This document shows, in pieces, positions 1 through 57,600 of a DNA stretch of 57,600 nucleotides. Both the position numbers and the translations under genes were made by a program. Source of the DNA: Chloroflexota bacterium (lineage in GTDB: Bacteria > Chloroflexota > Anaerolineae > Promineifilales > Promineifilaceae). The stretch lies in the NCBI GenBank assembly GCA_018004935.1, contig JAGNBF010000022.1, positions 1 to 57,600 of the forward strand, written 5' to 3'. Every line of letters starts with the position of its first letter. Position 1 is the stretch's first letter. The notes beneath the pieces were generated by a model that worked only from the letters and a program-made list of their open reading frames with translations, did not search any database and was not told where the DNA came from.

Positions 1-1
1 G

Positions 2-535
2 GCCGACCCGGCCGCAAACGACCCCCCCAATACCCCGGAAACAGGCAATGGGTTATCCCTGGAACAAGCCCGGGCCCGGGGGTTACCCCCCCCCGAACTG
101 CTTGGCGAAGCCCCCCCCCCCCCACACGACGAATTGGCCGATCTGTTTACTCTGGATGAACCCACAACAGCCATTGACCTTGACGCCTTCTGGAACGATG
201 CGGTGGCCCAGGAAACCACAGCAGAATCTCGCGGCATCAGCCTGGCCGAAGCCCAGGCCCAGGGGGTAATTAAACTCGACGCGGCCGCGACTCAGCCTGA
301 ACCCCCCACCCCGCCCCCAAGTCCGCCAGTACCAGCCGCGGCCGCACGGCCGCCAGAGCCAGCCCCAACTGAGGAACTACCCGACCTGTTCGCAGGTTTG
401 CCTGAAACCGATATAGATCTGGATGCTTTTTGGGATGACGCCATCAACGCCGAACTGCAACAGGCTCCCGCAAAGGTCAGTATATCCCTGGCTGAAGCCC
501 TTAAAACAGGACTAATTAAAACCCCAAAACCCTGA
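2..535 (+). CDS. Repeat-containing hypothetical protein, C-terminal part (5' end outside window)
   Basis: The reading frame is open from the left edge, so this is the last 177 residues of a longer protein. Any start inside the window, such as the TTG at 134, would be artificial. The visible part holds a repeated module: an acidic block containing LDAFWNDA or LDAFWDDA, a proline-rich spacer, then (I/L)SL(A/E)xAxxxG(L/V)IK. The SLAEA-type motif is seen about three times and the LDAFW block twice. Alanine runs at about residues 93-95 and 112-115 are encoded by two GCGGCCGC octamers. No enzyme motif or membrane segment is visible. The repeated acidic and hydrophobic modules suggest a protein-binding tail, but that is only inference. 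I do not recognise the family. Confidence 0.6.
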   Translation, partial: ADPAANDPPNTPETGNGLSLEQARARGLPPPELLGEAPPPPHDELADLFTLDEPTTAIDLDAFWNDAVAQETTAESRGISLAEAQAQGVIKLDAAATQPEPPTPPPSPPVPAAAARPPEPAPTEELPDLFAGLPETDIDLDAFWDDAINAELQQAPAKVSISLAEALKTGLIKTPKP

Positions 536-576
536 AATAGCCGCCAGCCATTTCCAATTGGGCACTGTTCACCCCC

Positions 577-1500
577 TCACTTCCCTGCTCCTTTGCGCCG
601 ATTCCCCCGCGTGCGGCTCTGCTTGTGCTGGAGCTTCTCCAAAAAAACCACAATCTCCGTGGCAACATCCGTTTTTGTGACCGTCTCAATCCCTTCCAAA
701 CCGGGTGAAGCGTTCACTTCTAACAACAAAGGTCCCCGTTCAGCAAAAATAATATCTACCCCCGCCACATCAAGTTCGTGAACCTGGGCCGCTTGTACTG
801 CCAATTGCACTGTTTCGCGCTTCAAGGTTACAGTCTGGGCCGTTCCTCCCTGGTGCAAATTGGCACGGAAATTACCTTCCGCGGCACACCGTTCCATTGC
901 CGCCACACAACGCCCCCCCACCACAATGATACGCGTATCTCGTCCCCTGGCTTCAGGGATATACTCTTGGACTAGAATGGCTTCCTTCCCTTGATGCAAT
1001 TGCTGAAACGCGGCCGCGGCCCCCTGAAAATCACGCGCCAACAAAACCCCATTGCCCTGTGTCCCCTGCACCTTCTTCAAAATAACCGGCAATCCCCCCA
1101 CCGATTGAATGGCATACCACAAACTGACCAGACTAAACACTGCCACCGTCTTAGGCGTAGGCAAACCGGCCCGGTGCATAATCTGCATACTGTGCAATTT
1201 ATCTCGTGACTGGGCAATAGCTCCGGAACTGGCGGTCGTGACCACCCCCTGCGCTTCAAACTGGCGCACTACCGCCAGCCCATAATACGTAATTGAACTA
1301 CCAATACGGGGGATGATACCCTCTACTTCCGGTAAAGTCTGCCGGGAAACAGTCTTCATGTGAGGTGCATCATGGTTCATATCTACCGCCACACTCATGG
1401 TGTCAATTAATTCAACCTGATGCAAACGCTCCCGAGCGGCCAATGCCAGGCGTCTGGTACTATACAGAGCATGATTACGCGAAAGAATTCCGATACGCAT
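577..1500 (-). CDS. rimK: RimK-family ATP-grasp ligase (alpha-L-glutamate ligase-like)
   Basis: 307 residues, the usual RimK length. Family members add glutamate or another amino acid to a carboxyl terminus, classically ribosomal protein S6, using ATP; a LysX-like or other substrate cannot be excluded. The N-terminal domain begins MRIGILSRNH. The ATP-grasp core shows KKVQGTQGNGVLL, LVQEYI, RIIVVGG and the Mg-binding C-terminal motif LLLEVNASPGLEGIE. The frame stays open upstream to 1572, but that extension is translated from a dispersed repeat (1543-1602) that also occurs outside genes, so I start at the ATG at 1500, which matches the family N-terminus. No strong Shine-Dalgarno sequence precedes it. 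It is a single gene, convergent with the protein ending at 535. The C-terminal tail is basic (KQSRTRGNRRKGAGK). Confidence 0.8.
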   Translation of the reverse strand: MRIGILSRNHALYSTRRLALAARERLHQVELIDTMSVAVDMNHDAPHMKTVSRQTLPEVEGIIPRIGSSITYYGLAVVRQFEAQGVVTTASSGAIAQSRDKLHSMQIMHRAGLPTPKTVAVFSLVSLWYAIQSVGGLPVILKKVQGTQGNGVLLARDFQGAAAAFQQLHQGKEAILVQEYIPEARGRDTRIIVVGGRCVAAMERCAAEGNFRANLHQGGTAQTVTLKRETVQLAVQAAQVHELDVAGVDIIFAERGPLLLEVNASPGLEGIETVTKTDVATEIVVFLEKLQHKQSRTRGNRRKGAGK

Positions 1501-1542
1501 GAGAGAATGATACCGAGTAGCGACCATTGCCGCAAAACAGCA

Positions 1543-1602
1543 GTTATACTGCCAAAGGGCATAATCTGACATTTTCCTGCCGTATCGCCGTGCCGCTTTA
1601 TC
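1543..1602. repeat. Dispersed repeat, GGGCATAATCTGA family, copy 1
   Basis: About 60 bp. One end reads TTATACTGCCAAAGGGCATA, followed by ATCTGACATTTTCC and a degenerate CGCCG..GCCGCTTTAT tail. Related copies lie at 37285-37319 (truncated), 43208-43276, 50622-50645 (truncated) and 55563-55626. Two copies extend the open frame upstream of real genes (RimK here, the ParB-like gene at 43302) and would mislead start prediction. Confidence 0.8.
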
Positions 1603-1695
1603 CTCACCTTGGGAACATCCGAGACCACCCCCACCGGTATAAGCCAGGACACTCTAGAAAAGCCCTACTCCCCACTGGCAAGAGGCAAACCGACT

Positions 1696-1704
1696 TGTTA
1701 TACT
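1696..1704 (+). promoter_or_regulatory. Possible extended -10 promoter upstream of kynA
   Basis: TGTTATACT forms a TG-N-TATACT extended -10 element. A weak -35 (CTGGCA, 1675-1680) lies 18 bp upstream. It points towards kynA, about 330 bp downstream, and a repeat element (1868-1976) now sits in between. It is judged only from consensus similarity. Confidence 0.3.
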
Positions 1705-1867
1705 GATTCTGCCCTTTTTAGCCAGAACAGGGTATCTTCCCAATCTTTCCGGGAAACCGCAGGCTGTGCCTGCCGAAGCCCACCGAAGCCTGTTGCTTGC
1801 GACAGACTCAACCAACATCACCGCGTTTTATCAAGAAGCTATAGAGCCTGTTCCAAAAGAACCATCT

Positions 1868-1976
1868 CTAGCTTTTAAGAAAAAGATTTTGACTGTACAG
1901 GCAACCCTTGTGGTTGCCCCAGTGCAGGGCAGGCACAAGGCCAGCCCCTCCTCAAAATCATTATCTTAAGGTCTAT
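1868..1976. mobile_element. 109-bp repeat element with ATAG..TTAAGA ends, copy A
   Basis: This region is the inverted, near-identical counterpart of 16387-16495. The ends are imperfect inverted repeats about 13 bp long (ATAGCTTTTAAGA against ATAGACCTTAAGA). The core holds the motif GGCAACCCTTGTGGTTGCC and its neighbour GGCACAAGGCCAGCC. A third element at 42977-43090 has the same ends but a different core. There is no open frame inside, so it is a non-autonomous element or REP-like repeat. It lies in the 534-bp gap between rimK and kynA, which otherwise shows nothing recognisable. Confidence 0.7.
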
Positions 1977-2034
1977 CATACCATTGGCCGCTGTTGCACA
2001 AATCTCCCCACTCAATGAATAAAAGGAAAAACTC

Positions 2035-2910
2035 ATGACCAGTTATAACCTCCAATCCACCACCCCGAATCCCTTTGATGAAATTCCAGCGGCCAAACCG
2101 TATCGCCCAACCGATATGACTTACAATGACTACCTCAAAGTGCCAGAGTTATTACAGTTGCAGGAATTACGCTCCCAACCACCTCACCATGATGAGATGC
2201 TGTTTATCGTAATCCATCAAGCATATGAACTCTGGTTCAAGCTCATTTTACATGAGATAGAAAAGGCCATTCACCTGATACAACGGCAACAAATTTTACC
2301 TGCCCGTCATTTTTTGCATCGCGTAGCAGAAATTATGCGTCTGTTAGTCAAACAGATTCACATTCTGGAAACAATGAATTCGGCTGATTTTCTCCAGTTT
2401 CGGGATCGGTTGGAGCCAGCCAGTGGTTTCCAATCGGTGCAATTCCGCGAGGTGGAGTTTGTCATGGGTTTGAAGGATGACCGCTATTTGCGTATGTTCA
2501 ATAATCGGCCAGAACTACGTTCCATTCTGGAACGGCGTCTGGAAGAGCCTGATTTGAGTTCGGCCTTTTTGGATCTGCTCCGGCAATCAGGTTTTGCCAT
2601 ACCCGTCAATGTGTCGGTAGAATATTTGGCCGAAAACGCGGCCGCGGAAGAACAACTACTCTCTGCCCTCAAAACCATCTACCAGGATCCCATCCAACAT
2701 ATGCCGATTTATGTTCTCAGTGAAGCGTTGGTAGACCTGGATGAATATATGAACATCTGGCGCTACCATCACGTGCGCGTGGTGGAACGGATTATCGGCC
2801 ACAAGCCGGGCACAGGGGGATCAACCGGTATTGGCTATTTACAGAAAACAACTGTCAAACGGTGTTTTCCCTATCTATGGCGGGTACGCACAGAGTTGAC
2901 CAAAGAGTAA
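2035..2910 (+). CDS. kynA: Tryptophan 2,3-dioxygenase
   Basis: Cytosolic heme enzyme that oxidatively opens the indole ring of L-tryptophan to N-formylkynurenine, the first step of the kynurenine pathway. The 291-residue length is typical for bacteria. Family signatures are clear: the heme-pocket segment HHDEMLFIVIHQAYELWFK at about residues 51-70, LDEYMNIWRYHHVRVVERIIG near residue 240, and the substrate-binding loop GTGGSTGIGYL near 262-272. An AAGGA Shine-Dalgarno lies about 8 bases before the ATG. No kynureninase, formamidase or other pathway gene is in the window, so the enzyme may serve tryptophan catabolism or NAD synthesis together with genes elsewhere. An Ala-Ala-Ala stretch near residue 202 comes from a GCGGCCGC copy. 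Confidence 0.95.
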   Translation: MTSYNLQSTTPNPFDEIPAAKPYRPTDMTYNDYLKVPELLQLQELRSQPPHHDEMLFIVIHQAYELWFKLILHEIEKAIHLIQRQQILPARHFLHRVAEIMRLLVKQIHILETMNSADFLQFRDRLEPASGFQSVQFREVEFVMGLKDDRYLRMFNNRPELRSILERRLEEPDLSSAFLDLLRQSGFAIPVNVSVEYLAENAAAEEQLLSALKTIYQDPIQHMPIYVLSEALVDLDEYMNIWRYHHVRVVERIIGHKPGTGGSTGIGYLQKTTVKRCFPYLWRVRTELTKE

Positions 2911-2953
2911 CTGTTCAGTTGCGTCAATTCATCTGCCAGGCCACATTTGACAC

Positions 2954-3056
2954 TCACTAAGTAATCGTCCAAAAATAAGTTCCGCACAGACCTGACAGGT
3001 TTTCGGAAACCTGTCAGGTCTAAATCGGGAAGTTATTTTTAGATGTTCACTAAGTT
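2954..3056. repeat. Intergenic palindromic repeat, GACCTGACAGG family, copy 1 (intact)
   Basis: The centre is a near-perfect hairpin: GACCTGACAGGTTTT and its complement AAACCTGTCAGGTC (2991-3020). It is followed by an arm ending AAGTTATTTTTAGATG and preceded by TAAGTAATCGTCCAAAAATAA. Other copies lie at 17625-17693 and 46492-46634 (interrupted by another element). The outer arm is shared with the GGTCTCCTGACC repeat family. Confidence 0.8.
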
Positions 3057-3098
3057 AGAAACGAACGATTACCTACCAAGCAACAAAGGGAGAATGTA

Positions 3099-3704
3099 AT
3101 GAAAAAACGATTTTGGGGTTGGAGTGTATTATTGCTCTTGTTGTCAGGGTTGGTGGCCTGTGGGGCCACCGAGACAACTAATACCACGAATGAAAATGAT
3201 CCTATGGCCGCGGCCGCGACCATCGCGGCAACCATTCCCGCAGAAACTGGTTCTACCATTGCAGGGGTTGTTGAATTAGGCGAACAGGACCGCAGTCACG
3301 ACCCAGAATACCAGTATGCGTTTTCCGATCTGCCCCCAGCCGGGGGCATTCATAACCCCATTTGGGTAAATTGCGGTGTATACACCGAGATGGTTCCGGT
3401 CGAGATGGCGATCCATTCTTTAGAGCACGGCTCCGTCTGGATAACCTACCAACCTGAACTGGATGAAACAGTCATAACAACTCTGCAAGGTTTGGCAAAA
3501 GGGCAAACCCACATTCTGGTCACTCCTTATCCGGGGCTTCGTAGCCCGATTGTGTTAACCGCCTGGGCACGCCAGCTTGAAGTAGACTCAGCGGATGATC
3601 CGCGCATTCCCCAATTCATTGCCACTTATCTGCATGGGGCACAATCCCCTGAACCGAATGTAACCTGCGCCGAAGGTGTGGGTACACCCCTCATCATTCA
3701 ATAA
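3099..3704 (+). CDS. DUF3105-family lipoprotein
   Basis: 201 residues. The N-terminus is a lipoprotein signal: KKRFWGWS, a hydrophobic stretch and the lipobox LLSGLVAC with Cys at about residue 21, so it should be anchored on the outer face of the membrane. A Thr/Asn/Ala-rich linker follows. The remainder matches the DUF3105 pattern: GGIHNPIWVNCGVY, MAIHSLEHGSVWITYQP, TPYPGLRSPIVLTAWARQL and a C-terminal FIATYLHGAQSPEP. The histidines and conserved cysteine could bind a metal, but the family has no established function. The Shine-Dalgarno AAAGGGAG is well placed. The gene stands alone between repeats and is convergent with the PIG-L pair. Confidence 0.85.
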   Translation: MKKRFWGWSVLLLLLSGLVACGATETTNTTNENDPMAAAATIAATIPAETGSTIAGVVELGEQDRSHDPEYQYAFSDLPPAGGIHNPIWVNCGVYTEMVPVEMAIHSLEHGSVWITYQPELDETVITTLQGLAKGQTHILVTPYPGLRSPIVLTAWARQLEVDSADDPRIPQFIATYLHGAQSPEPNVTCAEGVGTPLIIQ

Positions 3705-3726
3705 ATCCGCAAACAAAACCCATTCC

Positions 3727-3841
3727 CCTGCATTTTCCTTTTTGGGAAGGGGAAACCCCATTGGCGGCCAAAAGGGAATGCCAGGTACTCCCTTTTGGCC
3801 CCACCCCAACCTCTCGCCCCTGAGGTTGGGGTGGGGAAAAC
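3727..3841. repeat. GC-rich repeat with covarying hairpin, copy a
   Basis: The hairpin at 3766-3800 has a 12-bp perfect stem GGCCAAAAGGGA and an 11-base loop. It is flanked by a TTTTTGGGAAGGGGAAA arm and by CCCCACCCCAACC...GGTTGGGGTGGGG. The arms match the other copies but the stem sequence does not. It lies between the convergent DUF3105 and PIG-L genes. Confidence 0.8.
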
Positions 3842-3857
3842 CGGGCAGGCACTCGCC

Positions 3858-4571
3858 CTATTCCGGGTTTAGTATCAGATGGCGGAACGCTTCCGCATAA
3901 GCAAACCCCACTTTCTTACCTGTCTCTTTTGACCACTCCGTAACCATAGGTGAGGGATCCCAATCACCAAACTGGCTGGAATGTTGGCGTAAGGCTTCAA
4001 TTTTGGCTGGCAATGTATCACTAATGTCTATGTAAAGGTTGGCATCTGGGGCGAAGCTGATATAGACATGATTGACCTTGTGGGGTGTAATCCCTTCGGC
4101 TTCTAGCTCCGGGTAAAGCAGACGCATCTCACAGGCAGGGAAAACAGCTTCTATGGCGGCAATCGCGGCCGCACGGTGATCTGGATGATTGATGTAATCA
4201 TCGCTAGGAAAAACGGAGCGGGGATCACCACAAACTACCGCATTGGGTTTATGCTGGCGAATTACCTTCACCAAATCGCGGCGCAAGGCCAGGGTGGGTT
4301 CTAACAAACCGTCATGGTATCCCAGGTAGACCACCCGTTGCACCCCGGCCGTTTGCGCGGCCGCGTTCTGTTCCGTGCGTCGGGTATCAGCCAGCTTCTC
4401 CTTGTCAAATGTCTCATCGTGGGAACCTACATTACCATCGGTAATGAGGACATAGGTCACTTCCGATCCGGCTTTTGCCCACTTCGCCGCCGTGCCTGCA
4501 CAACCAAACTCAATGTCATCCGGGTGGGCAAAAATAAACATAGCTCGTTGAGGGGTGTATTCGTGAATCAT
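3858..4571 (-). CDS. PIG-L family (LmbE-like) deacetylase, second of a tandem pair
   Basis: 237 residues. PIG-L enzymes are zinc-dependent hydrolases that remove acetyl groups from N-acetylglucosaminyl conjugates (phosphatidylinositol-GlcNAc, mycothiol or bacillithiol precursors); the substrate here is unknown. The metal-site motif AHPDD is at about residues 15-19 and the second part, NHPDHRAAA, is near 112. The frame extends to an ATG at 4589 that overlaps the upstream stop codon (ATGA). I prefer the ATG at 4571 because it follows a GAGG Shine-Dalgarno by six bases and because MIHEYTPQRAMFIFAHPDD then lines up residue for residue with the N-terminus of the upstream paralogue. The two proteins are clearly similar along their whole length, so this is a tandem duplication. 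Confidence 0.85.
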   Translation of the reverse strand: MIHEYTPQRAMFIFAHPDDIEFGCAGTAAKWAKAGSEVTYVLITDGNVGSHDETFDKEKLADTRRTEQNAAAQTAGVQRVVYLGYHDGLLEPTLALRRDLVKVIRQHKPNAVVCGDPRSVFPSDDYINHPDHRAAAIAAIEAVFPACEMRLLYPELEAEGITPHKVNHVYISFAPDANLYIDISDTLPAKIEALRQHSSQFGDWDPSPMVTEWSKETGKKVGFAYAEAFRHLILNPE

Positions 4572-4585
4572 AAAAACCTCATTAC

Positions 4586-5320
4586 TCATTGATGACTGAT
4601 GGCTGGCGGCTCTGGCTCATGGATTGTCATACGGCGGTAAACTTCCGCATAAGCAAACCCAACTTTTCGGCCCAACTCACTGTTCCAACCCTTAATTCGT
4701 TCTTCCGGATCCCATTCACCTAGTTGGCTTTTGTGCTCACGTAAAGCCTTTAGCTTGAGTTCAATAGTTTCACTGATATCCACATAATAATTGGCATCCT
4801 CAAAAGTGCTGATGTAAACGTAGTTGACTTTATGCGGTTCTAGCCCGGCGGCCAGTAAATCAGGATAAAGCAAACGCATTTCACAGGCAGGGAAAACGGC
4901 ATCAATAGCGGCTTTCGCGGCCGCGCGGTGATCCGGGTGATTGATGCGGTCGCCCCGAAAATACATGGCAGGGTCGCCACAAACGACCGCATTAGGTTTA
5001 TAGGTGCGGATGAGTTGCACCAATTGCTTCCGCAATTCCAACGAGGGTTCCAACAAACCATCGTGATAACCCAGATAAAGGCAACGAGTGACCCCAGCCA
5101 CGTTCGCGGCCGCGGTCTGTTCCGTCCGCCGAATTTCAGCCAGCCCCTCTTGTGTCAATTCCGGATCATGGGTTCCCACATTGCCATCCGTAAGCACCAC
5201 ATACGTCACATCACTACCGTGTCTGGCCCATTTCGCGGCTGTACCGGCCACACCAAATTCAATGTCATCCGGGTGAGCATAAATAAACATCGCCCGGGCC
5301 GGAATATACTGTTGTGTCAT
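4586..5320 (-). CDS. PIG-L family (LmbE-like) deacetylase, first of a tandem pair
   Basis: 244 residues, paralogue of the gene ending at 3858. It has the AHPDD metal motif near residue 15, LTDGNVGTHDP, and NHPDHRAAAKAAI near 112. A strong GGAGGT Shine-Dalgarno lies 7 bases before the ATG, so this is probably the promoter-proximal gene of a two-gene operon. Its stop overlaps a possible start of the downstream paralogue in ATGA, which suggests translational coupling. Keeping both copies could mean two substrates or a hetero-oligomer; neither is shown by the sequence. Each copy carries two GCGGCCGC octamers at corresponding places (4165/4917 and 4357/5106). Confidence 0.88.
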   Translation of the reverse strand: MTQQYIPARAMFIYAHPDDIEFGVAGTAAKWARHGSDVTYVVLTDGNVGTHDPELTQEGLAEIRRTEQTAAANVAGVTRCLYLGYHDGLLEPSLELRKQLVQLIRTYKPNAVVCGDPAMYFRGDRINHPDHRAAAKAAIDAVFPACEMRLLYPDLLAAGLEPHKVNYVYISTFEDANYYVDISETIELKLKALREHKSQLGEWDPEERIKGWNSELGRKVGFAYAEVYRRMTIHEPEPPAISHQ

Positions 5321-5879
5321 TCATCTACCTCCATGAGTTGTTCTGTTTCTTGTCTGCCCTTCACTTGCCAGAATTGCCCTTTCTCCCCAATTATCGCTTA
5401 CAAAAAACCCTGGTAACTACACACGTCAGAAACCGGGTTTTTCTTTTGTAGGGTATGAGTTAGCCTCAGCCAAAACCCAGTTTCTCCAGCAGGGCTGTAT
5501 CGTTACAAACCATATCGGCTGTAGAGACAATCCTTATGCTTGCCTTCTGATGCAAGGCAGGCACAAGACCAGCCCCTGGCCTAATCAGTTTCTAAAAGTC
5601 TAGACATACTTTCCGGGAAGAGCCGGGGTTTTTCGATTGAATTCCCGAAGAACCAACGTTTTTAACCGGCAAAGAGTAAAGAGCAGGCACGAATTATAGC
5701 GATTCAGACGCAACCAGGAACACAAACATTACGTAAGAGCCAAAAACAATTTGGCCCCTACACCTCATTATTGTAGGGTCCTTCGGAATTCAAAAGCATG
5801 CACCAAATCTACCACCCCCGGACGGAGAACTTTTCCCCCTTCCCTCTTGTCGTTTAAAAAATTAATCAGGTAATGGAAT

Positions 5880-5966
5880 CCCCCCCCACCCCTAACCCCG
5901 CCCCCAGGGGCGGGGAACTTTTCTAAGGGGCATTTTTCGGGGCGAATGCCCCGAAAAATGCCCCAT
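5880..5966. repeat. GC-rich repeat with covarying hairpin, copy b
   Basis: The hairpin at 5927-5964 has a perfect 17-bp stem, GGGGCATTTTTCGGGGC with its complement, and the loop GAAT. It is preceded by the conserved arm CCCCACCCCTAACCCCGCCC and CCAGGGGCGGGGAA. Confidence 0.9.
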
Positions 5967-6062
5967 TGGAATTCCCGATCAATGAATGCGTTACCCGATT
6001 AAAAATTTAATGAACAAAGGGGAAGGGGGCAGGAGGATGGGTCTTCAGCCCAGAGAACTTTT

Positions 6063-6214
6063 TCCCCCCTCACCCCTTACACTCCTCCCCTAACCCCGCC
6101 CCCGGGTGGAGAACTTTTCCCTGGCGCGGTTTGGGGGCGTCTGCCCCCAAACCGCGCCGTTGGATTTCCCCCCTTCCCTCGGAGAAGGGGGCAGGGGGAT
6201 GGGTCTTCAGCTTA
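6063..6214. repeat. GC-rich repeat with covarying hairpin, copy c
   Basis: The hairpin at 6123-6158 has a perfect 16-bp stem, GGCGCGGTTTGGGGGC with its complement, and the loop GTCT. It is preceded by CCCCTAACCCCGCCCCCGGG and followed by the CCCTTCCCTCGGAGAAGGGG arm and GGGGGATGGGTCTT. Confidence 0.9.
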
Positions 6215-6422
6215 AACCCATTCCCACCCTTACCCCAACCCAAACCACACTTCATAACCATGAATTGAGAATTACCTCCAATCTCTCCAGGCAATTCTCA
6301 CCAGCAAACAACCATGTTATACTTGGCTAAACCCGTAGTTGTTTCCTCCTCATATCCATTCCATCCATCTGATGGAATAATCATTAAAACACAAACCCAA
6401 TCCGGAACGAATAGGCCCATCC

Positions 6423-9173
6423 ATGAGTAATTGGTATCAACTTGACCCACAGAATGTTCTCCAAGAACTAAAAAGCAATGCCGAAACCGGTCTAAACGAC
6501 AAAGATGCACAGCAACGACTGACCGAATACGGTCACAATGAACTCATCGAAAAACCCTTAAAAAGCCCCTGGCAAATCCTACTAGAGCAACTATCGGAAG
6601 CAATGGTGCTTGTTTTGATCGCGGCCGCGATTGTATCCATTGTTCTGGGTGAATATGTAGATGCTGTCGTCATTCTCCTCATCGTCGTCCTCAACGCCAT
6701 CATCGGCGTTTCCCAAGAATACCGGGCCGAGCAGGCCATTGCCGCCCTCAAAAAACTGGCCGTGCCCACCGTCAAAGTTCGGCGCAACGGCCAGCCCCAA
6801 TCCATCTCCTCCCGTGACCTGGTTCCAGGAGACATCGTACGCCTGGAAGCAGGCGACTTTGTGCCCGCCGATGGGCGCATATTGGAAAGCGCCAACCTGC
6901 GGGTTGAAGAAGCCGCTCTCACCGGCGAATCCGAGTCTACGGAAAAACAGATGCTCGCAATTCCTAAAGAGGATCTGGCCCTGGGTGATCGCTTCAACAT
7001 GGTGTACATGGGCACAGTTGTCACCTATGGTCGCGGGCTGATCGCTATTACCGAAACAGGCATGAACACGGAATTGGGACACATTGCCAACCTGCTCCAG
7101 GAAGTCGAGCGTGAGCCAACCCCCCTGCAACGCCGCCTGGAACAACTGAGCAAAACCCTGGCCCTCATTGCCCTGGTCATCATTGCCTTTGTCGTCGTTC
7201 TAGGCATTACCCGCTCCGGTGGTGAGATAGATTGGATCGAGTTACTTTTGACGGCCATCAGTCTGGCCGTAGCCGCCGTGCCGGAAGGGTTACCTGCCGT
7301 GGTGACGATTACACTGGCCCTGGGGGCGCAACGTATGCTCAAACGGCACGCCCTCATCCGTAAACTCCCCGCCGTTGAAACGCTTGGCTCTGTCACCGTA
7401 ATCTGCTCCGACAAAACCGGTACACTGACCGAAAACCGGATGACTGTGACGGTACTCGATGTGGCCAACGCCAAACAGACGATTGAAGACCTGATGGCAA
7501 GCCGGGAACCATTAGTACATGCCGAAATTGACCCCTCTATATACCCTTCAACCCGCTCCCTGGGGCTGTTGCTCAAAGCTATGGCCCTGGTCAACGATGC
7601 TGAATTAAAGAGTAATACCGAAAGCGATCAAATCATAGCGGTAGGGGATCCGACCGAAGCGGCATTGGTTGTCGCGGCCGCACGCCTCGGTATCAATAAA
7701 ACAGAATTGGAAACCCGGTGGCCCCGCGTGGCTGAAGTCCCCTTCACTTCCAGCCGCAAACGGATGACTACTGTACATCAGGCGGCCATTTCACCCTCGG
7801 AAAGTGACTCCCCCTGGCGCGAGGCCAAATATGTCGCCTTCTGCAAAGGAGCAGTAGATGGCCTGCTAGAAAATTGCACCGCAGTGTGGGAAGGAAACAG
7901 ACAGGTCGTGATGGATGAAGCATTACGCGGCCGCATTTTGCAGAGTAACCATGATCTCGCCGCCCAGGGTCAGCGCATTCTAGGTGTCGCCTTCCGGCCT
8001 CTGGATCATTTGCCAGAACCCATGAATGAAGATGTCCTGGAACAACAACTCATCTTCATTGGCCTGGTAGGTATGTTGGATCCAGCCCGCCCCGAAGTCA
8101 AAGCGGCCGTCACCACCGCCAAAGAAGCCGGAATTCGCCCCATTATGATTACCGGCGATCACCCGCTCACAGCCCAAAATATCGCCCAAGAACTCCACAT
8201 CATAGACAGCACTTCCGGTCATTACCTGACCGGGCAAGACCTGGCCCTAATGACCCAGGACGACCTGGAAAAGGTCGTAGAAGATGTTTCTGTGTATGCC
8301 CGCGTAGCCCCAGAACACAAACTCAACATCGTTCAGGCCTTACAAGCCAAAGGGCACATTGCCGCCATGACAGGGGATGGCGTCAATGACGCCCCCGCCC
8401 TCAAACGCGCTGACATCGGCGTGGCAATGGGCATCACCGGCACAGATGTGTCTAAAGAAGCCGCCGATATGGTGCTTTTAGATGACAACTTTGCCACCAT
8501 TGTGGCCGCCATTGAAGAAGGGCGAGTCATTTACGACAACATCCGCAAATTCATCAAATACATTCTCTCCAGCAATATGGGCGAACTGCTCGTCATGTTT
8601 GTCGGTCCCTTGCTGGGAATGCCCTTACCTCTCCTGCCACTACAAATCCTCTGGGTAAATCTGGTGACAGATGGATTGCCGGGTCTGGCTCTGGCCATTG
8701 AGCCAGGCGAACGGAACATCATGAAGCGCAAACCATTTCACCCCAAAGAAAGCATCCTGGCGCGGGGTGTCGGGAGCATGATCATCTGGGTGGGAACGCT
8801 GGTAGGGTCTGTCTCTTTACTGGCCGGATACATTTACTGGGACAACGGAGTGGTAGATGTACATAAGGAAGCCACTGTCTGGCAAACCATGATTTTTACG
8901 ACCCTCACCCTGGCACAAATGGGCAATGTCCTGGCCATCCGTTCTGACTATGATTCACTATTTAAGATTGGGGTTTTCTCTAACCGACCAATGGTAGCGG
9001 CAGTGCTCCTGACTGTTCTGTTACAAATGGCCCTGCTCTATGTGCCCTTCTTACAGAAAGTTTTTAACACCGTACCACTCAATATCGAACAATTGGCCTT
9101 AAGTATAGGGATGAGTGTCATTGTCTTTGGTGTGATTGAGATTCAGAAGTTTGTTCGCCGCCGTATGGCATAA
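6423..9173 (+). CDS. P2A-type calcium-transporting P-type ATPase
   Basis: 916 residues, full length for SERCA/PMR1-like bacterial pumps, which use ATP to export Ca2+ across the cytoplasmic membrane. Visible parts in order: cation ATPase N-terminal domain (1-60), M1-M2 (60-105), actuator domain with TGES at about 167, M3-M4 with the ion-site motif PEGLPA at about 287, phosphorylation motif DKTGT with Asp330, nucleotide-binding domain with a KGA motif, TGD near 580, GDGVNDAP at about 651-658, and M5-M10. M6 has NLVTDGLPG (Asn746, Asp750), matching the Ca2+ site II residues of SERCA, so calcium (or manganese) is more likely than Na/K or H+. The gene stands alone. There is no clear Shine-Dalgarno before the ATG. 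The 3' third lacks GCGGCCGC copies. Confidence 0.93.
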   Translation: MSNWYQLDPQNVLQELKSNAETGLNDKDAQQRLTEYGHNELIEKPLKSPWQILLEQLSEAMVLVLIAAAIVSIVLGEYVDAVVILLIVVLNAIIGVSQEYRAEQAIAALKKLAVPTVKVRRNGQPQSISSRDLVPGDIVRLEAGDFVPADGRILESANLRVEEAALTGESESTEKQMLAIPKEDLALGDRFNMVYMGTVVTYGRGLIAITETGMNTELGHIANLLQEVEREPTPLQRRLEQLSKTLALIALVIIAFVVVLGITRSGGEIDWIELLLTAISLAVAAVPEGLPAVVTITLALGAQRMLKRHALIRKLPAVETLGSVTVICSDKTGTLTENRMTVTVLDVANAKQTIEDLMASREPLVHAEIDPSIYPSTRSLGLLLKAMALVNDAELKSNTESDQIIAVGDPTEAALVVAAARLGINKTELETRWPRVAEVPFTSSRKRMTTVHQAAISPSESDSPWREAKYVAFCKGAVDGLLENCTAVWEGNRQVVMDEALRGRILQSNHDLAAQGQRILGVAFRPLDHLPEPMNEDVLEQQLIFIGLVGMLDPARPEVKAAVTTAKEAGIRPIMITGDHPLTAQNIAQELHIIDSTSGHYLTGQDLALMTQDDLEKVVEDVSVYARVAPEHKLNIVQALQAKGHIAAMTGDGVNDAPALKRADIGVAMGITGTDVSKEAADMVLLDDNFATIVAAIEEGRVIYDNIRKFIKYILSSNMGELLVMFVGPLLGMPLPLLPLQILWVNLVTDGLPGLALAIEPGERNIMKRKPFHPKESILARGVGSMIIWVGTLVGSVSLLAGYIYWDNGVVDVHKEATVWQTMIFTTLTLAQMGNVLAIRSDYDSLFKIGVFSNRPMVAAVLLTVLLQMALLYVPFLQKVFNTVPLNIEQLALSIGMSVIVFGVIEIQKFVRRRMA

Positions 9174-9178
9174 AGTGG

Positions 9179-9285
9179 GAGTAGCCGGTCTCCTCACCAT
9201 ATCACCCAAGTTATTTTTGGACGATGTTGAACATTTGCTGTGGCCGGTCTCCTGACCGCGCCACTCCCAGCGAATAAGTTATTTA
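9179..9285. repeat. Intergenic repeat, GGTCTCCTGACC family
   Basis: Contains AAGTTATTTTTGGACGATG and TTTGCTGTGGCCGGTCTCCT-GACCGCGCCAC, the signature of a family also seen at 31013-31100, 36593-36735 (two copies), 38603-38805 (interrupted), 39211-39296, 55053-55115 and 57293-57374. A partial second copy begins it (9182-9195). Confidence 0.75.
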
Positions 9286-9312
9286 GTTCTCATTCCTTCG
9301 TAGATTTAGTTA

Positions 9313-9440
9313 GCAGACCCATCCCCCTGCCACTTTCCAGAGGACCCGACGGCGCGGTTTTTCGGGGCGAAAACCCGAAAAACCGCGCTCAGAAAAGTTC
9401 CCCGCCCCGGGGGGCAGGGTTAGGGGTGGGAGTAGCCCTG
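9313..9440. repeat. GC-rich repeat with covarying hairpin, copy d
   Basis: The hairpin at 9352-9388 has a 15-bp stem, GCGCGGTTTTTCGGG with its complement, and a 7-base loop. The right arm is TTCCCCGCCCCGGGGGGCAG-GGTTAGGGGTGGG. It lies between the convergent ATPase and DUF309 genes. Confidence 0.9.
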
Positions 9441-9452
9441 GATATACCCATC

Positions 9453-10292
9453 CTACCCCAAACGAATAGGTTTAAATAGAGCGGAATCAAATTCATTGAG
9501 GCGTTCTTTGCCCAGTGTTAGCAGGGTTGTTTCTACAACCTGAGCATCAGCTCGCAATTGGGCCAGATCTAGGCCATGACAGGTGTCAGGCAAGGGATCA
9601 AGCCACTGGCGCACCCGTAAGAACATTTTAACCGCACCATTGTAGTTGCCGCGCTGAATTTGCAGGTAAGCGACAGCAATCTGCAAAATAGCCCGATAAC
9701 ATTCACGGGCGGGAGATGTGTCTTCATTCCAGGCATGCTCCAGGGCTTCGTGGGCCTCAAAGTATTCCCCCTGATTGAAAAGGTGTAAGCCGGTGCGGGC
9801 GTGATCAGAGAGAGGTTGCTGGCATGCGGCCGCGATACCAGCCACATCCCATTGCCGGGCCTGTTTTTGCACCAATTCCGGCATAGCGGCAAAAAAGCGC
9901 GAGCGGGCCACCACCTCATCCGCACCCACCGCTTTGGCCGTCTTTAATGCTTCAGTATCCACATGCGAGCCAAAACATAAAATCGGTATTCGCCGGGTGG
10001 CTGGTGAGGTTTTGATCAGAGAAATCCAATATTGCCAGGGAATAGCCAGATTGTGCAGATCAAAAAGGAGCAGGACCGGTTGTTGGCGGGTGATGTAATC
10101 GGTGAAAGCCCCATCGCGGCCGCGTAAAACCTCTCCTGGTTTTGTAGGTCCCTCAGCCATAGGGCCAAACCGGGTCGCCTCCTCAACCCATTCCACCCGA
10201 TACCCCAGTTTTTCCAGGGTTGTTTGAATCTGTACGGTAAACATTAAATCGGCAACAAAGCCGATGATGAGGGGATTGTTACTGTTACTCAT
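9453..10292 (-). CDS. DUF309 protein with N-terminal receiver-like domain
   Basis: 279 residues. Residues about 1-130 look like a degenerate response-regulator receiver: alternating hydrophobic strands and a VLLLFDLHNLAIPW strand-loop where a phospho-acceptor Asp could sit. Residues 150-270 match the DUF309 helical family, with the signature FNQGEYFEAHEALEHAWNED and YRAILQIAVAYLQIQRGNY. DUF309 has no proven activity. A longer frame to 10334 would need a TTG start; the ATG at 10292 begins MSNSNNPLIIGFVADLMF, which fits the start of the receiver fold, so I use it. Neither start has a strong Shine-Dalgarno. It is a single gene on this strand. Confidence 0.8.
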   Translation of the reverse strand: MSNSNNPLIIGFVADLMFTVQIQTTLEKLGYRVEWVEEATRFGPMAEGPTKPGEVLRGRDGAFTDYITRQQPVLLLFDLHNLAIPWQYWISLIKTSPATRRIPILCFGSHVDTEALKTAKAVGADEVVARSRFFAAMPELVQKQARQWDVAGIAAACQQPLSDHARTGLHLFNQGEYFEAHEALEHAWNEDTSPARECYRAILQIAVAYLQIQRGNYNGAVKMFLRVRQWLDPLPDTCHGLDLAQLRADAQVVETTLLTLGKERLNEFDSALFKPIRLG

Positions 10293-10495
10293 GAAGGGGA
10301 TTGTAACCTGAGTTGGGGAACTCTGGGAACTCAAATTTAATCCCGCAATTATTCATTTAACCAACAGTCTGAATTCCCCAAAAACCATTGAGAATTACGG
10401 TTGATTACAAACATCACTTGCGTATTCCGGTGACGTTCGCTACCCTTTCCAGGCAACATACATCATAGATCCCACAACATCTCACGAGGCACACA

Positions 10496-11419
10496 ATGAA
10501 CTACCACATACTCGAACAACAGTTTACAGCCTGGGCCGAAACCCAGGATGATGTGATCGCCGTTGTGGCGATTGGCTCTCGCGGCCGCATTCAACCCCCA
10601 CCCGATGAACACTCCGATCTAGATTTGCTTCTTTGGACCAACAATGTTGACCAGTACGCGGCCGCAGACAACTGGCTCCACCATTTTGGTCATCCCATCC
10701 TGTCCGTCTTTAGCCATACCAGCAATCACCTGCCCGAATGGGAAATGATTTACCAGGATGGACACAAATTGGATGTTGTTGTCATTCAGGCAACAGCCGG
10801 GCCACTCACCGAAATGGCCGAACTGTTTCCGCACCAGGACGTTTTACGCCGTGGGTTCCGGGTACTGATCAACAAACGAGGGGATCAGGTAGAAGTGAGT
10901 AAATGGCTACATGCGGCCGCGCTCCATCCCAACCAGACCCGTTTTGATCATTTTGTGAAAGAACTCCTATTAGAAGCTACACGTGCCCTCAAATTTGCCC
11001 AGCGTGGGGATCTCTGGCGTGGGAAGATGCTCTGTGACCATGTGATGAAACAGCACCTGCTGACCATGATGGAGTGGCAGGCAGTAGCCAAATATGGCGA
11101 TGACCTGGATGTGTGGTACGACGGTCGTTTTTTGGAACAATGGGCCGATGCGGCCGCGGTGCAGGCGCTACCCGGCACATTTGCCGCCTACGAAGCCAAA
11201 GATATAATCCGCGCCCTTCATGCTACTGTTAGCCTCTTCCACCTGTTAGCCGAAGATACCGCCGCACGAGATAACCTGGTCTACACCCCTGAGCCAGTTC
11301 TGGCCGTTTTGCAGTGGCTGGCTCAGGCGCATACACCCCATCCCATTGCCGCCCTCTATGAGGATCTCTACTCCGAAGAGGAATCTATCACCCAGGAAGA
11401 ATCTAACGCCCACTTCTAA
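10496..11419 (+). CDS. Aminoglycoside 6-adenylyltransferase-like nucleotidyltransferase
   Basis: 307 residues, the size of ANT(6)/AadE streptomycin adenylyltransferases (about 290-300). The nucleotidyltransferase motif VAIGSRGR...DEHSDLDLLLW is at about residues 25-50 and a third acidic position, KLDVVVI, lies near 95. The C-terminal helical domain is compatible with the family. Chromosomal homologues are common and many do not give resistance, so activity on streptomycin is only a possibility. Alanine runs come from four GCGGCCGC copies. It is followed 26 bp later by the EcsC-like gene on the same strand, so the two may be co-transcribed. Confidence 0.8.
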   Translation: MNYHILEQQFTAWAETQDDVIAVVAIGSRGRIQPPPDEHSDLDLLLWTNNVDQYAAADNWLHHFGHPILSVFSHTSNHLPEWEMIYQDGHKLDVVVIQATAGPLTEMAELFPHQDVLRRGFRVLINKRGDQVEVSKWLHAAALHPNQTRFDHFVKELLLEATRALKFAQRGDLWRGKMLCDHVMKQHLLTMMEWQAVAKYGDDLDVWYDGRFLEQWADAAAVQALPGTFAAYEAKDIIRALHATVSLFHLLAEDTAARDNLVYTPEPVLAVLQWLAQAHTPHPIAALYEDLYSEEESITQEESNAHF

Positions 11420-11445
11420 AGTTCGCTCTCTTCCCCGAGTTACCT

Positions 11446-12468
11446 ATGAACGAATCAGAAAATGACAAAAAACAAATCGTTGTCGCGGCCGCGCCCCAGC
11501 CTCTTGTCCCTGCCACGAATGACCGCAAAGGACTCGCCGAGTATGCCTTTGGCTATGTGATGAAGGCCATTAACGACGCCGATGAAAAAGCGGCCGCGCA
11601 ACGTGTGGCCGAATTACGCCAGAAGACCCCCAACGCCACACCAGAAGAACTGGCCGATGGCCTCATCAAAAATAAATGTCTGCAAGCCGGGGCGGTGGGG
11701 GGCATCACCTCCGGCACTTCACTCATCCCCGGGCTGGGCACCGTGGCATCACTCACCTTTGGCGTGGCCGCCGATATTGGCCTGACCTTTAAGATGCAGG
11801 CGGAACTGGTGTTGGAGATCGCGGCCGCGTTTAATCACCCCCTCAACGAAGTCGAAAAACGAAACGTTGTCCTCGTCGTAACCGGCATGAGCGCCGGAGC
11901 AAATCAACTTCTTACCCGTGCCGGGCGAGAAATCGCCGAGCAGGTCAGCGAACGGCTGGCCGCCAAATCAGTCGCCAAAGCCATTCCCGTAATAGGCGTC
12001 GTTGCCGGAGCCGGAGCAAATATGGCTTCCACCTACATCATCGGCCAAAGGGCTGTGGCATATTTCAGCCGAGGGCCAGAGGCCATGGGAGATTGGGCCG
12101 ACGATGTGCGGACCATCACTGGGGTAGATGAGCGTAAACTGATGAGCTGGTTACAAGAAAGCACCGAGCGTTCCTGGGAGCTTGTTAAAGAACGCGCCCA
12201 AGATGCCGGGGGATTAGCCATTAATGCTGGGAAATCAGTGGGCGAATTAGTCGTCACCGGAGCGGCCAAAACAAAGATCGTCGTGGGCAAAGCCGGGCAA
12301 ACAGTCTCTCGGGGGGCGAGAATCGGGGCCTTGGGCACCCTCAAAGTAATGTTATTTGTTCCCTTACGGGTGATGGCCGGAATCTACAATGCCGGGGCCT
12401 GGTCATTCCGCAAAATAGGTGGTTTGTTCCGGCGCGGCCGCGCCACTCCCAGTTCGCGTAAAGTGTAA
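11446..12468 (+). CDS. EcsC-family protein
   Basis: 340 residues. The middle (about 30-240) matches the EcsC family: YAFGYVMKAIND, a glycine-rich hydrophobic stretch AVGGITSGTSLIPGLGTVAS, AADIGLTFKMQAELVLEIAA and a second hydrophobic segment IPVIGVVAGAGANMASTYII. EcsC proteins are membrane-associated with no defined biochemical role; the name comes from an ABC-transporter operon in Bacillus. The C-terminus is basic and glycine-rich. The N-terminus is charged with no signal peptide. There is no ABC transporter here, so that association does not apply. Confidence 0.75.
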   Translation: MNESENDKKQIVVAAAPQPLVPATNDRKGLAEYAFGYVMKAINDADEKAAAQRVAELRQKTPNATPEELADGLIKNKCLQAGAVGGITSGTSLIPGLGTVASLTFGVAADIGLTFKMQAELVLEIAAAFNHPLNEVEKRNVVLVVTGMSAGANQLLTRAGREIAEQVSERLAAKSVAKAIPVIGVVAGAGANMASTYIIGQRAVAYFSRGPEAMGDWADDVRTITGVDERKLMSWLQESTERSWELVKERAQDAGGLAINAGKSVGELVVTGAAKTKIVVGKAGQTVSRGARIGALGTLKVMLFVPLRVMAGIYNAGAWSFRKIGGLFRRGRATPSSRKV

Positions 12469-12512
12469 GCGAAAATACGCAACTCCATCAACGACAAGTA
12501 TAATTAACTCCT

Positions 12513-13520
12513 ATGTTTCGTTACAGCCTTGATGCGTTTCTTCTGCACTGGCCGGTAGATTGGCGGCAAGAGTTTGGTCAAGAAGGGCCATTGGTGATGG
12601 AAATTGGCTTTGGGAATGGGGATTTTCTCATTCACCAGGCACTCTCGCGGCCGCAAACCCATTTCATCGGTCTAGAAGTTTCCCTACCTTCCCTCAGAAA
12701 GGCCGAAAGCAAAATCTACAACACCGGGCTAACCAATGTGCGCACCCTGCACAACCCGGCCAACATGGTTCTTTGGCTACTCCTTCCCCCACAAAGTTTG
12801 AGTGGCCTCATCATTAACTTTCCCGATCCCTGGCCCAAACACATCCAACGGCGTGTCGTCAACGATCACTTTTTACACCTGGCCGCTACCCGCCTCCGGC
12901 CCGGTTCCCCTCTCGACATCGCCACCGATCACCCTGAATATATCCCCTGGGTTATTGAACATCTGGAACGCACCCCATATTTCACCTCTCGCCTCCCCAC
13001 AACCTTTGTAACAGAAGACAACGAACGGTTCCGTACCAAGTATGAGCTAAAAGCCCTGACTGAGGGGCGGGTGTGCCACTACTTTAAATGGCAAAGGAAT
13101 GAGGTCGCGGCCGCGGACGTATTTCCCATCCTTCAGGAGCAACCTATGCCCCATGTTATTCTCCACTCTCCGCTACCCCCAGAAGAGATAAGCCACCATT
13201 TCAGCAAACAAACCTACCATCTAGGAACCAGCTTCATCAACCTGGACGAATTGTTCCTTTCCACCCGAACCCAGGCCTTTTTGGTAGAAGCCTATGTCCA
13301 TGAAGAAGCCATCACCCAGCGCGTAGGTCTAACCATACACCGCCGGGATCACAATCGTTACATCATCGGCTTACACGAATTTGGTTTCCCCCGCCCCACA
13401 CCAGGCGTACAATTCGCCATTCTATGCCTTTCCCAGTGGCTCCAATCTCTGCACCCGGATAGCACCCTTATCCACCACAATCTAAATCCAGCCATCATCA
13501 CCCATCCGCAGAACCAATAA
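12513..13520 (+). CDS. trmB: tRNA (guanine-N7-)-methyltransferase with C-terminal extension
   Basis: Methylates N7 of G46 in the tRNA variable loop using S-adenosylmethionine. Residues 1-200 are a complete TrmB: SAM-binding motif VMEIGFGNGDFL near 28-39, IGLEVS, the catalytic-site motif NFPDPWPKHIQRRVVN near 106-121, and TEDNERFRTKYE near 166-177. E. coli TrmB is about 240 residues; this one is 335. The extra 130 C-terminal residues (from about VFPILQEQPMPHVILHS) form a distinct strand-rich domain. C-terminal extensions are known in some thermophile TrmB proteins, but I cannot tell whether this one is homologous. The start ATG follows the EcsC-like gene by 44 bp, and cysS follows 42 bp downstream, so all three may form one transcript. 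Confidence 0.92.
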   Translation: MFRYSLDAFLLHWPVDWRQEFGQEGPLVMEIGFGNGDFLIHQALSRPQTHFIGLEVSLPSLRKAESKIYNTGLTNVRTLHNPANMVLWLLLPPQSLSGLIINFPDPWPKHIQRRVVNDHFLHLAATRLRPGSPLDIATDHPEYIPWVIEHLERTPYFTSRLPTTFVTEDNERFRTKYELKALTEGRVCHYFKWQRNEVAAADVFPILQEQPMPHVILHSPLPPEEISHHFSKQTYHLGTSFINLDELFLSTRTQAFLVEAYVHEEAITQRVGLTIHRRDHNRYIIGLHEFGFPRPTPGVQFAILCLSQWLQSLHPDSTLIHHNLNPAIITHPQNQ

Positions 13521-13562
13521 CCCACACATCCTCACATTCACACAGTCAGCAAATAGTGCCTT

Positions 13563-14984
13563 ATGTCACTCAAACTCTACAACACCATGACCCGATCCGT
13601 AGACCTATTTACCCCCATCACGGCGGATGAAGTGGGTCTCTACACCTGCGGTTTTACCGTCTACAACTTCGCCCATATCGGCAACCTGCGCACATATATC
13701 TTTGAAGATTTATTGCGCCGCACACTCACCTTCTTTGGCTATCGGGTAAAACATGTCATGAACGTCACCGATGTGGGGCATCTGGTTTCTGATGCCGATG
13801 AGGGCGAAGACAAAATGGCGGTAGGTATGCGCCGCACCGGTAAATCAGCCTGGGAAATGGCGGCTATTTATTGGCAAGCCTTCAAAAACGACATGGAGCG
13901 GCTCAATTTGTTAGAGCCAGACATCTGGTGCAAAGCCACCGACCATATCCCCGAACAAATCTCTCTAATTGAAACCTTGGAAGCCAAAGGATACACCTAC
14001 ACAATTGATGATGGCGTTTATTTTGACACCACCAAACTGGACGATTATGGCAAACTGGCCCGGCTAGATGTGGCAGGCTTACAGGCTGGCTCACGCATTG
14101 AGATGGGGGGCAAACGGCAACTCACGGATTTTGCCCTGTGGAAATTTTCCCCGCGCCAGCAAAAGCGCGATATGGAATGGGACAGCCCATGGGGTGTGGG
14201 GTTCCCGGGCTGGCACATCGAATGTTCGGCAATGGCCGTCAAATATCTGGGGGAGCATTTTGATATTCATTGTGGTGGCATTGACCACATTCCCGTTCAC
14301 CACACCAATGAAATTGCCCAGACCGAAAGTGCTACCGGCCGCAAACCATGGGTCAACTGGTGGATGCACGGCGAGTTTTTAGTACTCAGCGAAGAAGGGG
14401 AAACCGAAGGCGTGAAAATGTCTAAGTCAAAGGACAACTTTTTGACGCTAGAATACCTGATCGAGAAAGGTTACGACCCCCTGGCTTATCGCTATTTCTG
14501 CCTCAATGGGCATTACCGATCACCTCTGACCTTTTCTTGGGGAGGGCTTGACGCGGCCGCGAACGCCTTCGCCCGCCTCAAACACCACATTCTTGAGCTA
14601 CAGAGCCACGCTCAGCCCCAGGCTCCCCTCAATCAGCCTCATCTCAACCTGTTTCAAGCGGCTATTGCCGACGATTTAAACATGCCCCGTGCTCTAGCCG
14701 CCTTGTGGGGCCTGTTACGTGATACAGCGGTCAGCCCGGCCAGTAAATATGCTACCTTGCTGATAATGGACACCGTATTGGGATTTAACATGGCAACCCT
14801 GCAACCGGATGCGGCCCCCATTCCGGCAGAAGTCATGGCACTGGTAGAAAAACGTGCGGCCGCACGGCAGGCCCGTCAATGGTCTTATGCCGATGAGCTA
14901 CGCCAACAACTCACTGCCCTGGGCTACACGGTTGAAGACACCCCCACCGGGCCAAAAATAAAACCAATCCGGCCAGCCCTGTGA
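13563..14984 (+). CDS. cysS: Cysteinyl-tRNA synthetase
   Basis: 473 residues, normal class I CysRS length. It charges tRNA-Cys. Zn ligand and first signature: LYTCGFTVYNFAHIGN (HIGH variant HIGN) near residues 27-42. KMSKSKDN is near 290. The zinc/active-site segment reads HCGGIDHIPVHHTNEIAQTE rather than the common FPHHENEIAQ form, so this belongs to the variant CysRS group in which that loop differs. The C-terminal DALR-type domain has a GCGGCCGC-encoded Ala tract. The start ATG follows a leader with little Shine-Dalgarno similarity. Confidence 0.95.
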   Translation: MSLKLYNTMTRSVDLFTPITADEVGLYTCGFTVYNFAHIGNLRTYIFEDLLRRTLTFFGYRVKHVMNVTDVGHLVSDADEGEDKMAVGMRRTGKSAWEMAAIYWQAFKNDMERLNLLEPDIWCKATDHIPEQISLIETLEAKGYTYTIDDGVYFDTTKLDDYGKLARLDVAGLQAGSRIEMGGKRQLTDFALWKFSPRQQKRDMEWDSPWGVGFPGWHIECSAMAVKYLGEHFDIHCGGIDHIPVHHTNEIAQTESATGRKPWVNWWMHGEFLVLSEEGETEGVKMSKSKDNFLTLEYLIEKGYDPLAYRYFCLNGHYRSPLTFSWGGLDAAANAFARLKHHILELQSHAQPQAPLNQPHLNLFQAAIADDLNMPRALAALWGLLRDTAVSPASKYATLLIMDTVLGFNMATLQPDAAPIPAEVMALVEKRAAARQARQWSYADELRQQLTALGYTVEDTPTGPKIKPIRPAL

Positions 14985-15049
14985 TCATGACACCAGCCTA
15001 CACCTCTCATCCGTACCAGACCCACCCATCCCCACATCCAGGGCTAATT

Positions 15050-15078
15050 GGATGAAAATAACGCCACCATTTTCATCC
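15050..15078 (+). terminator. Hairpin with loop AACGCCACC, first of two
   Basis: Perfect 10-bp stem GGATGAAAAT / ATTTTCATCC around a 9-base loop, 66 bp after cysS. There is no long T tract, so it could be a terminator or a repeat hairpin. The second hairpin has the same loop but a different stem. Confidence 0.45.
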
Positions 15079-15145
15079 TCATCCGTGTTCCCGTCATTCG
15101 TGGCTATTTTCGTAGGAGTTCCCCATGGGCCTACGGCGCACCAAG

Positions 15146-15179
15146 AGGAATGAAAATAACGCCACCATTTTTCATTCCT
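15146..15179 (+). terminator. Hairpin with loop AACGCCACC, second of two
   Basis: Stem AGGAATGAAAAT / ATTTTTCATTCCT with one bulged base and the same AACGCCACC loop as 15050-15078. The base differences between the two stems are compensated on both sides. Confidence 0.45.
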
Positions 15180-15345
15180 ATCCGTGTTCCTTCCCATCCG
15201 TGTTTTTTTAATCAGTGATTATTTTCGTAAGAGTTCCCCATAAGCAAGTGCTCACCCAGAGGGATGAAAATCTGTAGGACGATTTTGTAAATCGTCCACC
15301 GGGCGATTTGCCAAAGGGTGTATTTCAAATGAGTTGAATAATGAG

Positions 15346-15453
15346 GGTTCTTTGGAGTTTCGTTGGGTACGGGCAACCCTTGTGGTTGCCCACACAGGGC
15401 GGCACAAGGCCAGCCCCTACATCGGGTGTTAACACCTGAATTTCCCAAGAACC
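15346..15453. mobile_element. 108-bp element with GGTTCTTTGG ends, copy 1
   Basis: The imperfect terminal inverted repeats are about 16 bp (GGTTCTTTGGAGTTTC and GGTTCTTGGGAAATTC). Inside are GTTAACACC and the GGCAACCCTTGTGGTTGCC core. Flanks AATAATGAG and AATAATTAA match at 7 of 9 positions, possibly a decayed target duplication. It is homologous, in inverse orientation, to 26907-27016, where the duplication is exact. Confidence 0.7.
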
Positions 15454-15536
15454 AATAATTAATTGTTGAATTGTTGAACTGTTAATGAAGCGGTAGACGT
15501 TCCTCTCGTTAATCATTCAACAATCCACAAATTCAC
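15454..15536. repeat. Palindromic repeat with AATAATTAAT end, copy 1
   Basis: Related to 44341-44441: shared TTGTTGAA, TTAATGAAGCG and CATTCAACAAT blocks around an inverted repeat. No open frame. Confidence 0.6.
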
Positions 15537-15606
15537 CTACACCAAATCGCCCTACATTTTCGCAGGAAACTGAACGCTTACGACAAAGTTTGAGGAGCTT
15601 TCATCA

Positions 15607-16284
15607 TTGGATTCATTGTATGAAGAATTAAACGCCTGCCGCCGTTGTTGGCTCGCAGGCCATGCCATCACACCGGGCGCGATCTTTTCCCCAGGGCAGG
15701 CCAACAGTCAGATTATGCTCATCGGCCAGGCCCCCGGCATCACCGAAGTAACAGCCAGACGCCCTTTCAATGCCGGTAGCGGCCGCAAACTATTCCAATG
15801 GCTCGGCGCGGCAGGCTGGGACGAAGTTGTTTTCCGCCAACGCCACACCATGACCGCCGTCACCAAATGTTATCCTGGCAAAAGTGGCAACGGCAAAGGA
15901 GATCGTGTTCCCAGCAAAGAAGAACAAGCCCTATGCCGCCCCTTTCTAGAACGAGAAATCGCTCTGGTGCGGCCTCGCCTCATCATCCTGGTAGGGGGAT
16001 TGGCCATTAAGCTGTTTTACCCGGCCACGGCACGCCTGGAAGAGATAATCGGCACGGCCGCCTATTTTCCGCCTTCATCACTAACCAACCCGGTCAATTT
16101 TGACCTGAACCAGGCAGAACGGTGGCCCCAATTTGAAGCGACAAAAGAGCAACGCGGCCGCTGGATTATCCCACTCCCCCACCCCTCTGGAGCCAGCCTG
16201 TGGCCCAACAAACCCGAAAACCAGGCCCTTATTGACCAGGCCATTCACCTGCTTCACCAGATACGTCTGGCCTACCAGCTATAA
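15607..16284 (+). CDS. Uracil-DNA glycosylase family 4/5-type protein
   Basis: 225 residues. Removes uracil (or another deaminated base) from DNA to begin base-excision repair. Motif A is LIGQAPGITEVTARRPFNAG near residues 38-57 and motif B is LPHPSGASLWPN near 195-206. CRRC near residue 12 with later cysteines (TKCYPG, ALCRPFL) fits the 4Fe-4S cluster of family 4/5 enzymes. The start is TTG, preceded by GAGGAG with a 9-base spacing; no ATG fits the conserved N-terminus. The Glu in the first motif is typical of family 4. A mobile element with exact target duplication begins 5 bp after the stop codon. Confidence 0.85.
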   Translation: MDSLYEELNACRRCWLAGHAITPGAIFSPGQANSQIMLIGQAPGITEVTARRPFNAGSGRKLFQWLGAAGWDEVVFRQRHTMTAVTKCYPGKSGNGKGDRVPSKEEQALCRPFLEREIALVRPRLIILVGGLAIKLFYPATARLEEIIGTAAYFPPSSLTNPVNFDLNQAERWPQFEATKEQRGRWIIPLPHPSGASLWPNKPENQALIDQAIHLLHQIRLAYQL

Positions 16285-16289
16285 CATTT

Positions 16290-16376
16290 GTAACTATACA
16301 CCTCCTCAAGGGCTGAGCTTGTCGAAGCCCGCCCGGTGTCGCCTTCGACAGGCTCAGGCCACACCTGTATAGATAC
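16290..16376. mobile_element. 87-bp element with GTAACTATA ends, exact 8-bp target duplication, copy 1
   Basis: Terminal inverted repeats GTAACTATACA and GTATCTATACA (10 of 11). It is flanked by TAACATTT on both sides (16282-16289 and 16377-16384). The core is two inverted GAGCTTGTCGAAGCC / CTTCGACAGGCTCAGG blocks. No coding capacity, so it is a non-autonomous element. Other copies are at 45197-45278 and 50527-50609. Confidence 0.85.
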
Positions 16377-16386
16377 TAACATTTAT

Positions 16387-16495
16387 ATAGACCTTAAGAT
16401 AATGATTTTGAGTAGAGGCTGGCCTTGTGCCTGCCCTGCACTGGGGCAACCACAAGGGTTGCCCGTATAGTCAAAATCTTTTTCTTAAAAGCTAT
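16387..16495. mobile_element. 109-bp repeat element with ATAG..TTAAGA ends, copy B
   Basis: Inverse counterpart of 1868-1976: ends ATAGACCTTAAGA and TCTTAAAAGCTAT, core GGCTGGCCTTGTGCCTGCCC and CAACCACAAGGGTTGCCCG. No clear target duplication. It lies in the leader of the serine hydrolase gene. Confidence 0.75.
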
Positions 16496-16524
16496 AGCAG
16501 ACGATAGGAGGTTAAAAAGAACGC

Positions 16525-17613
16525 ATGTCATTCCCCGCTCACCTTCTCCCCCTCATTTCCTCACTCGTTCAGGCCAAAGCGGCCACCAATGCTTTTTCCG
16601 GTGTGGTGCGCCTGCAACAACACCAAGAAATTCTCTGGGAAGGGAGTTTTGGTTACGCCAACCGGGCCTGGAACATAACGAACAACCGCCACACCCGCTT
16701 CCGCATAGCCTCAATCGGCAAAATGTTTACCGCCGTGGCCCTGTTACAGTTAGTTGACCAGGGCCAAATCACCCTGGAAACACGTCTCCTGGATCACCTG
16801 CCGTTGCCCAGCTCCACAATTCCCCCAGAAACGACCTTATTTCACCTGCTCACAATGACCGCAGGCATTGCCGACTGGTTTGAAGAAACGGATGACTGGG
16901 AGGCACAGTGGGCCATATTGCGGCAGAACACACCGCTTTATCTATTACGACAAAATCGGGATTACCTGCCCCTCTTTAGCCAGAAACCCCCATCTGGCCC
17001 GATGGGCGTTCATCGTTACAATAATGCCAGTTATATTTTGTTGGGATTACTATTAGAGCAAATAACCGGGTTGACCTATACAGAACTCATTCAGCAATAC
17101 GTATTTACGCCAGCGGGGATGGTTGATTCCGGCTTTTGGGGGTTGGCAGATCCAGTACCAGGTATTGCGGAAGGGTACATTCCTGAGTGGGCAGAAAACG
17201 GGCAGGTGAGGCGTTGGTGGCGAAATATTTATGAGACTACCCCCGACGCGGCCGCGGACGGGGGTGCCATCAGCACAGCCACCGACCTGATTCGTTTTCT
17301 CCAGATGCTCCGGGCGGGCCTGTTTTTTCCCCCCACTCTCACACAAGCCATACTCACACCCCATGTCCTGGCTGATCCCGAACAGTTCCGGGGTTATGGC
17401 TGGTATTATGGTTTCGGCAACGCCTTTTTGCTAGATGCCGCAAACCAGATTGTTCGTTATGGGCACACAGGGGAAGAAGCTGGTGTGAGCTGTCGCCTTT
17501 ATCATTACCCCAGCCTTGAGCTAGATGTCATTATACTCGGCAATCAAAGCAACTGCGCTGGAGCACTCGGCTGGGCCATACACGACATCCTGATGGGCAC
17601 TCAAAGCGTATAA
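16525..17613 (+). CDS. Beta-lactamase-fold serine hydrolase
   Basis: 362 residues of the class C beta-lactamase / DD-peptidase / esterase superfamily. The SxxK motif is SIGKMFTAVALLQLVDQG (nucleophile Ser at about residue 64), the YxN motif is RYNNASYILLGLLLEQ near 157, and the third motif is HTGEEAG near 317, the HTG variant of KTG typical of non-lactamase members. No signal peptide or membrane segment is evident at the N-terminus, so it may be cytoplasmic. Peptidase, esterase and lactamase roles are all possible; resistance should not be assumed. The ATG at 16525 follows an AGGAGG sequence by about 13 bases. Confidence 0.82.
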   Translation: MSFPAHLLPLISSLVQAKAATNAFSGVVRLQQHQEILWEGSFGYANRAWNITNNRHTRFRIASIGKMFTAVALLQLVDQGQITLETRLLDHLPLPSSTIPPETTLFHLLTMTAGIADWFEETDDWEAQWAILRQNTPLYLLRQNRDYLPLFSQKPPSGPMGVHRYNNASYILLGLLLEQITGLTYTELIQQYVFTPAGMVDSGFWGLADPVPGIAEGYIPEWAENGQVRRWWRNIYETTPDAAADGGAISTATDLIRFLQMLRAGLFFPPTLTQAILTPHVLADPEQFRGYGWYYGFGNAFLLDAANQIVRYGHTGEEAGVSCRLYHYPSLELDVIILGNQSNCAGALGWAIHDILMGTQSV

Positions 17614-17624
17614 AAATTTAAGCG

Positions 17625-17693
17625 CCAGCGAGACCTGACAGGTTTCCGAAAACCTGTCAGGTCTAAATCGGGAACTATTTTTAGATGTTCACG
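17625..17693. repeat. Intergenic palindromic repeat, GACCTGACAGG family, copy 2
   Basis: Hairpin GACCTGACAGGTTT / AAACCTGTCAGGTC followed by TAAATCGGGAACTATTTTTA-GATGTTCAC. It lies between the convergent hydrolase and ArsA genes, where it could also act as a bidirectional terminator. Confidence 0.75.
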
Positions 17694-17703
17694 AAATAAA
17701 TGA

Positions 17704-18897
17704 CTAAGCCGCTACCGGCTCAACTTCGCCTGACTCCAACGAGGCAAACGTAATCTCCAAGGATCCGTCTATCAGGCGGCCGCCGGTGGCCTTACGTTTG
17801 GCCAATACCGTAGGCAGAATCATCTCCCGCTTAAAATTGCCCACCGTAATAAAAAGCTCATCGCCCCGCTTACGCAACCGTACATCCCCACCACTAACAA
17901 ACGGCAACGGCAAACGCAAACGGAACCCCCCATCATCTAACTCGGTAATCTCCTGAAGTGCTCCCTGGTAAAACACCTCACCAGGATCTTTTTCAGCAAA
18001 ACAATCATGCGCTAATTGCGCCAATGACTCTAGCCCCACAACCTCATGAGCATAGTAAGGTACCCGGAAAAGGGGGAGCGGTCGGAAATTGTCTTCAATC
18101 ATTTGCAGATAGCGGTCTTGTATCTCACGGCGTTGTTGATAAAAGGCCCCTTCCGCGGCCGCGTCGGGCAAAATACGGTTAATCATCACCGCATCTACCG
18201 GGTAATTAAACAACCCCAGGTAGCTGATCGCCCGCTCCGCTTCCCGCACCACCATCTTTTCCGGTTGCAAAACCACCCGGTAACTGGAAATCTCCGGGTT
18301 ACTCAGCGTTATCCGCAACTCCGCAGTCGCCGCATCCAATTTCGCCACCGCTTCCATAATTTCCGCTGGCCCTTTCAACAACCGTCCGGCAAACGGGCGC
18401 AATACCTTCACCACCCCTCCCTCAAAACGGGAAAGATGCCCGGCATACCAACGAAACGTGTCCGGCATCGTCAGCAAGCGAATCGTTTCGCCAGTAGGCG
18501 CGGCATCAATAATCACCCGATCAAAGTTACGTTCTTTGGCCTGTTTGTTAATGTGCAACAGGCTCACTATCTCATCCATCCCCGGAAAAGCGGAAAGCTC
18601 ATCAGCAACGACCTTGTTAATGCCCTGCCCTTTGATGAGACCGGAGACAAACCCCTGTAAAACATCCCAATAATTGTGAATATCAGCCACCACGCTGATC
18701 TCTTGCGCCCAAAGATTAGGGGCAACTTCGACCGGTTTAGCACCAAGCGGTACATCCAGGGAATCAGCCAGGCTATGCGCGATATCGGTACTGGCAACCA
18801 GGGTTTTGTACCCTAACTGAGCGGAACGAAGGGCTGTCGCGGCCGCGATGGTTGTTTTTCCCACGCCTCCCTTACCTAAATACAAGATAATTCGCAT
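17704..18897 (-). CDS. ArsA/GET3-family anion-transporting-type ATPase
   Basis: 397 residues with a single ATPase half. The deviant Walker A is LGKGGVGKTTIAAATAL near residues 6-22, switch I region STDIAHSLADSLDVPLG, switch II region IIDAAPTGETIRLL near 146. The C-terminal 70 residues (VRLRKRGDELFITVGNF) resemble the small beta-sandwich domain appended to many bacterial ArsA-like proteins. Family members use ATP to drive arsenite export or to deliver tail-anchored membrane proteins. No arsenic genes are nearby, so the arsenic role is unsupported. The ATG at 18903 is one base from GGAG, too close; the second ATG at 18897 has GGAG at 7 bases and is preferred. The cDPGS-like gene ends 156 bp upstream on the same strand. 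Confidence 0.88.
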   Translation of the reverse strand: MRIILYLGKGGVGKTTIAAATALRSAQLGYKTLVASTDIAHSLADSLDVPLGAKPVEVAPNLWAQEISVVADIHNYWDVLQGFVSGLIKGQGINKVVADELSAFPGMDEIVSLLHINKQAKERNFDRVIIDAAPTGETIRLLTMPDTFRWYAGHLSRFEGGVVKVLRPFAGRLLKGPAEIMEAVAKLDAATAELRITLSNPEISSYRVVLQPEKMVVREAERAISYLGLFNYPVDAVMINRILPDAAAEGAFYQQRREIQDRYLQMIEDNFRPLPLFRVPYYAHEVVGLESLAQLAHDCFAEKDPGEVFYQGALQEITELDDGGFRLRLPLPFVSGGDVRLRKRGDELFITVGNFKREMILPTVLAKRKATGGRLIDGSLEITFASLESGEVEPVAA

Positions 18898-18967
18898 GTT
18901 CATGCTCCTATGTTTGTAATCATATCGTCAACCAGTACGCAACCGCCATTTGAATCGTTGCACCCAG

Positions 18968-19053
18968 CCCAACACCCCTAACCCCGTCCCCAGAGGTAGG
19001 AACCCTTTATGAACCGTTTTTCGCGGGCGTTTGCCCGCGAAAAACGGCCCCCC
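18968..19053. repeat. GC-rich repeat with covarying hairpin, copy e
   Basis: The hairpin at 19014-19047 has a perfect 15-bp stem, CCGTTTTTCGCGGGC with its complement, and the loop GTTT. It is preceded by CACCCCTAACCCCGTCCCCA. It sits between two same-strand genes and ends at the stop codon of the cDPGS-like gene. Confidence 0.9.
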
Positions 19054-20390
19054 TAACTATTGCGGCTAAATCGCTCCGCCAACAATTGAGTCAGCGTCGG
19101 TTGACCAATCTCCTGTAACTCATAGCGTACTCGTTGGCTAGGATGCTTAATGTGAATGATACGCCCCAAATCAATGGGAGTCGCAATAATAACCAGGTCT
19201 ACCGGTGCCTGGTTAATTGTCTCTTCCAGGTCAGACATCTGATCACCACCATAACCCATTGCGGGAAGCACTGGCCCCGTCTTAGGATATTTTTCATAGG
19301 TGGCCTTAATAGAACGCACCGCATACGGGCGGGGATCCACAATTTCACCCGCGTCAAAATAGTTGGCCGCAACCACTCCCGCGCCATACGTCATTTCCCC
19401 ATGGGTCAATGTAGGACCATCTTCTACCACCAACACCCGCTTACCCCGAATCGCGGCCGGGTCGTCCACAAAAATGGGAGAAGCGGCTTTGATAAGGATA
19501 GCCTGTGGGTTCACAGAACGGACATTTTGTTGAACAGTAACCACATTGTGATGATCGGCGGTATCTACTTTATTGATAATCACCGCGGCCGCGAGACGTA
19601 AATTTGTCTCCCCCGGATGATAACGTAACTCATGGCCCGGCCGGTGCGGATCGACAACCACAATGTGAAAGTTAGAGAAATAAAAAGGCACGTCATTATT
19701 CCCCCCATCCCACACAATAATATCCGCTTCTGTTTCCGCCTGACGCAAAATCGCCTCATAATCTACCCCGGCATAAATCACCGCCCCTCGTTCCACATAC
19801 GGCTCATACTCTTCCCGCTCCTCAATCGTACATTCATGGTGATCCATATCCGCATAACTCGCAAACCTCTGCACCCGTTGCGCAATCAAATTGCCATAAG
19901 GCATCGGATGACGCACAGCCACCACCCGCTCATATCCCATCTCCTGCAAAATCTGCACCACCCGTCGCGAAGTCTGGCTTTTGCCACTCCCCGTACGCAC
20001 CGCCCCAATAGAAACCACTGGCTTACTCGATTTCACCATCGTCCGCCGGGGACTGAGCAACTCAAAACTGGCCCCCGCCGCTAACACGCGGGAAGCCAGA
20101 TGCATCACATATTCATGAGAAACATCACTATAAGAAAATATCACCCGATCCACCTGGTACTCATGAATTAATGCCTCAAGTTGGCTTTCTGGGTAAATGG
20201 GAATGCCTGCCGGATAGAGCGAGCCAGCTAACCCTGCGGGATAAAGCCGCCCGTCAATGTTAGGGATTTGTGTTGCCGTAAAACCTACCACCGTATATTG
20301 CGGATTATCACGAAAACAAACATTGAAATCATGGAAATCGCGTCCAGCGGCTCCGGCAATCAATACTTTTTCAGGATTTGCGATACTCAT
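19053..20390 (-). CDS. Cyclic 2,3-diphosphoglycerate synthetase-like P-loop GTPase
   Basis: 445 residues. The N-terminal Rossmann-like domain (KVLIAGAAGRDFHDFN) and the central P-loop domain (SIGAVRTGSGKSQTSRRV at about 127-144, IIVWDGGNND at about 223, IINKVDTAD at about 273) match the protein family named after archaeal cyclic-2,3-diphosphoglycerate synthetase. In methanogens that enzyme makes a thermolyte; the bacterial homologues are not established to do so, and this organism shows no sign of being a hyperthermophile. The C-terminal third (GEMTYGAGV, DLVIIATPIDLGRII) is conserved with the family. A GGAG-type Shine-Dalgarno precedes the ATG (CTAAGGAGTTACTGATG). The location beside an ArsA-like ATPase is notable but the functional link is unknown. 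Confidence 0.78.
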   Translation of the reverse strand: MSIANPEKVLIAGAAGRDFHDFNVCFRDNPQYTVVGFTATQIPNIDGRLYPAGLAGSLYPAGIPIYPESQLEALIHEYQVDRVIFSYSDVSHEYVMHLASRVLAAGASFELLSPRRTMVKSSKPVVSIGAVRTGSGKSQTSRRVVQILQEMGYERVVAVRHPMPYGNLIAQRVQRFASYADMDHHECTIEEREEYEPYVERGAVIYAGVDYEAILRQAETEADIIVWDGGNNDVPFYFSNFHIVVVDPHRPGHELRYHPGETNLRLAAAVIINKVDTADHHNVVTVQQNVRSVNPQAILIKAASPIFVDDPAAIRGKRVLVVEDGPTLTHGEMTYGAGVVAANYFDAGEIVDPRPYAVRSIKATYEKYPKTGPVLPAMGYGGDQMSDLEETINQAPVDLVIIATPIDLGRIIHIKHPSQRVRYELQEIGQPTLTQLLAERFSRNS

Positions 20391-20907
20391 CAGTAACTCC
20401 TTAGAACATTTATCATAGGACTCACGGGGAGACTCGAGCCGATCTCTTGACCGTGCCCAGCGTAGCTCGGTGGGGACACTGGCATAGCACGTAAGTCCTA
20501 ATCAATGATCTCAGGGCGTTCGGCACTATTTTGCCCGAATCGGCCCCAAGTTTATAAAAGCTGATGCGATGATAGGCTTCAATTGGCACACCTACACCAT
20601 CAGACGTTAGTGGGTGTGAGGATCATACCAGTAAGATCAACGAGTGTCATATTGTTTGCTACACGAATTATAGACCTCACCTCGGTTTCAAGATTATGTT
20701 CAGTTAATGTTGATCTTATGAAAACTCTTGCTATAATGATCAATGGAATTGGTGACATAATCTCAGGACATAATGTAACCACAAATAGCTTGGTGCCGGA
20801 AACGTTAGGCTATTTTTCTGATCAATCGTCAATTCGCAGGCAGAGAGAAAAATTGCTATACGCAATTTCATGATCGGGGCCATTGACTCTGATCAGGAGT
20901 AGAGAGG
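20391..20907. other. 517-bp divergent intergenic region
   Basis: Holds a degenerate GGTCTCCTGACC-type repeat (about 20425-20470) and a possible promoter for the recombinase gene (20710-20737). A 96-codon frame at 20583-20873 has no Shine-Dalgarno sequence and an implausible composition; I do not call it a gene. Confidence 0.55.
20710..20737 (+). promoter_or_regulatory. Probable sigma-70-type promoter upstream of the recombinase
   Basis: -35 TTGATC (20710-20715) and -10 TATAAT (20732-20737) with a 16-bp spacer. Transcription would start about 165 bp before the xer start codon. Confidence 0.5.
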
Positions 20908-21774
20908 ATGGATGAGCAACTCAATGCATTTCTCGCCTATTTACAGGCAGAAAAGCACTATTCCCCCAATACCCTTGTTGCTTACCGCAACGACCTGGGC
21001 CAACTAACACATTTTTTGCAACAATTTCCTGGCGTTGAAATTTGGGATGATGCGGATGAGGTGATGATAGACACCTATGTTCGCACCATGAAGCAAGGTG
21101 ACTATGCCTCCTCATCCGTAGCACGAAAGGTTGCCGCCATGAAGTCATTTTTCCACTTCATGTATGATCACGAAACAATTAGCCTGGATCCAACAACGAA
21201 TATTGACTCCCCCAAAGTCAAAAAGCGCCTGCCCAAAACACTTACCTTTGATGATGTGGATCGCTTACTACACGCACCGCGCCAAAAGAAAACGCCCAAA
21301 AATTTACGCGATTCCGCCTTGCTCGCTTTGCTCTATGCCACCGGCATGAGAGTGACAGAACTGGTTTCCTTAAAAATGGCGGATGTAAATTTGTCGGAAG
21401 GGTGGTTGATATGCCCGGGCAAAGAGGGTGATACCAGAGCACTGCCCATTGATGAAGAAACGCAGATGATTTTGCAAGCCTATCTAGATTCTGGGCGGCC
21501 GCACCTGGTTAAAGACCGGGCGGAAAAATCGTTGTTCCTCAATCATCGAGGGCAACAGTTGACACGCCAGGGGCTATGGCTCATCATCAAAACTTATGCC
21601 CGGCAAGTACGTCTTAGTGCCGCCGTTACACCTCATACCCTGCGCCACAGTTTCGCCGCCCACAAATTAAAAAATGGCACCGGTCTGGGAGAAATTCAAC
21701 AATTACTAGGCCACGCCAATATTTCCACCACGCAGATTTATACCCAACTGACACCCCAACCTGAAGGTGTGTAG
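20908..21774 (+). CDS. xerD: XerC/XerD-type tyrosine recombinase
   Basis: 288 residues, the standard Xer length. It resolves chromosome dimers at dif sites together with FtsK, or acts as a generic site-specific integrase. The N-terminal SAM-like domain (FLAYLQAEKHYSPNTLVAYRNDL) precedes the catalytic domain with Arg in ATGMRVTELVSL, Lys in PGKEGDTR, His-Leu-Arg in TPHTLRHSFAAH, GH in LLGHANISTTQIYTQL and the nucleophile Tyr in QIYTQL. Full length and the neighbouring housekeeping gene favour a chromosomal Xer over a phage integrase. XerC and XerD cannot be separated by eye. GGAGTAGAGAGG provides a Shine-Dalgarno. Confidence 0.85.
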   Translation: MDEQLNAFLAYLQAEKHYSPNTLVAYRNDLGQLTHFLQQFPGVEIWDDADEVMIDTYVRTMKQGDYASSSVARKVAAMKSFFHFMYDHETISLDPTTNIDSPKVKKRLPKTLTFDDVDRLLHAPRQKKTPKNLRDSALLALLYATGMRVTELVSLKMADVNLSEGWLICPGKEGDTRALPIDEETQMILQAYLDSGRPHLVKDRAEKSLFLNHRGQQLTRQGLWLIIKTYARQVRLSAAVTPHTLRHSFAAHKLKNGTGLGEIQQLLGHANISTTQIYTQLTPQPEGV

Positions 21775-21789
21775 AAGTAGACAATTCCC

Positions 21790-22650
21790 ATGAATGAGTT
21801 TTTGACACGGAAAGAGTATGACGCGGCCGCAGACGCCGTACGCCACCTTTGCGACCAAACCCCTACCCTGGGTCTCATCCTCGGCTCGGGCCTCAGCAGT
21901 TTAGCCGATACCCTCACCAATGCCACGAGCATTCCCTATACGCAAATACCACATTGGCCTGTGTCCACTGTAGCCGGACACCAGGGGCGCCTGGTTATTG
22001 GGCAATTGCAAGGGCACACAACGGTTATTTTGCAGGGGCGTACTCATTTTTATGAAGGGTACAGTCCCCAACAAATTACCTTGCCGGTTCGGGTTATGCA
22101 GTGCCTGGGGGTGCGTACCCTCATCGTGACCAATGCCGCGGGTGGTATGAACCCCTCGTTTCACCCGGGGGATCTGATGCTCATTCGGGATCATGTCAAT
22201 TTGCCCGCTATGGCCGGTAATAACCCCCTGCGCGGCCCCAATGATGACACGCTGGGGCCACGTTTCCCTGATATGACGGAACCCTACTCGGCTCGTTTAC
22301 GCCAACTGGCCCACGACGCGGCCGCAACCCTCAACATCCCTCTGCACGAAGGAGTCTACACCTATGTGGCTGGTCCCAGTTACGAAACCCCCGCCGAATT
22401 GCGCTTCTTGCGAGCCATCGGCGGTGATGCCGTGGGCATGTCCACCGCCCCTGAAGTCGTCGTCGCCCGTCATGGTGGCCTGGAAGTTCTCGGTATTTCT
22501 ACAATTACCAATATGGCCCTGGCAGATCCCCAGCCAGGTACGATTCTCTCCCACACAGAAGTGATGGAGATGGGTAAATTGGTGGTACCACGCCTTACAG
22601 ATCTACTCCTGGAAATATTACGCGGACTGCCCGTGCCTCCCCAAGAATAA
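21790..22650 (+). CDS. punA: Purine nucleoside phosphorylase (trimeric PNP/MTAP type)
   Basis: 286 residues. Splits inosine, guanosine or related nucleosides with phosphate to base plus ribose-1-phosphate in purine salvage. Signatures: LGLILGSGLSSLAD near residue 27, the phosphate-loop/active segment GHQGRLVIG, the PNP signature TLIVTNAAGGMNPSFHPGDL near 113-132, GVYTYVAGPSYETPAE near 190 and GISTITNMA near 237. The conserved Asn of ITNMA favours true PNP over MTA phosphorylase. It begins 15 bp after the xer stop, so the two are probably co-transcribed. Confidence 0.93.
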   Translation: MNEFLTRKEYDAAADAVRHLCDQTPTLGLILGSGLSSLADTLTNATSIPYTQIPHWPVSTVAGHQGRLVIGQLQGHTTVILQGRTHFYEGYSPQQITLPVRVMQCLGVRTLIVTNAAGGMNPSFHPGDLMLIRDHVNLPAMAGNNPLRGPNDDTLGPRFPDMTEPYSARLRQLAHDAAATLNIPLHEGVYTYVAGPSYETPAELRFLRAIGGDAVGMSTAPEVVVARHGGLEVLGISTITNMALADPQPGTILSHTEVMEMGKLVVPRLTDLLLEILRGLPVPPQE

Positions 22651-22816
22651 TGATTGGCACCACAACCCCCAGATTCCCCCAGGTACCTATACAAAAACAG
22701 CCTGCGACAAGCTCAGGCTAACAGAGGGCTGGCCTACGCCACCAAATAAACCATTATTTTCTCTGCGTACGGTTATGTACCCCGGATTGGGGGAAATCGT
22801 GGCGGTTGACTGACTT

Positions 22817-23641
22817 ATGGAACGCCTTTACGTTTTCCTCATAGAAAACCGCATTGGAATTTATATTTTCTGTGCGCTCGGACTGTTTTGGTTTATCAGT
22901 AGTTTGATCCGGGCACGAAATATGCTCCGAGGAGCCATTTTTTCCATCGAACGGGAAAATGCCATCCGTCTGCAAAATACTGCCCTGATTGTTGTATTTG
23001 TTTTGCTGGCGGTCATTGGCATGGTAATTTATGTCAACACTGCCATACGCCCCACCTTAGCCCCCGAACTCTTGATTCCCCCCACTTTCACCCCAGACAT
23101 TTTTGCCACCCCGTTGTCCTCACCCACTCCTCTGTCTACCGCTCCTTCCCAAGGCCCCACTGATACTCCATTTTTTGTGGCCACAGCTACTCTGCCCCCA
23201 GGGATTGGCCCGGTGACAGGCGGAGCCGTGCAGACGCGGCCGCCTCGCACACCCACTACAGTAACAGGTACAGCTCCAGGGGAAACGCCAACAACGCCCA
23301 CGGACGCGGCCGCGACTACCCTGGCAGGTTGTGGTTCCGGCCTGAACATTACGGATCCCACCCCGGGTTCGTTCATCTCAGGAACCGTTACCATTGTGGG
23401 AACAGCCAATATTCCCGATTTTTTCTTCTACAAATTAGAAATTGCAGGGCCAGAAACAGGGGGTGTTTGGGCTTCGCTGTTGAGTGCCGTTGTCCAGGAA
23501 ACCGTGAATAATGGCTCACTGGGACAGGCCAATCTCGCGGGCTGGGAACCGGGAGAATATAATATTCGCCTGACCGTGGTAGATCAATCAAGTAATGATT
23601 TTGGCGTTTGTGCCGTTTCTGTCACCCTGACAACACCCTGA
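22817..23641 (+). CDS. Membrane-anchored protein with Thr/Pro linker and C-terminal Ig-like domain
   Basis: 274 residues. Two transmembrane helices lie near residues 9-29 (IGIYIFCALGLFWFISSLI) and 52-74 (ALIVVFVLLAVIGMVIYV). A Pro/Thr/Ser-rich linker (about 85-170) follows, then a beta-rich domain (GLNITDPTPGSFISGTVTI...FGVCAVSVTLTTP), which resembles an extracellular immunoglobulin-like fold. Two Cys residues could form a disulfide across it. The C-terminal domain is probably outside the cell. Two GCGGCCGC copies fall in the linker. I do not recognise a specific family. Confidence 0.75.
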   Translation: MERLYVFLIENRIGIYIFCALGLFWFISSLIRARNMLRGAIFSIERENAIRLQNTALIVVFVLLAVIGMVIYVNTAIRPTLAPELLIPPTFTPDIFATPLSSPTPLSTAPSQGPTDTPFFVATATLPPGIGPVTGGAVQTRPPRTPTTVTGTAPGETPTTPTDAAATTLAGCGSGLNITDPTPGSFISGTVTIVGTANIPDFFFYKLEIAGPETGGVWASLLSAVVQETVNNGSLGQANLAGWEPGEYNIRLTVVDQSSNDFGVCAVSVTLTTP

Positions 23642-23673
23642 TCGGGACGAGTCAGAACCAAAACACAGATGCC

Positions 23674-24258
23674 TCATTCTTCTTCATCAGGTGACATTGT
23701 GTCCGTTCCAGGCAGTTCGTAATAACACAACAAAGCATCCCCATAACGCCGTTTGTCGGTCAGAACCAGGCCAGTCAAGGGTAACTCCTCAAATTCACGG
23801 GGGTCAATTTGTACGACCACCAGACCACCTTCATGGAGATAAGTTTGCGGCCGCGCATCCAGCAACTTCATTACCTCTAGCCAAATACCTTTATATTGCG
23901 GCGGAGCCACAAAAATAACGTCAAATTTAGCCGTAGGTGGCTGGCGCAAATAGACCAGAGCATCCATCCGCGTGACCTGCGTGCCCTGGGTTAACGCCGT
24001 ATGCTGAAGGTTGTCATGGATCACCCGTATGGCCAGGGGCGCGGTATCAATAAATACCACTTCGCTGGCTCCCCGGCTCAATGCTTCAATACCCACTTGC
24101 CCCGTACCGGCAAACAAATCTAACCAGCGGGTTCCCGGCACCAGATTGCCCAGCACGTTAAACAAACTGGCTTTAACTTTTTCGGGTATGGGCCGGGTTG
24201 TATGACCGGGAACGAGTTTGAGTTTACGCCCTTTGGCGCGGCCGCTAATAACACGCAT
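23674..24258 (-). CDS. rsmD: 16S rRNA (guanine-N2)-methyltransferase RsmD-like
   Basis: 194 residues. RsmD methylates G966 of 16S rRNA with SAM. The start MRVISGRAKGRKLKLVPG, the motif TRPIPEKVKASLFNVLG and the SAM site WLDLFAGTGQVGIEALSRGA are diagnostic. The catalytic motif, (N/D)PP(Y/F) in most members, reads FVAPPQYKG here, so the acidic or amide residue before PP is Ala. Either the enzyme belongs to a subgroup with that motif or activity is altered. It ends about 30 bp from the convergent membrane-anchored protein gene. Confidence 0.88.
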   Translation of the reverse strand: MRVISGRAKGRKLKLVPGHTTRPIPEKVKASLFNVLGNLVPGTRWLDLFAGTGQVGIEALSRGASEVVFIDTAPLAIRVIHDNLQHTALTQGTQVTRMDALVYLRQPPTAKFDVIFVAPPQYKGIWLEVMKLLDARPQTYLHEGGLVVVQIDPREFEELPLTGLVLTDKRRYGDALLCYYELPGTDTMSPDEEE

Positions 24259-24310
24259 AGTCGTAAGTTCCTACAATCAGGTAACAGGTTTCCCCCCACC
24301 CGTACAGCTC

Positions 24311-26731
24311 CTATGGCTCAATCGTCAACGCCTGAAAACGGTAATGATCACCAACCGGTTGCCCCTCGGTTCCCAAAATCGGGAGGCGCCACCCTTCCGT
24401 CTGTACCCACAAACCGGTTGCCAGCCAGTATTCACCTGGGGGAAGATCATTGGGTAGTGTAATCTCGTGCACATCCCGTATATACCGGTCTAAAGGCCAA
24501 CGGGATGTGGGATAATCACCGGGGTTGAGTTTATCGGATTGTGCCCCAGAAACCAATGATCCATCTGGGCGGAGCAGGTGCACAAACACCTGATACTCAA
24601 TTTCCATCGTTTGTTCGGCCTGCCAATAGAGGGTGAGGGGTAAGGTTTTGCCGGGCGCGGCCGCGGCTAAATCCACATCATAACCAATCAACGCTACCTG
24701 GCCGCCAAAATCCACCTGCACCGCCTGGTCAGCTCTAGTCACCTTGTATGGGGAGGAGTCAGCATGAAGCCAGCCCCTCGGTTCCAAAACCACTACAAAC
24801 AACAAGAAGATTGCCAGCGTCCACCCTAAAATGGGTTTATCCATCATACCCACAGATACAAGAGGCGGAGTGGAAGAGGGAATCCCTGCTCTCTGGGTCA
24901 GGTAAAACGCCATCAGCCCGACACTCAACAGGGACAAACCGGCAATACCCCAGGCCCAGCTTCGCGCAGGGGTATTAACAAAGGCAACATCCACCACATG
25001 TTCCCCCACGGGAACCGAGGTGGTAATAAAACCTTCGGGCTGACCTAACTCAATGGGGACAGGCTGACCATCCAGTTTTACTTCCCAGCCAGGAAATGCA
25101 AAAAGGAAGAGGCGCAGGAGAAACGGTTCCTGGGTGGTGATGGTGTAACGGTAACGAAGCGGCCGCAATGTCTCACTTTGCACCATTGTACCAGCCGGTA
25201 AGGTAGCTCGATTCACCCGATCTACCGTCCAGCCAAAATAAATCGCATCCGCCACGGCCGGAATCGGGGCAGGCAATTGTTGTACCGTCACCGGAACAAA
25301 ATCCGCGGTTGAGGTTGTACCCAACCAACGACCAGAAAGCTCAATAACCAACACCCGCGCCGGGCTGGTCTCACCGAAATCTTCTAACCAGGGTGGCATC
25401 TGGGTCAGGGGTAAGCCAAATAAAATAGGCCAGGTAATAAACGTCACAACCAGGGCCAATCGCCCCCCCTCACGCCGGTTCCAACACGCACTCAGGGTAC
25501 TACCCTTTCTCGATTGTTCCCCCTCTGGAACATGCCCAAAACGTGACTGCCCAAGCAAAAATTGGGTCGCAATGCCCGCCAGGATAGCCAGAAACCCTGC
25601 GGTTGGTCCCAGGAGCCGCCAGGGGAATTGCAAATAGGGCAAAAGCGGTATTTTTTGCCATAAGGCAAGGGACTGAGGCAACATGAGAAAAAGTAACCCG
25701 GCCGTTCCCCCTACATAAAACCAATCTGTCCAGGCTCGCCGCCGGAATTGTGTCCCTATCACCAACAGTCCTGCCAACCCCAACACCCATTGAGGGATAC
25801 CCAGATTAAAGGTGAACACGGCTCCAGATTCGGCCCAATCTAACCAGGGGGATGCCCCCAATAATTGCTTCAAGCTCAAGAAATGGGTACGAAAATCAAA
25901 ATTGTCGTTTTGACCAATGAGGGTGCTGAGATTAATGGCCTCGCGCTCTAAAATGACAGGAAGCCAGAAGAAGGCGGCTAAAGTGACTCCCAGAAAGAAG
26001 GCGAGACAGGGAACAAGGGATAGGGAGAAAAAAGAGCGGGGTGATGGAGTCTGTTGCCAATCATAAATGAGCATGACCACTAACCAGAAGGCCAGGATGG
26101 GCAAGAAAGTCATCGCCATGAGGTTATGAGTCAGGGTGATGGCCGCAACACCCGCTACAGAAGCCAGCCACGCGGCCGCGGCCGGTTTTCCCTCTCTTAT
26201 ATGGCGGCGTAACCGATCTAATGCCCACAAAGCCAGGGGAAACAGGCCAAAACTAAATGATTCGGCCAAAACACCACGGGCATGGGGATCGGTGTACAAA
26301 ATATAGGGGGCATAGAGATAACTCGCGGCCGCGACCCAACCCGCTTCTCGCCCCCAGTTATCCCGCACAAAACCATACATCCCGATTGCGGCCGCCAGCA
26401 AGCCCAGTTCAAAAATCGCCTTTACCCCATCCACAGCCCCCAAACCAGGCATAAATTCAACCACAACACCCAGATAATAAGTCAGTGGCGCATAATAATT
26501 GAAGATGGGATAGCCATAACCATAATAAAAATTAGGCGACCAACGAGGATACCACTCACCCCCGCGCAACAATCGAGACAGTTCAGCCAGGCGGAAGACG
26601 TGTAACTCGGCATCTGTCTCCTGAGGTAAAGCCGACCGGCTCAGGAACGGCCACACCGCCACCAACGCAATTGCCAATACGACAACATAACCCCAGTCCC
26701 ATTTTGCCTGCCACTGTCGCCACCGTGCCAT
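24311..26731 (-). CDS. Large polytopic membrane protein (YfhO / 6-pyruvoyl-tetrahydropterin-synthase-related type)
   Basis: 806 residues. One N-terminal helix is followed by a loop with ETDAELHVFRLAELSRLL and YPRWSPNFYYGYGYPIFNYY, the early-loop pattern of GT-C-like glycosyltransferase-fold proteins, then about ten further helices. The C-terminal half has a soluble beta-rich region (about 520-640), another helix, and a final domain with VDFGGQVALIGYDVDLAAAAPG...HEITLPNDLPPGEYWLATGLW, which looks carbohydrate-binding-like. The frame reaches 26854, but MARWRQWQAKWDWGY at 26731 is a more natural start, with a weak AAGGG Shine-Dalgarno. Transfer of a lipid-linked sugar is plausible but unproven. 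Confidence 0.75.
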   Translation of the reverse strand: MARWRQWQAKWDWGYVVVLAIALVAVWPFLSRSALPQETDAELHVFRLAELSRLLRGGEWYPRWSPNFYYGYGYPIFNYYAPLTYYLGVVVEFMPGLGAVDGVKAIFELGLLAAAIGMYGFVRDNWGREAGWVAAASYLYAPYILYTDPHARGVLAESFSFGLFPLALWALDRLRRHIREGKPAAAAWLASVAGVAAITLTHNLMAMTFLPILAFWLVVMLIYDWQQTPSPRSFFSLSLVPCLAFFLGVTLAAFFWLPVILEREAINLSTLIGQNDNFDFRTHFLSLKQLLGASPWLDWAESGAVFTFNLGIPQWVLGLAGLLVIGTQFRRRAWTDWFYVGGTAGLLFLMLPQSLALWQKIPLLPYLQFPWRLLGPTAGFLAILAGIATQFLLGQSRFGHVPEGEQSRKGSTLSACWNRREGGRLALVVTFITWPILFGLPLTQMPPWLEDFGETSPARVLVIELSGRWLGTTSTADFVPVTVQQLPAPIPAVADAIYFGWTVDRVNRATLPAGTMVQSETLRPLRYRYTITTQEPFLLRLFLFAFPGWEVKLDGQPVPIELGQPEGFITTSVPVGEHVVDVAFVNTPARSWAWGIAGLSLLSVGLMAFYLTQRAGIPSSTPPLVSVGMMDKPILGWTLAIFLLFVVVLEPRGWLHADSSPYKVTRADQAVQVDFGGQVALIGYDVDLAAAAPGKTLPLTLYWQAEQTMEIEYQVFVHLLRPDGSLVSGAQSDKLNPGDYPTSRWPLDRYIRDVHEITLPNDLPPGEYWLATGLWVQTEGWRLPILGTEGQPVGDHYRFQALTIEP

Positions 26732-26795
26732 GAAACGCCCTTTTCCGTTACAATCGTTGACCTTGCCCATTTTGTTGGCCAAAATCAAAAAACTA

Positions 26796-26847
26796 GTAAC
26801 TATATAGCCCTCAACAGGGGAATAAGTTGGGACACCTGCATAGTTAC
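26796..26847. repeat. Short GTAACTATA-ended repeat
   Basis: 52 bp between GTAACTATATAG and GCATAGTTAC. It has the ends of the 82-87 bp element family but lacks its TTGTCGAAG core, and no clear duplication flanks it. Confidence 0.5.
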
Positions 26848-26906
26848 AAAACAATAAGACCTGATCAGGCCAGAATCGTAAATCGTCCCTCGGTAATCGT
26901 CAATGT

Positions 26907-27016
26907 GGTTCTTTGGGAATTCAGGGGGTTAACACCAAATGTACGGGCTGGCCTTGTGCCTGCCCCGTGTGAGGCAACCACAAGGGTTGCCCGTACCCCA
27001 CGAAATCCCGAATACC
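26907..27016. mobile_element. 110-bp element with GGTTCTTTGG ends, exact 9-bp target duplication
   Basis: The terminal inverted repeats are imperfect (GGTTCTTTGGGAATTC against GGTATTCGGGATTTC). CGTCAATGT flanks both sides (26898-26906 and 27017-27025). The core matches GGCTGGCCTTGTGCCTGCCC and ACCACAAGGGTTGCCCGTAC. The right duplication ends 15 bases before the start codon of the D-amino-acid oxidase gene, just upstream of its Shine-Dalgarno. Confidence 0.85.
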
Positions 27017-27040
27017 CGTCAATGTATGAAGGAGAAACGT

Positions 27041-27985
27041 ATGGAAGTCGTTATCATCGGGTGTGGGGTCATTGGGTTGACCAGTGGCATCGTGTTACAA
27101 GAAGCCGGGTGGCCCGTGCGGATCATCACTCGGGAATTACCAGAGCAGACTGTTTCCAGTGTCGCGGCCGCGATCTGGTTCCCTTTCAAAGCCTACCCTC
27201 TCGAACGGGTCATTGGGTGGGGCCAAAAAGCGTTTCAAAAGTACCAGGCACTGACCGAAGACCCATCCACCGGTGTCAGTATGGTGACACTCTGGGAGCT
27301 TTACCCAGAACCCATTGCAGAACCCTGGTGGCAAGCCGCCGTACCCACTTTTAGCCACATCGCGGCCGCAGATTTGCCCACCGGTTATGGCGACGCTATC
27401 GCTGTCACTGTACCCCTCATCGAAACACCTCTCTACCTGGCCTATCTGCTCCATCGGTTTCGCTCGGGTGGCGGCATCATCGAAGAACGGACAGTCACAA
27501 ATATTGCAGAAGAAGCGCGGCCGCAAACCCTTATTGTCAATTGTACCGGTCTCAGCGCTCGCGACCTGGTTCACGACCCTGAACTCTACCCCATTCGGGG
27601 CCAGATACTCCGCGTCAGCAGTCACACACCTATCCCCACCATTCTCGATGAACATCACGCCGATGGCCTCACCTACATAATTCCCCGGCGCGATGGCGTC
27701 ATCCTGGGCGGCACCATACAAGAAAACGACTGGCGACTCACGCTAGATGAAACAGACGCTCAGGGCATCTGGCAACGAGCCACCCGGCTGGTCCCGGCCC
27801 TCACCAGGGCCAATATTTTGGCCCACCGTGTTGGGTTACGCCCCGGCCGACCCACGATCCGTTTGGAACGGGAATGGCTCACTCCAGATTGTCCTGTCAT
27901 TCATAACTATGGGCATGGGGGGGCAGGTTTTACGCTTTCCTGGGGTTGCGCCGATGAACTTCTCACTCTGGCGCAAAACCTGTAA
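27041..27985 (+). CDS. D-amino-acid oxidase
   Basis: 314 residues, a FAD flavoenzyme that oxidises D-amino acids to 2-oxo acids with ammonia and peroxide. The dinucleotide-binding motif VVIIGCGVIGLTSGIVLQEAG is at residues 3-23; the family pattern continues with VSSVAAAIWFPFKAY, TLWELYPEP, LIVNCTGLSARDL, LYPIRGQILRVS, YIIPRRDGVILGGT, VGLRPGRPTIRLE and the C-terminal NYGHGGAGFTLSWG. The frame runs upstream to 26939, but that part is translated from the inserted repeat element. The ATG at 27041 has GGAG at 7 bases and starts exactly at the Rossmann motif. An Asp oxidase specificity cannot be excluded. Confidence 0.92.
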   Translation: MEVVIIGCGVIGLTSGIVLQEAGWPVRIITRELPEQTVSSVAAAIWFPFKAYPLERVIGWGQKAFQKYQALTEDPSTGVSMVTLWELYPEPIAEPWWQAAVPTFSHIAAADLPTGYGDAIAVTVPLIETPLYLAYLLHRFRSGGGIIEERTVTNIAEEARPQTLIVNCTGLSARDLVHDPELYPIRGQILRVSSHTPIPTILDEHHADGLTYIIPRRDGVILGGTIQENDWRLTLDETDAQGIWQRATRLVPALTRANILAHRVGLRPGRPTIRLEREWLTPDCPVIHNYGHGGAGFTLSWGCADELLTLAQNL

Positions 27986-28090
27986 CGTATCTTCTTAATA
28001 AAACGGGGTGCCATTGGTTGAGCCTGTCGAAACCAGCGACCTCCGACAAGCTCAGGTCACGTTCTTCCCGAAATATGGAGAAGCTATCTG

Positions 28091-28193
28091 TGACTCCACT
28101 GAAAAAAGGTCAAAGCAGTTAAAAGCCCGGTTTCTTTCTCTCTGGAAGCGACGGTTAGATTAGTTAGAAACCGGGCTTATTGCAGTAGACTCA
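28091..28193. mobile_element. 103-bp MITE-like element, 4-bp target duplication, copy 1
   Basis: Terminal inverted repeats TGACTCCACTG and TGAGTCTACTG (9 of 11). It is flanked by TCTG on both sides (28087-28090, 28194-28197). Inside is a strong inverted repeat AAGCCCGGTTTCT / AGAAACCGGGCTT. The second copy, 46506-46608, has the same 103-bp length in inverse orientation. No coding capacity. Confidence 0.88.
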
Positions 28194-28204
28194 TCTGTAA
28201 CCAA

Positions 28205-28236
28205 CAAAAAAGAGCATCTTTGCAGATGCTCTTTTT
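28205..28236 (-). terminator. Rho-independent terminator of the tRNA gene
   Basis: Perfect stem AGAGCATCT / AGATGCTCT with a short loop TTGC and T tracts on both sides, directly after the tRNA 3' end on the minus strand. It may work in both directions. Confidence 0.85.
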
Positions 28237-28239
28237 GAA

Positions 28240-28311
28240 TAGCGGGGACAGGATTCGAACCTATGACCTTCGGGTTATGAGCCCGACGAGCTGCCACTGC
28301 TCCACCCCGCA
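28240..28311 (-). tRNA. Initiator tRNA-Met (CAT anticodon)
   Basis: The complete cloverleaf reads on the minus strand from 28311 to 28240; the anticodon CAT is at 28277-28279. The anticodon stem has the three consecutive G-C pairs of initiator tRNA (TCGGG..CCCGA). Position 1 is T and position 72 is T, so the end of the acceptor stem is unpaired, the initiator feature usually provided by C1-A72. The T arm (ATAGG TTCGAAT CCTGT) pairs fully. CCA is not encoded. The closely following terminator suggests a monocistronic transcript. Confidence 0.93.
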
Positions 28312-28386
28312 ACAACAGAAGAGTATTATAGCACCCTTTCTCGCTAAGTCAAAAACCTGTTTTAGAGCCGAGTATATCCACGTTTT

Positions 28387-28412
28387 TTTGTAAAGCTGGC
28401 CTGAACCATGCC
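28387..28412. repeat. Solo end of the GGCATGGTTC element family
   Basis: TTGTAAAGCTGGCCTGAACC-ATGCC matches one end of the 119-bp element (38656-38774); the rest is missing. Confidence 0.6.
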
Positions 28413-28432
28413 GATTAATCGGATAATGAGTT

Positions 28433-28563
28433 GTTCGCCCATCCCCGTGCGATCTCCGACGGGAAGGGGAAACAGCAGAAGTGCCGGTTATCGGGCGCGG
28501 CCGCGCCCGATAACCAGCACAGGAGAAAGTTCCCCGCCCCTGGGGGCGGGGTTGGGGGTGGGG
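28433..28563. repeat. GC-rich repeat with covarying hairpin, copy f (GCGGCCGC at centre)
   Basis: The hairpin at 28486-28515 is a perfect 30-bp palindrome with the half GGTTATCGGGCGCGG. Its centre creates a GCGGCCGC site at 28497. The right arm is AAAGTTCCCCGCCCCTGGGG-GCGGGGTTGGGGGTGGGGG. It lies between the divergent tRNA and PP2C genes. Confidence 0.9.
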
Positions 28564-28681
28564 GAACTCTGATAGCCTGAAACTCTGTGGTATACTCATG
28601 GTCGCTCGGTTTGTTGCCCACCTGATCATCTATGAACAAGCGGCATGGGGCGACAAACGACTGACCTTTTCTTTTACCCTT

Positions 28682-28735
28682 GTAACTACTAAACCCGTTG
28701 CCTGAGCTTGTCAAAGGCAAGCGGGCTTCGACAAG
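28682..28735. repeat. GTAACTAC / GAGCTTGTC-type repeat upstream of the PP2C-like gene
   Basis: Contains GTAACTACTAAACCCGTTGC, TGAGCTTGTCAAAGG and GGGCTTCGACAAGCT, the core of the GTAACTA-ended elements. The far end is not recognisable. Confidence 0.5.
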
Positions 28736-28792
28736 CTGTAAGCGTTTCGTTTGGTTACATCAACCCCTTCACCTTTTACTCCTATTCTAAGC

Positions 28793-30976
28793 ATGGAACT
28801 TCAGGCACTAACCGGACAACTCCACATCATTAACGGCCAACGTCAAGAAGGTGAAATGATCCCCGGCTTGCTGGCGCAACCGGCACCCGCCAAAACCGCC
28901 CGCGGCCGCAATCGGGACTTCCTCTTTGTTCACCTCACCCTCACTGGCCCCCTCGATGAAACCCGCTCCCTTTCTATGGACCTGGTAGACGCTATCAGTA
29001 ACAGTTACTACCAATCGCCAGGGAGTGTCACCGCCGCCTTACGCAAAGCCATCAGCGATGTCAACCAGATACTCCTGCAACAAAATATGCGCGGCGGACA
29101 AACGGCTCATGAAGGGGCTGTTTGTTGTGCCGTTCTAAAAGGGGATGAACTGTTTATGGTGCAGGCTGGGGAATCTTTTGCCGCCATTGGGCGTAACTTC
29201 GGTGTCGAACGGCTCCCCCCTCGTGCCCCAGAACGCATCACCCCCTTAGGCCGCACTGCCGGGTTAGATATTCGCTTCTACCATAACCGGCTCGAAGGCG
29301 GGGACATGCTTTTGCTGGGAGATCCCCGTCTGGGTCATCTACCGCCCCAATCATTCCAACCCGCCCTGGTAAATACCGAGGTAGAAACCGGCCTGGACAA
29401 ACTCGCGGAACTCATTGGGCCGGGTAGCGGCCGCGTGATTCTTGTTGAGTTCAGTGATGAGCCAATGATCGAGTACCAGGACCTGACACGCCCGGTAGCG
29501 CGGCCGCAAACCCGCACTGAATCAGCCGCCACACCCACCCCACCCACCACACCCATCCGAGCCACCCGGCCAGAAATAGACGGTCAACCGTTGCGGCCGC
29601 AACCCACCCATGACCTGGAAAAAACCGCTCGCCATGCCACCGCCCAAACAGCTCGTGGTCTGGCCAAAGGCACATCCTTCCTGGCCGATCTTCTCACCCG
29701 ATTGCGGCCACCAGGAACCGGCCAAACCGCCCCCCCAGACGAAGATACACCCCATTGGGCCATTCCGGCATCCATCGCCGTCCTCATTCCCCTGGTCATT
29801 GCCATCATCTTTGCCACCGTTTACCTGCGGCGAGGTGAAGTTCAAGCCATGGCCAACATTAAACAAGAGATGATCACAACCCTCAATGAGGCTCAGGAAG
29901 CACCCGATGATGAATTGGCCGCCATTCATTACCACGAACTCCTCACCCTGGCCCAAACTGCGGATGACCTCTTCCCCAACGACCCCGATGTAGCCCGGAT
30001 GCGCCAGACTGCCCAAGAACAGTTAGACGCCACCGATGGCATCACCCGCCTTAACGCCACCCTGCTCTATGAATATCCGGCCACCAGCCAACTTACAGCC
30101 ATCGTTTTACAACCAGGCGAAAACGGCAATATCTTCGTGTTAGACCGGGCCGGTAACCGGGTCTACCTGCACCGCACGGACCCCACCTACATGACCCTTA
30201 ATCCGGCTACACCCACGGAGCCTCAGCCAGAGGAGATATTTTTTGAGGGACAGGTCATTGGCAGTCATATCGTCGGCACTCTGGTAGACATGATCTGGCG
30301 GCCGCAAGGAGCCGCCGTCAGCCGTGCCGGTCTCATTGTTTTAGACCAACGAGGTGCCGCCCTTACCTACCAGCCTAACTTTGGCGATTCCCGCGCCATT
30401 CCGCTGGGCCTTGCGGCTGATTGGCGTTTACCTACCGCTATCACCCTGTATAACGAACGGCTCTACCTCTTAGATGTGGGCATTGGCCAAATCTGGCGTT
30501 ATTTTCCTGATGGGGATAACTACACCATCACCGCCGGAGAACAAACCGTTACCACACCACCCGATGCCGATCCCGCCCAAGCCGTGGACATGAGCATCTA
30601 TAGTGAAGATGCCAGCCTGCTTCTGGTTTACCAAAACGGCAATATCGGCTACTACAACACACGGGGCAATACGGTGCAATGGAACGAACAACATTTACTG
30701 GCGGAAGATGGTGGTTTGCGTGCCCCATTAGTGGCTCCCGCGGCCGCGCACCTGGTTGGCCAGGGGTTAAATCAATCCATTTTTGTGGCTGACCCCGGTA
30801 GCGGCCGCATCATCCAGATCAGTCGCGGGGGCAACGTTCTCGCCCAATACAAAGCCACCGATGCCGCTGGTCAGGAGCTATTCAGCCAGATAACCGACTT
30901 TGACATCCCCCCCAACCCACCTCTCCGTATCGCCATTACCGCCGGGAATAAGGTGTATCTGGCAACGTTGGAGTAG
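28793..30976 (+). CDS. Membrane protein with PP2C-like cytoplasmic domain and extracytoplasmic beta-propeller
   Basis: 727 residues. Residues 1-240 resemble a divergent PP2C-type phosphatase domain: NRDFLFVHLTL, AVCCAVLKGDELFMVQAGES and GGDMLLLGDPRL fit the family's beta-sandwich, although not all metal-binding Asp residues are obvious. A Thr/Pro-rich linker follows. One transmembrane helix, IPASIAVLIPLVIAIIFATV, is near residue 340. A coiled segment (QEMITTLNEAQEAPDDELA) leads to repeats compatible with an NHL/WD-like propeller (FVLDRAGNRVYLHR, LIVLDQRGAALTYQ, LYLLDVGIGQIWRY). The layout suggests a sensor with a propeller outside and phosphatase-like domain inside, a possible counterpart of the Ser/Thr kinase at 46.8-49.2 kb. 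The frame opens with TTG at 28751; I use the ATG at 28793, which lacks a Shine-Dalgarno. Confidence 0.72.
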   Translation: MELQALTGQLHIINGQRQEGEMIPGLLAQPAPAKTARGRNRDFLFVHLTLTGPLDETRSLSMDLVDAISNSYYQSPGSVTAALRKAISDVNQILLQQNMRGGQTAHEGAVCCAVLKGDELFMVQAGESFAAIGRNFGVERLPPRAPERITPLGRTAGLDIRFYHNRLEGGDMLLLGDPRLGHLPPQSFQPALVNTEVETGLDKLAELIGPGSGRVILVEFSDEPMIEYQDLTRPVARPQTRTESAATPTPPTTPIRATRPEIDGQPLRPQPTHDLEKTARHATAQTARGLAKGTSFLADLLTRLRPPGTGQTAPPDEDTPHWAIPASIAVLIPLVIAIIFATVYLRRGEVQAMANIKQEMITTLNEAQEAPDDELAAIHYHELLTLAQTADDLFPNDPDVARMRQTAQEQLDATDGITRLNATLLYEYPATSQLTAIVLQPGENGNIFVLDRAGNRVYLHRTDPTYMTLNPATPTEPQPEEIFFEGQVIGSHIVGTLVDMIWRPQGAAVSRAGLIVLDQRGAALTYQPNFGDSRAIPLGLAADWRLPTAITLYNERLYLLDVGIGQIWRYFPDGDNYTITAGEQTVTTPPDADPAQAVDMSIYSEDASLLLVYQNGNIGYYNTRGNTVQWNEQHLLAEDGGLRAPLVAPAAAHLVGQGLNQSIFVADPGSGRIIQISRGGNVLAQYKATDAAGQELFSQITDFDIPPNPPLRIAITAGNKVYLATLE

Positions 30977-31012
30977 GCGCATTCTGAAGGTCTATAATGA
31001 CCAATCGCCACT

Positions 31013-31100
31013 CAGTACTCGTTCAGAAATAACGTGGGTGGCGCGGTCAGGAGACCGGCACAGCAAATCGCTAAGTTAAATACGGACGATTACTAACCAC
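31013..31100. repeat. Intergenic repeat, GGTCTCCTGACC family
   Basis: GTTCAGAAATAACGTGGGTG, then GGTCAGGAGACCGGC, CAGCAAATCGCTAAGTTAAA and GGACGATTACTAA: a complete family member in the inverse orientation to 9179-9285. Confidence 0.75.
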
Positions 31101-31127
31101 CTCACCATAACCACCCAAAGGTTCCCT

Positions 31128-32357
31128 ATGTCCCTATCCCCTGTTTACATCCTCGGCGGCCAGCAGACTGATTTTGCCCAGAAATGGGGAGCTGAAGGCC
31201 TTTTCCCCCTGCTACAAACCTCCGTGCGCGGGGCACTAGAAGCAACTCAAATAGAAGCCCAAGAGATTGACGTAGCTCATGTGGGCAACTTTGTCGCCGA
31301 ACTGTTTTGTGGGCAAGGGCAACTCGGGGGCATGTTTGCCAGCATTGATCCGGCATTAGCGAATCTACCAGCTTCTCGCCACGAAGCCGCCTGTGCTTCT
31401 GGCAGTATGGCTCTGCTCGCGGCCGCGGCCGAGATCGAAGCGGGACGTTATGACCTGGCCTGTGTCACAGGAGTCGAACTCATGCGCCATGTCTCTGGCC
31501 AGCAGGCGGCCCACCACCTGGGTGCGGCCCTCTGGGTAGGGCAAGAAGCCCAGGAAGCCATCTTTCCCTGGCCTTATCAATTTAGCCAGATTGCCGACTG
31601 GTACGCCGAACGATATGGCTTGCGCTATGAACACCTCGCCTACATTGCCCGCCTTAATTTGAGCAATGCCCGACGCAACCCCAATGCCCAGGCCCGCACC
31701 TGGCAATTCACGGAGCGCAGTTTTGCCCTGGATGATGTAGAAAACCCGGTAATTGAAGGCCGCTTACGCAAACAGGATTGCGGCCGCATCACCGATGGGG
31801 CGGCCACGGTGCTCCTGGCCAGTGACCGCTATGCCCGTGAATATGCCAAAAAACGCGGCCGCGATCTCACCACCATCCCCCTCATCAAAGGGTGGGGCCA
31901 CCGCACCGCCCCCCTGCGCCTGGCCGATAAATTCACCCTCGGCCAACACAGCGAATATCCCCTACCTCATCTGCGCCAAACCATCACCGATGCCTATCGC
32001 CGGGCCGGGCTAAATGGCCCACACGACCTTGACGCCATCGAAACCCATGATTGCTTCACCATCACCGAATACATCGCCCTGGATCATTTTGGCCTGACAC
32101 CACCCGGGCAAAGTTGGCAGGTCATCGAAAACGGCGACATCGAACAAGAGGGGCGCTTACCTGTCAATCCCAGTGGGGGTCTTATTGGAGCCGGGCATCC
32201 CGTCGGGGCCACCGGCATACGGATGCTCCTCGATGCCAGCAAACAAGTAACGGGCACGGCCGGAGCTTATCAGGTGGAAGACGCCCACACCGTCGCCACC
32301 CTGAACATCGGCGGGAGCGCCACCACTGTCGCCTGTTTCATCGTCAGTAACCGCTAA
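31128..32357 (+). CDS. Thiolase (SCP-x-like acetyl-CoA acyltransferase)
   Basis: 409 residues. Thiolases cleave 3-oxoacyl-CoA or condense acyl-CoAs. The active-site Cys lies in HEAACASGSMALLAA near residue 89, the first His region in ETHDCFTITEYIALDHFGL near 306-324, and the second in NPSGGLIGAGHPVGATG near 346-362. The spacing and the NPSGGL-GHP pattern fit the SCP-x/lipid-transfer-type thiolases rather than FadA. No DUF35 or OB-fold partner gene follows, though such partners are frequent. The acyl-CoA dehydrogenase 114 bp downstream suggests a shared role in acyl-CoA degradation; the substrate could be a fatty acid, sterol or aromatic side chain. Confidence 0.88.
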   Translation: MSLSPVYILGGQQTDFAQKWGAEGLFPLLQTSVRGALEATQIEAQEIDVAHVGNFVAELFCGQGQLGGMFASIDPALANLPASRHEAACASGSMALLAAAAEIEAGRYDLACVTGVELMRHVSGQQAAHHLGAALWVGQEAQEAIFPWPYQFSQIADWYAERYGLRYEHLAYIARLNLSNARRNPNAQARTWQFTERSFALDDVENPVIEGRLRKQDCGRITDGAATVLLASDRYAREYAKKRGRDLTTIPLIKGWGHRTAPLRLADKFTLGQHSEYPLPHLRQTITDAYRRAGLNGPHDLDAIETHDCFTITEYIALDHFGLTPPGQSWQVIENGDIEQEGRLPVNPSGGLIGAGHPVGATGIRMLLDASKQVTGTAGAYQVEDAHTVATLNIGGSATTVACFIVSNR

Positions 32358-32470
32358 TCGCCCAGGGAAACGAACCATTTTCTACCGGAAAATGATGGTC
32401 CCGACCCCTGGATTCTCCAAGAGCCGATTGGTTCAATCTCATTCACCTTTTACCCTTCAAGGAGTCCTTC

Positions 32471-33673
32471 ATGATCCCCTCCGTATCCACCGAAATCAAA
32501 ACATTCCTTGACACTCTGCGTCAATTCGTCCGCGAAGAGATCATCCCCCTGGAAAAACTCTTTCTGGAGCAAAAATTTGGCGAACTAGAACCCCAACTCC
32601 AGGCTTTACGACAAAAGGCCAAAAGCCTGGGCTTCTGGTTACCCCAAATCCATGAAGAGTATGGCGGTATGGGCCTTTCCCTGGTTGAACATGGTTATGT
32701 AAGCGAAATCCTGGGCCAGACCCCCATCGGCCATTATGTGCTCAACTGTCAGGCCCCTGATGCCGGTAACATGGAAATCCTCATCGAATATGGCACAGAA
32801 GAGCAAAAAGAGCGTTTCCTAAAACCGCTCCTGGCCGGAGAAATCCGCAGTTGTTTCTCTATGACAGAGCCGGAAAATCCCGGCTCTAACCCCACCTGGA
32901 TGAGCACCACCGCCGTCAAAGAAGGTGATTCCTACATTGTGGACGGCCACAAATGGTTCACCAGTGCCGCTGATGGGTCTGCGTTTGCCATCGTCATGGC
33001 AGTCACCGATCCCCGCCATGAAAGCAAATACCGTCGGGCCAGCATGATTATCGTTCCCACCGATACACCTGGCTTCCGGCTGGTGCGCAACATTTCGGTG
33101 ATGGGCGAAACCGGCCACGGCTTTGCCAGCCACGGCGAGGTGCAATATGACGAATGCCGTGTCCCGCAAGGCAATTTACTCGGTCAGGAAGGGGATGGCT
33201 TTATCATTGCCCAGCAACGGCTGGGGCCAGGGCGCATTCATCACTGTATGCGCTGGATTGGTATCTGCGAACGCTCCTTTGATCTCATGTGTCGCTATGC
33301 TCTGTTGCGGCAAGTCGCCCCGGGAAAACCCCTGGCCACCGAACAAACGGTGCAAAATTGGGTGGTAGAAAGCCGGGCCGACATCAATGCCGCCCGACTC
33401 ATGGTGTTACAAGCCGCCCACAAAATAGATCAGGTAGGAAGCCATGCCGCTCGTGACGAGATTTCCCTTATCAAATTTTTTGTGGCGGGTGTCTTGCAGA
33501 AGGTGTTAGATCGAGCCATCCAGATTCATGGGGCGTTAGGAATGACAGATGATTTGCCGCTGGCTTACTGGTATCGGCATGAACGCGCCGCCCGTATCTA
33601 TGACGGCCCAGATGAAGTCCACAAACGCTCCGTGGCCCAGCGAATCTTTGAACGGTATCAGCGGGGGCGGTGA
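32471..33673 (+). CDS. Acyl-CoA dehydrogenase family protein
   Basis: 400 residues. FAD enzyme that introduces the alpha-beta double bond in acyl-CoA. Signatures: N-terminal helical domain, then SCFSMTEPENPGSNPTWMST (signature 1, near 125-145), the central beta domain with GHKWFTSAADGSAFAIVMA, and the C-terminal helical domain with RAIQIHGALGMTDDLPLAYWYRHERAARIYDGPDEVHKRSVA (signature 2 region; key segment near 350-385). The catalytic Glu in long-, medium- and short-chain types varies in position; I cannot assign chain length. AAGGAG precedes the ATG by 6 bases. Together with the thiolase it probably belongs to a fatty-acid or branched acyl oxidation unit. Confidence 0.92.
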   Translation: MIPSVSTEIKTFLDTLRQFVREEIIPLEKLFLEQKFGELEPQLQALRQKAKSLGFWLPQIHEEYGGMGLSLVEHGYVSEILGQTPIGHYVLNCQAPDAGNMEILIEYGTEEQKERFLKPLLAGEIRSCFSMTEPENPGSNPTWMSTTAVKEGDSYIVDGHKWFTSAADGSAFAIVMAVTDPRHESKYRRASMIIVPTDTPGFRLVRNISVMGETGHGFASHGEVQYDECRVPQGNLLGQEGDGFIIAQQRLGPGRIHHCMRWIGICERSFDLMCRYALLRQVAPGKPLATEQTVQNWVVESRADINAARLMVLQAAHKIDQVGSHAARDEISLIKFFVAGVLQKVLDRAIQIHGALGMTDDLPLAYWYRHERAARIYDGPDEVHKRSVAQRIFERYQRGR

Positions 33674-33708
33674 AAAAGGCATATTCGCCCCATTTCTGAC
33701 ACTTTCTC

Positions 33709-36528
33709 ATGAGTAACCCCTTTCAACCAACGCCGCAACAACAAGGCGTTATCGCTCACAACAGTGGTCCAGCGTTGGTGTTTGCCGTGGCCGGGGCAGG
33801 CAAAACCACGGCCATGGTGCATCGCATTGAACGGCTGGTGCGGGAAGGCATATTCCCGGCGGAGCGGATTCTGGCGACCTCGTTTGCGCGGGCCAATGTG
33901 AAGGATTTGCGCGAGGCGATGAAGAAATGGCCCCACTGCGGCCGCGTCCATCTCCGCACCCTACACTCCCTCGGCTACCAGATCATCCGGCAGGCGTTAG
34001 ACCAGGGCCTCGTGCGCGGCCTGCGCCTGGGTGGCGACGATGACGAAGAAGAAAGTGGTGGTCAATCGGTTCTCAGCAAAACCCTGACCGAAGCCCGGCG
34101 GCGCAACGTGCCGTTCAAAAAAGAGTTAGACGGGTTGGATTGGGTGGATTTCCTGGCCTACGTGGGGTATTGCAAGGGGAATCTGCAATATGCCCACCTG
34201 GAGAGAGCGAATCTGCCCGCGGCCGCGCACAAACTCGCTACCCAGGCCGAACCACCGCAAAAACTGGGCTGGTATCTCGACCTGTACCGCCTCTACGAAG
34301 AGATACGCCTCCAGCAAGGAGCTATCACCTTCGACGACATGCTCCTCACCGCCTGGGAGCTTTTGCTCCGTTTGCCCCCCCTCGCCAGTAAAGTGCGCGA
34401 AATGTACCAATGTGTCCTGGTAGACGAGTTCCAGGACATCAACCTGGTGCAATCGGAACTGCTCGACATCCTCACCCCGCACCGCAACTACATGGCCATT
34501 GGCGACGATGATCAGACCATTTACGAATGGCGCGGGGCGGATCCCCGTTTCATTCTGGAATTCGCCCAGCGGTACAAGGCCCAAACTTACCTCATCAACG
34601 ACAATTTCCGTTGTCCGGCCGCGCCGCTAGTGCTGGCGAATCAGGTTATCCAGTTCAACCAGAAACGGCATCCCAAACAGCTCAGCCTGACCAAAGGGTT
34701 TCAGGGCGAGACAATGATCCACCGGGTCAAAGAGGTGGCGACGATGGCCGGGGAGATTGTGCGGCGCATCGCGGCCGCGCACCAGCAGGGTCTCAGCTAC
34801 AACGAAATGGCTGTCCTCGTCCGCATCAACGCCCAGACCCCGTACATCGAGCAAGCCCTCATCAACCAGGGCATCCCCTACCGGGTACAACAGCCCTTCT
34901 ACGACCGCCCCGAAATCCGCACCCTGGTCGAGTACGCCCGGCTGGCCCTCATCGAGCAGTTGCTCCTGGCAGGCAAAAATCCGTTCGGCAAACAAGATAA
35001 CCGGGACAAATTCAGCACCGCCTGGAATAGCATCTGCAACCGGCCCAAGCGGTACATTTCGGTACAGGTGCGCGAGGCGATTGCGGCCGCGGTGCTCCAA
35101 TCGGGTCGTGCGCTCAGCGCCGTGCTCCACGAGTTTGCCGAGGAGACCGACGACGAGTGGCAAGCACTCCCTCTGCAAATCCTGGCCGAGGATCTGGATT
35201 GGTTGCGGCAAAACATGAGCCAGGACGCGGCCGCGACCCTGAAAAAGTTTGATGAGCGCATCGGCTACCAGGGGTTTTTGCGGGACACCAGCGGTTTTGC
35301 CCAAACCGGTGAAGGTCGGGCGGCCAATGTGCGGGCCTTTATTGATTATGCGAAGGAAAAGGGGGATGTGCTGGCGTTTATGGGGCAGGTCAAACAATTG
35401 GCCGATGAACGGGTGGGGCAAGAGGCGTACCAGACCGGGCAGGCCGTCTCCCTGGCGACTATCCACCGGAGCAAGGGGTTGGAGTGGCCGCTGGTGTTTG
35501 TACCCCAGGTCAATGAGGCGATTTATCCGTTTAACGGCGCGGCCGCGTCCAACGAAGAGGAAGAACGCCGCCTGCTCTACGTGGCCCTCACCCGCACCAA
35601 ACGAGATTTACACCTGTTCCAACTGGAAAAAGAGCCGCTCTCCCCGTTTCTACGCCAGGCCCAAAGCGACATTACCCTGCAACAAGTTCAGGCCCTCCAC
35701 CACGCTCTCAACCATCCCACCCCAGGCTGGCAAGCCACGGAAGCGTTAACTGTCCTGAAGCAGACGCAGGTGTACAAACTGGAACGGTATTTCCAAAGCT
35801 GGTGGCGGGAAGAACAGGCCCGGAAAGAGGCGATTGTGGCGGAGGTGGAGCGGTTTTTCGCGGCCGCGACTCAGCAGAAGGCTCTGGGGCAGTTGGGGTT
35901 GAGCGAGGAACAGACGGTGGTATGGCGGGAACTCGTGCAAAACTCAGTGAACAGTGAACAGTCAACAGTGAGAAGTAACCAGTTGTTAGTGACCAGTAAC
36001 CAGTCTTCAGTCTCTCAGTCTCTTAATCTCTCAGTCTCTCAATCTCTTTCCTACCCCGGTCTGGCCGAAATGCTGGCGAAACCACAACCGGAAGCCAAAC
36101 CGGCCAAAAAGAAGAAGGCTGAGCCGGAGAAGGAGCCAGAGATCATTAAAGCCGGGATGTGGGTTCAGTGTGATGCCGGTTGGGGGGAGATTGAGGCCAT
36201 TTTGGATGTGGTGCGGCGACCCGTGGCCCAGTTTGAACGGGGGAATACGTTTGTGGTGCTGAAGGTGATGTTGCGGCCGCGGCACGACGCCACCCCCATC
36301 GAAATTGACATCTCCGCTAAACGAATTAGTTTCCCGGCGGGCATGACACTGTACAGTTGTGGGCAATGCGGCCGCTTTACTACCCCCACCCCCGAACTCA
36401 TCCTCAAAGCCCACAACCGCTCGGCCCACGATGGTGTGGGGGCCAGCTACAAACCCGAAGCCACCGCCCAGCGCAAACTCACCACCCTCAAATTCAAGCC
36501 CACCCCACCCCCCTCTGACATCACCTGA
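33709..36528 (+). CDS. UvrD/Rep-family superfamily 1 DNA helicase with C-terminal zinc-finger region
   Basis: 939 residues. ATP-dependent 3'-5' helicase core: Q motif FQPTPQQQGVI, Walker A AVAGAGKTTAMVHRI near residues 27-41, Walker B LVDEFQDINLVQ near 238, motif III AIGDDDQTIYEWRGADP near 264, motif V TIHRSKGLEWPLVFVPQ near 585, motif VI EEERRLLYVALTRTKRDLHLF near 614. After the core, residues about 745-781 are translated from a heptanucleotide repeat also found in an unrelated gene. The C-terminal region (about 805-939) contains a lysine-rich linker, a strand-rich part and CGQC...HNRSAH near 882-905, a likely C2H2 zinc finger. The tail is not part of standard UvrD, PcrA or Rep. It follows the acyl-CoA dehydrogenase by 35 bp but functional coupling is unlikely. 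Confidence 0.9.
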   Translation: MSNPFQPTPQQQGVIAHNSGPALVFAVAGAGKTTAMVHRIERLVREGIFPAERILATSFARANVKDLREAMKKWPHCGRVHLRTLHSLGYQIIRQALDQGLVRGLRLGGDDDEEESGGQSVLSKTLTEARRRNVPFKKELDGLDWVDFLAYVGYCKGNLQYAHLERANLPAAAHKLATQAEPPQKLGWYLDLYRLYEEIRLQQGAITFDDMLLTAWELLLRLPPLASKVREMYQCVLVDEFQDINLVQSELLDILTPHRNYMAIGDDDQTIYEWRGADPRFILEFAQRYKAQTYLINDNFRCPAAPLVLANQVIQFNQKRHPKQLSLTKGFQGETMIHRVKEVATMAGEIVRRIAAAHQQGLSYNEMAVLVRINAQTPYIEQALINQGIPYRVQQPFYDRPEIRTLVEYARLALIEQLLLAGKNPFGKQDNRDKFSTAWNSICNRPKRYISVQVREAIAAAVLQSGRALSAVLHEFAEETDDEWQALPLQILAEDLDWLRQNMSQDAAATLKKFDERIGYQGFLRDTSGFAQTGEGRAANVRAFIDYAKEKGDVLAFMGQVKQLADERVGQEAYQTGQAVSLATIHRSKGLEWPLVFVPQVNEAIYPFNGAAASNEEEERRLLYVALTRTKRDLHLFQLEKEPLSPFLRQAQSDITLQQVQALHHALNHPTPGWQATEALTVLKQTQVYKLERYFQSWWREEQARKEAIVAEVERFFAAATQQKALGQLGLSEEQTVVWRELVQNSVNSEQSTVRSNQLLVTSNQSSVSQSLNLSVSQSLSYPGLAEMLAKPQPEAKPAKKKKAEPEKEPEIIKAGMWVQCDAGWGEIEAILDVVRRPVAQFERGNTFVVLKVMLRPRHDATPIEIDISAKRISFPAGMTLYSCGQCGRFTTPTPELILKAHNRSAHDGVGASYKPEATAQRKLTTLKFKPTPPPSDIT
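35941..36050 (+). repeat. In-frame degenerate heptanucleotide repeat inside the helicase gene
   Basis: About 110 bp of TNANCAG-type 7-mers (TGAACAG, TCAACAG, TAACCAG, TGACCAG) running into TCAGTCTC repeats. Seven bases repeat in register every 21, giving a seven-residue peptide periodicity (NSEQSTV, RSNQLLV, TSNQSSV). The same repeat lies in the FAD oxidoreductase gene at 39968-40145, in the same orientation relative to the gene. Confidence 0.9.
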
Positions 36529-36592
36529 TTCAGGCCCTTACGAGTCAACTTCTTGTACAGTTAGGATCGAAGATTAAATAACCGACGAAACT

Positions 36593-36735
36593 ACTGTGGC
36601 CGGTCTTCTGACCGCGCCACCCAGGTTATTTTTGGACGACTACTAAGTAATCGTTCGTTTTTAACTTAGCGGTTTGCTGTGGCCGGTCTCCTGACCGAGC
36701 CACCTATCTTATTTCCGAACGATTACTAAGCACCA
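36593..36735. repeat. Two tandem copies of the GGTCTCCTGACC-family repeat
   Basis: Two GTGGCCGGTCT(C/T)CTGACCG units at about 36597 and 36680, each followed by a TTATTT...CGA(C/T)TACTAAG arm. The pair fills the gap after the helicase gene; the remaining bases to 36780 hold a remnant end of the GGCATGGTTC element. Confidence 0.75.
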
Positions 36736-36758
36736 TTTGCCAACTTTTGAACCACGCC
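36728..36758. repeat. Solo end of the GGCATGGTTC element family
   Basis: AAGCACCATTTGCCAACTTT-TGAACCACGCC, one end of the 119-bp element with the remainder absent. Confidence 0.65.
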
Positions 36759-36780
36759 TCATGGAGAACCCCTGTGACTG

Positions 36781-37149
36781 TTATGCTTTTAACCAGGCCA
36801 GGGCTGACTCTTGATCAAAAAAGAGCGAGACGGAGTAGCCGTTATTGCGGCATACGATCTCGTAAAATTGCAGATTTTCTTTTAACCAGGCAGGCACAAC
36901 AACTGCCATTTTCAGAGCGTGCGATAGGCCTAGTTCGCCGTACCGTTTGGGCAGGTTATAGATGTCCATTGTCTGGAGCAAATCAGCCTCAATATCGCGG
37001 TGGTCCAACAGGCAACGCAAACAGCCTTCTTGTTTGAGAATTGCCGCCCCTTCATGCCGCATTTGTGTGGCAGACTCTATCTCCAGGACACCGGAAGTCT
37101 TAACATAAAGAATACCATCGGCCTTATCATAGGTCATTTGCCACTGCAT
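36781..37149 (-). CDS. Small SpoIIAA/STAS-like domain protein
   Basis: 122 residues. The start MQWQMTYDKADGILYVKTSGVL, ILKQEGCLRCLLDHRDIEAD and the final SVSLFFDQESALAWL have the strand-helix pattern of SpoIIAA-like or STAS-like proteins, often annotated in signalling contexts. No phosphorylatable Ser is certain. A GAGGT Shine-Dalgarno lies 5-6 bases before the ATG. It is a single gene between the helicase and the frameshifted secreted protein, both separated by repeats. No GCGGCCGC copy occurs from 36376 to 38211. Confidence 0.7.
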   Translation of the reverse strand: MQWQMTYDKADGILYVKTSGVLEIESATQMRHEGAAILKQEGCLRCLLDHRDIEADLLQTMDIYNLPKRYGELGLSHALKMAVVVPAWLKENLQFYEIVCRNNGYSVSLFFDQESALAWLKA

Positions 37150-37284
37150 TGTTACCTCTTACCTGGCATGCCATCATCTGATGATGGTGCAAAAAGTATC
37201 GGTTAATTTTACCCCATTGTTGGGATAACCAACCGTCCAGGGGTTCTGGCTCAGGGTGGAGGGGCAGGGAGAAACTGGAGACTG

Positions 37285-37319
37285 GTTATACTGCCAAAGG
37301 GCATAATCTGACATTTTCC
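37285..37319. repeat. GGGCATAATCTGA-family repeat, truncated copy
   Basis: GTTATACTGCCAAAGGGCAT-AATCTGACATTTTCC, identical to the start of the copy at 1543; the tail is missing. Confidence 0.7.
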
Positions 37320-37342
37320 CAGAGAGTGGCGGTTTAGGTCAT

Positions 37343-38336
37343 TCAATCATCGCCAGCTGTATCATCGGTACGATGACGGCGAGCCAGAATCAACAGACCA
37401 AAGATGGTCAGGACCCACAAAACACCCAGGCCACCATATTGATTGGTTGAGCCGCTAAATGAGTTGTACATCTGTAGGTGGGGGCGTGGAGGAAGCGGTT
37501 GGCTCCACGGTGGCCGTAGCCGTGGCAGTGGGTAACGCTGTGGAAGTGGCCGTAGCCGTGGGCAACGCTGTCGAGGTGGCCGTGGCGGTGGCGGTGGGTA
37601 ACGCTGTGGAAGTAGCCGTTGCCGTGGCGGTCGGTGTGGGTGTGCCACCACTCGTATCACAATAACGGATCGCCACATCGTCCACGTACCAACCCATACG
37701 ATTCACAACGGTGGTGGCATGGAGCAAAAAGTCTATCGTTACACTGGCATTGCCCGCATAAGCTGAAAGGTCAATGGGTTGATAAATATAGTTGGCCGTT
37801 GGTGTGGAATTGGGTGTACGCCATACTTGAGTACCATTCACACGGGCAATAGCAAAATCAAAGGTCTCAAAAACTTCATACCAATGATACCAGCTCAGTT
37901 CGATGGGTGCGGAAAGGGTGCTGAGATCAAAGGTTCGGCTCAGAATGCCGTCGGTATTGGCATTGGGGTAACAACCGTTTAAGTTGGTTCCCCAAACATT
38001 TAGCCCGGAGAAGGCTCCCGTAGGTTCTGGCCTGGGAGCGGTGTCACAGATCTCATAGATACCTGGCACGACCGGGCCATACTCCCAAAAGTTGGCTGGT
38101 CCAGTTGCTGTCCAACCCCCATTGTTGGTCTCAAAATCACTGAAATAAAACTCGGTGGGCACACCAACCGGGCAGGTTAACCCCCCATATTCTTGAGCAG
38201 GTGGGGACGACGCGGCCGCGTCATCCCCACCATTGGCCTCAGCTTCACCACTCCCTCCCTGGGCCGATACCAGAGAAACCGTGAGTAAAACCATTAACCA
38301 TAGAAGGCCAGCCAGCAATACATTTTTTTGTTTCAT
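37343..38336 (-). pseudogene. Secreted protein with C-terminal membrane-sorting tail, interrupted by a +1 frameshift
   Basis: The main frame, 38336-37455 (293 residues), has a signal peptide (MKQKNVLLAGLLWLMVLLTV, cleavage near SAQG), a beta-sandwich-like domain (FSDFETNNGGWTATGP...GWYVDDVAIRYC) resembling carbohydrate-binding or jelly-roll modules, and a Pro-Thr-Ala-Thr linker. It ends PTDVQLI-stop. In the +1 frame, straight after that stop, comes SGSTNQYGGLGVLWVLTIFG followed by basic residues (to 37343), a typical C-terminal membrane anchor. The intact secreted protein at 56136 has PTDVSL followed by its anchor, so the frames belong together. Removing one T from ATTTAG (37457-37460 region) restores a single 330-residue frame. 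This could be a mutation, a sequencing error or programmed +1 shifting. Confidence 0.75.
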
Positions 38337-38345
38337 CTTAATCCT

Positions 38346-38455
38346 CCTACGAAAATGTAGGGCGATTTTGTAAATCGCCCAGTGGGCGATTTACAAAATC
38401 GTCCTACAAATTTTCATTCCTCTTGGTGCGCTCAAAGCCCATGGGGAACTCCTGA
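38346..38455. repeat. Composite repeat: GTAGGGCGATTTTGTAAATC palindrome with CCCATGGGGAACTCC arm
   Basis: A long inverted repeat GTAGGGCGATTTTGTAAATC / GATTTACAAAATCGTCCTAC is followed by ATTTTCATTCCTCTTGGTGC and CCCATGGGGAACTCCT. The arm occurs inverted at 15108-15160. The same palindrome is the core of the GGCATGGTTC elements. Confidence 0.7.
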
Positions 38456-38522
38456 AGAATAACGTTTGTCACCAACAATCTGCCGAAGGTTTATGCCAAT
38501 AATTGCCCAAAGGTATAAACCT

Positions 38523-38592
38523 GCTGGCCTTGTGCCTGCCCCATGTGGGGTAAGCACAAGGGTTGCCCGTACCCCGCGAAATCCCCAAGACC
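38523..38592. repeat. GGTTCTTTGG-type element, truncated copy
   Basis: Core CTGGCCTTGTGCCTGCCCC...AAGGGTTGCCCGTACCCC and the right end GAAATCCCCAAGACC are present; the left end is lost. Confidence 0.6.
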
Positions 38593-38602
38593 CACAGTTG
38601 GG

Positions 38603-38805
38603 CGGTTTAATCAGAGGACCGGCCACAGCAAATCGCCAGGCTAATTGCAGACGAGGGCATGGTTCAGGTCAGCTTTACAAATTTGTAGGACGATTTGGTA
38701 AATCGTCTCGTGGGCGATTTACCAAATCGCCCTACAAAGTGTTAAGCACAGCTTGCGGACTTTTGAACCATGCCCAGACGAGTAATAATCGTCCGTCATG
38801 ATGAG
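38603..38805. repeat. GGTCTCCTGACC-family repeat interrupted by a 119-bp element
   Basis: AGAGGACCGGCCACAGCAAA and TCGCCAGGCTAATTGCAGAC-GAG lie to the left (to 38655) and CAGACGAGTAATAATCGTCC to the right (from 38775). Removing the element and one duplication restores the AAATCGCTAAGTTAA..GGACGATTACTAA arm of the family. Confidence 0.65.
38656..38774. mobile_element. 119-bp MITE-like element, exact 8-bp target duplication
   Basis: Terminal inverted repeats GGCATGGTTCA / TGAACCATGCC, perfect over 11 bp. Flanked by CAGACGAG on both sides (38648-38655 and 38775-38782). The core is the double palindrome GTAGGACGATTTGGTAAATC...GATTTACCAAATCGCCCTAC. A 119-bp near-identical inverse copy is at 42539-42657 and a 95-bp copy at 44242-44336. 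Confidence 0.9.
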
Positions 38806-39010
38806 ATCAATTTTCACGAGGGCAATGGTAAACGTCCAATCACTCTGGGGAAGTTGAACTTTTAACTCTGCTAAAAAACCCATTACCAGAGAAAAGTTCA
38901 AATTCTTGACTGAACGGTTAGAGGCAACATTGAGGATGATGCACGATAGAGAGTTGAAGAAGGCATTTGACGAGAATAATGCCTATCAACATTATACCAA
39001 CGTATTGTAG
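38770..39010 (+). pseudogene. 3' remnant of an unidentified gene with a one-base frameshift
   Basis: Frame 1 from 38770 reads RRVIIVRHDEINFHEGNGKR and ends PITLGKLNF-stop at 38865. Frame 2 then continues NSAKKPITREKFKFLTERLE, ATLRMMHDRELKKAFDENNA, YQHYTNVL and stops at 39010. Deleting one T from the TTTT at 38860-38863 joins them into one protein-like sequence with strongly coding character. The 5' end is cut off by the 119-bp element; its terminal ATG gives a spurious start. I do not recognise the family. Confidence 0.55.
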
Positions 39011-39357
39011 TGGGCCAAACGGTTACTGACGAGATCCGCAATTCTCATTTTGAGAGGTAAACAGGTACTCGTTCCACCCTCTGCGTGGAATGCTCCCTAC
39101 GACACTCTACATCGCGTAGGACGCAGATCGTCCCAGATGGTATTCCCTCGCAGAGCGTGGGAATAAGTTCGGACACCTGTATTAATACAGTTATTTAATC
39201 TTCGATCCTAAGTGAGCGTCTAAAAATAACTTGGGTGGCTCGGTCAGGAGACCGGCCACAGCAAATCGGGAAGTTATTCTTGGACAGTTACTAAGCTGTA
39301 AAAGATTATGTGCCCTGGTGCCTCTCTGTGCCCTTTTTGGGTTGAGGCTTGTCTGGG
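39011..39357. other. Intergenic stretch with GGTCTCCTGACC-family repeat
   Basis: 39040-39180 is a segment with inverted CTGCGTGGAATGC..GGTATTCC..CGCAGAGCGTGGGAAT blocks, the look of another dispersed repeat. 39211-39296 is a complete GGTCTCCTGACC-family copy with about 22-bp imperfect inverted ends (AGTGAGCGTCTAAAAATAAC against AGTAACTGTCCAAGAATAAC). No gene. Confidence 0.6.
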
Positions 39358-41040
39358 TTAGGAATTGCTGTGACGAGCCAGGCGACGGTAGGCTTTGCCC
39401 CATTGGCGGGACAACCAACCAGCCAGGGGTTCGGGTTCCGGGTGGGGAAGCAGGGGGAACGGTTGGAGGGCGTGAGAAGAGAGGATGGCGTTCGCGGCCG
39501 CGATGCCCGTCACTACCGCCCTCTCCAGATACATGGCCGGAGCCGGGTGGTACACCCAATCACCACAGGCAAACATCCCGGCCCACGGTGTTACCGTTTC
39601 CAGATGTTGTCCTGGTTCGCCCACACTAAACAGGGTATGGGTGGCCTCGTTTCGTTGTAGTTTAATTTTGAGGTTGTACCCACGTAACTCCGGGAAAGCC
39701 CGGTGCAAATCGAGTAACACCCGTGCCAACAAGAGCGCATCTGGTTGGGCCAAAACTTCGGGTGGGCCATAAATATGAACTTCGACGGCACTGCCTCCCG
39801 TTTCCCGCGACCACTCACGAAAACCATCTTGCAACCGATCCAACCAGAAAAAGTTGTCCATAATAAAATCGCCGCTGAAAATCCCCGCCTCACTCACTCC
39901 TTCCGGCTGACGATCAAACCAGGCGCGTATGATGGCGGTGGGGACGCCGGTGGGGAAGTGGAGAGGGGGGAGTACTGAGTGCTGAGTACTGAGGGCTGAG
40001 GGCTGAGGGAAAGGAGACTGAGAGACTGAGAGACTAGAGACTGGAGACTGATAACTGGTTACTGGTAACTGGTCACTGATAACTGTTGACTGTTCACTGT
40101 TGACTGAGTTCCGCTGAGTTCCTACGAGTTCCCACAAGTTCCCCTCCAGCAGTTTTCGCGCCGCCGGTGAGGAAACTGCCAGCACCACCTGGTGCGTTTC
40201 CAATGTTTGCCGACGGCCGTCTTCATCAACCGTCACCCACCAGCCAGCCCCATCCGGCATGGGCATTAGCTTGACCACCTGCGCCCCTTGCCAGATTTCT
40301 GCCCCTGCTTGCCGCACCGTCGCCGCCAGGGGTTCAATGATGGCCGTGCCAGCGCTGGCGGGCAGGTAATCAAAGGCCCAGGCGTCGCGGCGCATAACGG
40401 TGTAGAAGCGGAGAAAGGCGATAAATCCGGCGGCGGGTACGTCTTCGGGGTGGGCGGCCAGGGCATTGCGGGCTAACCCGGCGAACAGGCCACGCAACGT
40501 GGGCGACCAACCTTTGGTGAAATCGGCCAGGGAGAGGTGAGCCAGGGCTTTTTGTTCGGCCAGGGGGTCGAGGGCCATGGCGGAGAAGAGGCCACCCAAC
40601 ACGCGGAACATGGAGGCGATGTCGCGCAGGTTGATCATGGCGAGGAACCGCGGCCGCGCCAAGAGCGACATGTAGTGAAAGGGAGCGGGCCACCAACTGG
40701 AGCGAATCGCCCGACCGATGTTGGCTTTGCGTACCCGCCTTCCCTGCCCAAAAATCCAGGTTTCATCCTGGGCAGGCACATAGGCCGGAGCAATCCCCCA
40801 CCGGGAAAGCATCCCTCTCAGGTTGACGTAGGGAGACCAAAGGCCATGAACACCATGTTCACCGGGGAAAAACCAGGTGCGGCCGCGGTGTTCCAACTCT
40901 ACTTCTGGTTCATCGCGCAACCGGCCCCCTAGCCAGACGGGATCGGCTTCAATGACCAGCGGCCGCAGGCCCCGCTCCGCCAGATGCACTGCACACGTCA
41001 ACCCCGATATCCCTCCACCAATGATAATGACCTGCTCCAT
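39358..41040 (-). CDS. FAD-dependent oxidoreductase (phytoene-desaturase / amine-oxidase superfamily)
   Basis: 560 residues. The N-terminal dinucleotide-binding motif VIIIGGGISGLTCAVHLAERG (residues 4-24) is followed by the second FAD motif LGGRLRDE, both typical of flavin amine oxidases, phytoene desaturases and hydroxysqualene dehydroxylase-like enzymes. The C-terminus has the FAD-closing motif GMFACGDWVYHPAPAMYLERAVVTG. The substrate is unclear; no carotenoid or hopanoid genes are close. Residues about 303-358 are a low-complexity insert encoded by the heptanucleotide repeat also present in the helicase gene. A GTG at 41046 opens the frame, but the ATG at 41040, with GAGGTG just upstream, is preferred. 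Confidence 0.82.
   Translation of the reverse strand: MEQVIIIGGGISGLTCAVHLAERGLRPLVIEADPVWLGGRLRDEPEVELEHRGRTWFFPGEHGVHGLWSPYVNLRGMLSRWGIAPAYVPAQDETWIFGQGRRVRKANIGRAIRSSWWPAPFHYMSLLARPRFLAMINLRDIASMFRVLGGLFSAMALDPLAEQKALAHLSLADFTKGWSPTLRGLFAGLARNALAAHPEDVPAAGFIAFLRFYTVMRRDAWAFDYLPASAGTAIIEPLAATVRQAGAEIWQGAQVVKLMPMPDGAGWWVTVDEDGRRQTLETHQVVLAVSSPAARKLLEGNLWELVGTQRNSVNSEQSTVISDQLPVTSYQSPVSSLSVSQSPFPQPSALSTQHSVLPPLHFPTGVPTAIIRAWFDRQPEGVSEAGIFSGDFIMDNFFWLDRLQDGFREWSRETGGSAVEVHIYGPPEVLAQPDALLLARVLLDLHRAFPELRGYNLKIKLQRNEATHTLFSVGEPGQHLETVTPWAGMFACGDWVYHPAPAMYLERAVVTGIAAANAILSSHALQPFPLLPHPEPEPLAGWLSRQWGKAYRRLARHSNS
39968..40145 (-). repeat. In-frame degenerate heptanucleotide repeat inside the FAD oxidoreductase gene
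   Basis: Minus-strand TCAACAG, TGAACAG, TTATCAG, TGACCAG, TTACCAG 7-mers continue into TCAGTCTC and CCTCAG repeats. The peptide is NSVNSEQSTVISDQLPVTSY and onward. It is preceded by GGAACTCGTAGGAACTCAG, like GGAACTCGTGCAAAACTCAG at the helicase insertion, so the repeat unit or its target includes GGAACTCGT. Confidence 0.9.
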
Positions 41041-41130
41041 ACCCACCTCTGAATCATTGCTTTGTCTAGTGCCCGCCTCTATAATGCAACAAACGGCAAC
41101 AAATGGCGAATAGAAGCTACAGGCGTAACC

Positions 41131-41655
41131 ATGAGCAAATTATCGCAGATTCAAATGCTTGTTCGTAATGGGTTATACTATCTTACGGAACACGCAGACG
41201 AGGAAGCGATGGTAGATGAGTTTGACATTTACGATGTAGAAAATGGTATTCTGACTGGCAAAGCAAGAAAGAGTTGGCCTGAAACTGGCAAGATTGAAAT
41301 TGTCGGGCAAGCCACTGACGGACGACCTATTGGTGTAGTTTGTCGTTTAACACTGACAGGAAAAGTAAGGGTGATAACCGTTTATGAGACATCTCCTGAG
41401 GAACAAGCAGAAAGTGGCGGCTTTTGGGCAGGTGAAACCTGTGAATACTGTGGTGGAACCATCGTTGAAAAACGCGTGACCTTACACCGTAAAGTAAAAG
41501 GCAACTATATTTTGTTAGAAAATGTTCCCGCTGGTGTTTGTACTGAGTGCGGAACACGGTATTTCAGTGCCAATGTGTTGAAAACGATTGAGGAAAGTGT
41601 TCGCGGCCGCAAACCCGCCCAACGGGAAGAGTTGGTTCCAGTTTATGCTCTCTAG
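41131..41655 (+). CDS. Fused DUF4258 domain plus YgiT/MqsA-type zinc-finger protein (toxin-antitoxin-like)
   Basis: 174 residues. Residues 1-85 match DUF4258, a small RelE-like or toxin-like fold often paired with an antitoxin: LVRNGLYYLTEHADEEAMVDEFDIYDVENGIL and RPIGVVCRLTLTGKVRVITVYE. Residues about 105-174 match the YgiT/MqsA-type zinc-finger region: CEYCGG...VCTECGTRYFSANVLKTIEE with two CxxC pairs. These are normally two adjacent genes; here they form one continuous frame, without a stop or frameshift. The ATG at 41131 is preferred over 41062 because it starts at the domain, though its Shine-Dalgarno is weak. A GCGGCCGC copy encodes GRK near the end. A terminator follows. Confidence 0.8.
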   Translation: MSKLSQIQMLVRNGLYYLTEHADEEAMVDEFDIYDVENGILTGKARKSWPETGKIEIVGQATDGRPIGVVCRLTLTGKVRVITVYETSPEEQAESGGFWAGETCEYCGGTIVEKRVTLHRKVKGNYILLENVPAGVCTECGTRYFSANVLKTIEESVRGRKPAQREELVPVYAL

Positions 41656-41680
41656 TCAATTCTACCCTGGCAAGATCGCA

Positions 41681-41722
41681 CATCCCGATAGAATGAGTCT
41701 GATTCTGTCGGGATGTTTCATT
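41681..41722 (+). terminator. Rho-independent terminator after the DUF4258 fusion gene
   Basis: Stem CATCCCGATAGAAT / ATTCTGTCGGGATG (14 bp with one wobble), 7-base loop, followed by TTTCATTTC, 26 bp after the stop codon. Confidence 0.75.
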
Positions 41723-41757
41723 TCTGGCTAACAGTAAGAATAACGAGGTGAAAAAGT

Positions 41758-42519
41758 ATGCTACGTTTTGACAACAAGATTGTATTGGTGACAGGTGCTT
41801 CACGCGGCATTGGCAAGGAGATTGCCCGGTTGTTTGCCGAACGCGGGGCGCGAGTGGCGGTGCATTACCATACAAACCTCGCGGCCGCGAACCAGACCCT
41901 CGCCTCTCTCCCCGGTGGGCCACACCTGACCGTCCAGGCGGACATCGGCAACGCTGGGGATGTGGAGCGGCTGGTCAACACGGTGGTACAGGAAATGGGC
42001 GGATTGGACATCCTCATCAACAATGCCGCCATTTACGAGGATCACCCGCTGGCTGAGGTGTCGTATGAAGAGTGGCAGGCAAGTTGGAGCCGGGTGATTG
42101 GGGCCAATCTGATCGGGACGGCCAATGTGATGTATTGTGCGGCGAAGGTGATGATGGAAAGGGGCCGCGGCCGCATCGTCAACGTCTCTTCTCGTGGGGC
42201 TTTTCGTGGCGAACCCACCGGGCCAGCCTACGGGGCCAGTAAAGCCGGGTTGAACGCCCTGGGCCAATCCCTGGCGAAATACCTGGCTCCCTACAACGTC
42301 TACGTGATGACGATTGCCCCCGGTTTTGTCCTCACCGACATGGCCGCCGATCATTTGGAAGGGGCACAAGGGGATGCCATCCGCAGTCAGAGTCCGCTGA
42401 ACCGGATCGCTACCGTCGAAGAAGTTGCCTACCCTGTCCTGTTCCTGGCCTCAGAAGGGGCCGAATGGCTCACCGGCTGTATCCTGGACGCCAACGGCGC
42501 ATCCTATCTACGAAGTTGA
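41758..42519 (+). CDS. Short-chain dehydrogenase/reductase (3-oxoacyl-ACP-reductase-like)
   Basis: 253 residues. The NAD(P)-binding motif TGASRGIGKEIARLFAERGA is at residues 12-31, NNAA near 89, the catalytic Ser in VNVSSRGAF near 145, and YGASKAGLNALGQSLA with the Tyr-Lys pair near 160-164. An Arg after the first strand region (ARVAVHYHT) favours NADPH. This is the pattern of FabG-like oxidoreductases, but many SDRs share it and the substrate cannot be told. CGAGGTG precedes the ATG by 7 bases. Two GCGGCCGC copies lie inside. It is likely monocistronic after the terminator. Confidence 0.9.
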   Translation: MLRFDNKIVLVTGASRGIGKEIARLFAERGARVAVHYHTNLAAANQTLASLPGGPHLTVQADIGNAGDVERLVNTVVQEMGGLDILINNAAIYEDHPLAEVSYEEWQASWSRVIGANLIGTANVMYCAAKVMMERGRGRIVNVSSRGAFRGEPTGPAYGASKAGLNALGQSLAKYLAPYNVYVMTIAPGFVLTDMAADHLEGAQGDAIRSQSPLNRIATVEEVAYPVLFLASEGAEWLTGCILDANGASYLRS

Positions 42520-42538
42520 GAATCTCGGCTTCCCACAG

Positions 42539-42657
42539 GGCGTGGTTCAAAAGTCGGCAAACGGTGCTTAACACTTTGTAGGGCGATTTGGTAAATCGCC
42601 CACGAGACGATTTACCAAATCGTCCTACAAATTTGTAAAGCTGACCTGAACCATGCC
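42539..42657. mobile_element. 119-bp MITE-like element, inverse copy
   Basis: Same length and about 95% identity (by eye) to 38656-38774 after reverse complementation, ends GGCGTGGTTCA / TGAACCATGCC. Flanking octamers (TCCCACAG and GAAATCCC) do not match, so the duplication is lost or one side has rearranged. It starts 20 bp after the SDR stop codon. Confidence 0.85.
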
Positions 42658-42976
42658 GAAATCCCCGTTAATCCCCAAAATCTGCGGAGCATTTTCCTGC
42701 TAACTGTACAAGAAGTTGACTCGTAAGGTATTAATGTTAAAGCGTGTGGCGATCCTAAAAGAAGGAACTTACAAAGCTATTTTGACAGCCATCACAGCCT
42801 CTTTGCAGAAAAACATGCCCAAGTAACAATACAATAGGTCGCGGCCGCAACCCACCCCTCTCCTCTAGCCCACTCCACAACGCACTGCGTCAAGGGCAAT
42901 TGTGCCAAAAAGCACAAATGCGTTTTCAGGCAGTTTACCTGTTGCTCCCTTCCCCAACGATGCCCATACTGTAAAT

Positions 42977-43090
42977 ATAGATGTTCAGAAAATCATTTGG
43001 GGTTTTTGTTGGTAGTAACGGCTTTAGCCGTCCAGCGTGGGACCGCTAAAGCGGTTACTACGAACCCAAAATCTTTTTCTTGAAAGCTAT
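42977..43090. mobile_element. ATAG..TTAAGA-ended element with exchanged core, copy C
   Basis: The ends ATAGATGTTCAGAAAATCAT and CAAAATCTTTTTCTTGAAAG-CTAT match the 109-bp elements at 1868 and 16387. The core is instead the palindrome GTAGTAACGGCTTTAGCCG...CGCTAAAGCGGTTACTAC. Confidence 0.65.
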
Positions 43091-43207
43091 AGCTCACTGG
43101 GCATGATCCAAATTTTAACCAACCATCAACACAGTTCTAACCCAGTGATGCCAAAATGATGTCTGGTTTAATGCCTGATTCGTGAACGTGCAAGGCAGAG
43201 TTATACC

Positions 43208-43276
43208 CGACGCGGCGACTAAGCGAAGGGGCGACAGGGCGGAAAAACCTCAGATTATGCCCGTTGCCAGTATAAA
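43208..43276. repeat. GGGCATAATCTGA-family repeat, near-complete copy
   Basis: GACGCGGCGACTAAGCGAAG..GCGACAGGGCGGAAAAACC, then CAGATTATGCCCGTTGCCAG-TATAA. It extends the open frame of the downstream gene to 43182 but is not coding. Confidence 0.75.
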
Positions 43277-43301
43277 ACCAACCATCAGGGGAGAATGCTT
43301 T

Positions 43302-44234
43302 ATGAATATGACCAACTTTGGCTCGGCGGTAGAGGATTTTCATCGTGCCCGCCGCCAGGTCGCTCTGGAAAAAATATTAGGCTATTTCACCAGTGAGTCG
43401 CTGGACTTGCTGTCTTATGAGGAAGTGCGTCGCCATTTGCGCCCCAGTGGGCAGATTGAGCGAGGGTTACAAGAAATCCCGTTGGTGGCGATTGTGGGCA
43501 GTGTAGGGCGGTATCGGGATTTTACCCGCACCTTTTTACCGCGCCACGATGCCGATGCCATGCGCTGGGCACAGGTGAAAGTGGCTCATCTGACTCAGGG
43601 GGTTCCACCCATCACCGTCTACCAGATTGGCGGCGTGTACTTTGTGCAAGATGGCAATCATCGCGTCTCAGTGGCCCGGCAGATGGGCAACAACACCATC
43701 GAAGCGTATGTGACGGAGCTGAAAACGGCGGTTCCGTTGGGGCCGGACGTGCAACCGGATGATTTGATTCTGAAGGCGGAATATGCCGATTTTCTGGCTA
43801 CAACCCGGTTGGATGTCTCGCGGCCGCAGGCCGACCTCAGCCTCACCTCTCCGGGCCGTTACCCCCTCATCCTGGAACACATCGCCGTCCATCGCTATTT
43901 CATGGGGTTGGAGCAACAGCGCGACATCACTTACGAAGAAGCGGTTAGCCATTGGTACGATTTCGTCTACCTGCCCGTCGTGCAATTGATGGAAGAGTAT
44001 GGCTTGCTTCAGGATTTCCCGGCCCGCACCGAGGCCGACTTATACGTCTGGCTGGCACAACATCGGGCCGAGATTGAGGCGGAATGGGATGAAATTGTGC
44101 AACCGGATATGGCCGTGGCGCATCTGGCGGCCCAATTGGTGCAGGAGAAACCCTCAGCCCCGCGTTTTGTCCGTGCCTTGTTGCAGGCGATGAATAAAGT
44201 GGAGTCCAGTCTGCGGCCGCAACGCCCAGAGTAG
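43302..44234 (+). CDS. ParB-like domain protein
   Basis: 310 residues. The segment EIPLVAIVGSVGRYRDFTRTFLPRH and then ITVYQIGGVYFVQDGNHRVSVARQMG is the fingerprint of ParB/Srx-like nuclease-fold proteins (the GNHR motif replaces the GxxR/H of sulfiredoxin and ParB). The rest is helical, and the family is usually annotated only as a regulator or unknown. Cytoplasmic, no membrane segment. The ATG at 43302 follows GGGGAG; the upstream open frame (from 43182) is repeat-derived. It is a single gene with repeats on both sides. Confidence 0.72.
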   Translation: MNMTNFGSAVEDFHRARRQVALEKILGYFTSESLDLLSYEEVRRHLRPSGQIERGLQEIPLVAIVGSVGRYRDFTRTFLPRHDADAMRWAQVKVAHLTQGVPPITVYQIGGVYFVQDGNHRVSVARQMGNNTIEAYVTELKTAVPLGPDVQPDDLILKAEYADFLATTRLDVSRPQADLSLTSPGRYPLILEHIAVHRYFMGLEQQRDITYEEAVSHWYDFVYLPVVQLMEEYGLLQDFPARTEADLYVWLAQHRAEIEAEWDEIVQPDMAVAHLAAQLVQEKPSAPRFVRALLQAMNKVESSLRPQRPE

Positions 44235-44241
44235 AAAATAA

Positions 44242-44336
44242 GGCATGGTTGCGATCAGCTTTACAAATTTGTAGGACGATTTTGTAAATCGCCCTACAAA
44301 CTGTTAAGCACCATTTGCCGACTTTTGAACCACGCC
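44242..44336. mobile_element. 95-bp MITE-like element (119-bp family, internal deletion), exact 8-bp target duplication
   Basis: Ends GGCATGGTTGC / GAACCACGCC, with one arm of the core palindrome missing. GAAAATAA is found directly on both sides (44234-44241 and 44337-44344). The left duplication overlaps the stop codon region of the ParB-like gene. Confidence 0.9.
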
Positions 44337-44340
44337 GAAA

Positions 44341-44441
44341 ATAATCAATCGTTGAATTTGTGAATGGTTGAATGCTTAATGAAGCGTGCACCCAACTCAT
44401 TAACCATTCAACAATTCAACAGTTCAACCATTAATTATTCA
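44341..44441. repeat. Palindromic repeat with AATAATCAAT / ATTAATTATT ends, copy 2
   Basis: The imperfect inverted ends are AATAATCAATCGTTGAA and AATAATTAATGGTTGAA (15 of 17). Internal TTAATGAAGCG is shared with 15454-15536. Confidence 0.65.
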
Positions 44442-44538
44442 ATCTGGTTGTGGCACACTCATGGTAAGTTGGGGATAATTACGCACAAATGTTCGTGATT
44501 ATCCCCGGATTCGGCCCAATTGCGGCCAGGAGAAAACC

Positions 44539-44955
44539 ATGAGTGAGCTTAAGACCAAAGTGAACGATGCCAGCGTCCTGGAATTCCTACATAATGTCCC
44601 CGACGAAAAGAAGCGGCAAGATAGTTTAGCCCTCTTAGCATTCATGGAAGAAGTCACCGGATACGAAGCCAAAATGTGGGGACCCAGCATCGTCGGTTTT
44701 GGGCAATACCATTACAAATATGCCAGCGGCCGCGAAGGCGATATGCCGCTCACCGGTTTTTCCCCCCGCAAACAAGCCCTCACCCTCTACATCACCTCTG
44801 GCTTCGACCAATACGAGGAACTCCTGGCCTCATTGGGCAAACATTCCACCGGTAAAGCCTGCCTTTACATCAAACGCCTCGCCGATGTAAACCTGGCAAC
44901 CCTACGCAAACTGGTACAACAATCGGTAGAACACACACGCAAAACGAACCAATAA
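44539..44955 (+). CDS. DUF1801-family protein
   Basis: 138 residues. Matches DUF1801: FLHNVPDEKKRQDSLALLAFMEEVTG near residues 15-40, WGPSIVGFGQYHYKYASGREG near 48-68, FSPRKQALTLYIT, LGKHSTGKACLYIKRLADVN and a final helix. This YdhG/DUF1801 type fold is small, cytosolic and of unknown function; some members are described as iron-chaperone-like. A GGAG lies 8 bases before the ATG. Monocistronic in a repeat-rich area. Confidence 0.88.
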   Translation: MSELKTKVNDASVLEFLHNVPDEKKRQDSLALLAFMEEVTGYEAKMWGPSIVGFGQYHYKYASGREGDMPLTGFSPRKQALTLYITSGFDQYEELLASLGKHSTGKACLYIKRLADVNLATLRKLVQQSVEHTRKTNQ

Positions 44956-45413
44956 TGCAAGGGCTGAACTTGTCGAACAGCAATTCTCAATTTGAACGGT
45001 AAGCATTCCGTTAATCCACTTGTCAAAGGCAACACGAGGCTTCGACAGGTTCAGCCCTCGAGAGCTTTAGTCGTTACAAATTTCTGCATAATGATCTAGC
45101 AGATTGTCGGAAAACCCTTCCTTTTTCCTCTCCCATGTTAAACCCCAATAACGGTTACGTGTTAAAATACCGGCAAAAGGTATAAGGTGTTATCTCGTAA
45201 CTACTAAGCCGTTGCCTGAACTTATCGCAGGCAATAGGAGGCTTCGACAAGCTCAGCCCTCGAGAGCCTTGTAGTTACGTTATCTATGGACTATCTTCCG
45301 TTGATACTCTATAAATTTACGCCAACTACACACCCCGTGGAATCCTGAAAACGCCTACTTTTTCTACGTTCCTACTCTTTATCCCTTTCCCACTTGACAT
45401 GGAGAAGACAACG
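44956..45413. other. 458-bp intergenic region with two GAGCTTGTCGAAG-type repeats
   Basis: 44957-45080 holds a degraded copy (GGGCTGAACTTGTCGAAC, GGCTTCGACAGGTTCAGCCC, AGTCGTTAC). 45197-45278 is a complete element, listed separately. The remainder before fbp has no visible promoter that I would trust. Confidence 0.6.
45197..45278. mobile_element. 82-bp element with GTAACTAC ends, near-exact 8-bp target duplication
   Basis: Perfect ends GTAACTAC / GTAGTTAC. Flanks GTTATCTC (45189-45196) and GTTATCTA (45279-45286) match 7 of 8. The core holds the TTGCCTGAACTTATCGCAGG and GGCTTCGACAAGCTCAGCCC blocks. Confidence 0.8.
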
Positions 45414-46436
45414 ATGGCCAGTGACATAATCTACACGATTGAACGTTTTATTCTTGACAACCAACCTGACTACGCCAGAGGTGATTTCACCAACTTGCTC
45501 TACGATATTGCGCTGGCGGCCAAAATAATCTCCCATCATACCAATCGTGCCGGACTGGCGAATATTCTGGGTAAAGCAGGCACGAGCAATATTCAAGGTG
45601 AAGAACAACAGAAATTAGATGTGTATGCTGATAATGTATTATTTCGGCTGAATGATCACACTGGACGGTTGTGTGTGATGGCGTCAGAAGAAAACGAAGA
45701 CATCATACCTATTCCTTCACAGTTCCGTAAAGGGCCTTATGTGCTGGTCTATGATCCATTAGATGGATCATCTAATATTGATGTGAATGTGAGTATTGGC
45801 ACGATTTTTGGTATATACCGAACTGTAAATTGGGAATATCGCGGCCGCGTTGAAGATTGTTTACAACCCGCCCGCAATCTCCTGGCCGCGGGCTACATTC
45901 TCTACGGAGCCAGCACCATGCTCGTCTACAGCACCGGTAACGGCGTACATGGCTTCACCCTGGACCCCGGCATTGGCGAATTCATCCTCTCCCATCCCAA
46001 CCTGCGTTTACCTGAACCACCCCAATATTACAGCATCAACCAGGCTTATTACCCTCGTTGGTCCCCCGGCGTCCAGAAATATATCAAATGGCTACAAGGG
46101 GAATTAGATGTCAAACCGGATAAATCACTTTCCGGGCGGTACATTGGCTCCCTGGTGGCCGATTTTCACCGTAACCTGCTCCGGGGTGGCGTTTTCTGTT
46201 ATCCCGCAGAAGACAACCAACCTAGCGGTAAAATGCGCCTACTCTATGAGGCAGGGCCACTGGCCTATCTCATCAATCAGGCAGGCGGTTACGCCTCCGA
46301 TGGATATCGTTCCGTGCTAGATATAGAACCGACACGGCTACACCAAAGAGTGCCTCTATTTATTGGTAATCGGTCATTGGTGTTACAGGCGGAGCGTTTT
46401 ATGTTAGAAGAGAAGGAACAGCAAAAAGAGGTCTAA
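45414..46436 (+). CDS. fbp: Fructose-1,6-bisphosphatase class I
   Basis: 340 residues. Hydrolyses fructose-1,6-bisphosphate to fructose-6-phosphate in gluconeogenesis or the Calvin cycle; cytosolic, Mg-dependent. Metal-site motifs: the EEN of [10 protein letters not shown] near residue 92 and the signature [20 protein letters not shown] near 113-132. The C-terminal signature [21 protein letters not shown] is near 274-294. The frame also has an ATG at 45399, but the GGAG at 45401-45404 serves the ATG at 45414 (9-base spacing), giving [12 protein letters not shown]. It lies 135 bp downstream of a mobile element. There is no adjacent sugar-phosphate gene. Confidence 0.95.
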
Positions 46437-46491
46437 ACGACAACATAGAATCCGTAGCCACCCCCACCCCTAGAACTTTCTTCGGCGCGGT

Positions 46492-46634
46492 TTAGACCTG
46501 ACAGGTGAGTCTACTGCAAAAAGCCCGGTTTCTGACTAATCTAACCGTCGCTCCCAGAGAGAAAGAAACCGGGCTTTTAACTGTTTTGACCTTTTTTCAG
46601 TGGAGTCACAGGTTTTCGGAAACCTGTCAGGTCT
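46492..46634. repeat. GACCTGACAGG-family palindrome interrupted by the 103-bp element
   Basis: The left half TTAGACCTGACAGG (to 46505) and right half CAGGTTTTCGGAAACCTGTC-AGGTCT (46609-46634) rejoin exactly into the intact sequence seen at 2990 if the insert and one CAGG are removed. Confidence 0.9.
46506..46608. mobile_element. 103-bp MITE-like element, 4-bp target duplication, copy 2 (nested)
   Basis: Ends TGAGTCTACTG / CAGTGGAGTCA. Flanked by CAGG on both sides (46502-46505, 46609-46612); one extra A on each side allows reading it as a 5-bp ACAGG duplication. Inverse orientation to 28091-28193. Confidence 0.9.
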
Positions 46635-46750
46635 TGATGGAACTTAATCTTTTACAGGCCCTTAGCAATTTGGCTATCGGTGTGTACACAAGAAACCAAA
46701 TCGCCTGACGATTAAAAGTTTGACGTTTACGACAGCCTACTAGAGGAACT

Positions 46751-49195
46751 TTAAGGCAACGCCCAAACGGTAAAGCCGGTAAAATTGGTAATAGAGCCAG
46801 GCAGTTCGTTTTCAATAAAAAATGCTGTTATTACCGCTAAATCTCCGGCGGCTACACGCCCCGAGAGATCCAGGCTATCTACCAACTGATCATTGATGAG
46901 AAAATAGCCAATATCATTCCAGGCAATAAGCGTCAGACGGTTTTCGCCCCCGGCGTCTAGATTGAGCAGATCGGTATCACCCTCAATCAGAAAAACATCC
47001 TCTTCATCCACTCGATCAATTAAAGCCCAGTAAAGGGTAGAATCGGCAACAACCCAATATTGATCCCCATTTTCCAAATGCCGGAAAGAAAAACCAGCAT
47101 CCCAATTAATTTCCTCGGTGACAGCATAAGGGTTGGTGAAAACGGCATCGGCGATGAAGTTCGTGAGCAAAACATCGGCGTTATAGGATTCAATGAAACC
47201 ATCATCCACATGCTCTAATTCCCCATCAACCGGGCCAAAATCAGGTATTTGGGACCAGATGTAAAGGTCGCTATAAGTCGTGATGGCTCCTTCGATTTCG
47301 TCTTCGGTGTAAAAACCGGTTCCCAGAGCCACATCGCCCTCATTTTGGTTACCGGTCAAATCCAAAACAGAAATAAAGTTGTTATTGAGCAAGAAATAAC
47401 CGCGATCCCCTTGCGCTACCAGGGTAAGGGTGTTGGTCTGGTTGGCTCGAAGATTAAGCAGGTTACTGACATCCCCTTCAACAACAAAATTATCACTTGT
47501 GCCCACGCGGTTATTGAGGCTCCAGTACCCACTAGAACGCATGACCAAACGCATGGCGTCATCACCTTCGACCTGGCGGAAGATGAAACCAACATCCCAA
47601 ATGCCATCCAGGGCGGTAAAGGGCACACCGAAGGTGGCCTGCATAACAAAGTCACGACTGTTGGCGTCAATGTAGTAGGTCTCGATGAAATCGTCTAATT
47701 CATGGGGTAACTGACCATTTTCCGGGCCGAAGATGGGTGGCAGGTTGATTGGGGTTGTGGGGGCTGGCGTGTCAAGTACCTGGGTGGGGGTCGCGGCCGC
47801 ATCCGGGGTTGTGTTGGGTGTGTGTGAAGGGGGTGGCGTGGCTGTACCCCGTGGGGTAATGGTGGGTCGGAACAGTGCCGTAGCCGTGCCTGCGTGGGCG
47901 GTGGCCTCAGCATTCTGTTGGGCAAGAACCGTCTCTGTCACCTGAGCAATACGCGTTCCTTCAGCATCCACAGTTACAGAGGGCGCTTCAACCACGGCCT
48001 GCGTTGCCGTTGGGGTAGCTGTGGAAGAAGCGATGATTTCTCCTAAACCATAAATTGCCGCGAGGGCTATGCCCCCTAAACAAACAAGAACAATAGCTCC
48101 CAGGGCCAGCCAGACCCAAAGGGAACGGCCACTCGTTTCGGGGGTGCTCATCACCCCCGAACTCCCTATCGCCGAGGGCAAGACCTCGGGCGGGGGAGTG
48201 ACCTGTTTAGGGGGTGGGGGTGTTTGCGGCCGCACGCCACTCCCGCCTGTTCCGGTAGAAGGAAAAGGGGGTGGGGTCTGCGGCCGCGCTATCTGCCCGC
48301 TCGTCATAGAACTGGGCATTACCCCTGTTGAAACAGAGCTTTCCACGCCACTAGAATACTCGGCAAAACGAACTCGCTGGTTAACAACCGTTACTGCCGA
48401 AGCCATTTCATCGGCTGACCCAAAGCGCTGTTCGGGCTTTTTGGCCATTGCTTTGGTGATAACATCCTGGCACTCTTGGGGCAAATCGGGGCGAATCTGG
48501 CGTAAATCGGGCACAGGATCCATGATATGTTTCATCAGGATTTTCGTCGCCGTATCCGCAATATAAGGCACGCGCCCGGTCAGCAGTTGGAAAAAGATAA
48601 CGCCCAGGGCATAAATATCACTGCGCCCATCCAGGGTAGATTCACCATGAATCTGCTCGGGACTCATATAACTGGGTGTTCCTAACATACTACCGCTGGT
48701 GGTTAGGGGCGATGCGCCCGCCGAGGAAGAGATATGAGCAATGCCAAAATCAGCCAGATAGGCATCCTCATATTGATCAAACAATACATTGTTAGGCTTG
48801 AGATCGCGGTGCACAATCCCTTGACTATGGGCGCGGTTGAGGGCTGAACTGAGGCGTTGGATGATAATCGTGGCCTGGTCTAGAGGCAATGGCCCATTTT
48901 CCAGCCGATCAGCCAGGGAGCCACCCGGCATGTAGCGCATGACCAGGAAGGGTTGTCCTTCTTCATCACCATAATCAAACACGGGCACAATAGCCGGATG
49001 ATCAAGGGCGGCGATGGTTTTAGCCTCGCGGTTAAAACGGCCAATAAATTGGGGATCATGCATGAACTCACGGGGAAGAACTTTGATCGCCACCATGCGT
49101 TCAAAGCGGGGATCATAGGCTTTGTAAACAACGGCCATTCCCCCACGACCTAATTCAGATTGGACTTCATAGCGACCAATTTTTACAGGCATCAT
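46751..49195 (-). CDS. Transmembrane Ser/Thr protein kinase (PknB-type) with two extracytoplasmic repeats
   Basis: 814 residues. Kinase domain 1-270: glycine loop ELGRGGMAVVYKAYDPR, catalytic Lys in VAIKVLP, HRDLKPNNVLFD near 135, DFG in LADFGIAH near 153, and SPEQIHGESTLDGRSDIYALG near 185-205. A Pro/Thr-rich juxtamembrane linker precedes one helix, LWVWLALGAIVLVCLGGIAL, near residue 362. Outside, after a Thr/Pro/Ala spacer, two related domains of about 130 residues each (FGVPFTALDGIWDVGFIFRQVEGDDAMRLV and NPYAVTEEINWDAGFSFRHLENGDQYWVV) resemble concanavalin-like or LamG folds, so it could sense a carbohydrate or cell-wall signal. PASTA repeats are absent. Partner candidate: the PP2C-like protein at 28.8 kb. 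Confidence 0.92.
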   Translation of the reverse strand: MMPVKIGRYEVQSELGRGGMAVVYKAYDPRFERMVAIKVLPREFMHDPQFIGRFNREAKTIAALDHPAIVPVFDYGDEEGQPFLVMRYMPGGSLADRLENGPLPLDQATIIIQRLSSALNRAHSQGIVHRDLKPNNVLFDQYEDAYLADFGIAHISSSAGASPLTTSGSMLGTPSYMSPEQIHGESTLDGRSDIYALGVIFFQLLTGRVPYIADTATKILMKHIMDPVPDLRQIRPDLPQECQDVITKAMAKKPEQRFGSADEMASAVTVVNQRVRFAEYSSGVESSVSTGVMPSSMTSGQIARPQTPPPFPSTGTGGSGVRPQTPPPPKQVTPPPEVLPSAIGSSGVMSTPETSGRSLWVWLALGAIVLVCLGGIALAAIYGLGEIIASSTATPTATQAVVEAPSVTVDAEGTRIAQVTETVLAQQNAEATAHAGTATALFRPTITPRGTATPPPSHTPNTTPDAAATPTQVLDTPAPTTPINLPPIFGPENGQLPHELDDFIETYYIDANSRDFVMQATFGVPFTALDGIWDVGFIFRQVEGDDAMRLVMRSSGYWSLNNRVGTSDNFVVEGDVSNLLNLRANQTNTLTLVAQGDRGYFLLNNNFISVLDLTGNQNEGDVALGTGFYTEDEIEGAITTYSDLYIWSQIPDFGPVDGELEHVDDGFIESYNADVLLTNFIADAVFTNPYAVTEEINWDAGFSFRHLENGDQYWVVADSTLYWALIDRVDEEDVFLIEGDTDLLNLDAGGENRLTLIAWNDIGYFLINDQLVDSLDLSGRVAAGDLAVITAFFIENELPGSITNFTGFTVWALP

Positions 49196-49595
49196 GGTTG
49201 TTTGGAATTGAATAGTAACTTCTCAGTATTTCGAAGATAACGAGTCCTGAGTTTGTCGCAGACCGTTGGTTGCAACAAGCTCAACCCATGGCTACCCTGC
49301 ATTATGGAGAAGACACATTGTTGAGTTTTTCCGAAATAATACAGGCATAGAATAGCTACCACAAAAGACCCATCCCCCCACGATCCCAGCAGGAAGAGGG
49401 AAAACCCATTCGTGTTATTTATCGCGGGCGGACGCCCGCGATAAATAACAGGGAGTTTTTGAGAATTCAGGGGGTTGACAGCAGATATACGGGCTGGTCT
49501 TGTGCCTGCCCAGGTGTACTAGTCTCCTGTAAGTTATTTAATTCTTGCTCCTTAGTCGTTACGAAGTTAGCATAAAAGGGGCAAAAAGTGGCACA
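49196..49595. other. 400-bp intergenic region with repeats
   Basis: Contains a GAGTTTGTCGCAGACC..GGTTGCAACAAGCTCAACCC block (49250-49290), the hairpin repeat at 49374-49460 and a truncated GGTTCTTTGG-type element (49461-49511). No gene is seen. Confidence 0.6.
49374..49460. repeat. GC-rich repeat with covarying hairpin, copy g
   Basis: The hairpin at 49413-49450 has a perfect 17-bp stem, TGTTATTTATCGCGGGC with its complement, and the loop GGAC. The flanking GATCCCAGCAGGAAGAGGG arm is degraded. Confidence 0.88.
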
Positions 49596-50510
49596 CTAAA
49601 TGATGACATCCAGACAGATAAGCAACAGTACAGCCATCAGGTAGTAATTGGATGACATAAAAAGGCGGCGGGCATGTTTTGGTGTGGGGGCCGCAATCAA
49701 ACGAATGTTACGGTAAAGCAACTCAATGGTCAATCCGGTAGCCAGAAGGCCATATAACCAGCCTAAACCAGGTGTTAGAATCAGACCAATCGTTGCCATG
49801 CCAGTGGGCACGGTATGAACCATCACCCACAAAGCCGATTGGCGTGGCGTAACCTGGGCAGGGAGCATAGGGAAACTGGCTTTTTGGTAATCCTGGCGGT
49901 AAAGCAAAGCCAGGCTCCAAAAGTGAGTGGGTGTCCAGAGGAAAACCAACAGGGCGAGGATAATAACCGCCACGTCATTCGGTGCGTGCGCGGCCGCGCC
50001 GCCACACATCACTGCCGCACTGCCCGCTCCCCCACCAATCACAATATTCAACAGAGTTCGGGGTTTGAGCCAGATGGTGTAGACGCCGACATAGATCAAT
50101 GCACCCAACGCCAGGTAAAAGGACAAAGCTGGATTAAAGGGTAAAACGGCCAACGTGGGGAGTGCGATGAGGGTCAGGCCAACAATCAGCACGGTATGCG
50201 GCCGCGCAATCAGCCCGGTAACAAGCGGCCGCGAACGGGTCCGGCTCATCTTCATGTCCTGATGCCGCTCCAAATATTGGTTCAATGCCGAAGCCCCAGC
50301 CGCAGACATGCCCCCTGTCACCACAACCAGTAGCAGTGTGCCCAGTCCGGGCCACCCTCTTGCCCCAAGAAACGCGCCTCCCACCGCCGCCAACAACAAC
50401 AGCGAGACCACCCGTAACTTAAACAACACCACCAGTGATTGCACCCATTGTCGCCAATCAATACGCATTGTTAAGGGTTGTGGGCTTTCACTTATTTCCA
50501 TTTCACTCAT
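49596..50510 (-). CDS. ctaB: Protoheme IX farnesyltransferase (heme O synthase)
   Basis: 304 residues. Integral membrane UbiA-family prenyltransferase that adds farnesyl diphosphate to protoheme IX to give heme O for terminal oxidases. The first Asp-rich motif region is SALNQYLERHQDMKMSRTRSRPLVTG near residues 75-100 (pattern N..D..M.RT..RP). Seven to nine hydrophobic segments follow, with LLVFLWTPTHFWSLALLYRQDYQKASFPMLP near 190-220 containing the second motif. No cytochrome oxidase gene is in the window. An insertion element (50527-50609) abuts its Shine-Dalgarno GGAG, which lies inside the element's target duplication. Confidence 0.94.
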   Translation of the reverse strand: MSEMEISESPQPLTMRIDWRQWVQSLVVLFKLRVVSLLLLAAVGGAFLGARGWPGLGTLLLVVVTGGMSAAGASALNQYLERHQDMKMSRTRSRPLVTGLIARPHTVLIVGLTLIALPTLAVLPFNPALSFYLALGALIYVGVYTIWLKPRTLLNIVIGGGAGSAAVMCGGAAAHAPNDVAVIILALLVFLWTPTHFWSLALLYRQDYQKASFPMLPAQVTPRQSALWVMVHTVPTGMATIGLILTPGLGWLYGLLATGLTIELLYRNIRLIAAPTPKHARRLFMSSNYYLMAVLLLICLDVII

Positions 50511-50526
50511 GAATAATTACTCCGTT

Positions 50527-50609
50527 GTAACTATATACGTCCTCAAGGGTTGAGCTTGTCGAAGCCCGGTGTCGCCTTCGACAGGCTCAGGCCACACCTG
50601 TATAGATAC
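50527..50609. mobile_element. 83-bp element with GTAACTATA ends, near-exact 8-bp target duplication, upstream of ctaB
   Basis: Ends GTAACTATATACG / CTGTATAGATAC. Flanks ACTCCGTT (50519-50526) and ACTCCGCT (50610-50617) match 7 of 8. The core has the same two TTGTCGAAGCC / CTTCGACAGGC blocks as 16290-16376. On the minus strand the left flank supplies the ctaB Shine-Dalgarno GGAG. Confidence 0.85.
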
Positions 50610-50621
50610 ACTCCGCTTATG

Positions 50622-50645
50622 TATACTGGCAACGGGCATAATCTG
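50622..50645. repeat. GGGCATAATCTG-family repeat, truncated copy
   Basis: TATACTGGCAACGGGCATAA-TCTG, the beginning of the family also seen at 43208-43276. Confidence 0.6.
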
Positions 50646-50789
50646 CTGAACGACGCATTTGGTGTCAACTACCTGAATCCCCAAGGATCCGAGATTATTT
50701 ATTGTACCAACCAGTCACCTCGGTGCATACAGCAATCTGTTATTGGGCACGGCTTTCCCCAAGTTAATTGAATATGCCGCTCATCGGAA

Positions 50790-50925
50790 ACGCCCTTCCC
50801 CCTAACGATTCCTGGGGGAAAGGGGGAACCTATTGGTGTCGTTTTTTGCGGGCGTACGCCCGCAAAAAACGACACGTTATCCAATTCCCTGCCTCTGGGG
50901 GCGGAGTTAGAGGTGGGGAAAAGCC
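50790..50925. repeat. GC-rich repeat with covarying hairpin, copy h
   Basis: The hairpin at 50836-50875 has a perfect 18-bp stem, GTGTCGTTTTTTGCGGGC with its complement, and the loop GTAC. Flanks: CCTTCCCCCTAACGATTCCT-GGGGGAAAGGGGG and CCTCTGGGGGCGGAGTTAGA-GGTGGGG. Confidence 0.92.
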
Positions 50926-50933
50926 GTCACTTT

Positions 50934-52457
50934 TTATGCTTGATTGATGGTCATCAGGGTAGATTCTAGCTCTTGTAGTAAAGTTTGGCTGAGTGGATCA
51001 TTTTGATCATAAAGATTTATCAGTTCCTCAGGATCATGAACTACATCATACAGTTCATACCAGGGTTCATTATCGTCATAACCAAAATAATGCACTAACT
51101 TATGGTCATCTTTAATGAGGGCAATTGTGGCCTTCGTTAGTGGCCCTGTTTTGCGATTACTTTTAGCTTCCAGAGCGTATAGACCGCGGCCGCGGCCTGA
51201 CCCGGCACCATTCAATCCCGGTAATACCTGCCCATCCCCCCACACCGGCAAAGGTTGTTGGCTTAGAGAAGCGATAGTAGGCAACAGATCAATAATACTG
51301 GTCGGTGTAAACACATCCTGCCGCTCTGTTTGTCCGGGCAGATGCACCAGCAGGGGAACCCGCAATAGTGGTTCATATAAAACGGGCGTAATGTGCCCGG
51401 AAATTCCTCGTTCAAACATCTCACCATGATCAGAGGTAATAATTACAACCGTATCGTCTAAAGTGCCCTGCTCTTCCAACTGCGTCAATAACCGCCCCAA
51501 TTCTGCATCGGTATACAATATGTATTCATCATACTGTTTCCGGTTTTGCGCCAATATTTCGGGTCGTTCACTGCCAAAGAGAGAATTTTCTTTGGGTACA
51601 GGCGTAAAACGGTCATTGGCGAAGGTGTTGATGAACTCCTGCCGGGTATTGTAAGGTGCGTGGGGGGGGTACACATGGGCATACAAAAGATAAGGATCCG
51701 CGGCCGCGGCGGTATACCGCATAAGCCAGTTAATCGCATCTTCTAGCAAAAAATAACGCGCATGACGATCCGCACGAGGTGTGCCCCGGGGAAAGGATTC
51801 CGCGTACTGCAAACGGGTGGCTTCAACCCGTTGTTCCCGCCGCATACGATCCCAAAGGGAAAGAAAGAGCGAACTGGATAAAACCCGCTCATCTTTGGGC
51901 AGAATGAGCCGCTCTCCTAAAAAAGCCACCTCAAAATCATGCGGAAAGAGCCGATCAGCCAATATCTCATCAAAAAGGGTCAGATCACGCGTGGGGACAA
52001 AATGCTCCAGGTGTTCCGCCATCTGTCCTAACAACAGGTTGACCAGGGAGTTATGGGTATAGGCGACACGGTCATAACCGGTATCAGACAGGGCTGAAAA
52101 GAGATTTTGGGCCGCAAAAGGGGTTAAAACGGTACCATTGATATGCAAAGCACGATGAGACCAGGGGTAGACACCGGTCAGCAAAGAAGCTGTCGCAGGG
52201 GTGGTGAAATTGCCGGTGGTATAATGGCGATGATAAACGGTAGCGCGATCAGCAAAACGAGCCAGATTAGGGGTTGTGTCACGGGCATACCCATAAAGAG
52301 ACGTGTGGTAAGCCGAGAAGGTGTCAAAAACCAGGAGCAAGATATTGGGATGGCCTTGTGTCTGGCTACTGGCATGGAGAAGGGGATGACGCCGCGGCCG
52401 CAATAAACCCGCCACCGCCACCGCCAATGCCCCCTGCAAAAATGTGCGCCGATTCAT
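50934..52457 (-). CDS. Tat-exported sulfatase-fold enzyme with Thr instead of Cys/Ser nucleophile
   Basis: 507 residues, last gene of the 55.0-50.9 kb operon. The N-terminus has a twin-Arg signal, NRRTFLQGALAVAVAGLL. The alkaline-phosphatase/sulfatase fold is clear: NILLLVFDTFSAYHTSLYGY near 39-58, TPNLARFADRATVYHRHYTTGNFTTPATASLLTGVYP near 63-99 and IITSDHGEMFERGISGH near 341. Sulfatases have Cys or Ser in C/S-x-P-x-R, modified to formylglycine; here the equivalent is TTPAT, so formylglycine cannot form. A Thr nucleophile is known in phosphoglycerol- and phosphoethanolamine-transferases of this superfamily, which makes a phospho-transferase more plausible than a sulfatase. Confidence 0.82.
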   Translation of the reverse strand: MNRRTFLQGALAVAVAGLLRPRRHPLLHASSQTQGHPNILLLVFDTFSAYHTSLYGYARDTTPNLARFADRATVYHRHYTTGNFTTPATASLLTGVYPWSHRALHINGTVLTPFAAQNLFSALSDTGYDRVAYTHNSLVNLLLGQMAEHLEHFVPTRDLTLFDEILADRLFPHDFEVAFLGERLILPKDERVLSSSLFLSLWDRMRREQRVEATRLQYAESFPRGTPRADRHARYFLLEDAINWLMRYTAAAADPYLLYAHVYPPHAPYNTRQEFINTFANDRFTPVPKENSLFGSERPEILAQNRKQYDEYILYTDAELGRLLTQLEEQGTLDDTVVIITSDHGEMFERGISGHITPVLYEPLLRVPLLVHLPGQTERQDVFTPTSIIDLLPTIASLSQQPLPVWGDGQVLPGLNGAGSGRGRGLYALEAKSNRKTGPLTKATIALIKDDHKLVHYFGYDDNEPWYELYDVVHDPEELINLYDQNDPLSQTLLQELESTLMTINQA

Positions 52458-52466
52458 TCCTTACTC

Positions 52467-53045
52467 CTAAAAAAGATTACGAACAACCATGACTATCGCC
52501 CCACTCACGGCCAAAAACAGGTAAAGAGCGGCCAGCGGCTCAAGCCGGGCGACAAAGATCAGCACCCACTGCTCTAACCGCTGGCTCAAGCGAGCATAGT
52601 AAGACAACAACCCAATAGATACCAGATATGTCACCAACCAGGCCATTTTAAAACTTAAGCTGATCGCCCAAAAGGCTTCAAACTTGAAATGAAGCGCTAA
52701 CGCCCAGAGAGAACTCAGCAAAACAAACAGCGTCCCTTGAAAAACGATATGATCACGTAACCAACGACCGGGCAAGGTAACAGCCAGGAATAAGAGGATA
52801 AGCCAGATAATCACCGTCTCCAGCAGAGCAAAGGCTTCAATGTAGGCCACAACACCCACTAAATCCCAAATGGGCAGGCGCAAAAACAAAACGGGCAGTT
52901 CACGCAACAAAATCACAACTGCCCATACCTGTACAGGCAACAGACAAATGGTGAAAAGTTGCCAGAGCAACGGTCGGGAAAGTCCCGCCACACTAAAGAT
53001 AGCCCAACTCTTTGAGTCTTTCCTGGACGACTTCTTGTTCTTCAT
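52467..53045 (-). CDS. Polytopic membrane protein in the alkaline-phosphatase-superfamily operon
   Basis: 192 residues with about five transmembrane helices (LLWQLFTICLLPVQVWAVVI, YIEAFALLETVIIWLILLFLA, FVLLSSLWALALHF, MAWLVTYLVSIGLLSYYA, AALYLFLAVSGAIVMVV) and a short basic N-terminus. It has no recognised family. The ATG at 53045 overlaps the upstream gene by 53 bp and has no Shine-Dalgarno. A GTG at 52991, directly after the upstream stop (TAGTGTG), would give a start by reinitiation without overlap; both are possible. The C-terminus is 9 bp from the start of the sulfatase-fold gene. Confidence 0.7.
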   Translation of the reverse strand: MKNKKSSRKDSKSWAIFSVAGLSRPLLWQLFTICLLPVQVWAVVILLRELPVLFLRLPIWDLVGVVAYIEAFALLETVIIWLILLFLAVTLPGRWLRDHIVFQGTLFVLLSSLWALALHFKFEAFWAISLSFKMAWLVTYLVSIGLLSYYARLSQRLEQWVLIFVARLEPLAALYLFLAVSGAIVMVVRNLF

Positions 53046-54822
53046 CGCTTAAAGGGGGGGGAGTAATTTCACGAGCGGCCACCGCTTTACCAATAACTAA
53101 TAGCGGTATGTCTTGATAAGTTGGCTGGGGAAATTGTTGTAACAAATCTGGCGCGAATAGGACACCCGGTACGGCTTCAGCCGCAAAACAATGATCCCCA
53201 TGCCAATGATCATGGTTCAATTCCAGACTGGTGTTGGCCCATCCACCCACACCCGTCTCAGCCGAAGCCCGATAACCCGGCGCATAACCCACCACCAGAT
53301 CTGGCCCGTAGGAAGCCAGGGGGCCGGAATAAGCCTCAGCCTGCGTCAACACCTGTTGTACCACAGCCTGCCCATCTGGCCCGCGCCACTCTAATAATTG
53401 TTGCCTGATCCGTTGGGAAAGGGTAGCGACGTTTTCGGGCATAACCATCCCCTGACCCTCGCGCCCAACCTGATTCAAATAGAGGCTATTAAGACCAAGC
53501 GCATACGCCTGGGTTTGCCCCCAGGTAACGGTAGAAAAACTGTCGGTAGTGGCAGGCACCGCGGCCGCGAAATACCCCTGCTCCATCAACCACCGATTCA
53601 AATGCACCTTATAGCGAAACTCGCCAAACCCATGATCAGAAACCACCATCAGGCGGGCCTTACTCTTGGTGGCGGCCAATTTCTGCTTCACCCGCCCAAC
53701 CAGGCCATCCAGCCGCATATACCATGCTTCCACCACATCTGGTCGCGTGCGCCAGAACATATGCTGGATCCGATCCAACGAATCAAACACACTGGCCAAA
53801 ACACCTTCACGAAATTCACCCAACAGATGGAGTAAAATCGCCTCCCGGGTGGCAAAAATATCCTGGCACAGTGCCAAAAACTGTTCGTCGGAGATGCACC
53901 CATCTTCCAGGCCAGTGGTATCTTGCGGCCAACCCAATGTCAGAAAGGGGCCAAATTGTCGCCATAAACTCTGAATAAACGGGCGCGGCGTGCCATAATG
54001 CCAGGGTGACGCCAGCGGGTGAATTTGTAGTGGCAGGAAATACAGCCGCACTTCCCCTTTGATCTGGCTCAAAATGAGCCGGGTTACTACTTTAACCCCA
54101 AAAAACCAACCGGTCTTGAAGGTCAATTCTATAACCGGACTCCACCGCCCTAACCGCAGATCAAGGGTATGTCCACCCACCCGGCAGGTAGCCGATTGTT
54201 CATCTTTAATCTGTAACTCCAGGTCCAAAGTTGTTTCCTGGTAATTTTGCCCTTTCTTTTGCACCGGCCCGGCTAACTGACCCCGGTAACTCATCCGGGA
54301 ACCCGGCTGGAGTAAGGCCGTGCGAGTTTTGCCCACACGAGGCAGGCGCTGTGGATCATTAGTAAAGAGTGTGCCCACCCCCAAACGGCCATGAATGTCT
54401 GGTGTACCGAGGCCGGGGGTGGTGCGGACAGGGGATCGCGGCCGCGCCGGGAACATCGCAGGCCACCACAACGCCGTAGCCGGATACCCATCCGCCACCG
54501 CCTGATCAAATAATGTGCTGGCATTAAAAGGGGGCACAAACTGTAAACCCAACAGGCTCTTCTGCGCTGGCAGTAAGGAAACTGTGAGATGATACGTCGC
54601 TGGTGAGCGATGCACAAAGTCAAAAACACCGTGTACACCCGGATTGGCTCCCGTAGCAATGCTGGTCCAGGAGACCTCACTCTGGGGGGGATTGGCCACC
54701 GCCAGGGGAGCATAACCCTGACCCAAAACAAAACTTCCCAGATGGGGAAGCCGATTTTGCTCATAGAGACGTTCAAAAACCAGGGGGGAGAAGGCGTCAA
54801 GCCCAATCAGAACTGTTTTCAT
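52993..54822 (-). CDS. Alkaline-phosphatase-superfamily (type I phosphodiesterase-like) protein
   Basis: 609 residues. The metal-binding and nucleophile motifs of nucleotide pyrophosphatase/phosphodiesterase-like proteins are visible: VLIGLDAFSPLVFERL at residues 4-19, the nucleophile segment PPQSEVSWTSIATGANPG near 45-62, FDSLDRIQHMFW near 345-358, and VVSDHGFGEFRYKVHL near 392. A further His, in HDHWHGDHCF near 540, completes the second metal site. No signal peptide is seen, so it may be cytoplasmic or associated with the small membrane protein whose gene overlaps it by ATGA (54819-54822). Substrate unknown. Confidence 0.85.
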   Translation of the reverse strand: MKTVLIGLDAFSPLVFERLYEQNRLPHLGSFVLGQGYAPLAVANPPQSEVSWTSIATGANPGVHGVFDFVHRSPATYHLTVSLLPAQKSLLGLQFVPPFNASTLFDQAVADGYPATALWWPAMFPARPRSPVRTTPGLGTPDIHGRLGVGTLFTNDPQRLPRVGKTRTALLQPGSRMSYRGQLAGPVQKKGQNYQETTLDLELQIKDEQSATCRVGGHTLDLRLGRWSPVIELTFKTGWFFGVKVVTRLILSQIKGEVRLYFLPLQIHPLASPWHYGTPRPFIQSLWRQFGPFLTLGWPQDTTGLEDGCISDEQFLALCQDIFATREAILLHLLGEFREGVLASVFDSLDRIQHMFWRTRPDVVEAWYMRLDGLVGRVKQKLAATKSKARLMVVSDHGFGEFRYKVHLNRWLMEQGYFAAAVPATTDSFSTVTWGQTQAYALGLNSLYLNQVGREGQGMVMPENVATLSQRIRQQLLEWRGPDGQAVVQQVLTQAEAYSGPLASYGPDLVVGYAPGYRASAETGVGGWANTSLELNHDHWHGDHCFAAEAVPGVLFAPDLLQQFPQPTYQDIPLLVIGKAVAAREITPPPLSDEEQEVVQERLKELGYL

Positions 54823-55028
54823 TCAGCGGATGACTCATCATCCCGAGAGGGTTGGTCATGGCCTCTTTCTCGCCAGGAGCGGCGGAATCTGGCCCAGAGC
54901 ATCTTCACTTGACTGGAGAAGAAAAAGAGGGCACCAGAGAGAAGTACGAACGCGGCCGCGAGCAGTTGGAACAACATCCCACCACTGTTAGGGTCAATAT
55001 ACGCCAACAAAAAGGGCAAATGAGACAT
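54819..55028 (-). CDS. Small membrane protein with N-terminal AYIDPNSGG motif
   Basis: 69 residues. The start MSHLPFLLAYIDPNSGGMLF, a single helix FQLLAAAFVLLSGALFFFSS and a basic/acidic tail define a small inner-membrane protein. The YIDP(N/G)SG motif followed by one helix is a recurrent small neighbour of alkaline-phosphatase-superfamily genes in bacteria. Its stop overlaps the next start in ATGA, so translation of the enzyme is probably coupled to it. It is the first gene of the operon, and the 1.1-kb upstream region presumably holds the promoter. One GCGGCCGC lies inside. Confidence 0.8.
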   Translation of the reverse strand: MSHLPFLLAYIDPNSGGMLFQLLAAAFVLLSGALFFFSSQVKMLWARFRRSWRERGHDQPSRDDESSAE

Positions 55029-55325
55029 CTAGCATTTCCTTCATTTTAGGATTTACGGGGTTACTCGAGTCGGTCTCCTGACCGTGCCCCCCCATTATTT
55101 CTGAACGATGACTTAGGTTTGCCACTACTGAGCAAACCCAATATCAGACTATTTTGTGACTCGTGCATAAGCCTGGCCCAATAGCTAAAAGTTAGACTTT
55201 CAACTATTTCCAGCAAATTGCCAAGAGTAATTGTCTACAACCCCTCTCTACCCGTCAAATTTGTTGACCCTGCGCCCAGGGCCTTTCCAAAGTTCGATTT
55301 TTTAGCCCTGGCCTATACCAGTGAT

Positions 55326-55550
55326 GGCTTTCCCCCACCCCTAACCCCGCCCCCAGGGGCGGGAAATTTGATGAAGTGTCGTTTTTTGAGGGCGTATGCC
55401 CTCAAAAAACGACACATATAGGTTCTCCCTTCGATCCCAGACGGAAGGGGGGAAACCCAACGGCGCGGTTTGGCGAGCGTCCGCTCGCTAAACCGCGCCG
55501 AAAATAGTTCCCCGCCCCCAGGGGCGGGGTTAGGGGTGGGGGTGGCCTTG
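55326..55550. repeat. Double GC-rich repeat with two covarying hairpins, copies i and j
   Basis: The outer arms CCCCCACCCCTAACCCCGCC and GGCGGGGTTAGGGGTGGGGG are mutual inverses. Hairpin i (55376-55415): 18-bp stem GTGTCGTTTTTTGAGGGC, loop GTAT. Hairpin j (55462-55499): 17-bp stem GGCGCGGTTTGGCGAGC with one G-T wobble, loop GTCC. Between them is CCCTTCGATCCCAGACGGAA-GGGGG. Stem i differs from stem h at one pair (C-G in h, A-T in i), changed on both strands. Confidence 0.93.
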
Positions 55551-55562
55551 GATAAACCCAAT

Positions 55563-55626
55563 ACGACGATAAAGTGAGACGGCGACAAGGCGAAAAAATG
55601 TCAGATTATGCCCTTTGACAGTATAA
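55563..55626. repeat. GGGCATAATCTGA-family repeat, near-complete copy
   Basis: ACGACGATAAAGTGAGACGG, GCGACAAGGCGAAAAAATG and CAGATTATGCCCTTTGACAG-TATAA. Confidence 0.75.
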
Positions 55627-55853
55627 CTTGGGAAAAGCCATGACCCCACACCTTACGGGGATTGTCTACTCGTCAAAATGAGTCCACAGAAAGAAGCCAC
55701 AAATTTGCCCGAAGTTTTCTCTAATGACCTGGATTTTGCGCTTTTGCCTGCGTTTTTTCAGTAATCTCACAAGCTCACAATGGTCTAGAGCCTTTTCTTT
55801 ATAACTGGCATTTAAAAACACGGCTATTTTTCAGTAGGCAAAAAATAAAACAT

Positions 55854-55862
55854 TGTTATACT
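55854..55862 (+). promoter_or_regulatory. Possible extended -10 promoter upstream of the secreted protein gene
   Basis: TGTTATACT, the same extended -10 form as at 1696-1704. It lies about 275 bp before the start codon, which would leave a long leader. There is no good -35. Confidence 0.3.
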
Positions 55863-56135
55863 ATGAAACTGGTACTAATCTTTGGTTAATGTTTCTGCTT
55901 AGTGCAATTGGCTCATTTCAGCGATAAAACAAATGATTGAGTCCACTCAAAAGGGATCCTGAGAATGTCGAGACCAAAAGAAGGTCAGAAACAATTTGGC
56001 GATCTTTACATCTTGGTCGCAAAAACTCCCCTTTTCAGTAAACCCATGATTGACTGCTCTTTGTTACTGAAATTTTGCCAAACTCCAAAGGTTGCCCCAG
56101 TTTATTAACCCAAACAAGAATCTTAGGAGGTAAGT

Positions 56136-57290
56136 ATGTTCCGTTCATCGTCTTGGCGACTTTTAGTACCAGCTTTAGTCGCAATGTTGCTCATCGCCTT
56201 CACTTTCGTATTGGCCACAGCCAATGGTCCTGATATTGCTCGCAATACCCAGGAAACTGGTGTTCTGCCCCAATCCCCCACAGGGGTGTTGTATGATCAA
56301 ACAAGCAATTCCGCTGGGAATGGTGCCCCTGATCAGGATTTTGAAACCTCTTTCGATGCCTATGACAGTGAAGGAGCCGACGATTTTGTGGTTCCGGCAG
56401 GTACAATGTGGTCTGTTGATGGCGTTAATATTGTAGGCACCACGGGCGGGAATTCTGCCAGTGTTGATGTAGCCTTTTATGCTGATAATGCTACTTTCCC
56501 TGCGGCCGCGCCCACTTGTTCTTACCCCGGTCTGACCACTTTTACCGGCTCGGGTTCTCTCTCGATCACTCTGCCTACCACCTGTGATCTCGGCGAGGGC
56601 AATTGGTGGGTCGCTATCCAGGTAAATCAAGATTATGGTACAAGCGGTCAACATTTCTGGAGTAATCGCTCCGTCCAAAGTAACAATGGTGCTGTATGGC
56701 GTAATCCTGGCGATGGTTTTGCCACTGGCTGTATTGCCTGGGATCGTATGATAACATGTGGTGTCGGTGGTGGCGCTAGCCCTGACTTCCTCTTCCAAAT
56801 ATTAGGAACAGCCGGCCCGGTCGCCGTCCCAGCCATCTCTGTAGAGAAAACAGTCAGCACCGATGGCAGTTGTGGTGCAACCAATGCGATCAGTGCGCCC
56901 TATGGCTCTGATGTTACCTACTGCTACTCCGTTACGAACACCGGTAATGTCACTCTCACCCATCACACAATAGTTGACGATGTATTAGGAACCATTGGCA
57001 CCACTGCTATGCCCTATATCCTGGTTCCTGGTGGCAGTGCTTTTATCACAGCAACATACACCTTCCCCGGTGGCGATGTTACTAATATCATGACCTGGAC
57101 GGCCTTCATTAGTGGGACAGCTATCTCTGCTTCTGGTACGGCTACAGCTACTGTCACAGGGATTCCCACGGATGTCTCCCTCTCTACAGTCGGTGGGCAA
57201 AGCAGTGGCTTTAATGGTGTTGTGATGGCAGTGGTAACGGTTGCTCTGTTAGCTGGTGCACTTGTTATTCGCCGTCGGCAAATCAACTAA
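56136..57290 (+). CDS. Secreted surface protein with C-terminal membrane-sorting tail
   Basis: 384 residues. Signal peptide WRLLVPALVAMLLIAFTFVLA; the mature part contains a beta-rich domain (YDQTSNSAGNGAPDQDFETS...VDVAFYADNATF) seen in Chloroflexota and other envelope proteins, then a DUF11-like domain (ISVEKTVSTDGSCG...YCYSVTNTGNVTLTHHTIVDDVLG) typical of repetitive surface proteins. The C-terminus is IPTDVSLSTVGGQSS followed by a hydrophobic helix (VVMAVVTVALLAGALVI) and RRRQIN, a tripartite sorting signal. The same PTDV-plus-anchor occurs in the frameshifted protein at 37343. AGGAGG precedes the ATG by 7 bases. A sortase-like or other processing enzyme is not in the window. Confidence 0.85.
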   Translation: MFRSSSWRLLVPALVAMLLIAFTFVLATANGPDIARNTQETGVLPQSPTGVLYDQTSNSAGNGAPDQDFETSFDAYDSEGADDFVVPAGTMWSVDGVNIVGTTGGNSASVDVAFYADNATFPAAAPTCSYPGLTTFTGSGSLSITLPTTCDLGEGNWWVAIQVNQDYGTSGQHFWSNRSVQSNNGAVWRNPGDGFATGCIAWDRMITCGVGGGASPDFLFQILGTAGPVAVPAISVEKTVSTDGSCGATNAISAPYGSDVTYCYSVTNTGNVTLTHHTIVDDVLGTIGTTAMPYILVPGGSAFITATYTFPGGDVTNIMTWTAFISGTAISASGTATATVTGIPTDVSLSTVGGQSSGFNGVVMAVVTVALLAGALVIRRRQIN

Positions 57291-57292
57291 TA

Positions 57293-57374
57293 AGTAATCG
57301 TGTGTAATTAACTTAACGATTTGCTGTGGTCGGTCTCCTGACCCAGCCACCCACGTTATTTTGCACGATTGCTA
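57293..57374. repeat. GGTCTCCTGACC-family repeat
   Basis: TAAGTAATCGTGTGTAATTA, TTTGCTGTGGTCGGTCTCCT, then CACGTTATTTTGCACGATTG: a complete copy directly after the secreted protein gene. Confidence 0.75.
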
Positions 57375-57398
57375 ATTCGTTGTATCTATCTGAATTTA

Positions 57399-57431
57399 AC
57401 AAAAAAGGGCACAGTTTGTGCCCTTTTTTGT
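57399..57431 (+). terminator. Rho-independent terminator after the secreted protein gene
   Basis: AAAAAAGGGCACA, short loop GTT, TGTGCCCTTTTTTG: a 13-bp stem with a T tract. About 110 bp after the stop codon. Confidence 0.9.
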
Positions 57432-57486
57432 ATCTTTTCAATAAAGCAGGGTGAGGTTGGTTGAGCTTGTCGAAACCAACTTCGAC

Positions 57487-57600
57487 AAGACCCATCCCCC
57501 TGCCCCCTTCCCGGGGGGAAGGGGGGAAAATTCAACGGTGTGGTTTTTCGGGGCCTTCGCCCCGAAAAACCACACCCAGACAAGTTCCCCGCCCCAGGGG
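57487..57600. repeat. GC-rich repeat with covarying hairpin, copy k (cut by window edge)
   Basis: The hairpin at 57538-57575 has a perfect 17-bp stem, GTGTGGTTTTTCGGGGC with its complement, and the loop CTTC. The right arm AAGTTCCCCGCCCCAGGGG reaches the window edge. Confidence 0.9.

What the first reader, a model, noticed from the sequence alone, without database searches (positions are those of the whole stretch)
35941..40145. The same heptanucleotide repeat is translated in-frame inside two unrelated proteins
A degenerate TNANCAG 7-mer array, continuing into CAGTCTC repeats, occurs at 35941-36050 in the helicase gene and at 39968-40145 (minus strand) in the FAD oxidoreductase gene, always sense relative to the gene and preserving the frame. 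Because 7 and 3 are coprime, any three units encode one seven-residue peptide block in a fixed pattern (NSEQSTV, TSNQSSV, VISDQLPV), which tolerates insertion without stop codons in this frame. Both sites are preceded by GGAACTCGT. The pattern suggests a mobile or expanding repeat with a protein-coding-compatible strand.
Basis: partly seen in the sequence, partly recalled or inferred. Interest (0 to 1): 0.8.

Follow-up and report, generated by a model that had tools for sequence, protein, structure and literature searches.

The report
Heptamer repeat arrays inside core enzymes
Short seven-base DNA repeats, scattered at hundreds of places in this Chloroflexota genome, have repeatedly entered the loops of otherwise normal enzymes and are read in-frame as extra floppy segments, so the bacterium appears to tolerate simple-repeat DNA inside some of its most conserved proteins.

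Summary
Degenerate CAGTNAN heptamer arrays running into CAGTCTC arrays lie in-frame and sense inside an SF1 (UvrD-like) helicase (35945-36049) and an HpnE/phytoene-desaturase-like FAD enzyme (39970-40145). Orthologues lack both, so they are insertions. They belong to a genome-wide family: about 490 array loci by extrapolation from an unselected 0.69-Mb sample. In 2.48 Mb I found 31 frame-preserved gene-internal loci, including inserts in MenD, HisC, HisF and GltB; TrmD carries another. Alignments to solved structures show clean loop insertions (TrmD 53 aa, HisF 40, HisC about 105). Gene-internal arrays are 28 sense, 2 antisense; non-genic, non-hairpin arrays are 9:8. The commonest units (CAGTGAA, CAGTAAA) have stops in every sense frame and none in reverse; gene copies are open because every third unit carries C or T. 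Arms follow a fixed purine-then-pyrimidine order (56 of 64), which argues for spread as composite units. Related genera carry different heptamers in the same MenD loop. Heptanucleotide repeats, some inside ORFs, are known from cyanobacteria and Beggiatoaceae, so this is a new variant of a known kind: unusually dense, composite, and inside core enzymes.

The parts
33709..36528 (+). UvrD/Rep-like SF1 DNA helicase gene (939 aa) that carries the first array in its C-terminal region, beyond the helicase core
   Evidence: Pfam UvrD-helicase and UvrD_C, residues 8-636; NCBIfam PcrA/Rep-like but below cut-off; orthologues in relatives
35928..35936 (+). GGAACTCGT, one copy of the 5' module (GGAACTCNNN) that precedes arrays at several loci
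35945..36014 (+). CAGTNAN heptamer array (A arm), about 10 units, translated NSEQSTVRSNQLLVTSNQSSV
36001..36049 (+). CAGTCTC / TCAGTCTC 7- and 8-mer array (B arm), translated SVSQSLNLSVSQSLS
39358..41046 (-). FAD-dependent amine oxidase/phytoene desaturase/HpnE-like oxidoreductase gene (562 aa) interrupted by the second array at about residues 303-358
   Evidence: Pfam Amino_oxidase; TIGR03467 HpnE 96.5 bits, below its cut-off of 283; homologue matches break at 302 and resume at 358-362
40107..40145 (-). 5' module: about four GGAACT-containing 10-bp units upstream of the array
   Evidence: TRF period-10 array at 40116-40143
40037..40106 (-). CAGTNAN heptamer array (A arm), 10 units, translated NSEQSTVISDQLPVTSYQSPV
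40014..40046 (-). CAGTCTC-type array (B arm), translated SSLSVSQS
39970..40009 (-). CTCAGNA/CTCAGCC heptamer array (D arm), translated PSALSTQHSVL

Best explanation
The two arrays belong to a family of dispersed composite heptanucleotide tandem arrays, like cyanobacterial STRRs, at several hundred loci in this Chloroflexota genome. A typical gene-internal element reads, in gene sense, (GGAACTCNNN)0-4 - (CAGTNAN)n - (CAGTCTC/TCAGTCTC)n and/or (CACCATT)n. Between genes the arrays are often true inverted repeats that fold as RNA hairpins. Shown by sequence: gene-internal arrays are insertions in loop or linker positions of otherwise intact enzymes, stop-free in the gene's frame, almost always sense, and not hairpin-forming. 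Inferred: pieces of arrays are copied to new sites by recombination or template switching and grow by replication slippage, in either orientation. Purifying selection on the protein then leaves only those that read as polar Ser/Gln/Asn/Thr-rich linkers. The peptide probably has no function beyond being tolerated.
For: Clean insertions: window proteins against orthologues; TrmD residues 75 to 129 against chain 99 to 105; HisF 140 to 181 against 133 to 137; HisC 201 to 308 against 200 to 204; MenD. Genome-wide family: 453 pattern matches, control 19; 94 arrays in 2.48 Mb, control 14. Orientation: flank-based test 25 sense to 1 antisense open in-frame; locus-based 28:2 inside genes against 9:8 outside without hairpins, Fisher p = 0.002. 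Phase constraint: at the unit position that makes a TNA codon, 34 of 34 are C or T, while other phases and non-genic arrays are mostly G or A. Composite order: tail 3' of the CAGTNAN arm in 38, 5' in none; purine-to-pyrimidine arm order 56 of 64. RNA folding: intergenic hairpins median z about -6, gene-internal composites +1.05. Peptides: CAGT-sense repeats mostly polar, the reverse complements of the commonest units hydrophobic with Cys. Other genera: open-frame sense arrays in MenD, a PKS-like synthase, an ABC transporter and a xanthine-dehydrogenase-like protein; different heptamer peptides in one MenD loop of several genera.
Against: No second strain was available, so neither length variation nor movement was seen. 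Translation is inferred from frame and stop conservation; there is no proteomics. Composite elements are mildly more stop-free in sense (about 6 of 36 against 3 of 36 frames after removing loci that are really genic, from the list), so stops explain part of the strand bias for them. A 21-bp step of growth is visible in ValS and in MenD of a relative but is not general. Loop position is inferred from alignments, not from a model: the AlphaFold run was poor (pLDDT 41).
Confidence: 0.72

Rival explanations
1. A mobile element of the Rickettsia palindromic element (RPE) or MITE kind: a transposase or other integrase in trans inserts the composite arrays, with a preference or requirement for sense orientation in genes.
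For: Fixed order of distinct modules at many loci and hairpin forms between genes; RPEs are known to insert in-frame in unrelated genes (PMC10969869).
Against: Copies share unit types and order but not a fixed sequence, length or end. Non-genic orientation is balanced (9:8). Target-site duplications were not tested. Two RVT-type genes are the only reverse transcriptases found, with no link to the arrays shown.
Confidence: 0.15
2. Each array grew on the spot by replication slippage from a chance seed, with no dispersal between loci.
For: Heptamers are the favoured slippage unit in many bacteria (discussed in PMC4679880). A perfect 21-bp periodicity in MenD of G034 shows local growth.
Against: Independent seeds would not give the same two to four module types in the same order at dozens of loci, nor the same GGAACTC module at five loci.
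Confidence: 0.1
3. Ancestral protein segments that happen to be repetitive.
For: One MenD loop carries heptad-like peptides in several genera, so at some sites the feature may predate the genus.
Against: Orthologues of both window proteins lack the segment, as do TrmD, HisF and HisC of known structure. Unrelated proteins share the same peptide.
Confidence: 0.02
4. The arrays are removed before the protein acts, as an intron, intein or translational bypass.
For: It would explain inserts inside core enzymes.
Against: There would then be no reason for strict frame, stop avoidance and phase-specific unit choice. No intron or intein features were seen, although none was searched for specifically.
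Confidence: 0.02

Closest known systems
Cyanobacterial short tandemly repeated repetitive (STRR) heptanucleotide sequences
   Same: Seven-base tandem arrays dispersed through the genome, commonly intergenic and able to form hairpins (PMC2670836); also reported inside the RNase P RNA gene (Vioque 1997, title cited in PMC2858038). From memory, the unit CAACAGT is one of the Calothrix STRRs, close to CAGTNAN.
   Different: Here in Chloroflexota, degenerate composite arrays with a fixed arm order, and dozens in-frame inside conserved enzymes.
TAACTGA (TCAGTTA) heptamer repeats of Beggiatoaceae, cyanobacteria and Bacteroidetes (MacGregor 2015, PMC4679880)
   Same: Nearly the same unit; one strand translates to a repeating heptapeptide (LSVISYQ) in any frame and the other gives stops; 11 ORFs carry the open strand.
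   Different: There the in-ORF repeats are few, short and mostly at protein ends or in hypothetical proteins, and orientation is explained by stops. Here they are long, internal to core enzymes, and the commonest unit is open on the opposite strand, so stops alone do not explain the orientation.
Rickettsia palindromic elements (RPEs)
   Same: Repeats inserted in-frame in many unrelated protein genes, translated, with protein function apparently kept (PMC10969869).
   Different: RPEs are defined palindromes of about 150 bp in named families; these are variable-length arrays of seven- and eight-base units with no fixed ends seen.
Phase-variable simple sequence repeats (contingency loci)
   Same: Slippage-prone short tandem repeats inside genes.
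   Different: A single-unit change of 7 bp would frameshift the enzyme, yet arrays are degenerate and sit in housekeeping genes; nothing here indicates switching.

Membership tests
STRR-type heptanucleotide repeats | Tandem arrays of a 7-base unit, many copies dispersed in the genome | tested here: met
   453 pattern matches against 19 in control; among periods 4-15, period 7 dominates with 91 regions
STRR-type heptanucleotide repeats | Mostly intergenic, often hairpin-forming | tested here: met
   Of 162 loci, 31 pass the strict gene-internal test; inverted-arm loci fold with median z about -6
STRR-type heptanucleotide repeats | Found in heterocyst-forming or other cyanobacteria | tested here: not met
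   Nearest named relatives are Chloroflexi MAGs; so STRR-like, not a cyanobacterial STRR
TAACTGA heptamer repeats (MacGregor 2015) | Near-invariant TAACTGA unit, mainly just upstream of start codons | tested here: not met
   The unit is degenerate, CAGTGAA commonest; position relative to start codons was not analysed
Rickettsia palindromic elements | In-frame insertion in unrelated protein genes | tested here: met
Rickettsia palindromic elements | Defined palindromic element of fixed length and ends | tested here: not met
   Insert lengths 62-312 bp with variable ends; gene-internal composites do not fold
MITE or transposon | Target-site duplication and mobilising transposase | not tested
   No strain pair with empty and filled sites; no transposase link examined

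The most novel reading that the evidence does not exclude
This family of Chloroflexota has an active process, possibly hairpin-primed or template-directed synthesis, that makes two-arm heptamer arrays with purine-rich 5' and pyrimidine-rich 3' arms and spreads them through the genome. Enzyme loops are routinely colonised, so simple-repeat DNA is a standing source of new disordered protein segments, with different heptamers turning over in the same loops between genera.
Probability: 0.2. Interest if true: 0.85.

Novelty: new variant of a known kind. Interest (0 to 1): 0.6.

Why it matters
Bacterial enzymes are normally thought to tolerate little foreign sequence. Here, within one genome, TrmD, HisC, HisF, MenD, ValS, GltB and others carry 30-105 residue repeat-coded loops, which gives a natural insertion-tolerance experiment and a test of how low-complexity protein segments are born. 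It also shows that the published stop-codon explanation for repeat orientation is incomplete. For annotators, peptides such as NSEQSTV, SSLQSPV and HHSPFTI in unrelated proteins are repeat DNA, not domains.

Tried and rejected
The first orientation count outside genes (15:15) was rejected because inverted pairs balance by construction; I recounted without hairpins (9:8). The idea that gene arrays generally grow in 21-bp steps was not supported. AlphaFold on the FAD enzyme with four sequences gave pLDDT 41 and was not used. A tblastn of the repeat peptide against plasmids found nothing (low-complexity filtering may hide matches). Reverse transcriptase as the source: only two RVT genes, no link shown. 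A literature search for heptanucleotide tandem repeats in Chloroflexi gave no paper. Ancestral domain, intron/intein and assembly artefact were considered and found unlikely: both halves of the same enzyme flank each array in one frame.

Full report
WHAT IS THERE. The window (57.6 kb, 52.5% G+C) lies in contig C125 of a 7.98-Mb draft genome. The nearest named records are Chloroflexi MAGs. The 939-aa ORF at 33709-36528 is a UvrD/Rep-like SF1 helicase; the 562-aa ORF at 39358-41046 (minus) is an FAD amine-oxidase/phytoene-desaturase/HpnE-like enzyme. Each holds an array of CAGTNAN heptamers running into CAGTCTC or TCAGTCTC units; the FAD copy continues into CTCAGNA units.

INSERTIONS, NOT ANCESTRAL SEQUENCE. 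Matches of FAD homologues break at query residue 302 and resume at 358-362. Helicase homologues mostly stop at 722-747, and the one that continues resumes at 782. Multiple alignment shows that the array residues have no counterpart in eight FAD homologues or in the helicase homologues that reach this region.

A GENOME-WIDE FAMILY. The pattern CAGTNANCAGTNANCAGT occurs 453 times in the genome against 19 for its reversed control. Among relatives it is sporadic: 23 of 59 genomes, abundant in a few genera. In 2.48 Mb of this genome I found 94 arrays of four or more units against 14 in reversed sequence, and 162 loci when related unit types are included. An unselected 0.69-Mb subset holds 42 loci, about 490 per genome; four of these are gene-internal, about 47 per genome by the same scaling, a small-number estimate. 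Many of the other contigs were chosen because they had arrays, so densities from the whole sample would be biased upward.

INSIDE CORE ENZYMES. Proteins with in-frame arrays include TrmD, valyl-tRNA synthetase, MoeA, isochorismate synthase, MenD (two sites), MenE, HisC, HisF, glutamate synthase, a DnaE-type polymerase, a molybdopterin oxidoreductase, a PKS-like synthase with eight arrays, and glycosyltransferase-like membrane proteins. I named these partly by reading the sequence; NCBIfam confirmed MenD, HisC and HisF above their cut-offs and an isochorismate-synthase subfamily. Against solved structures the inserts are clean: TrmD residues 75 to 129 replace a five-residue gap, HisF 140 to 181 a three-residue gap, HisC 201 to 308 a three-residue gap. 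MenD is interrupted in two places.

STRAND AND FRAME. Flank-based coding scores, which do not depend on the ORF caller, give 25 sense and 1 antisense arrays read through in-frame. Grouping arrays into loci gives 28 sense, 2 antisense and 1 mixed inside genes. Outside genes, excluding inverted pairs, it is 9 sense and 8 antisense (Fisher p = 0.002). The usual explanation is stop codons. Because 7 and 3 are coprime, a pure array has the same codons in all frames. CAGTGAA, CAGTAAA and CAGTGAG arrays have a stop in every CAGT-sense frame and none in reverse. Non-genic arrays are open in 19 of 153 sense frames and 113 of 153 reverse frames. Plain arrays should therefore survive in genes mainly in antisense, the opposite of what is seen. 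In gene copies the unit whose fifth base falls in a TNA codon has C or T in 34 of 34 cases, whereas other phases and non-genic arrays favour G or A. Composite loci with CAGTCTC or CACCATT tails are mildly more open in sense than in reverse, so stops contribute for them but do not account for 20 sense to 0 antisense composites. The remaining bias fits selection on the peptide: CAGT-sense repeats are mostly polar (QSTVNSQ), while reverse complements of common units are hydrophobic and contain cysteine (FTVHCSL, FTVYCLL). That last step is inference.

ANATOMY. Where a CAGTNAN array has a CAGTCTC or CACCATT tail, the tail is 3' in 38 cases and 5' in none. Over all adjacent arms the order is purine-rich then pyrimidine-rich in 56 of 64. 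A 10-bp-period GGAACTC module precedes the array in the FAD enzyme, helicase, ValS, MenD and a C207 gene. Intergenic inverted-arm loci fold strongly (median z about -6), while gene-internal composites do not (median z +1.05). Shared order across loci argues for copying of composite arrays between sites rather than independent slippage; the copying mechanism was not observed.

OTHER GENERA. Arrays in long open frames also occur in genomes of two other genera of the same family (G021, G034, G013), all sense in the four stretches read: a PKS-like synthase, an ABC transporter, a xanthine-dehydrogenase-like protein and MenD. In one MenD loop G000 carries CAGTCTC-type repeats, G034 a 25-unit CAGTNAN-type array with nearly perfect 21-bp periodicity, and G013, G010 and others different heptad-like peptides. 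Either the loop was colonised repeatedly or an old insert has turned over.

WHAT IS KNOWN. MacGregor 2015 (PMC4679880) described TAACTGA repeats in Beggiatoaceae and cyanobacteria, their translation to LSVISYQ on one strand and stops on the other, and 11 ORFs that contain them. Cyanobacterial STRRs form intergenic hairpins (PMC2670836). Rickettsia palindromic elements insert in-frame in many genes (PMC10969869). A survey of prokaryote satellites reports that transposed non-coding satellites are rare (PMC6749651). My searches of the held library found no description of this phenomenon in Chloroflexota, which is not proof of absence.

LIMITS. One draft genome, no strain comparison, no expression or protein data, simple gene calling; a few loci scored as non-genic by the flank test (TrmD, the C116 gene) are genic by homology, which makes the gene-internal count conservative. 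The structure prediction was too poor to use.

Noticed in passing
whole window; for example 35083, 35227, 35539, 35860, 36273, 36368: The palindromic octamer GCGGCCGC occurs 94 times in the window and 3848 times in 2.48 Mb, about 65 times the base-composition expectation (59), and about ten times the next octamer palindrome. It resembles cyanobacterial HIP1 (GCGATCGC); finding HIP-like octamers together with STRR-like heptamers outside cyanobacteria is curious.
   Followed up: partly
37510-37635: A degenerate Pro/Thr/Ala-coding repeat of about 36 bp (TATATSTALP) near the C terminus of a predicted secreted protein (37455-38336, minus).
   Followed up: no
about 36600, 36680 and 39240: A dispersed intergenic sequence, ctgtggccggtctcctgaccg(a/t)gccacc, seen again at least once elsewhere in the genome.
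   Followed up: no
L236 and L246 (MenD of G034 and G006) and others: A third MenD loop carries peptides of another repeat type (VAGGRWQVAGGKWQVA) in some genera, so more heptamer families probably exist in this clade.
   Followed up: no
G000:C229:11225 onward: A PKS/PfaA-like synthase of about 2950 aa has eight arrays, most in linkers between tandem carrier-like domains.
   Followed up: partly
relatives G023, G003, G032, G021: The reversed control pattern (TGACNANTGACNANTGAC) is itself abundant in some relatives (for example 102 and 111 in G023), which suggests other heptamer families there.
   Followed up: no
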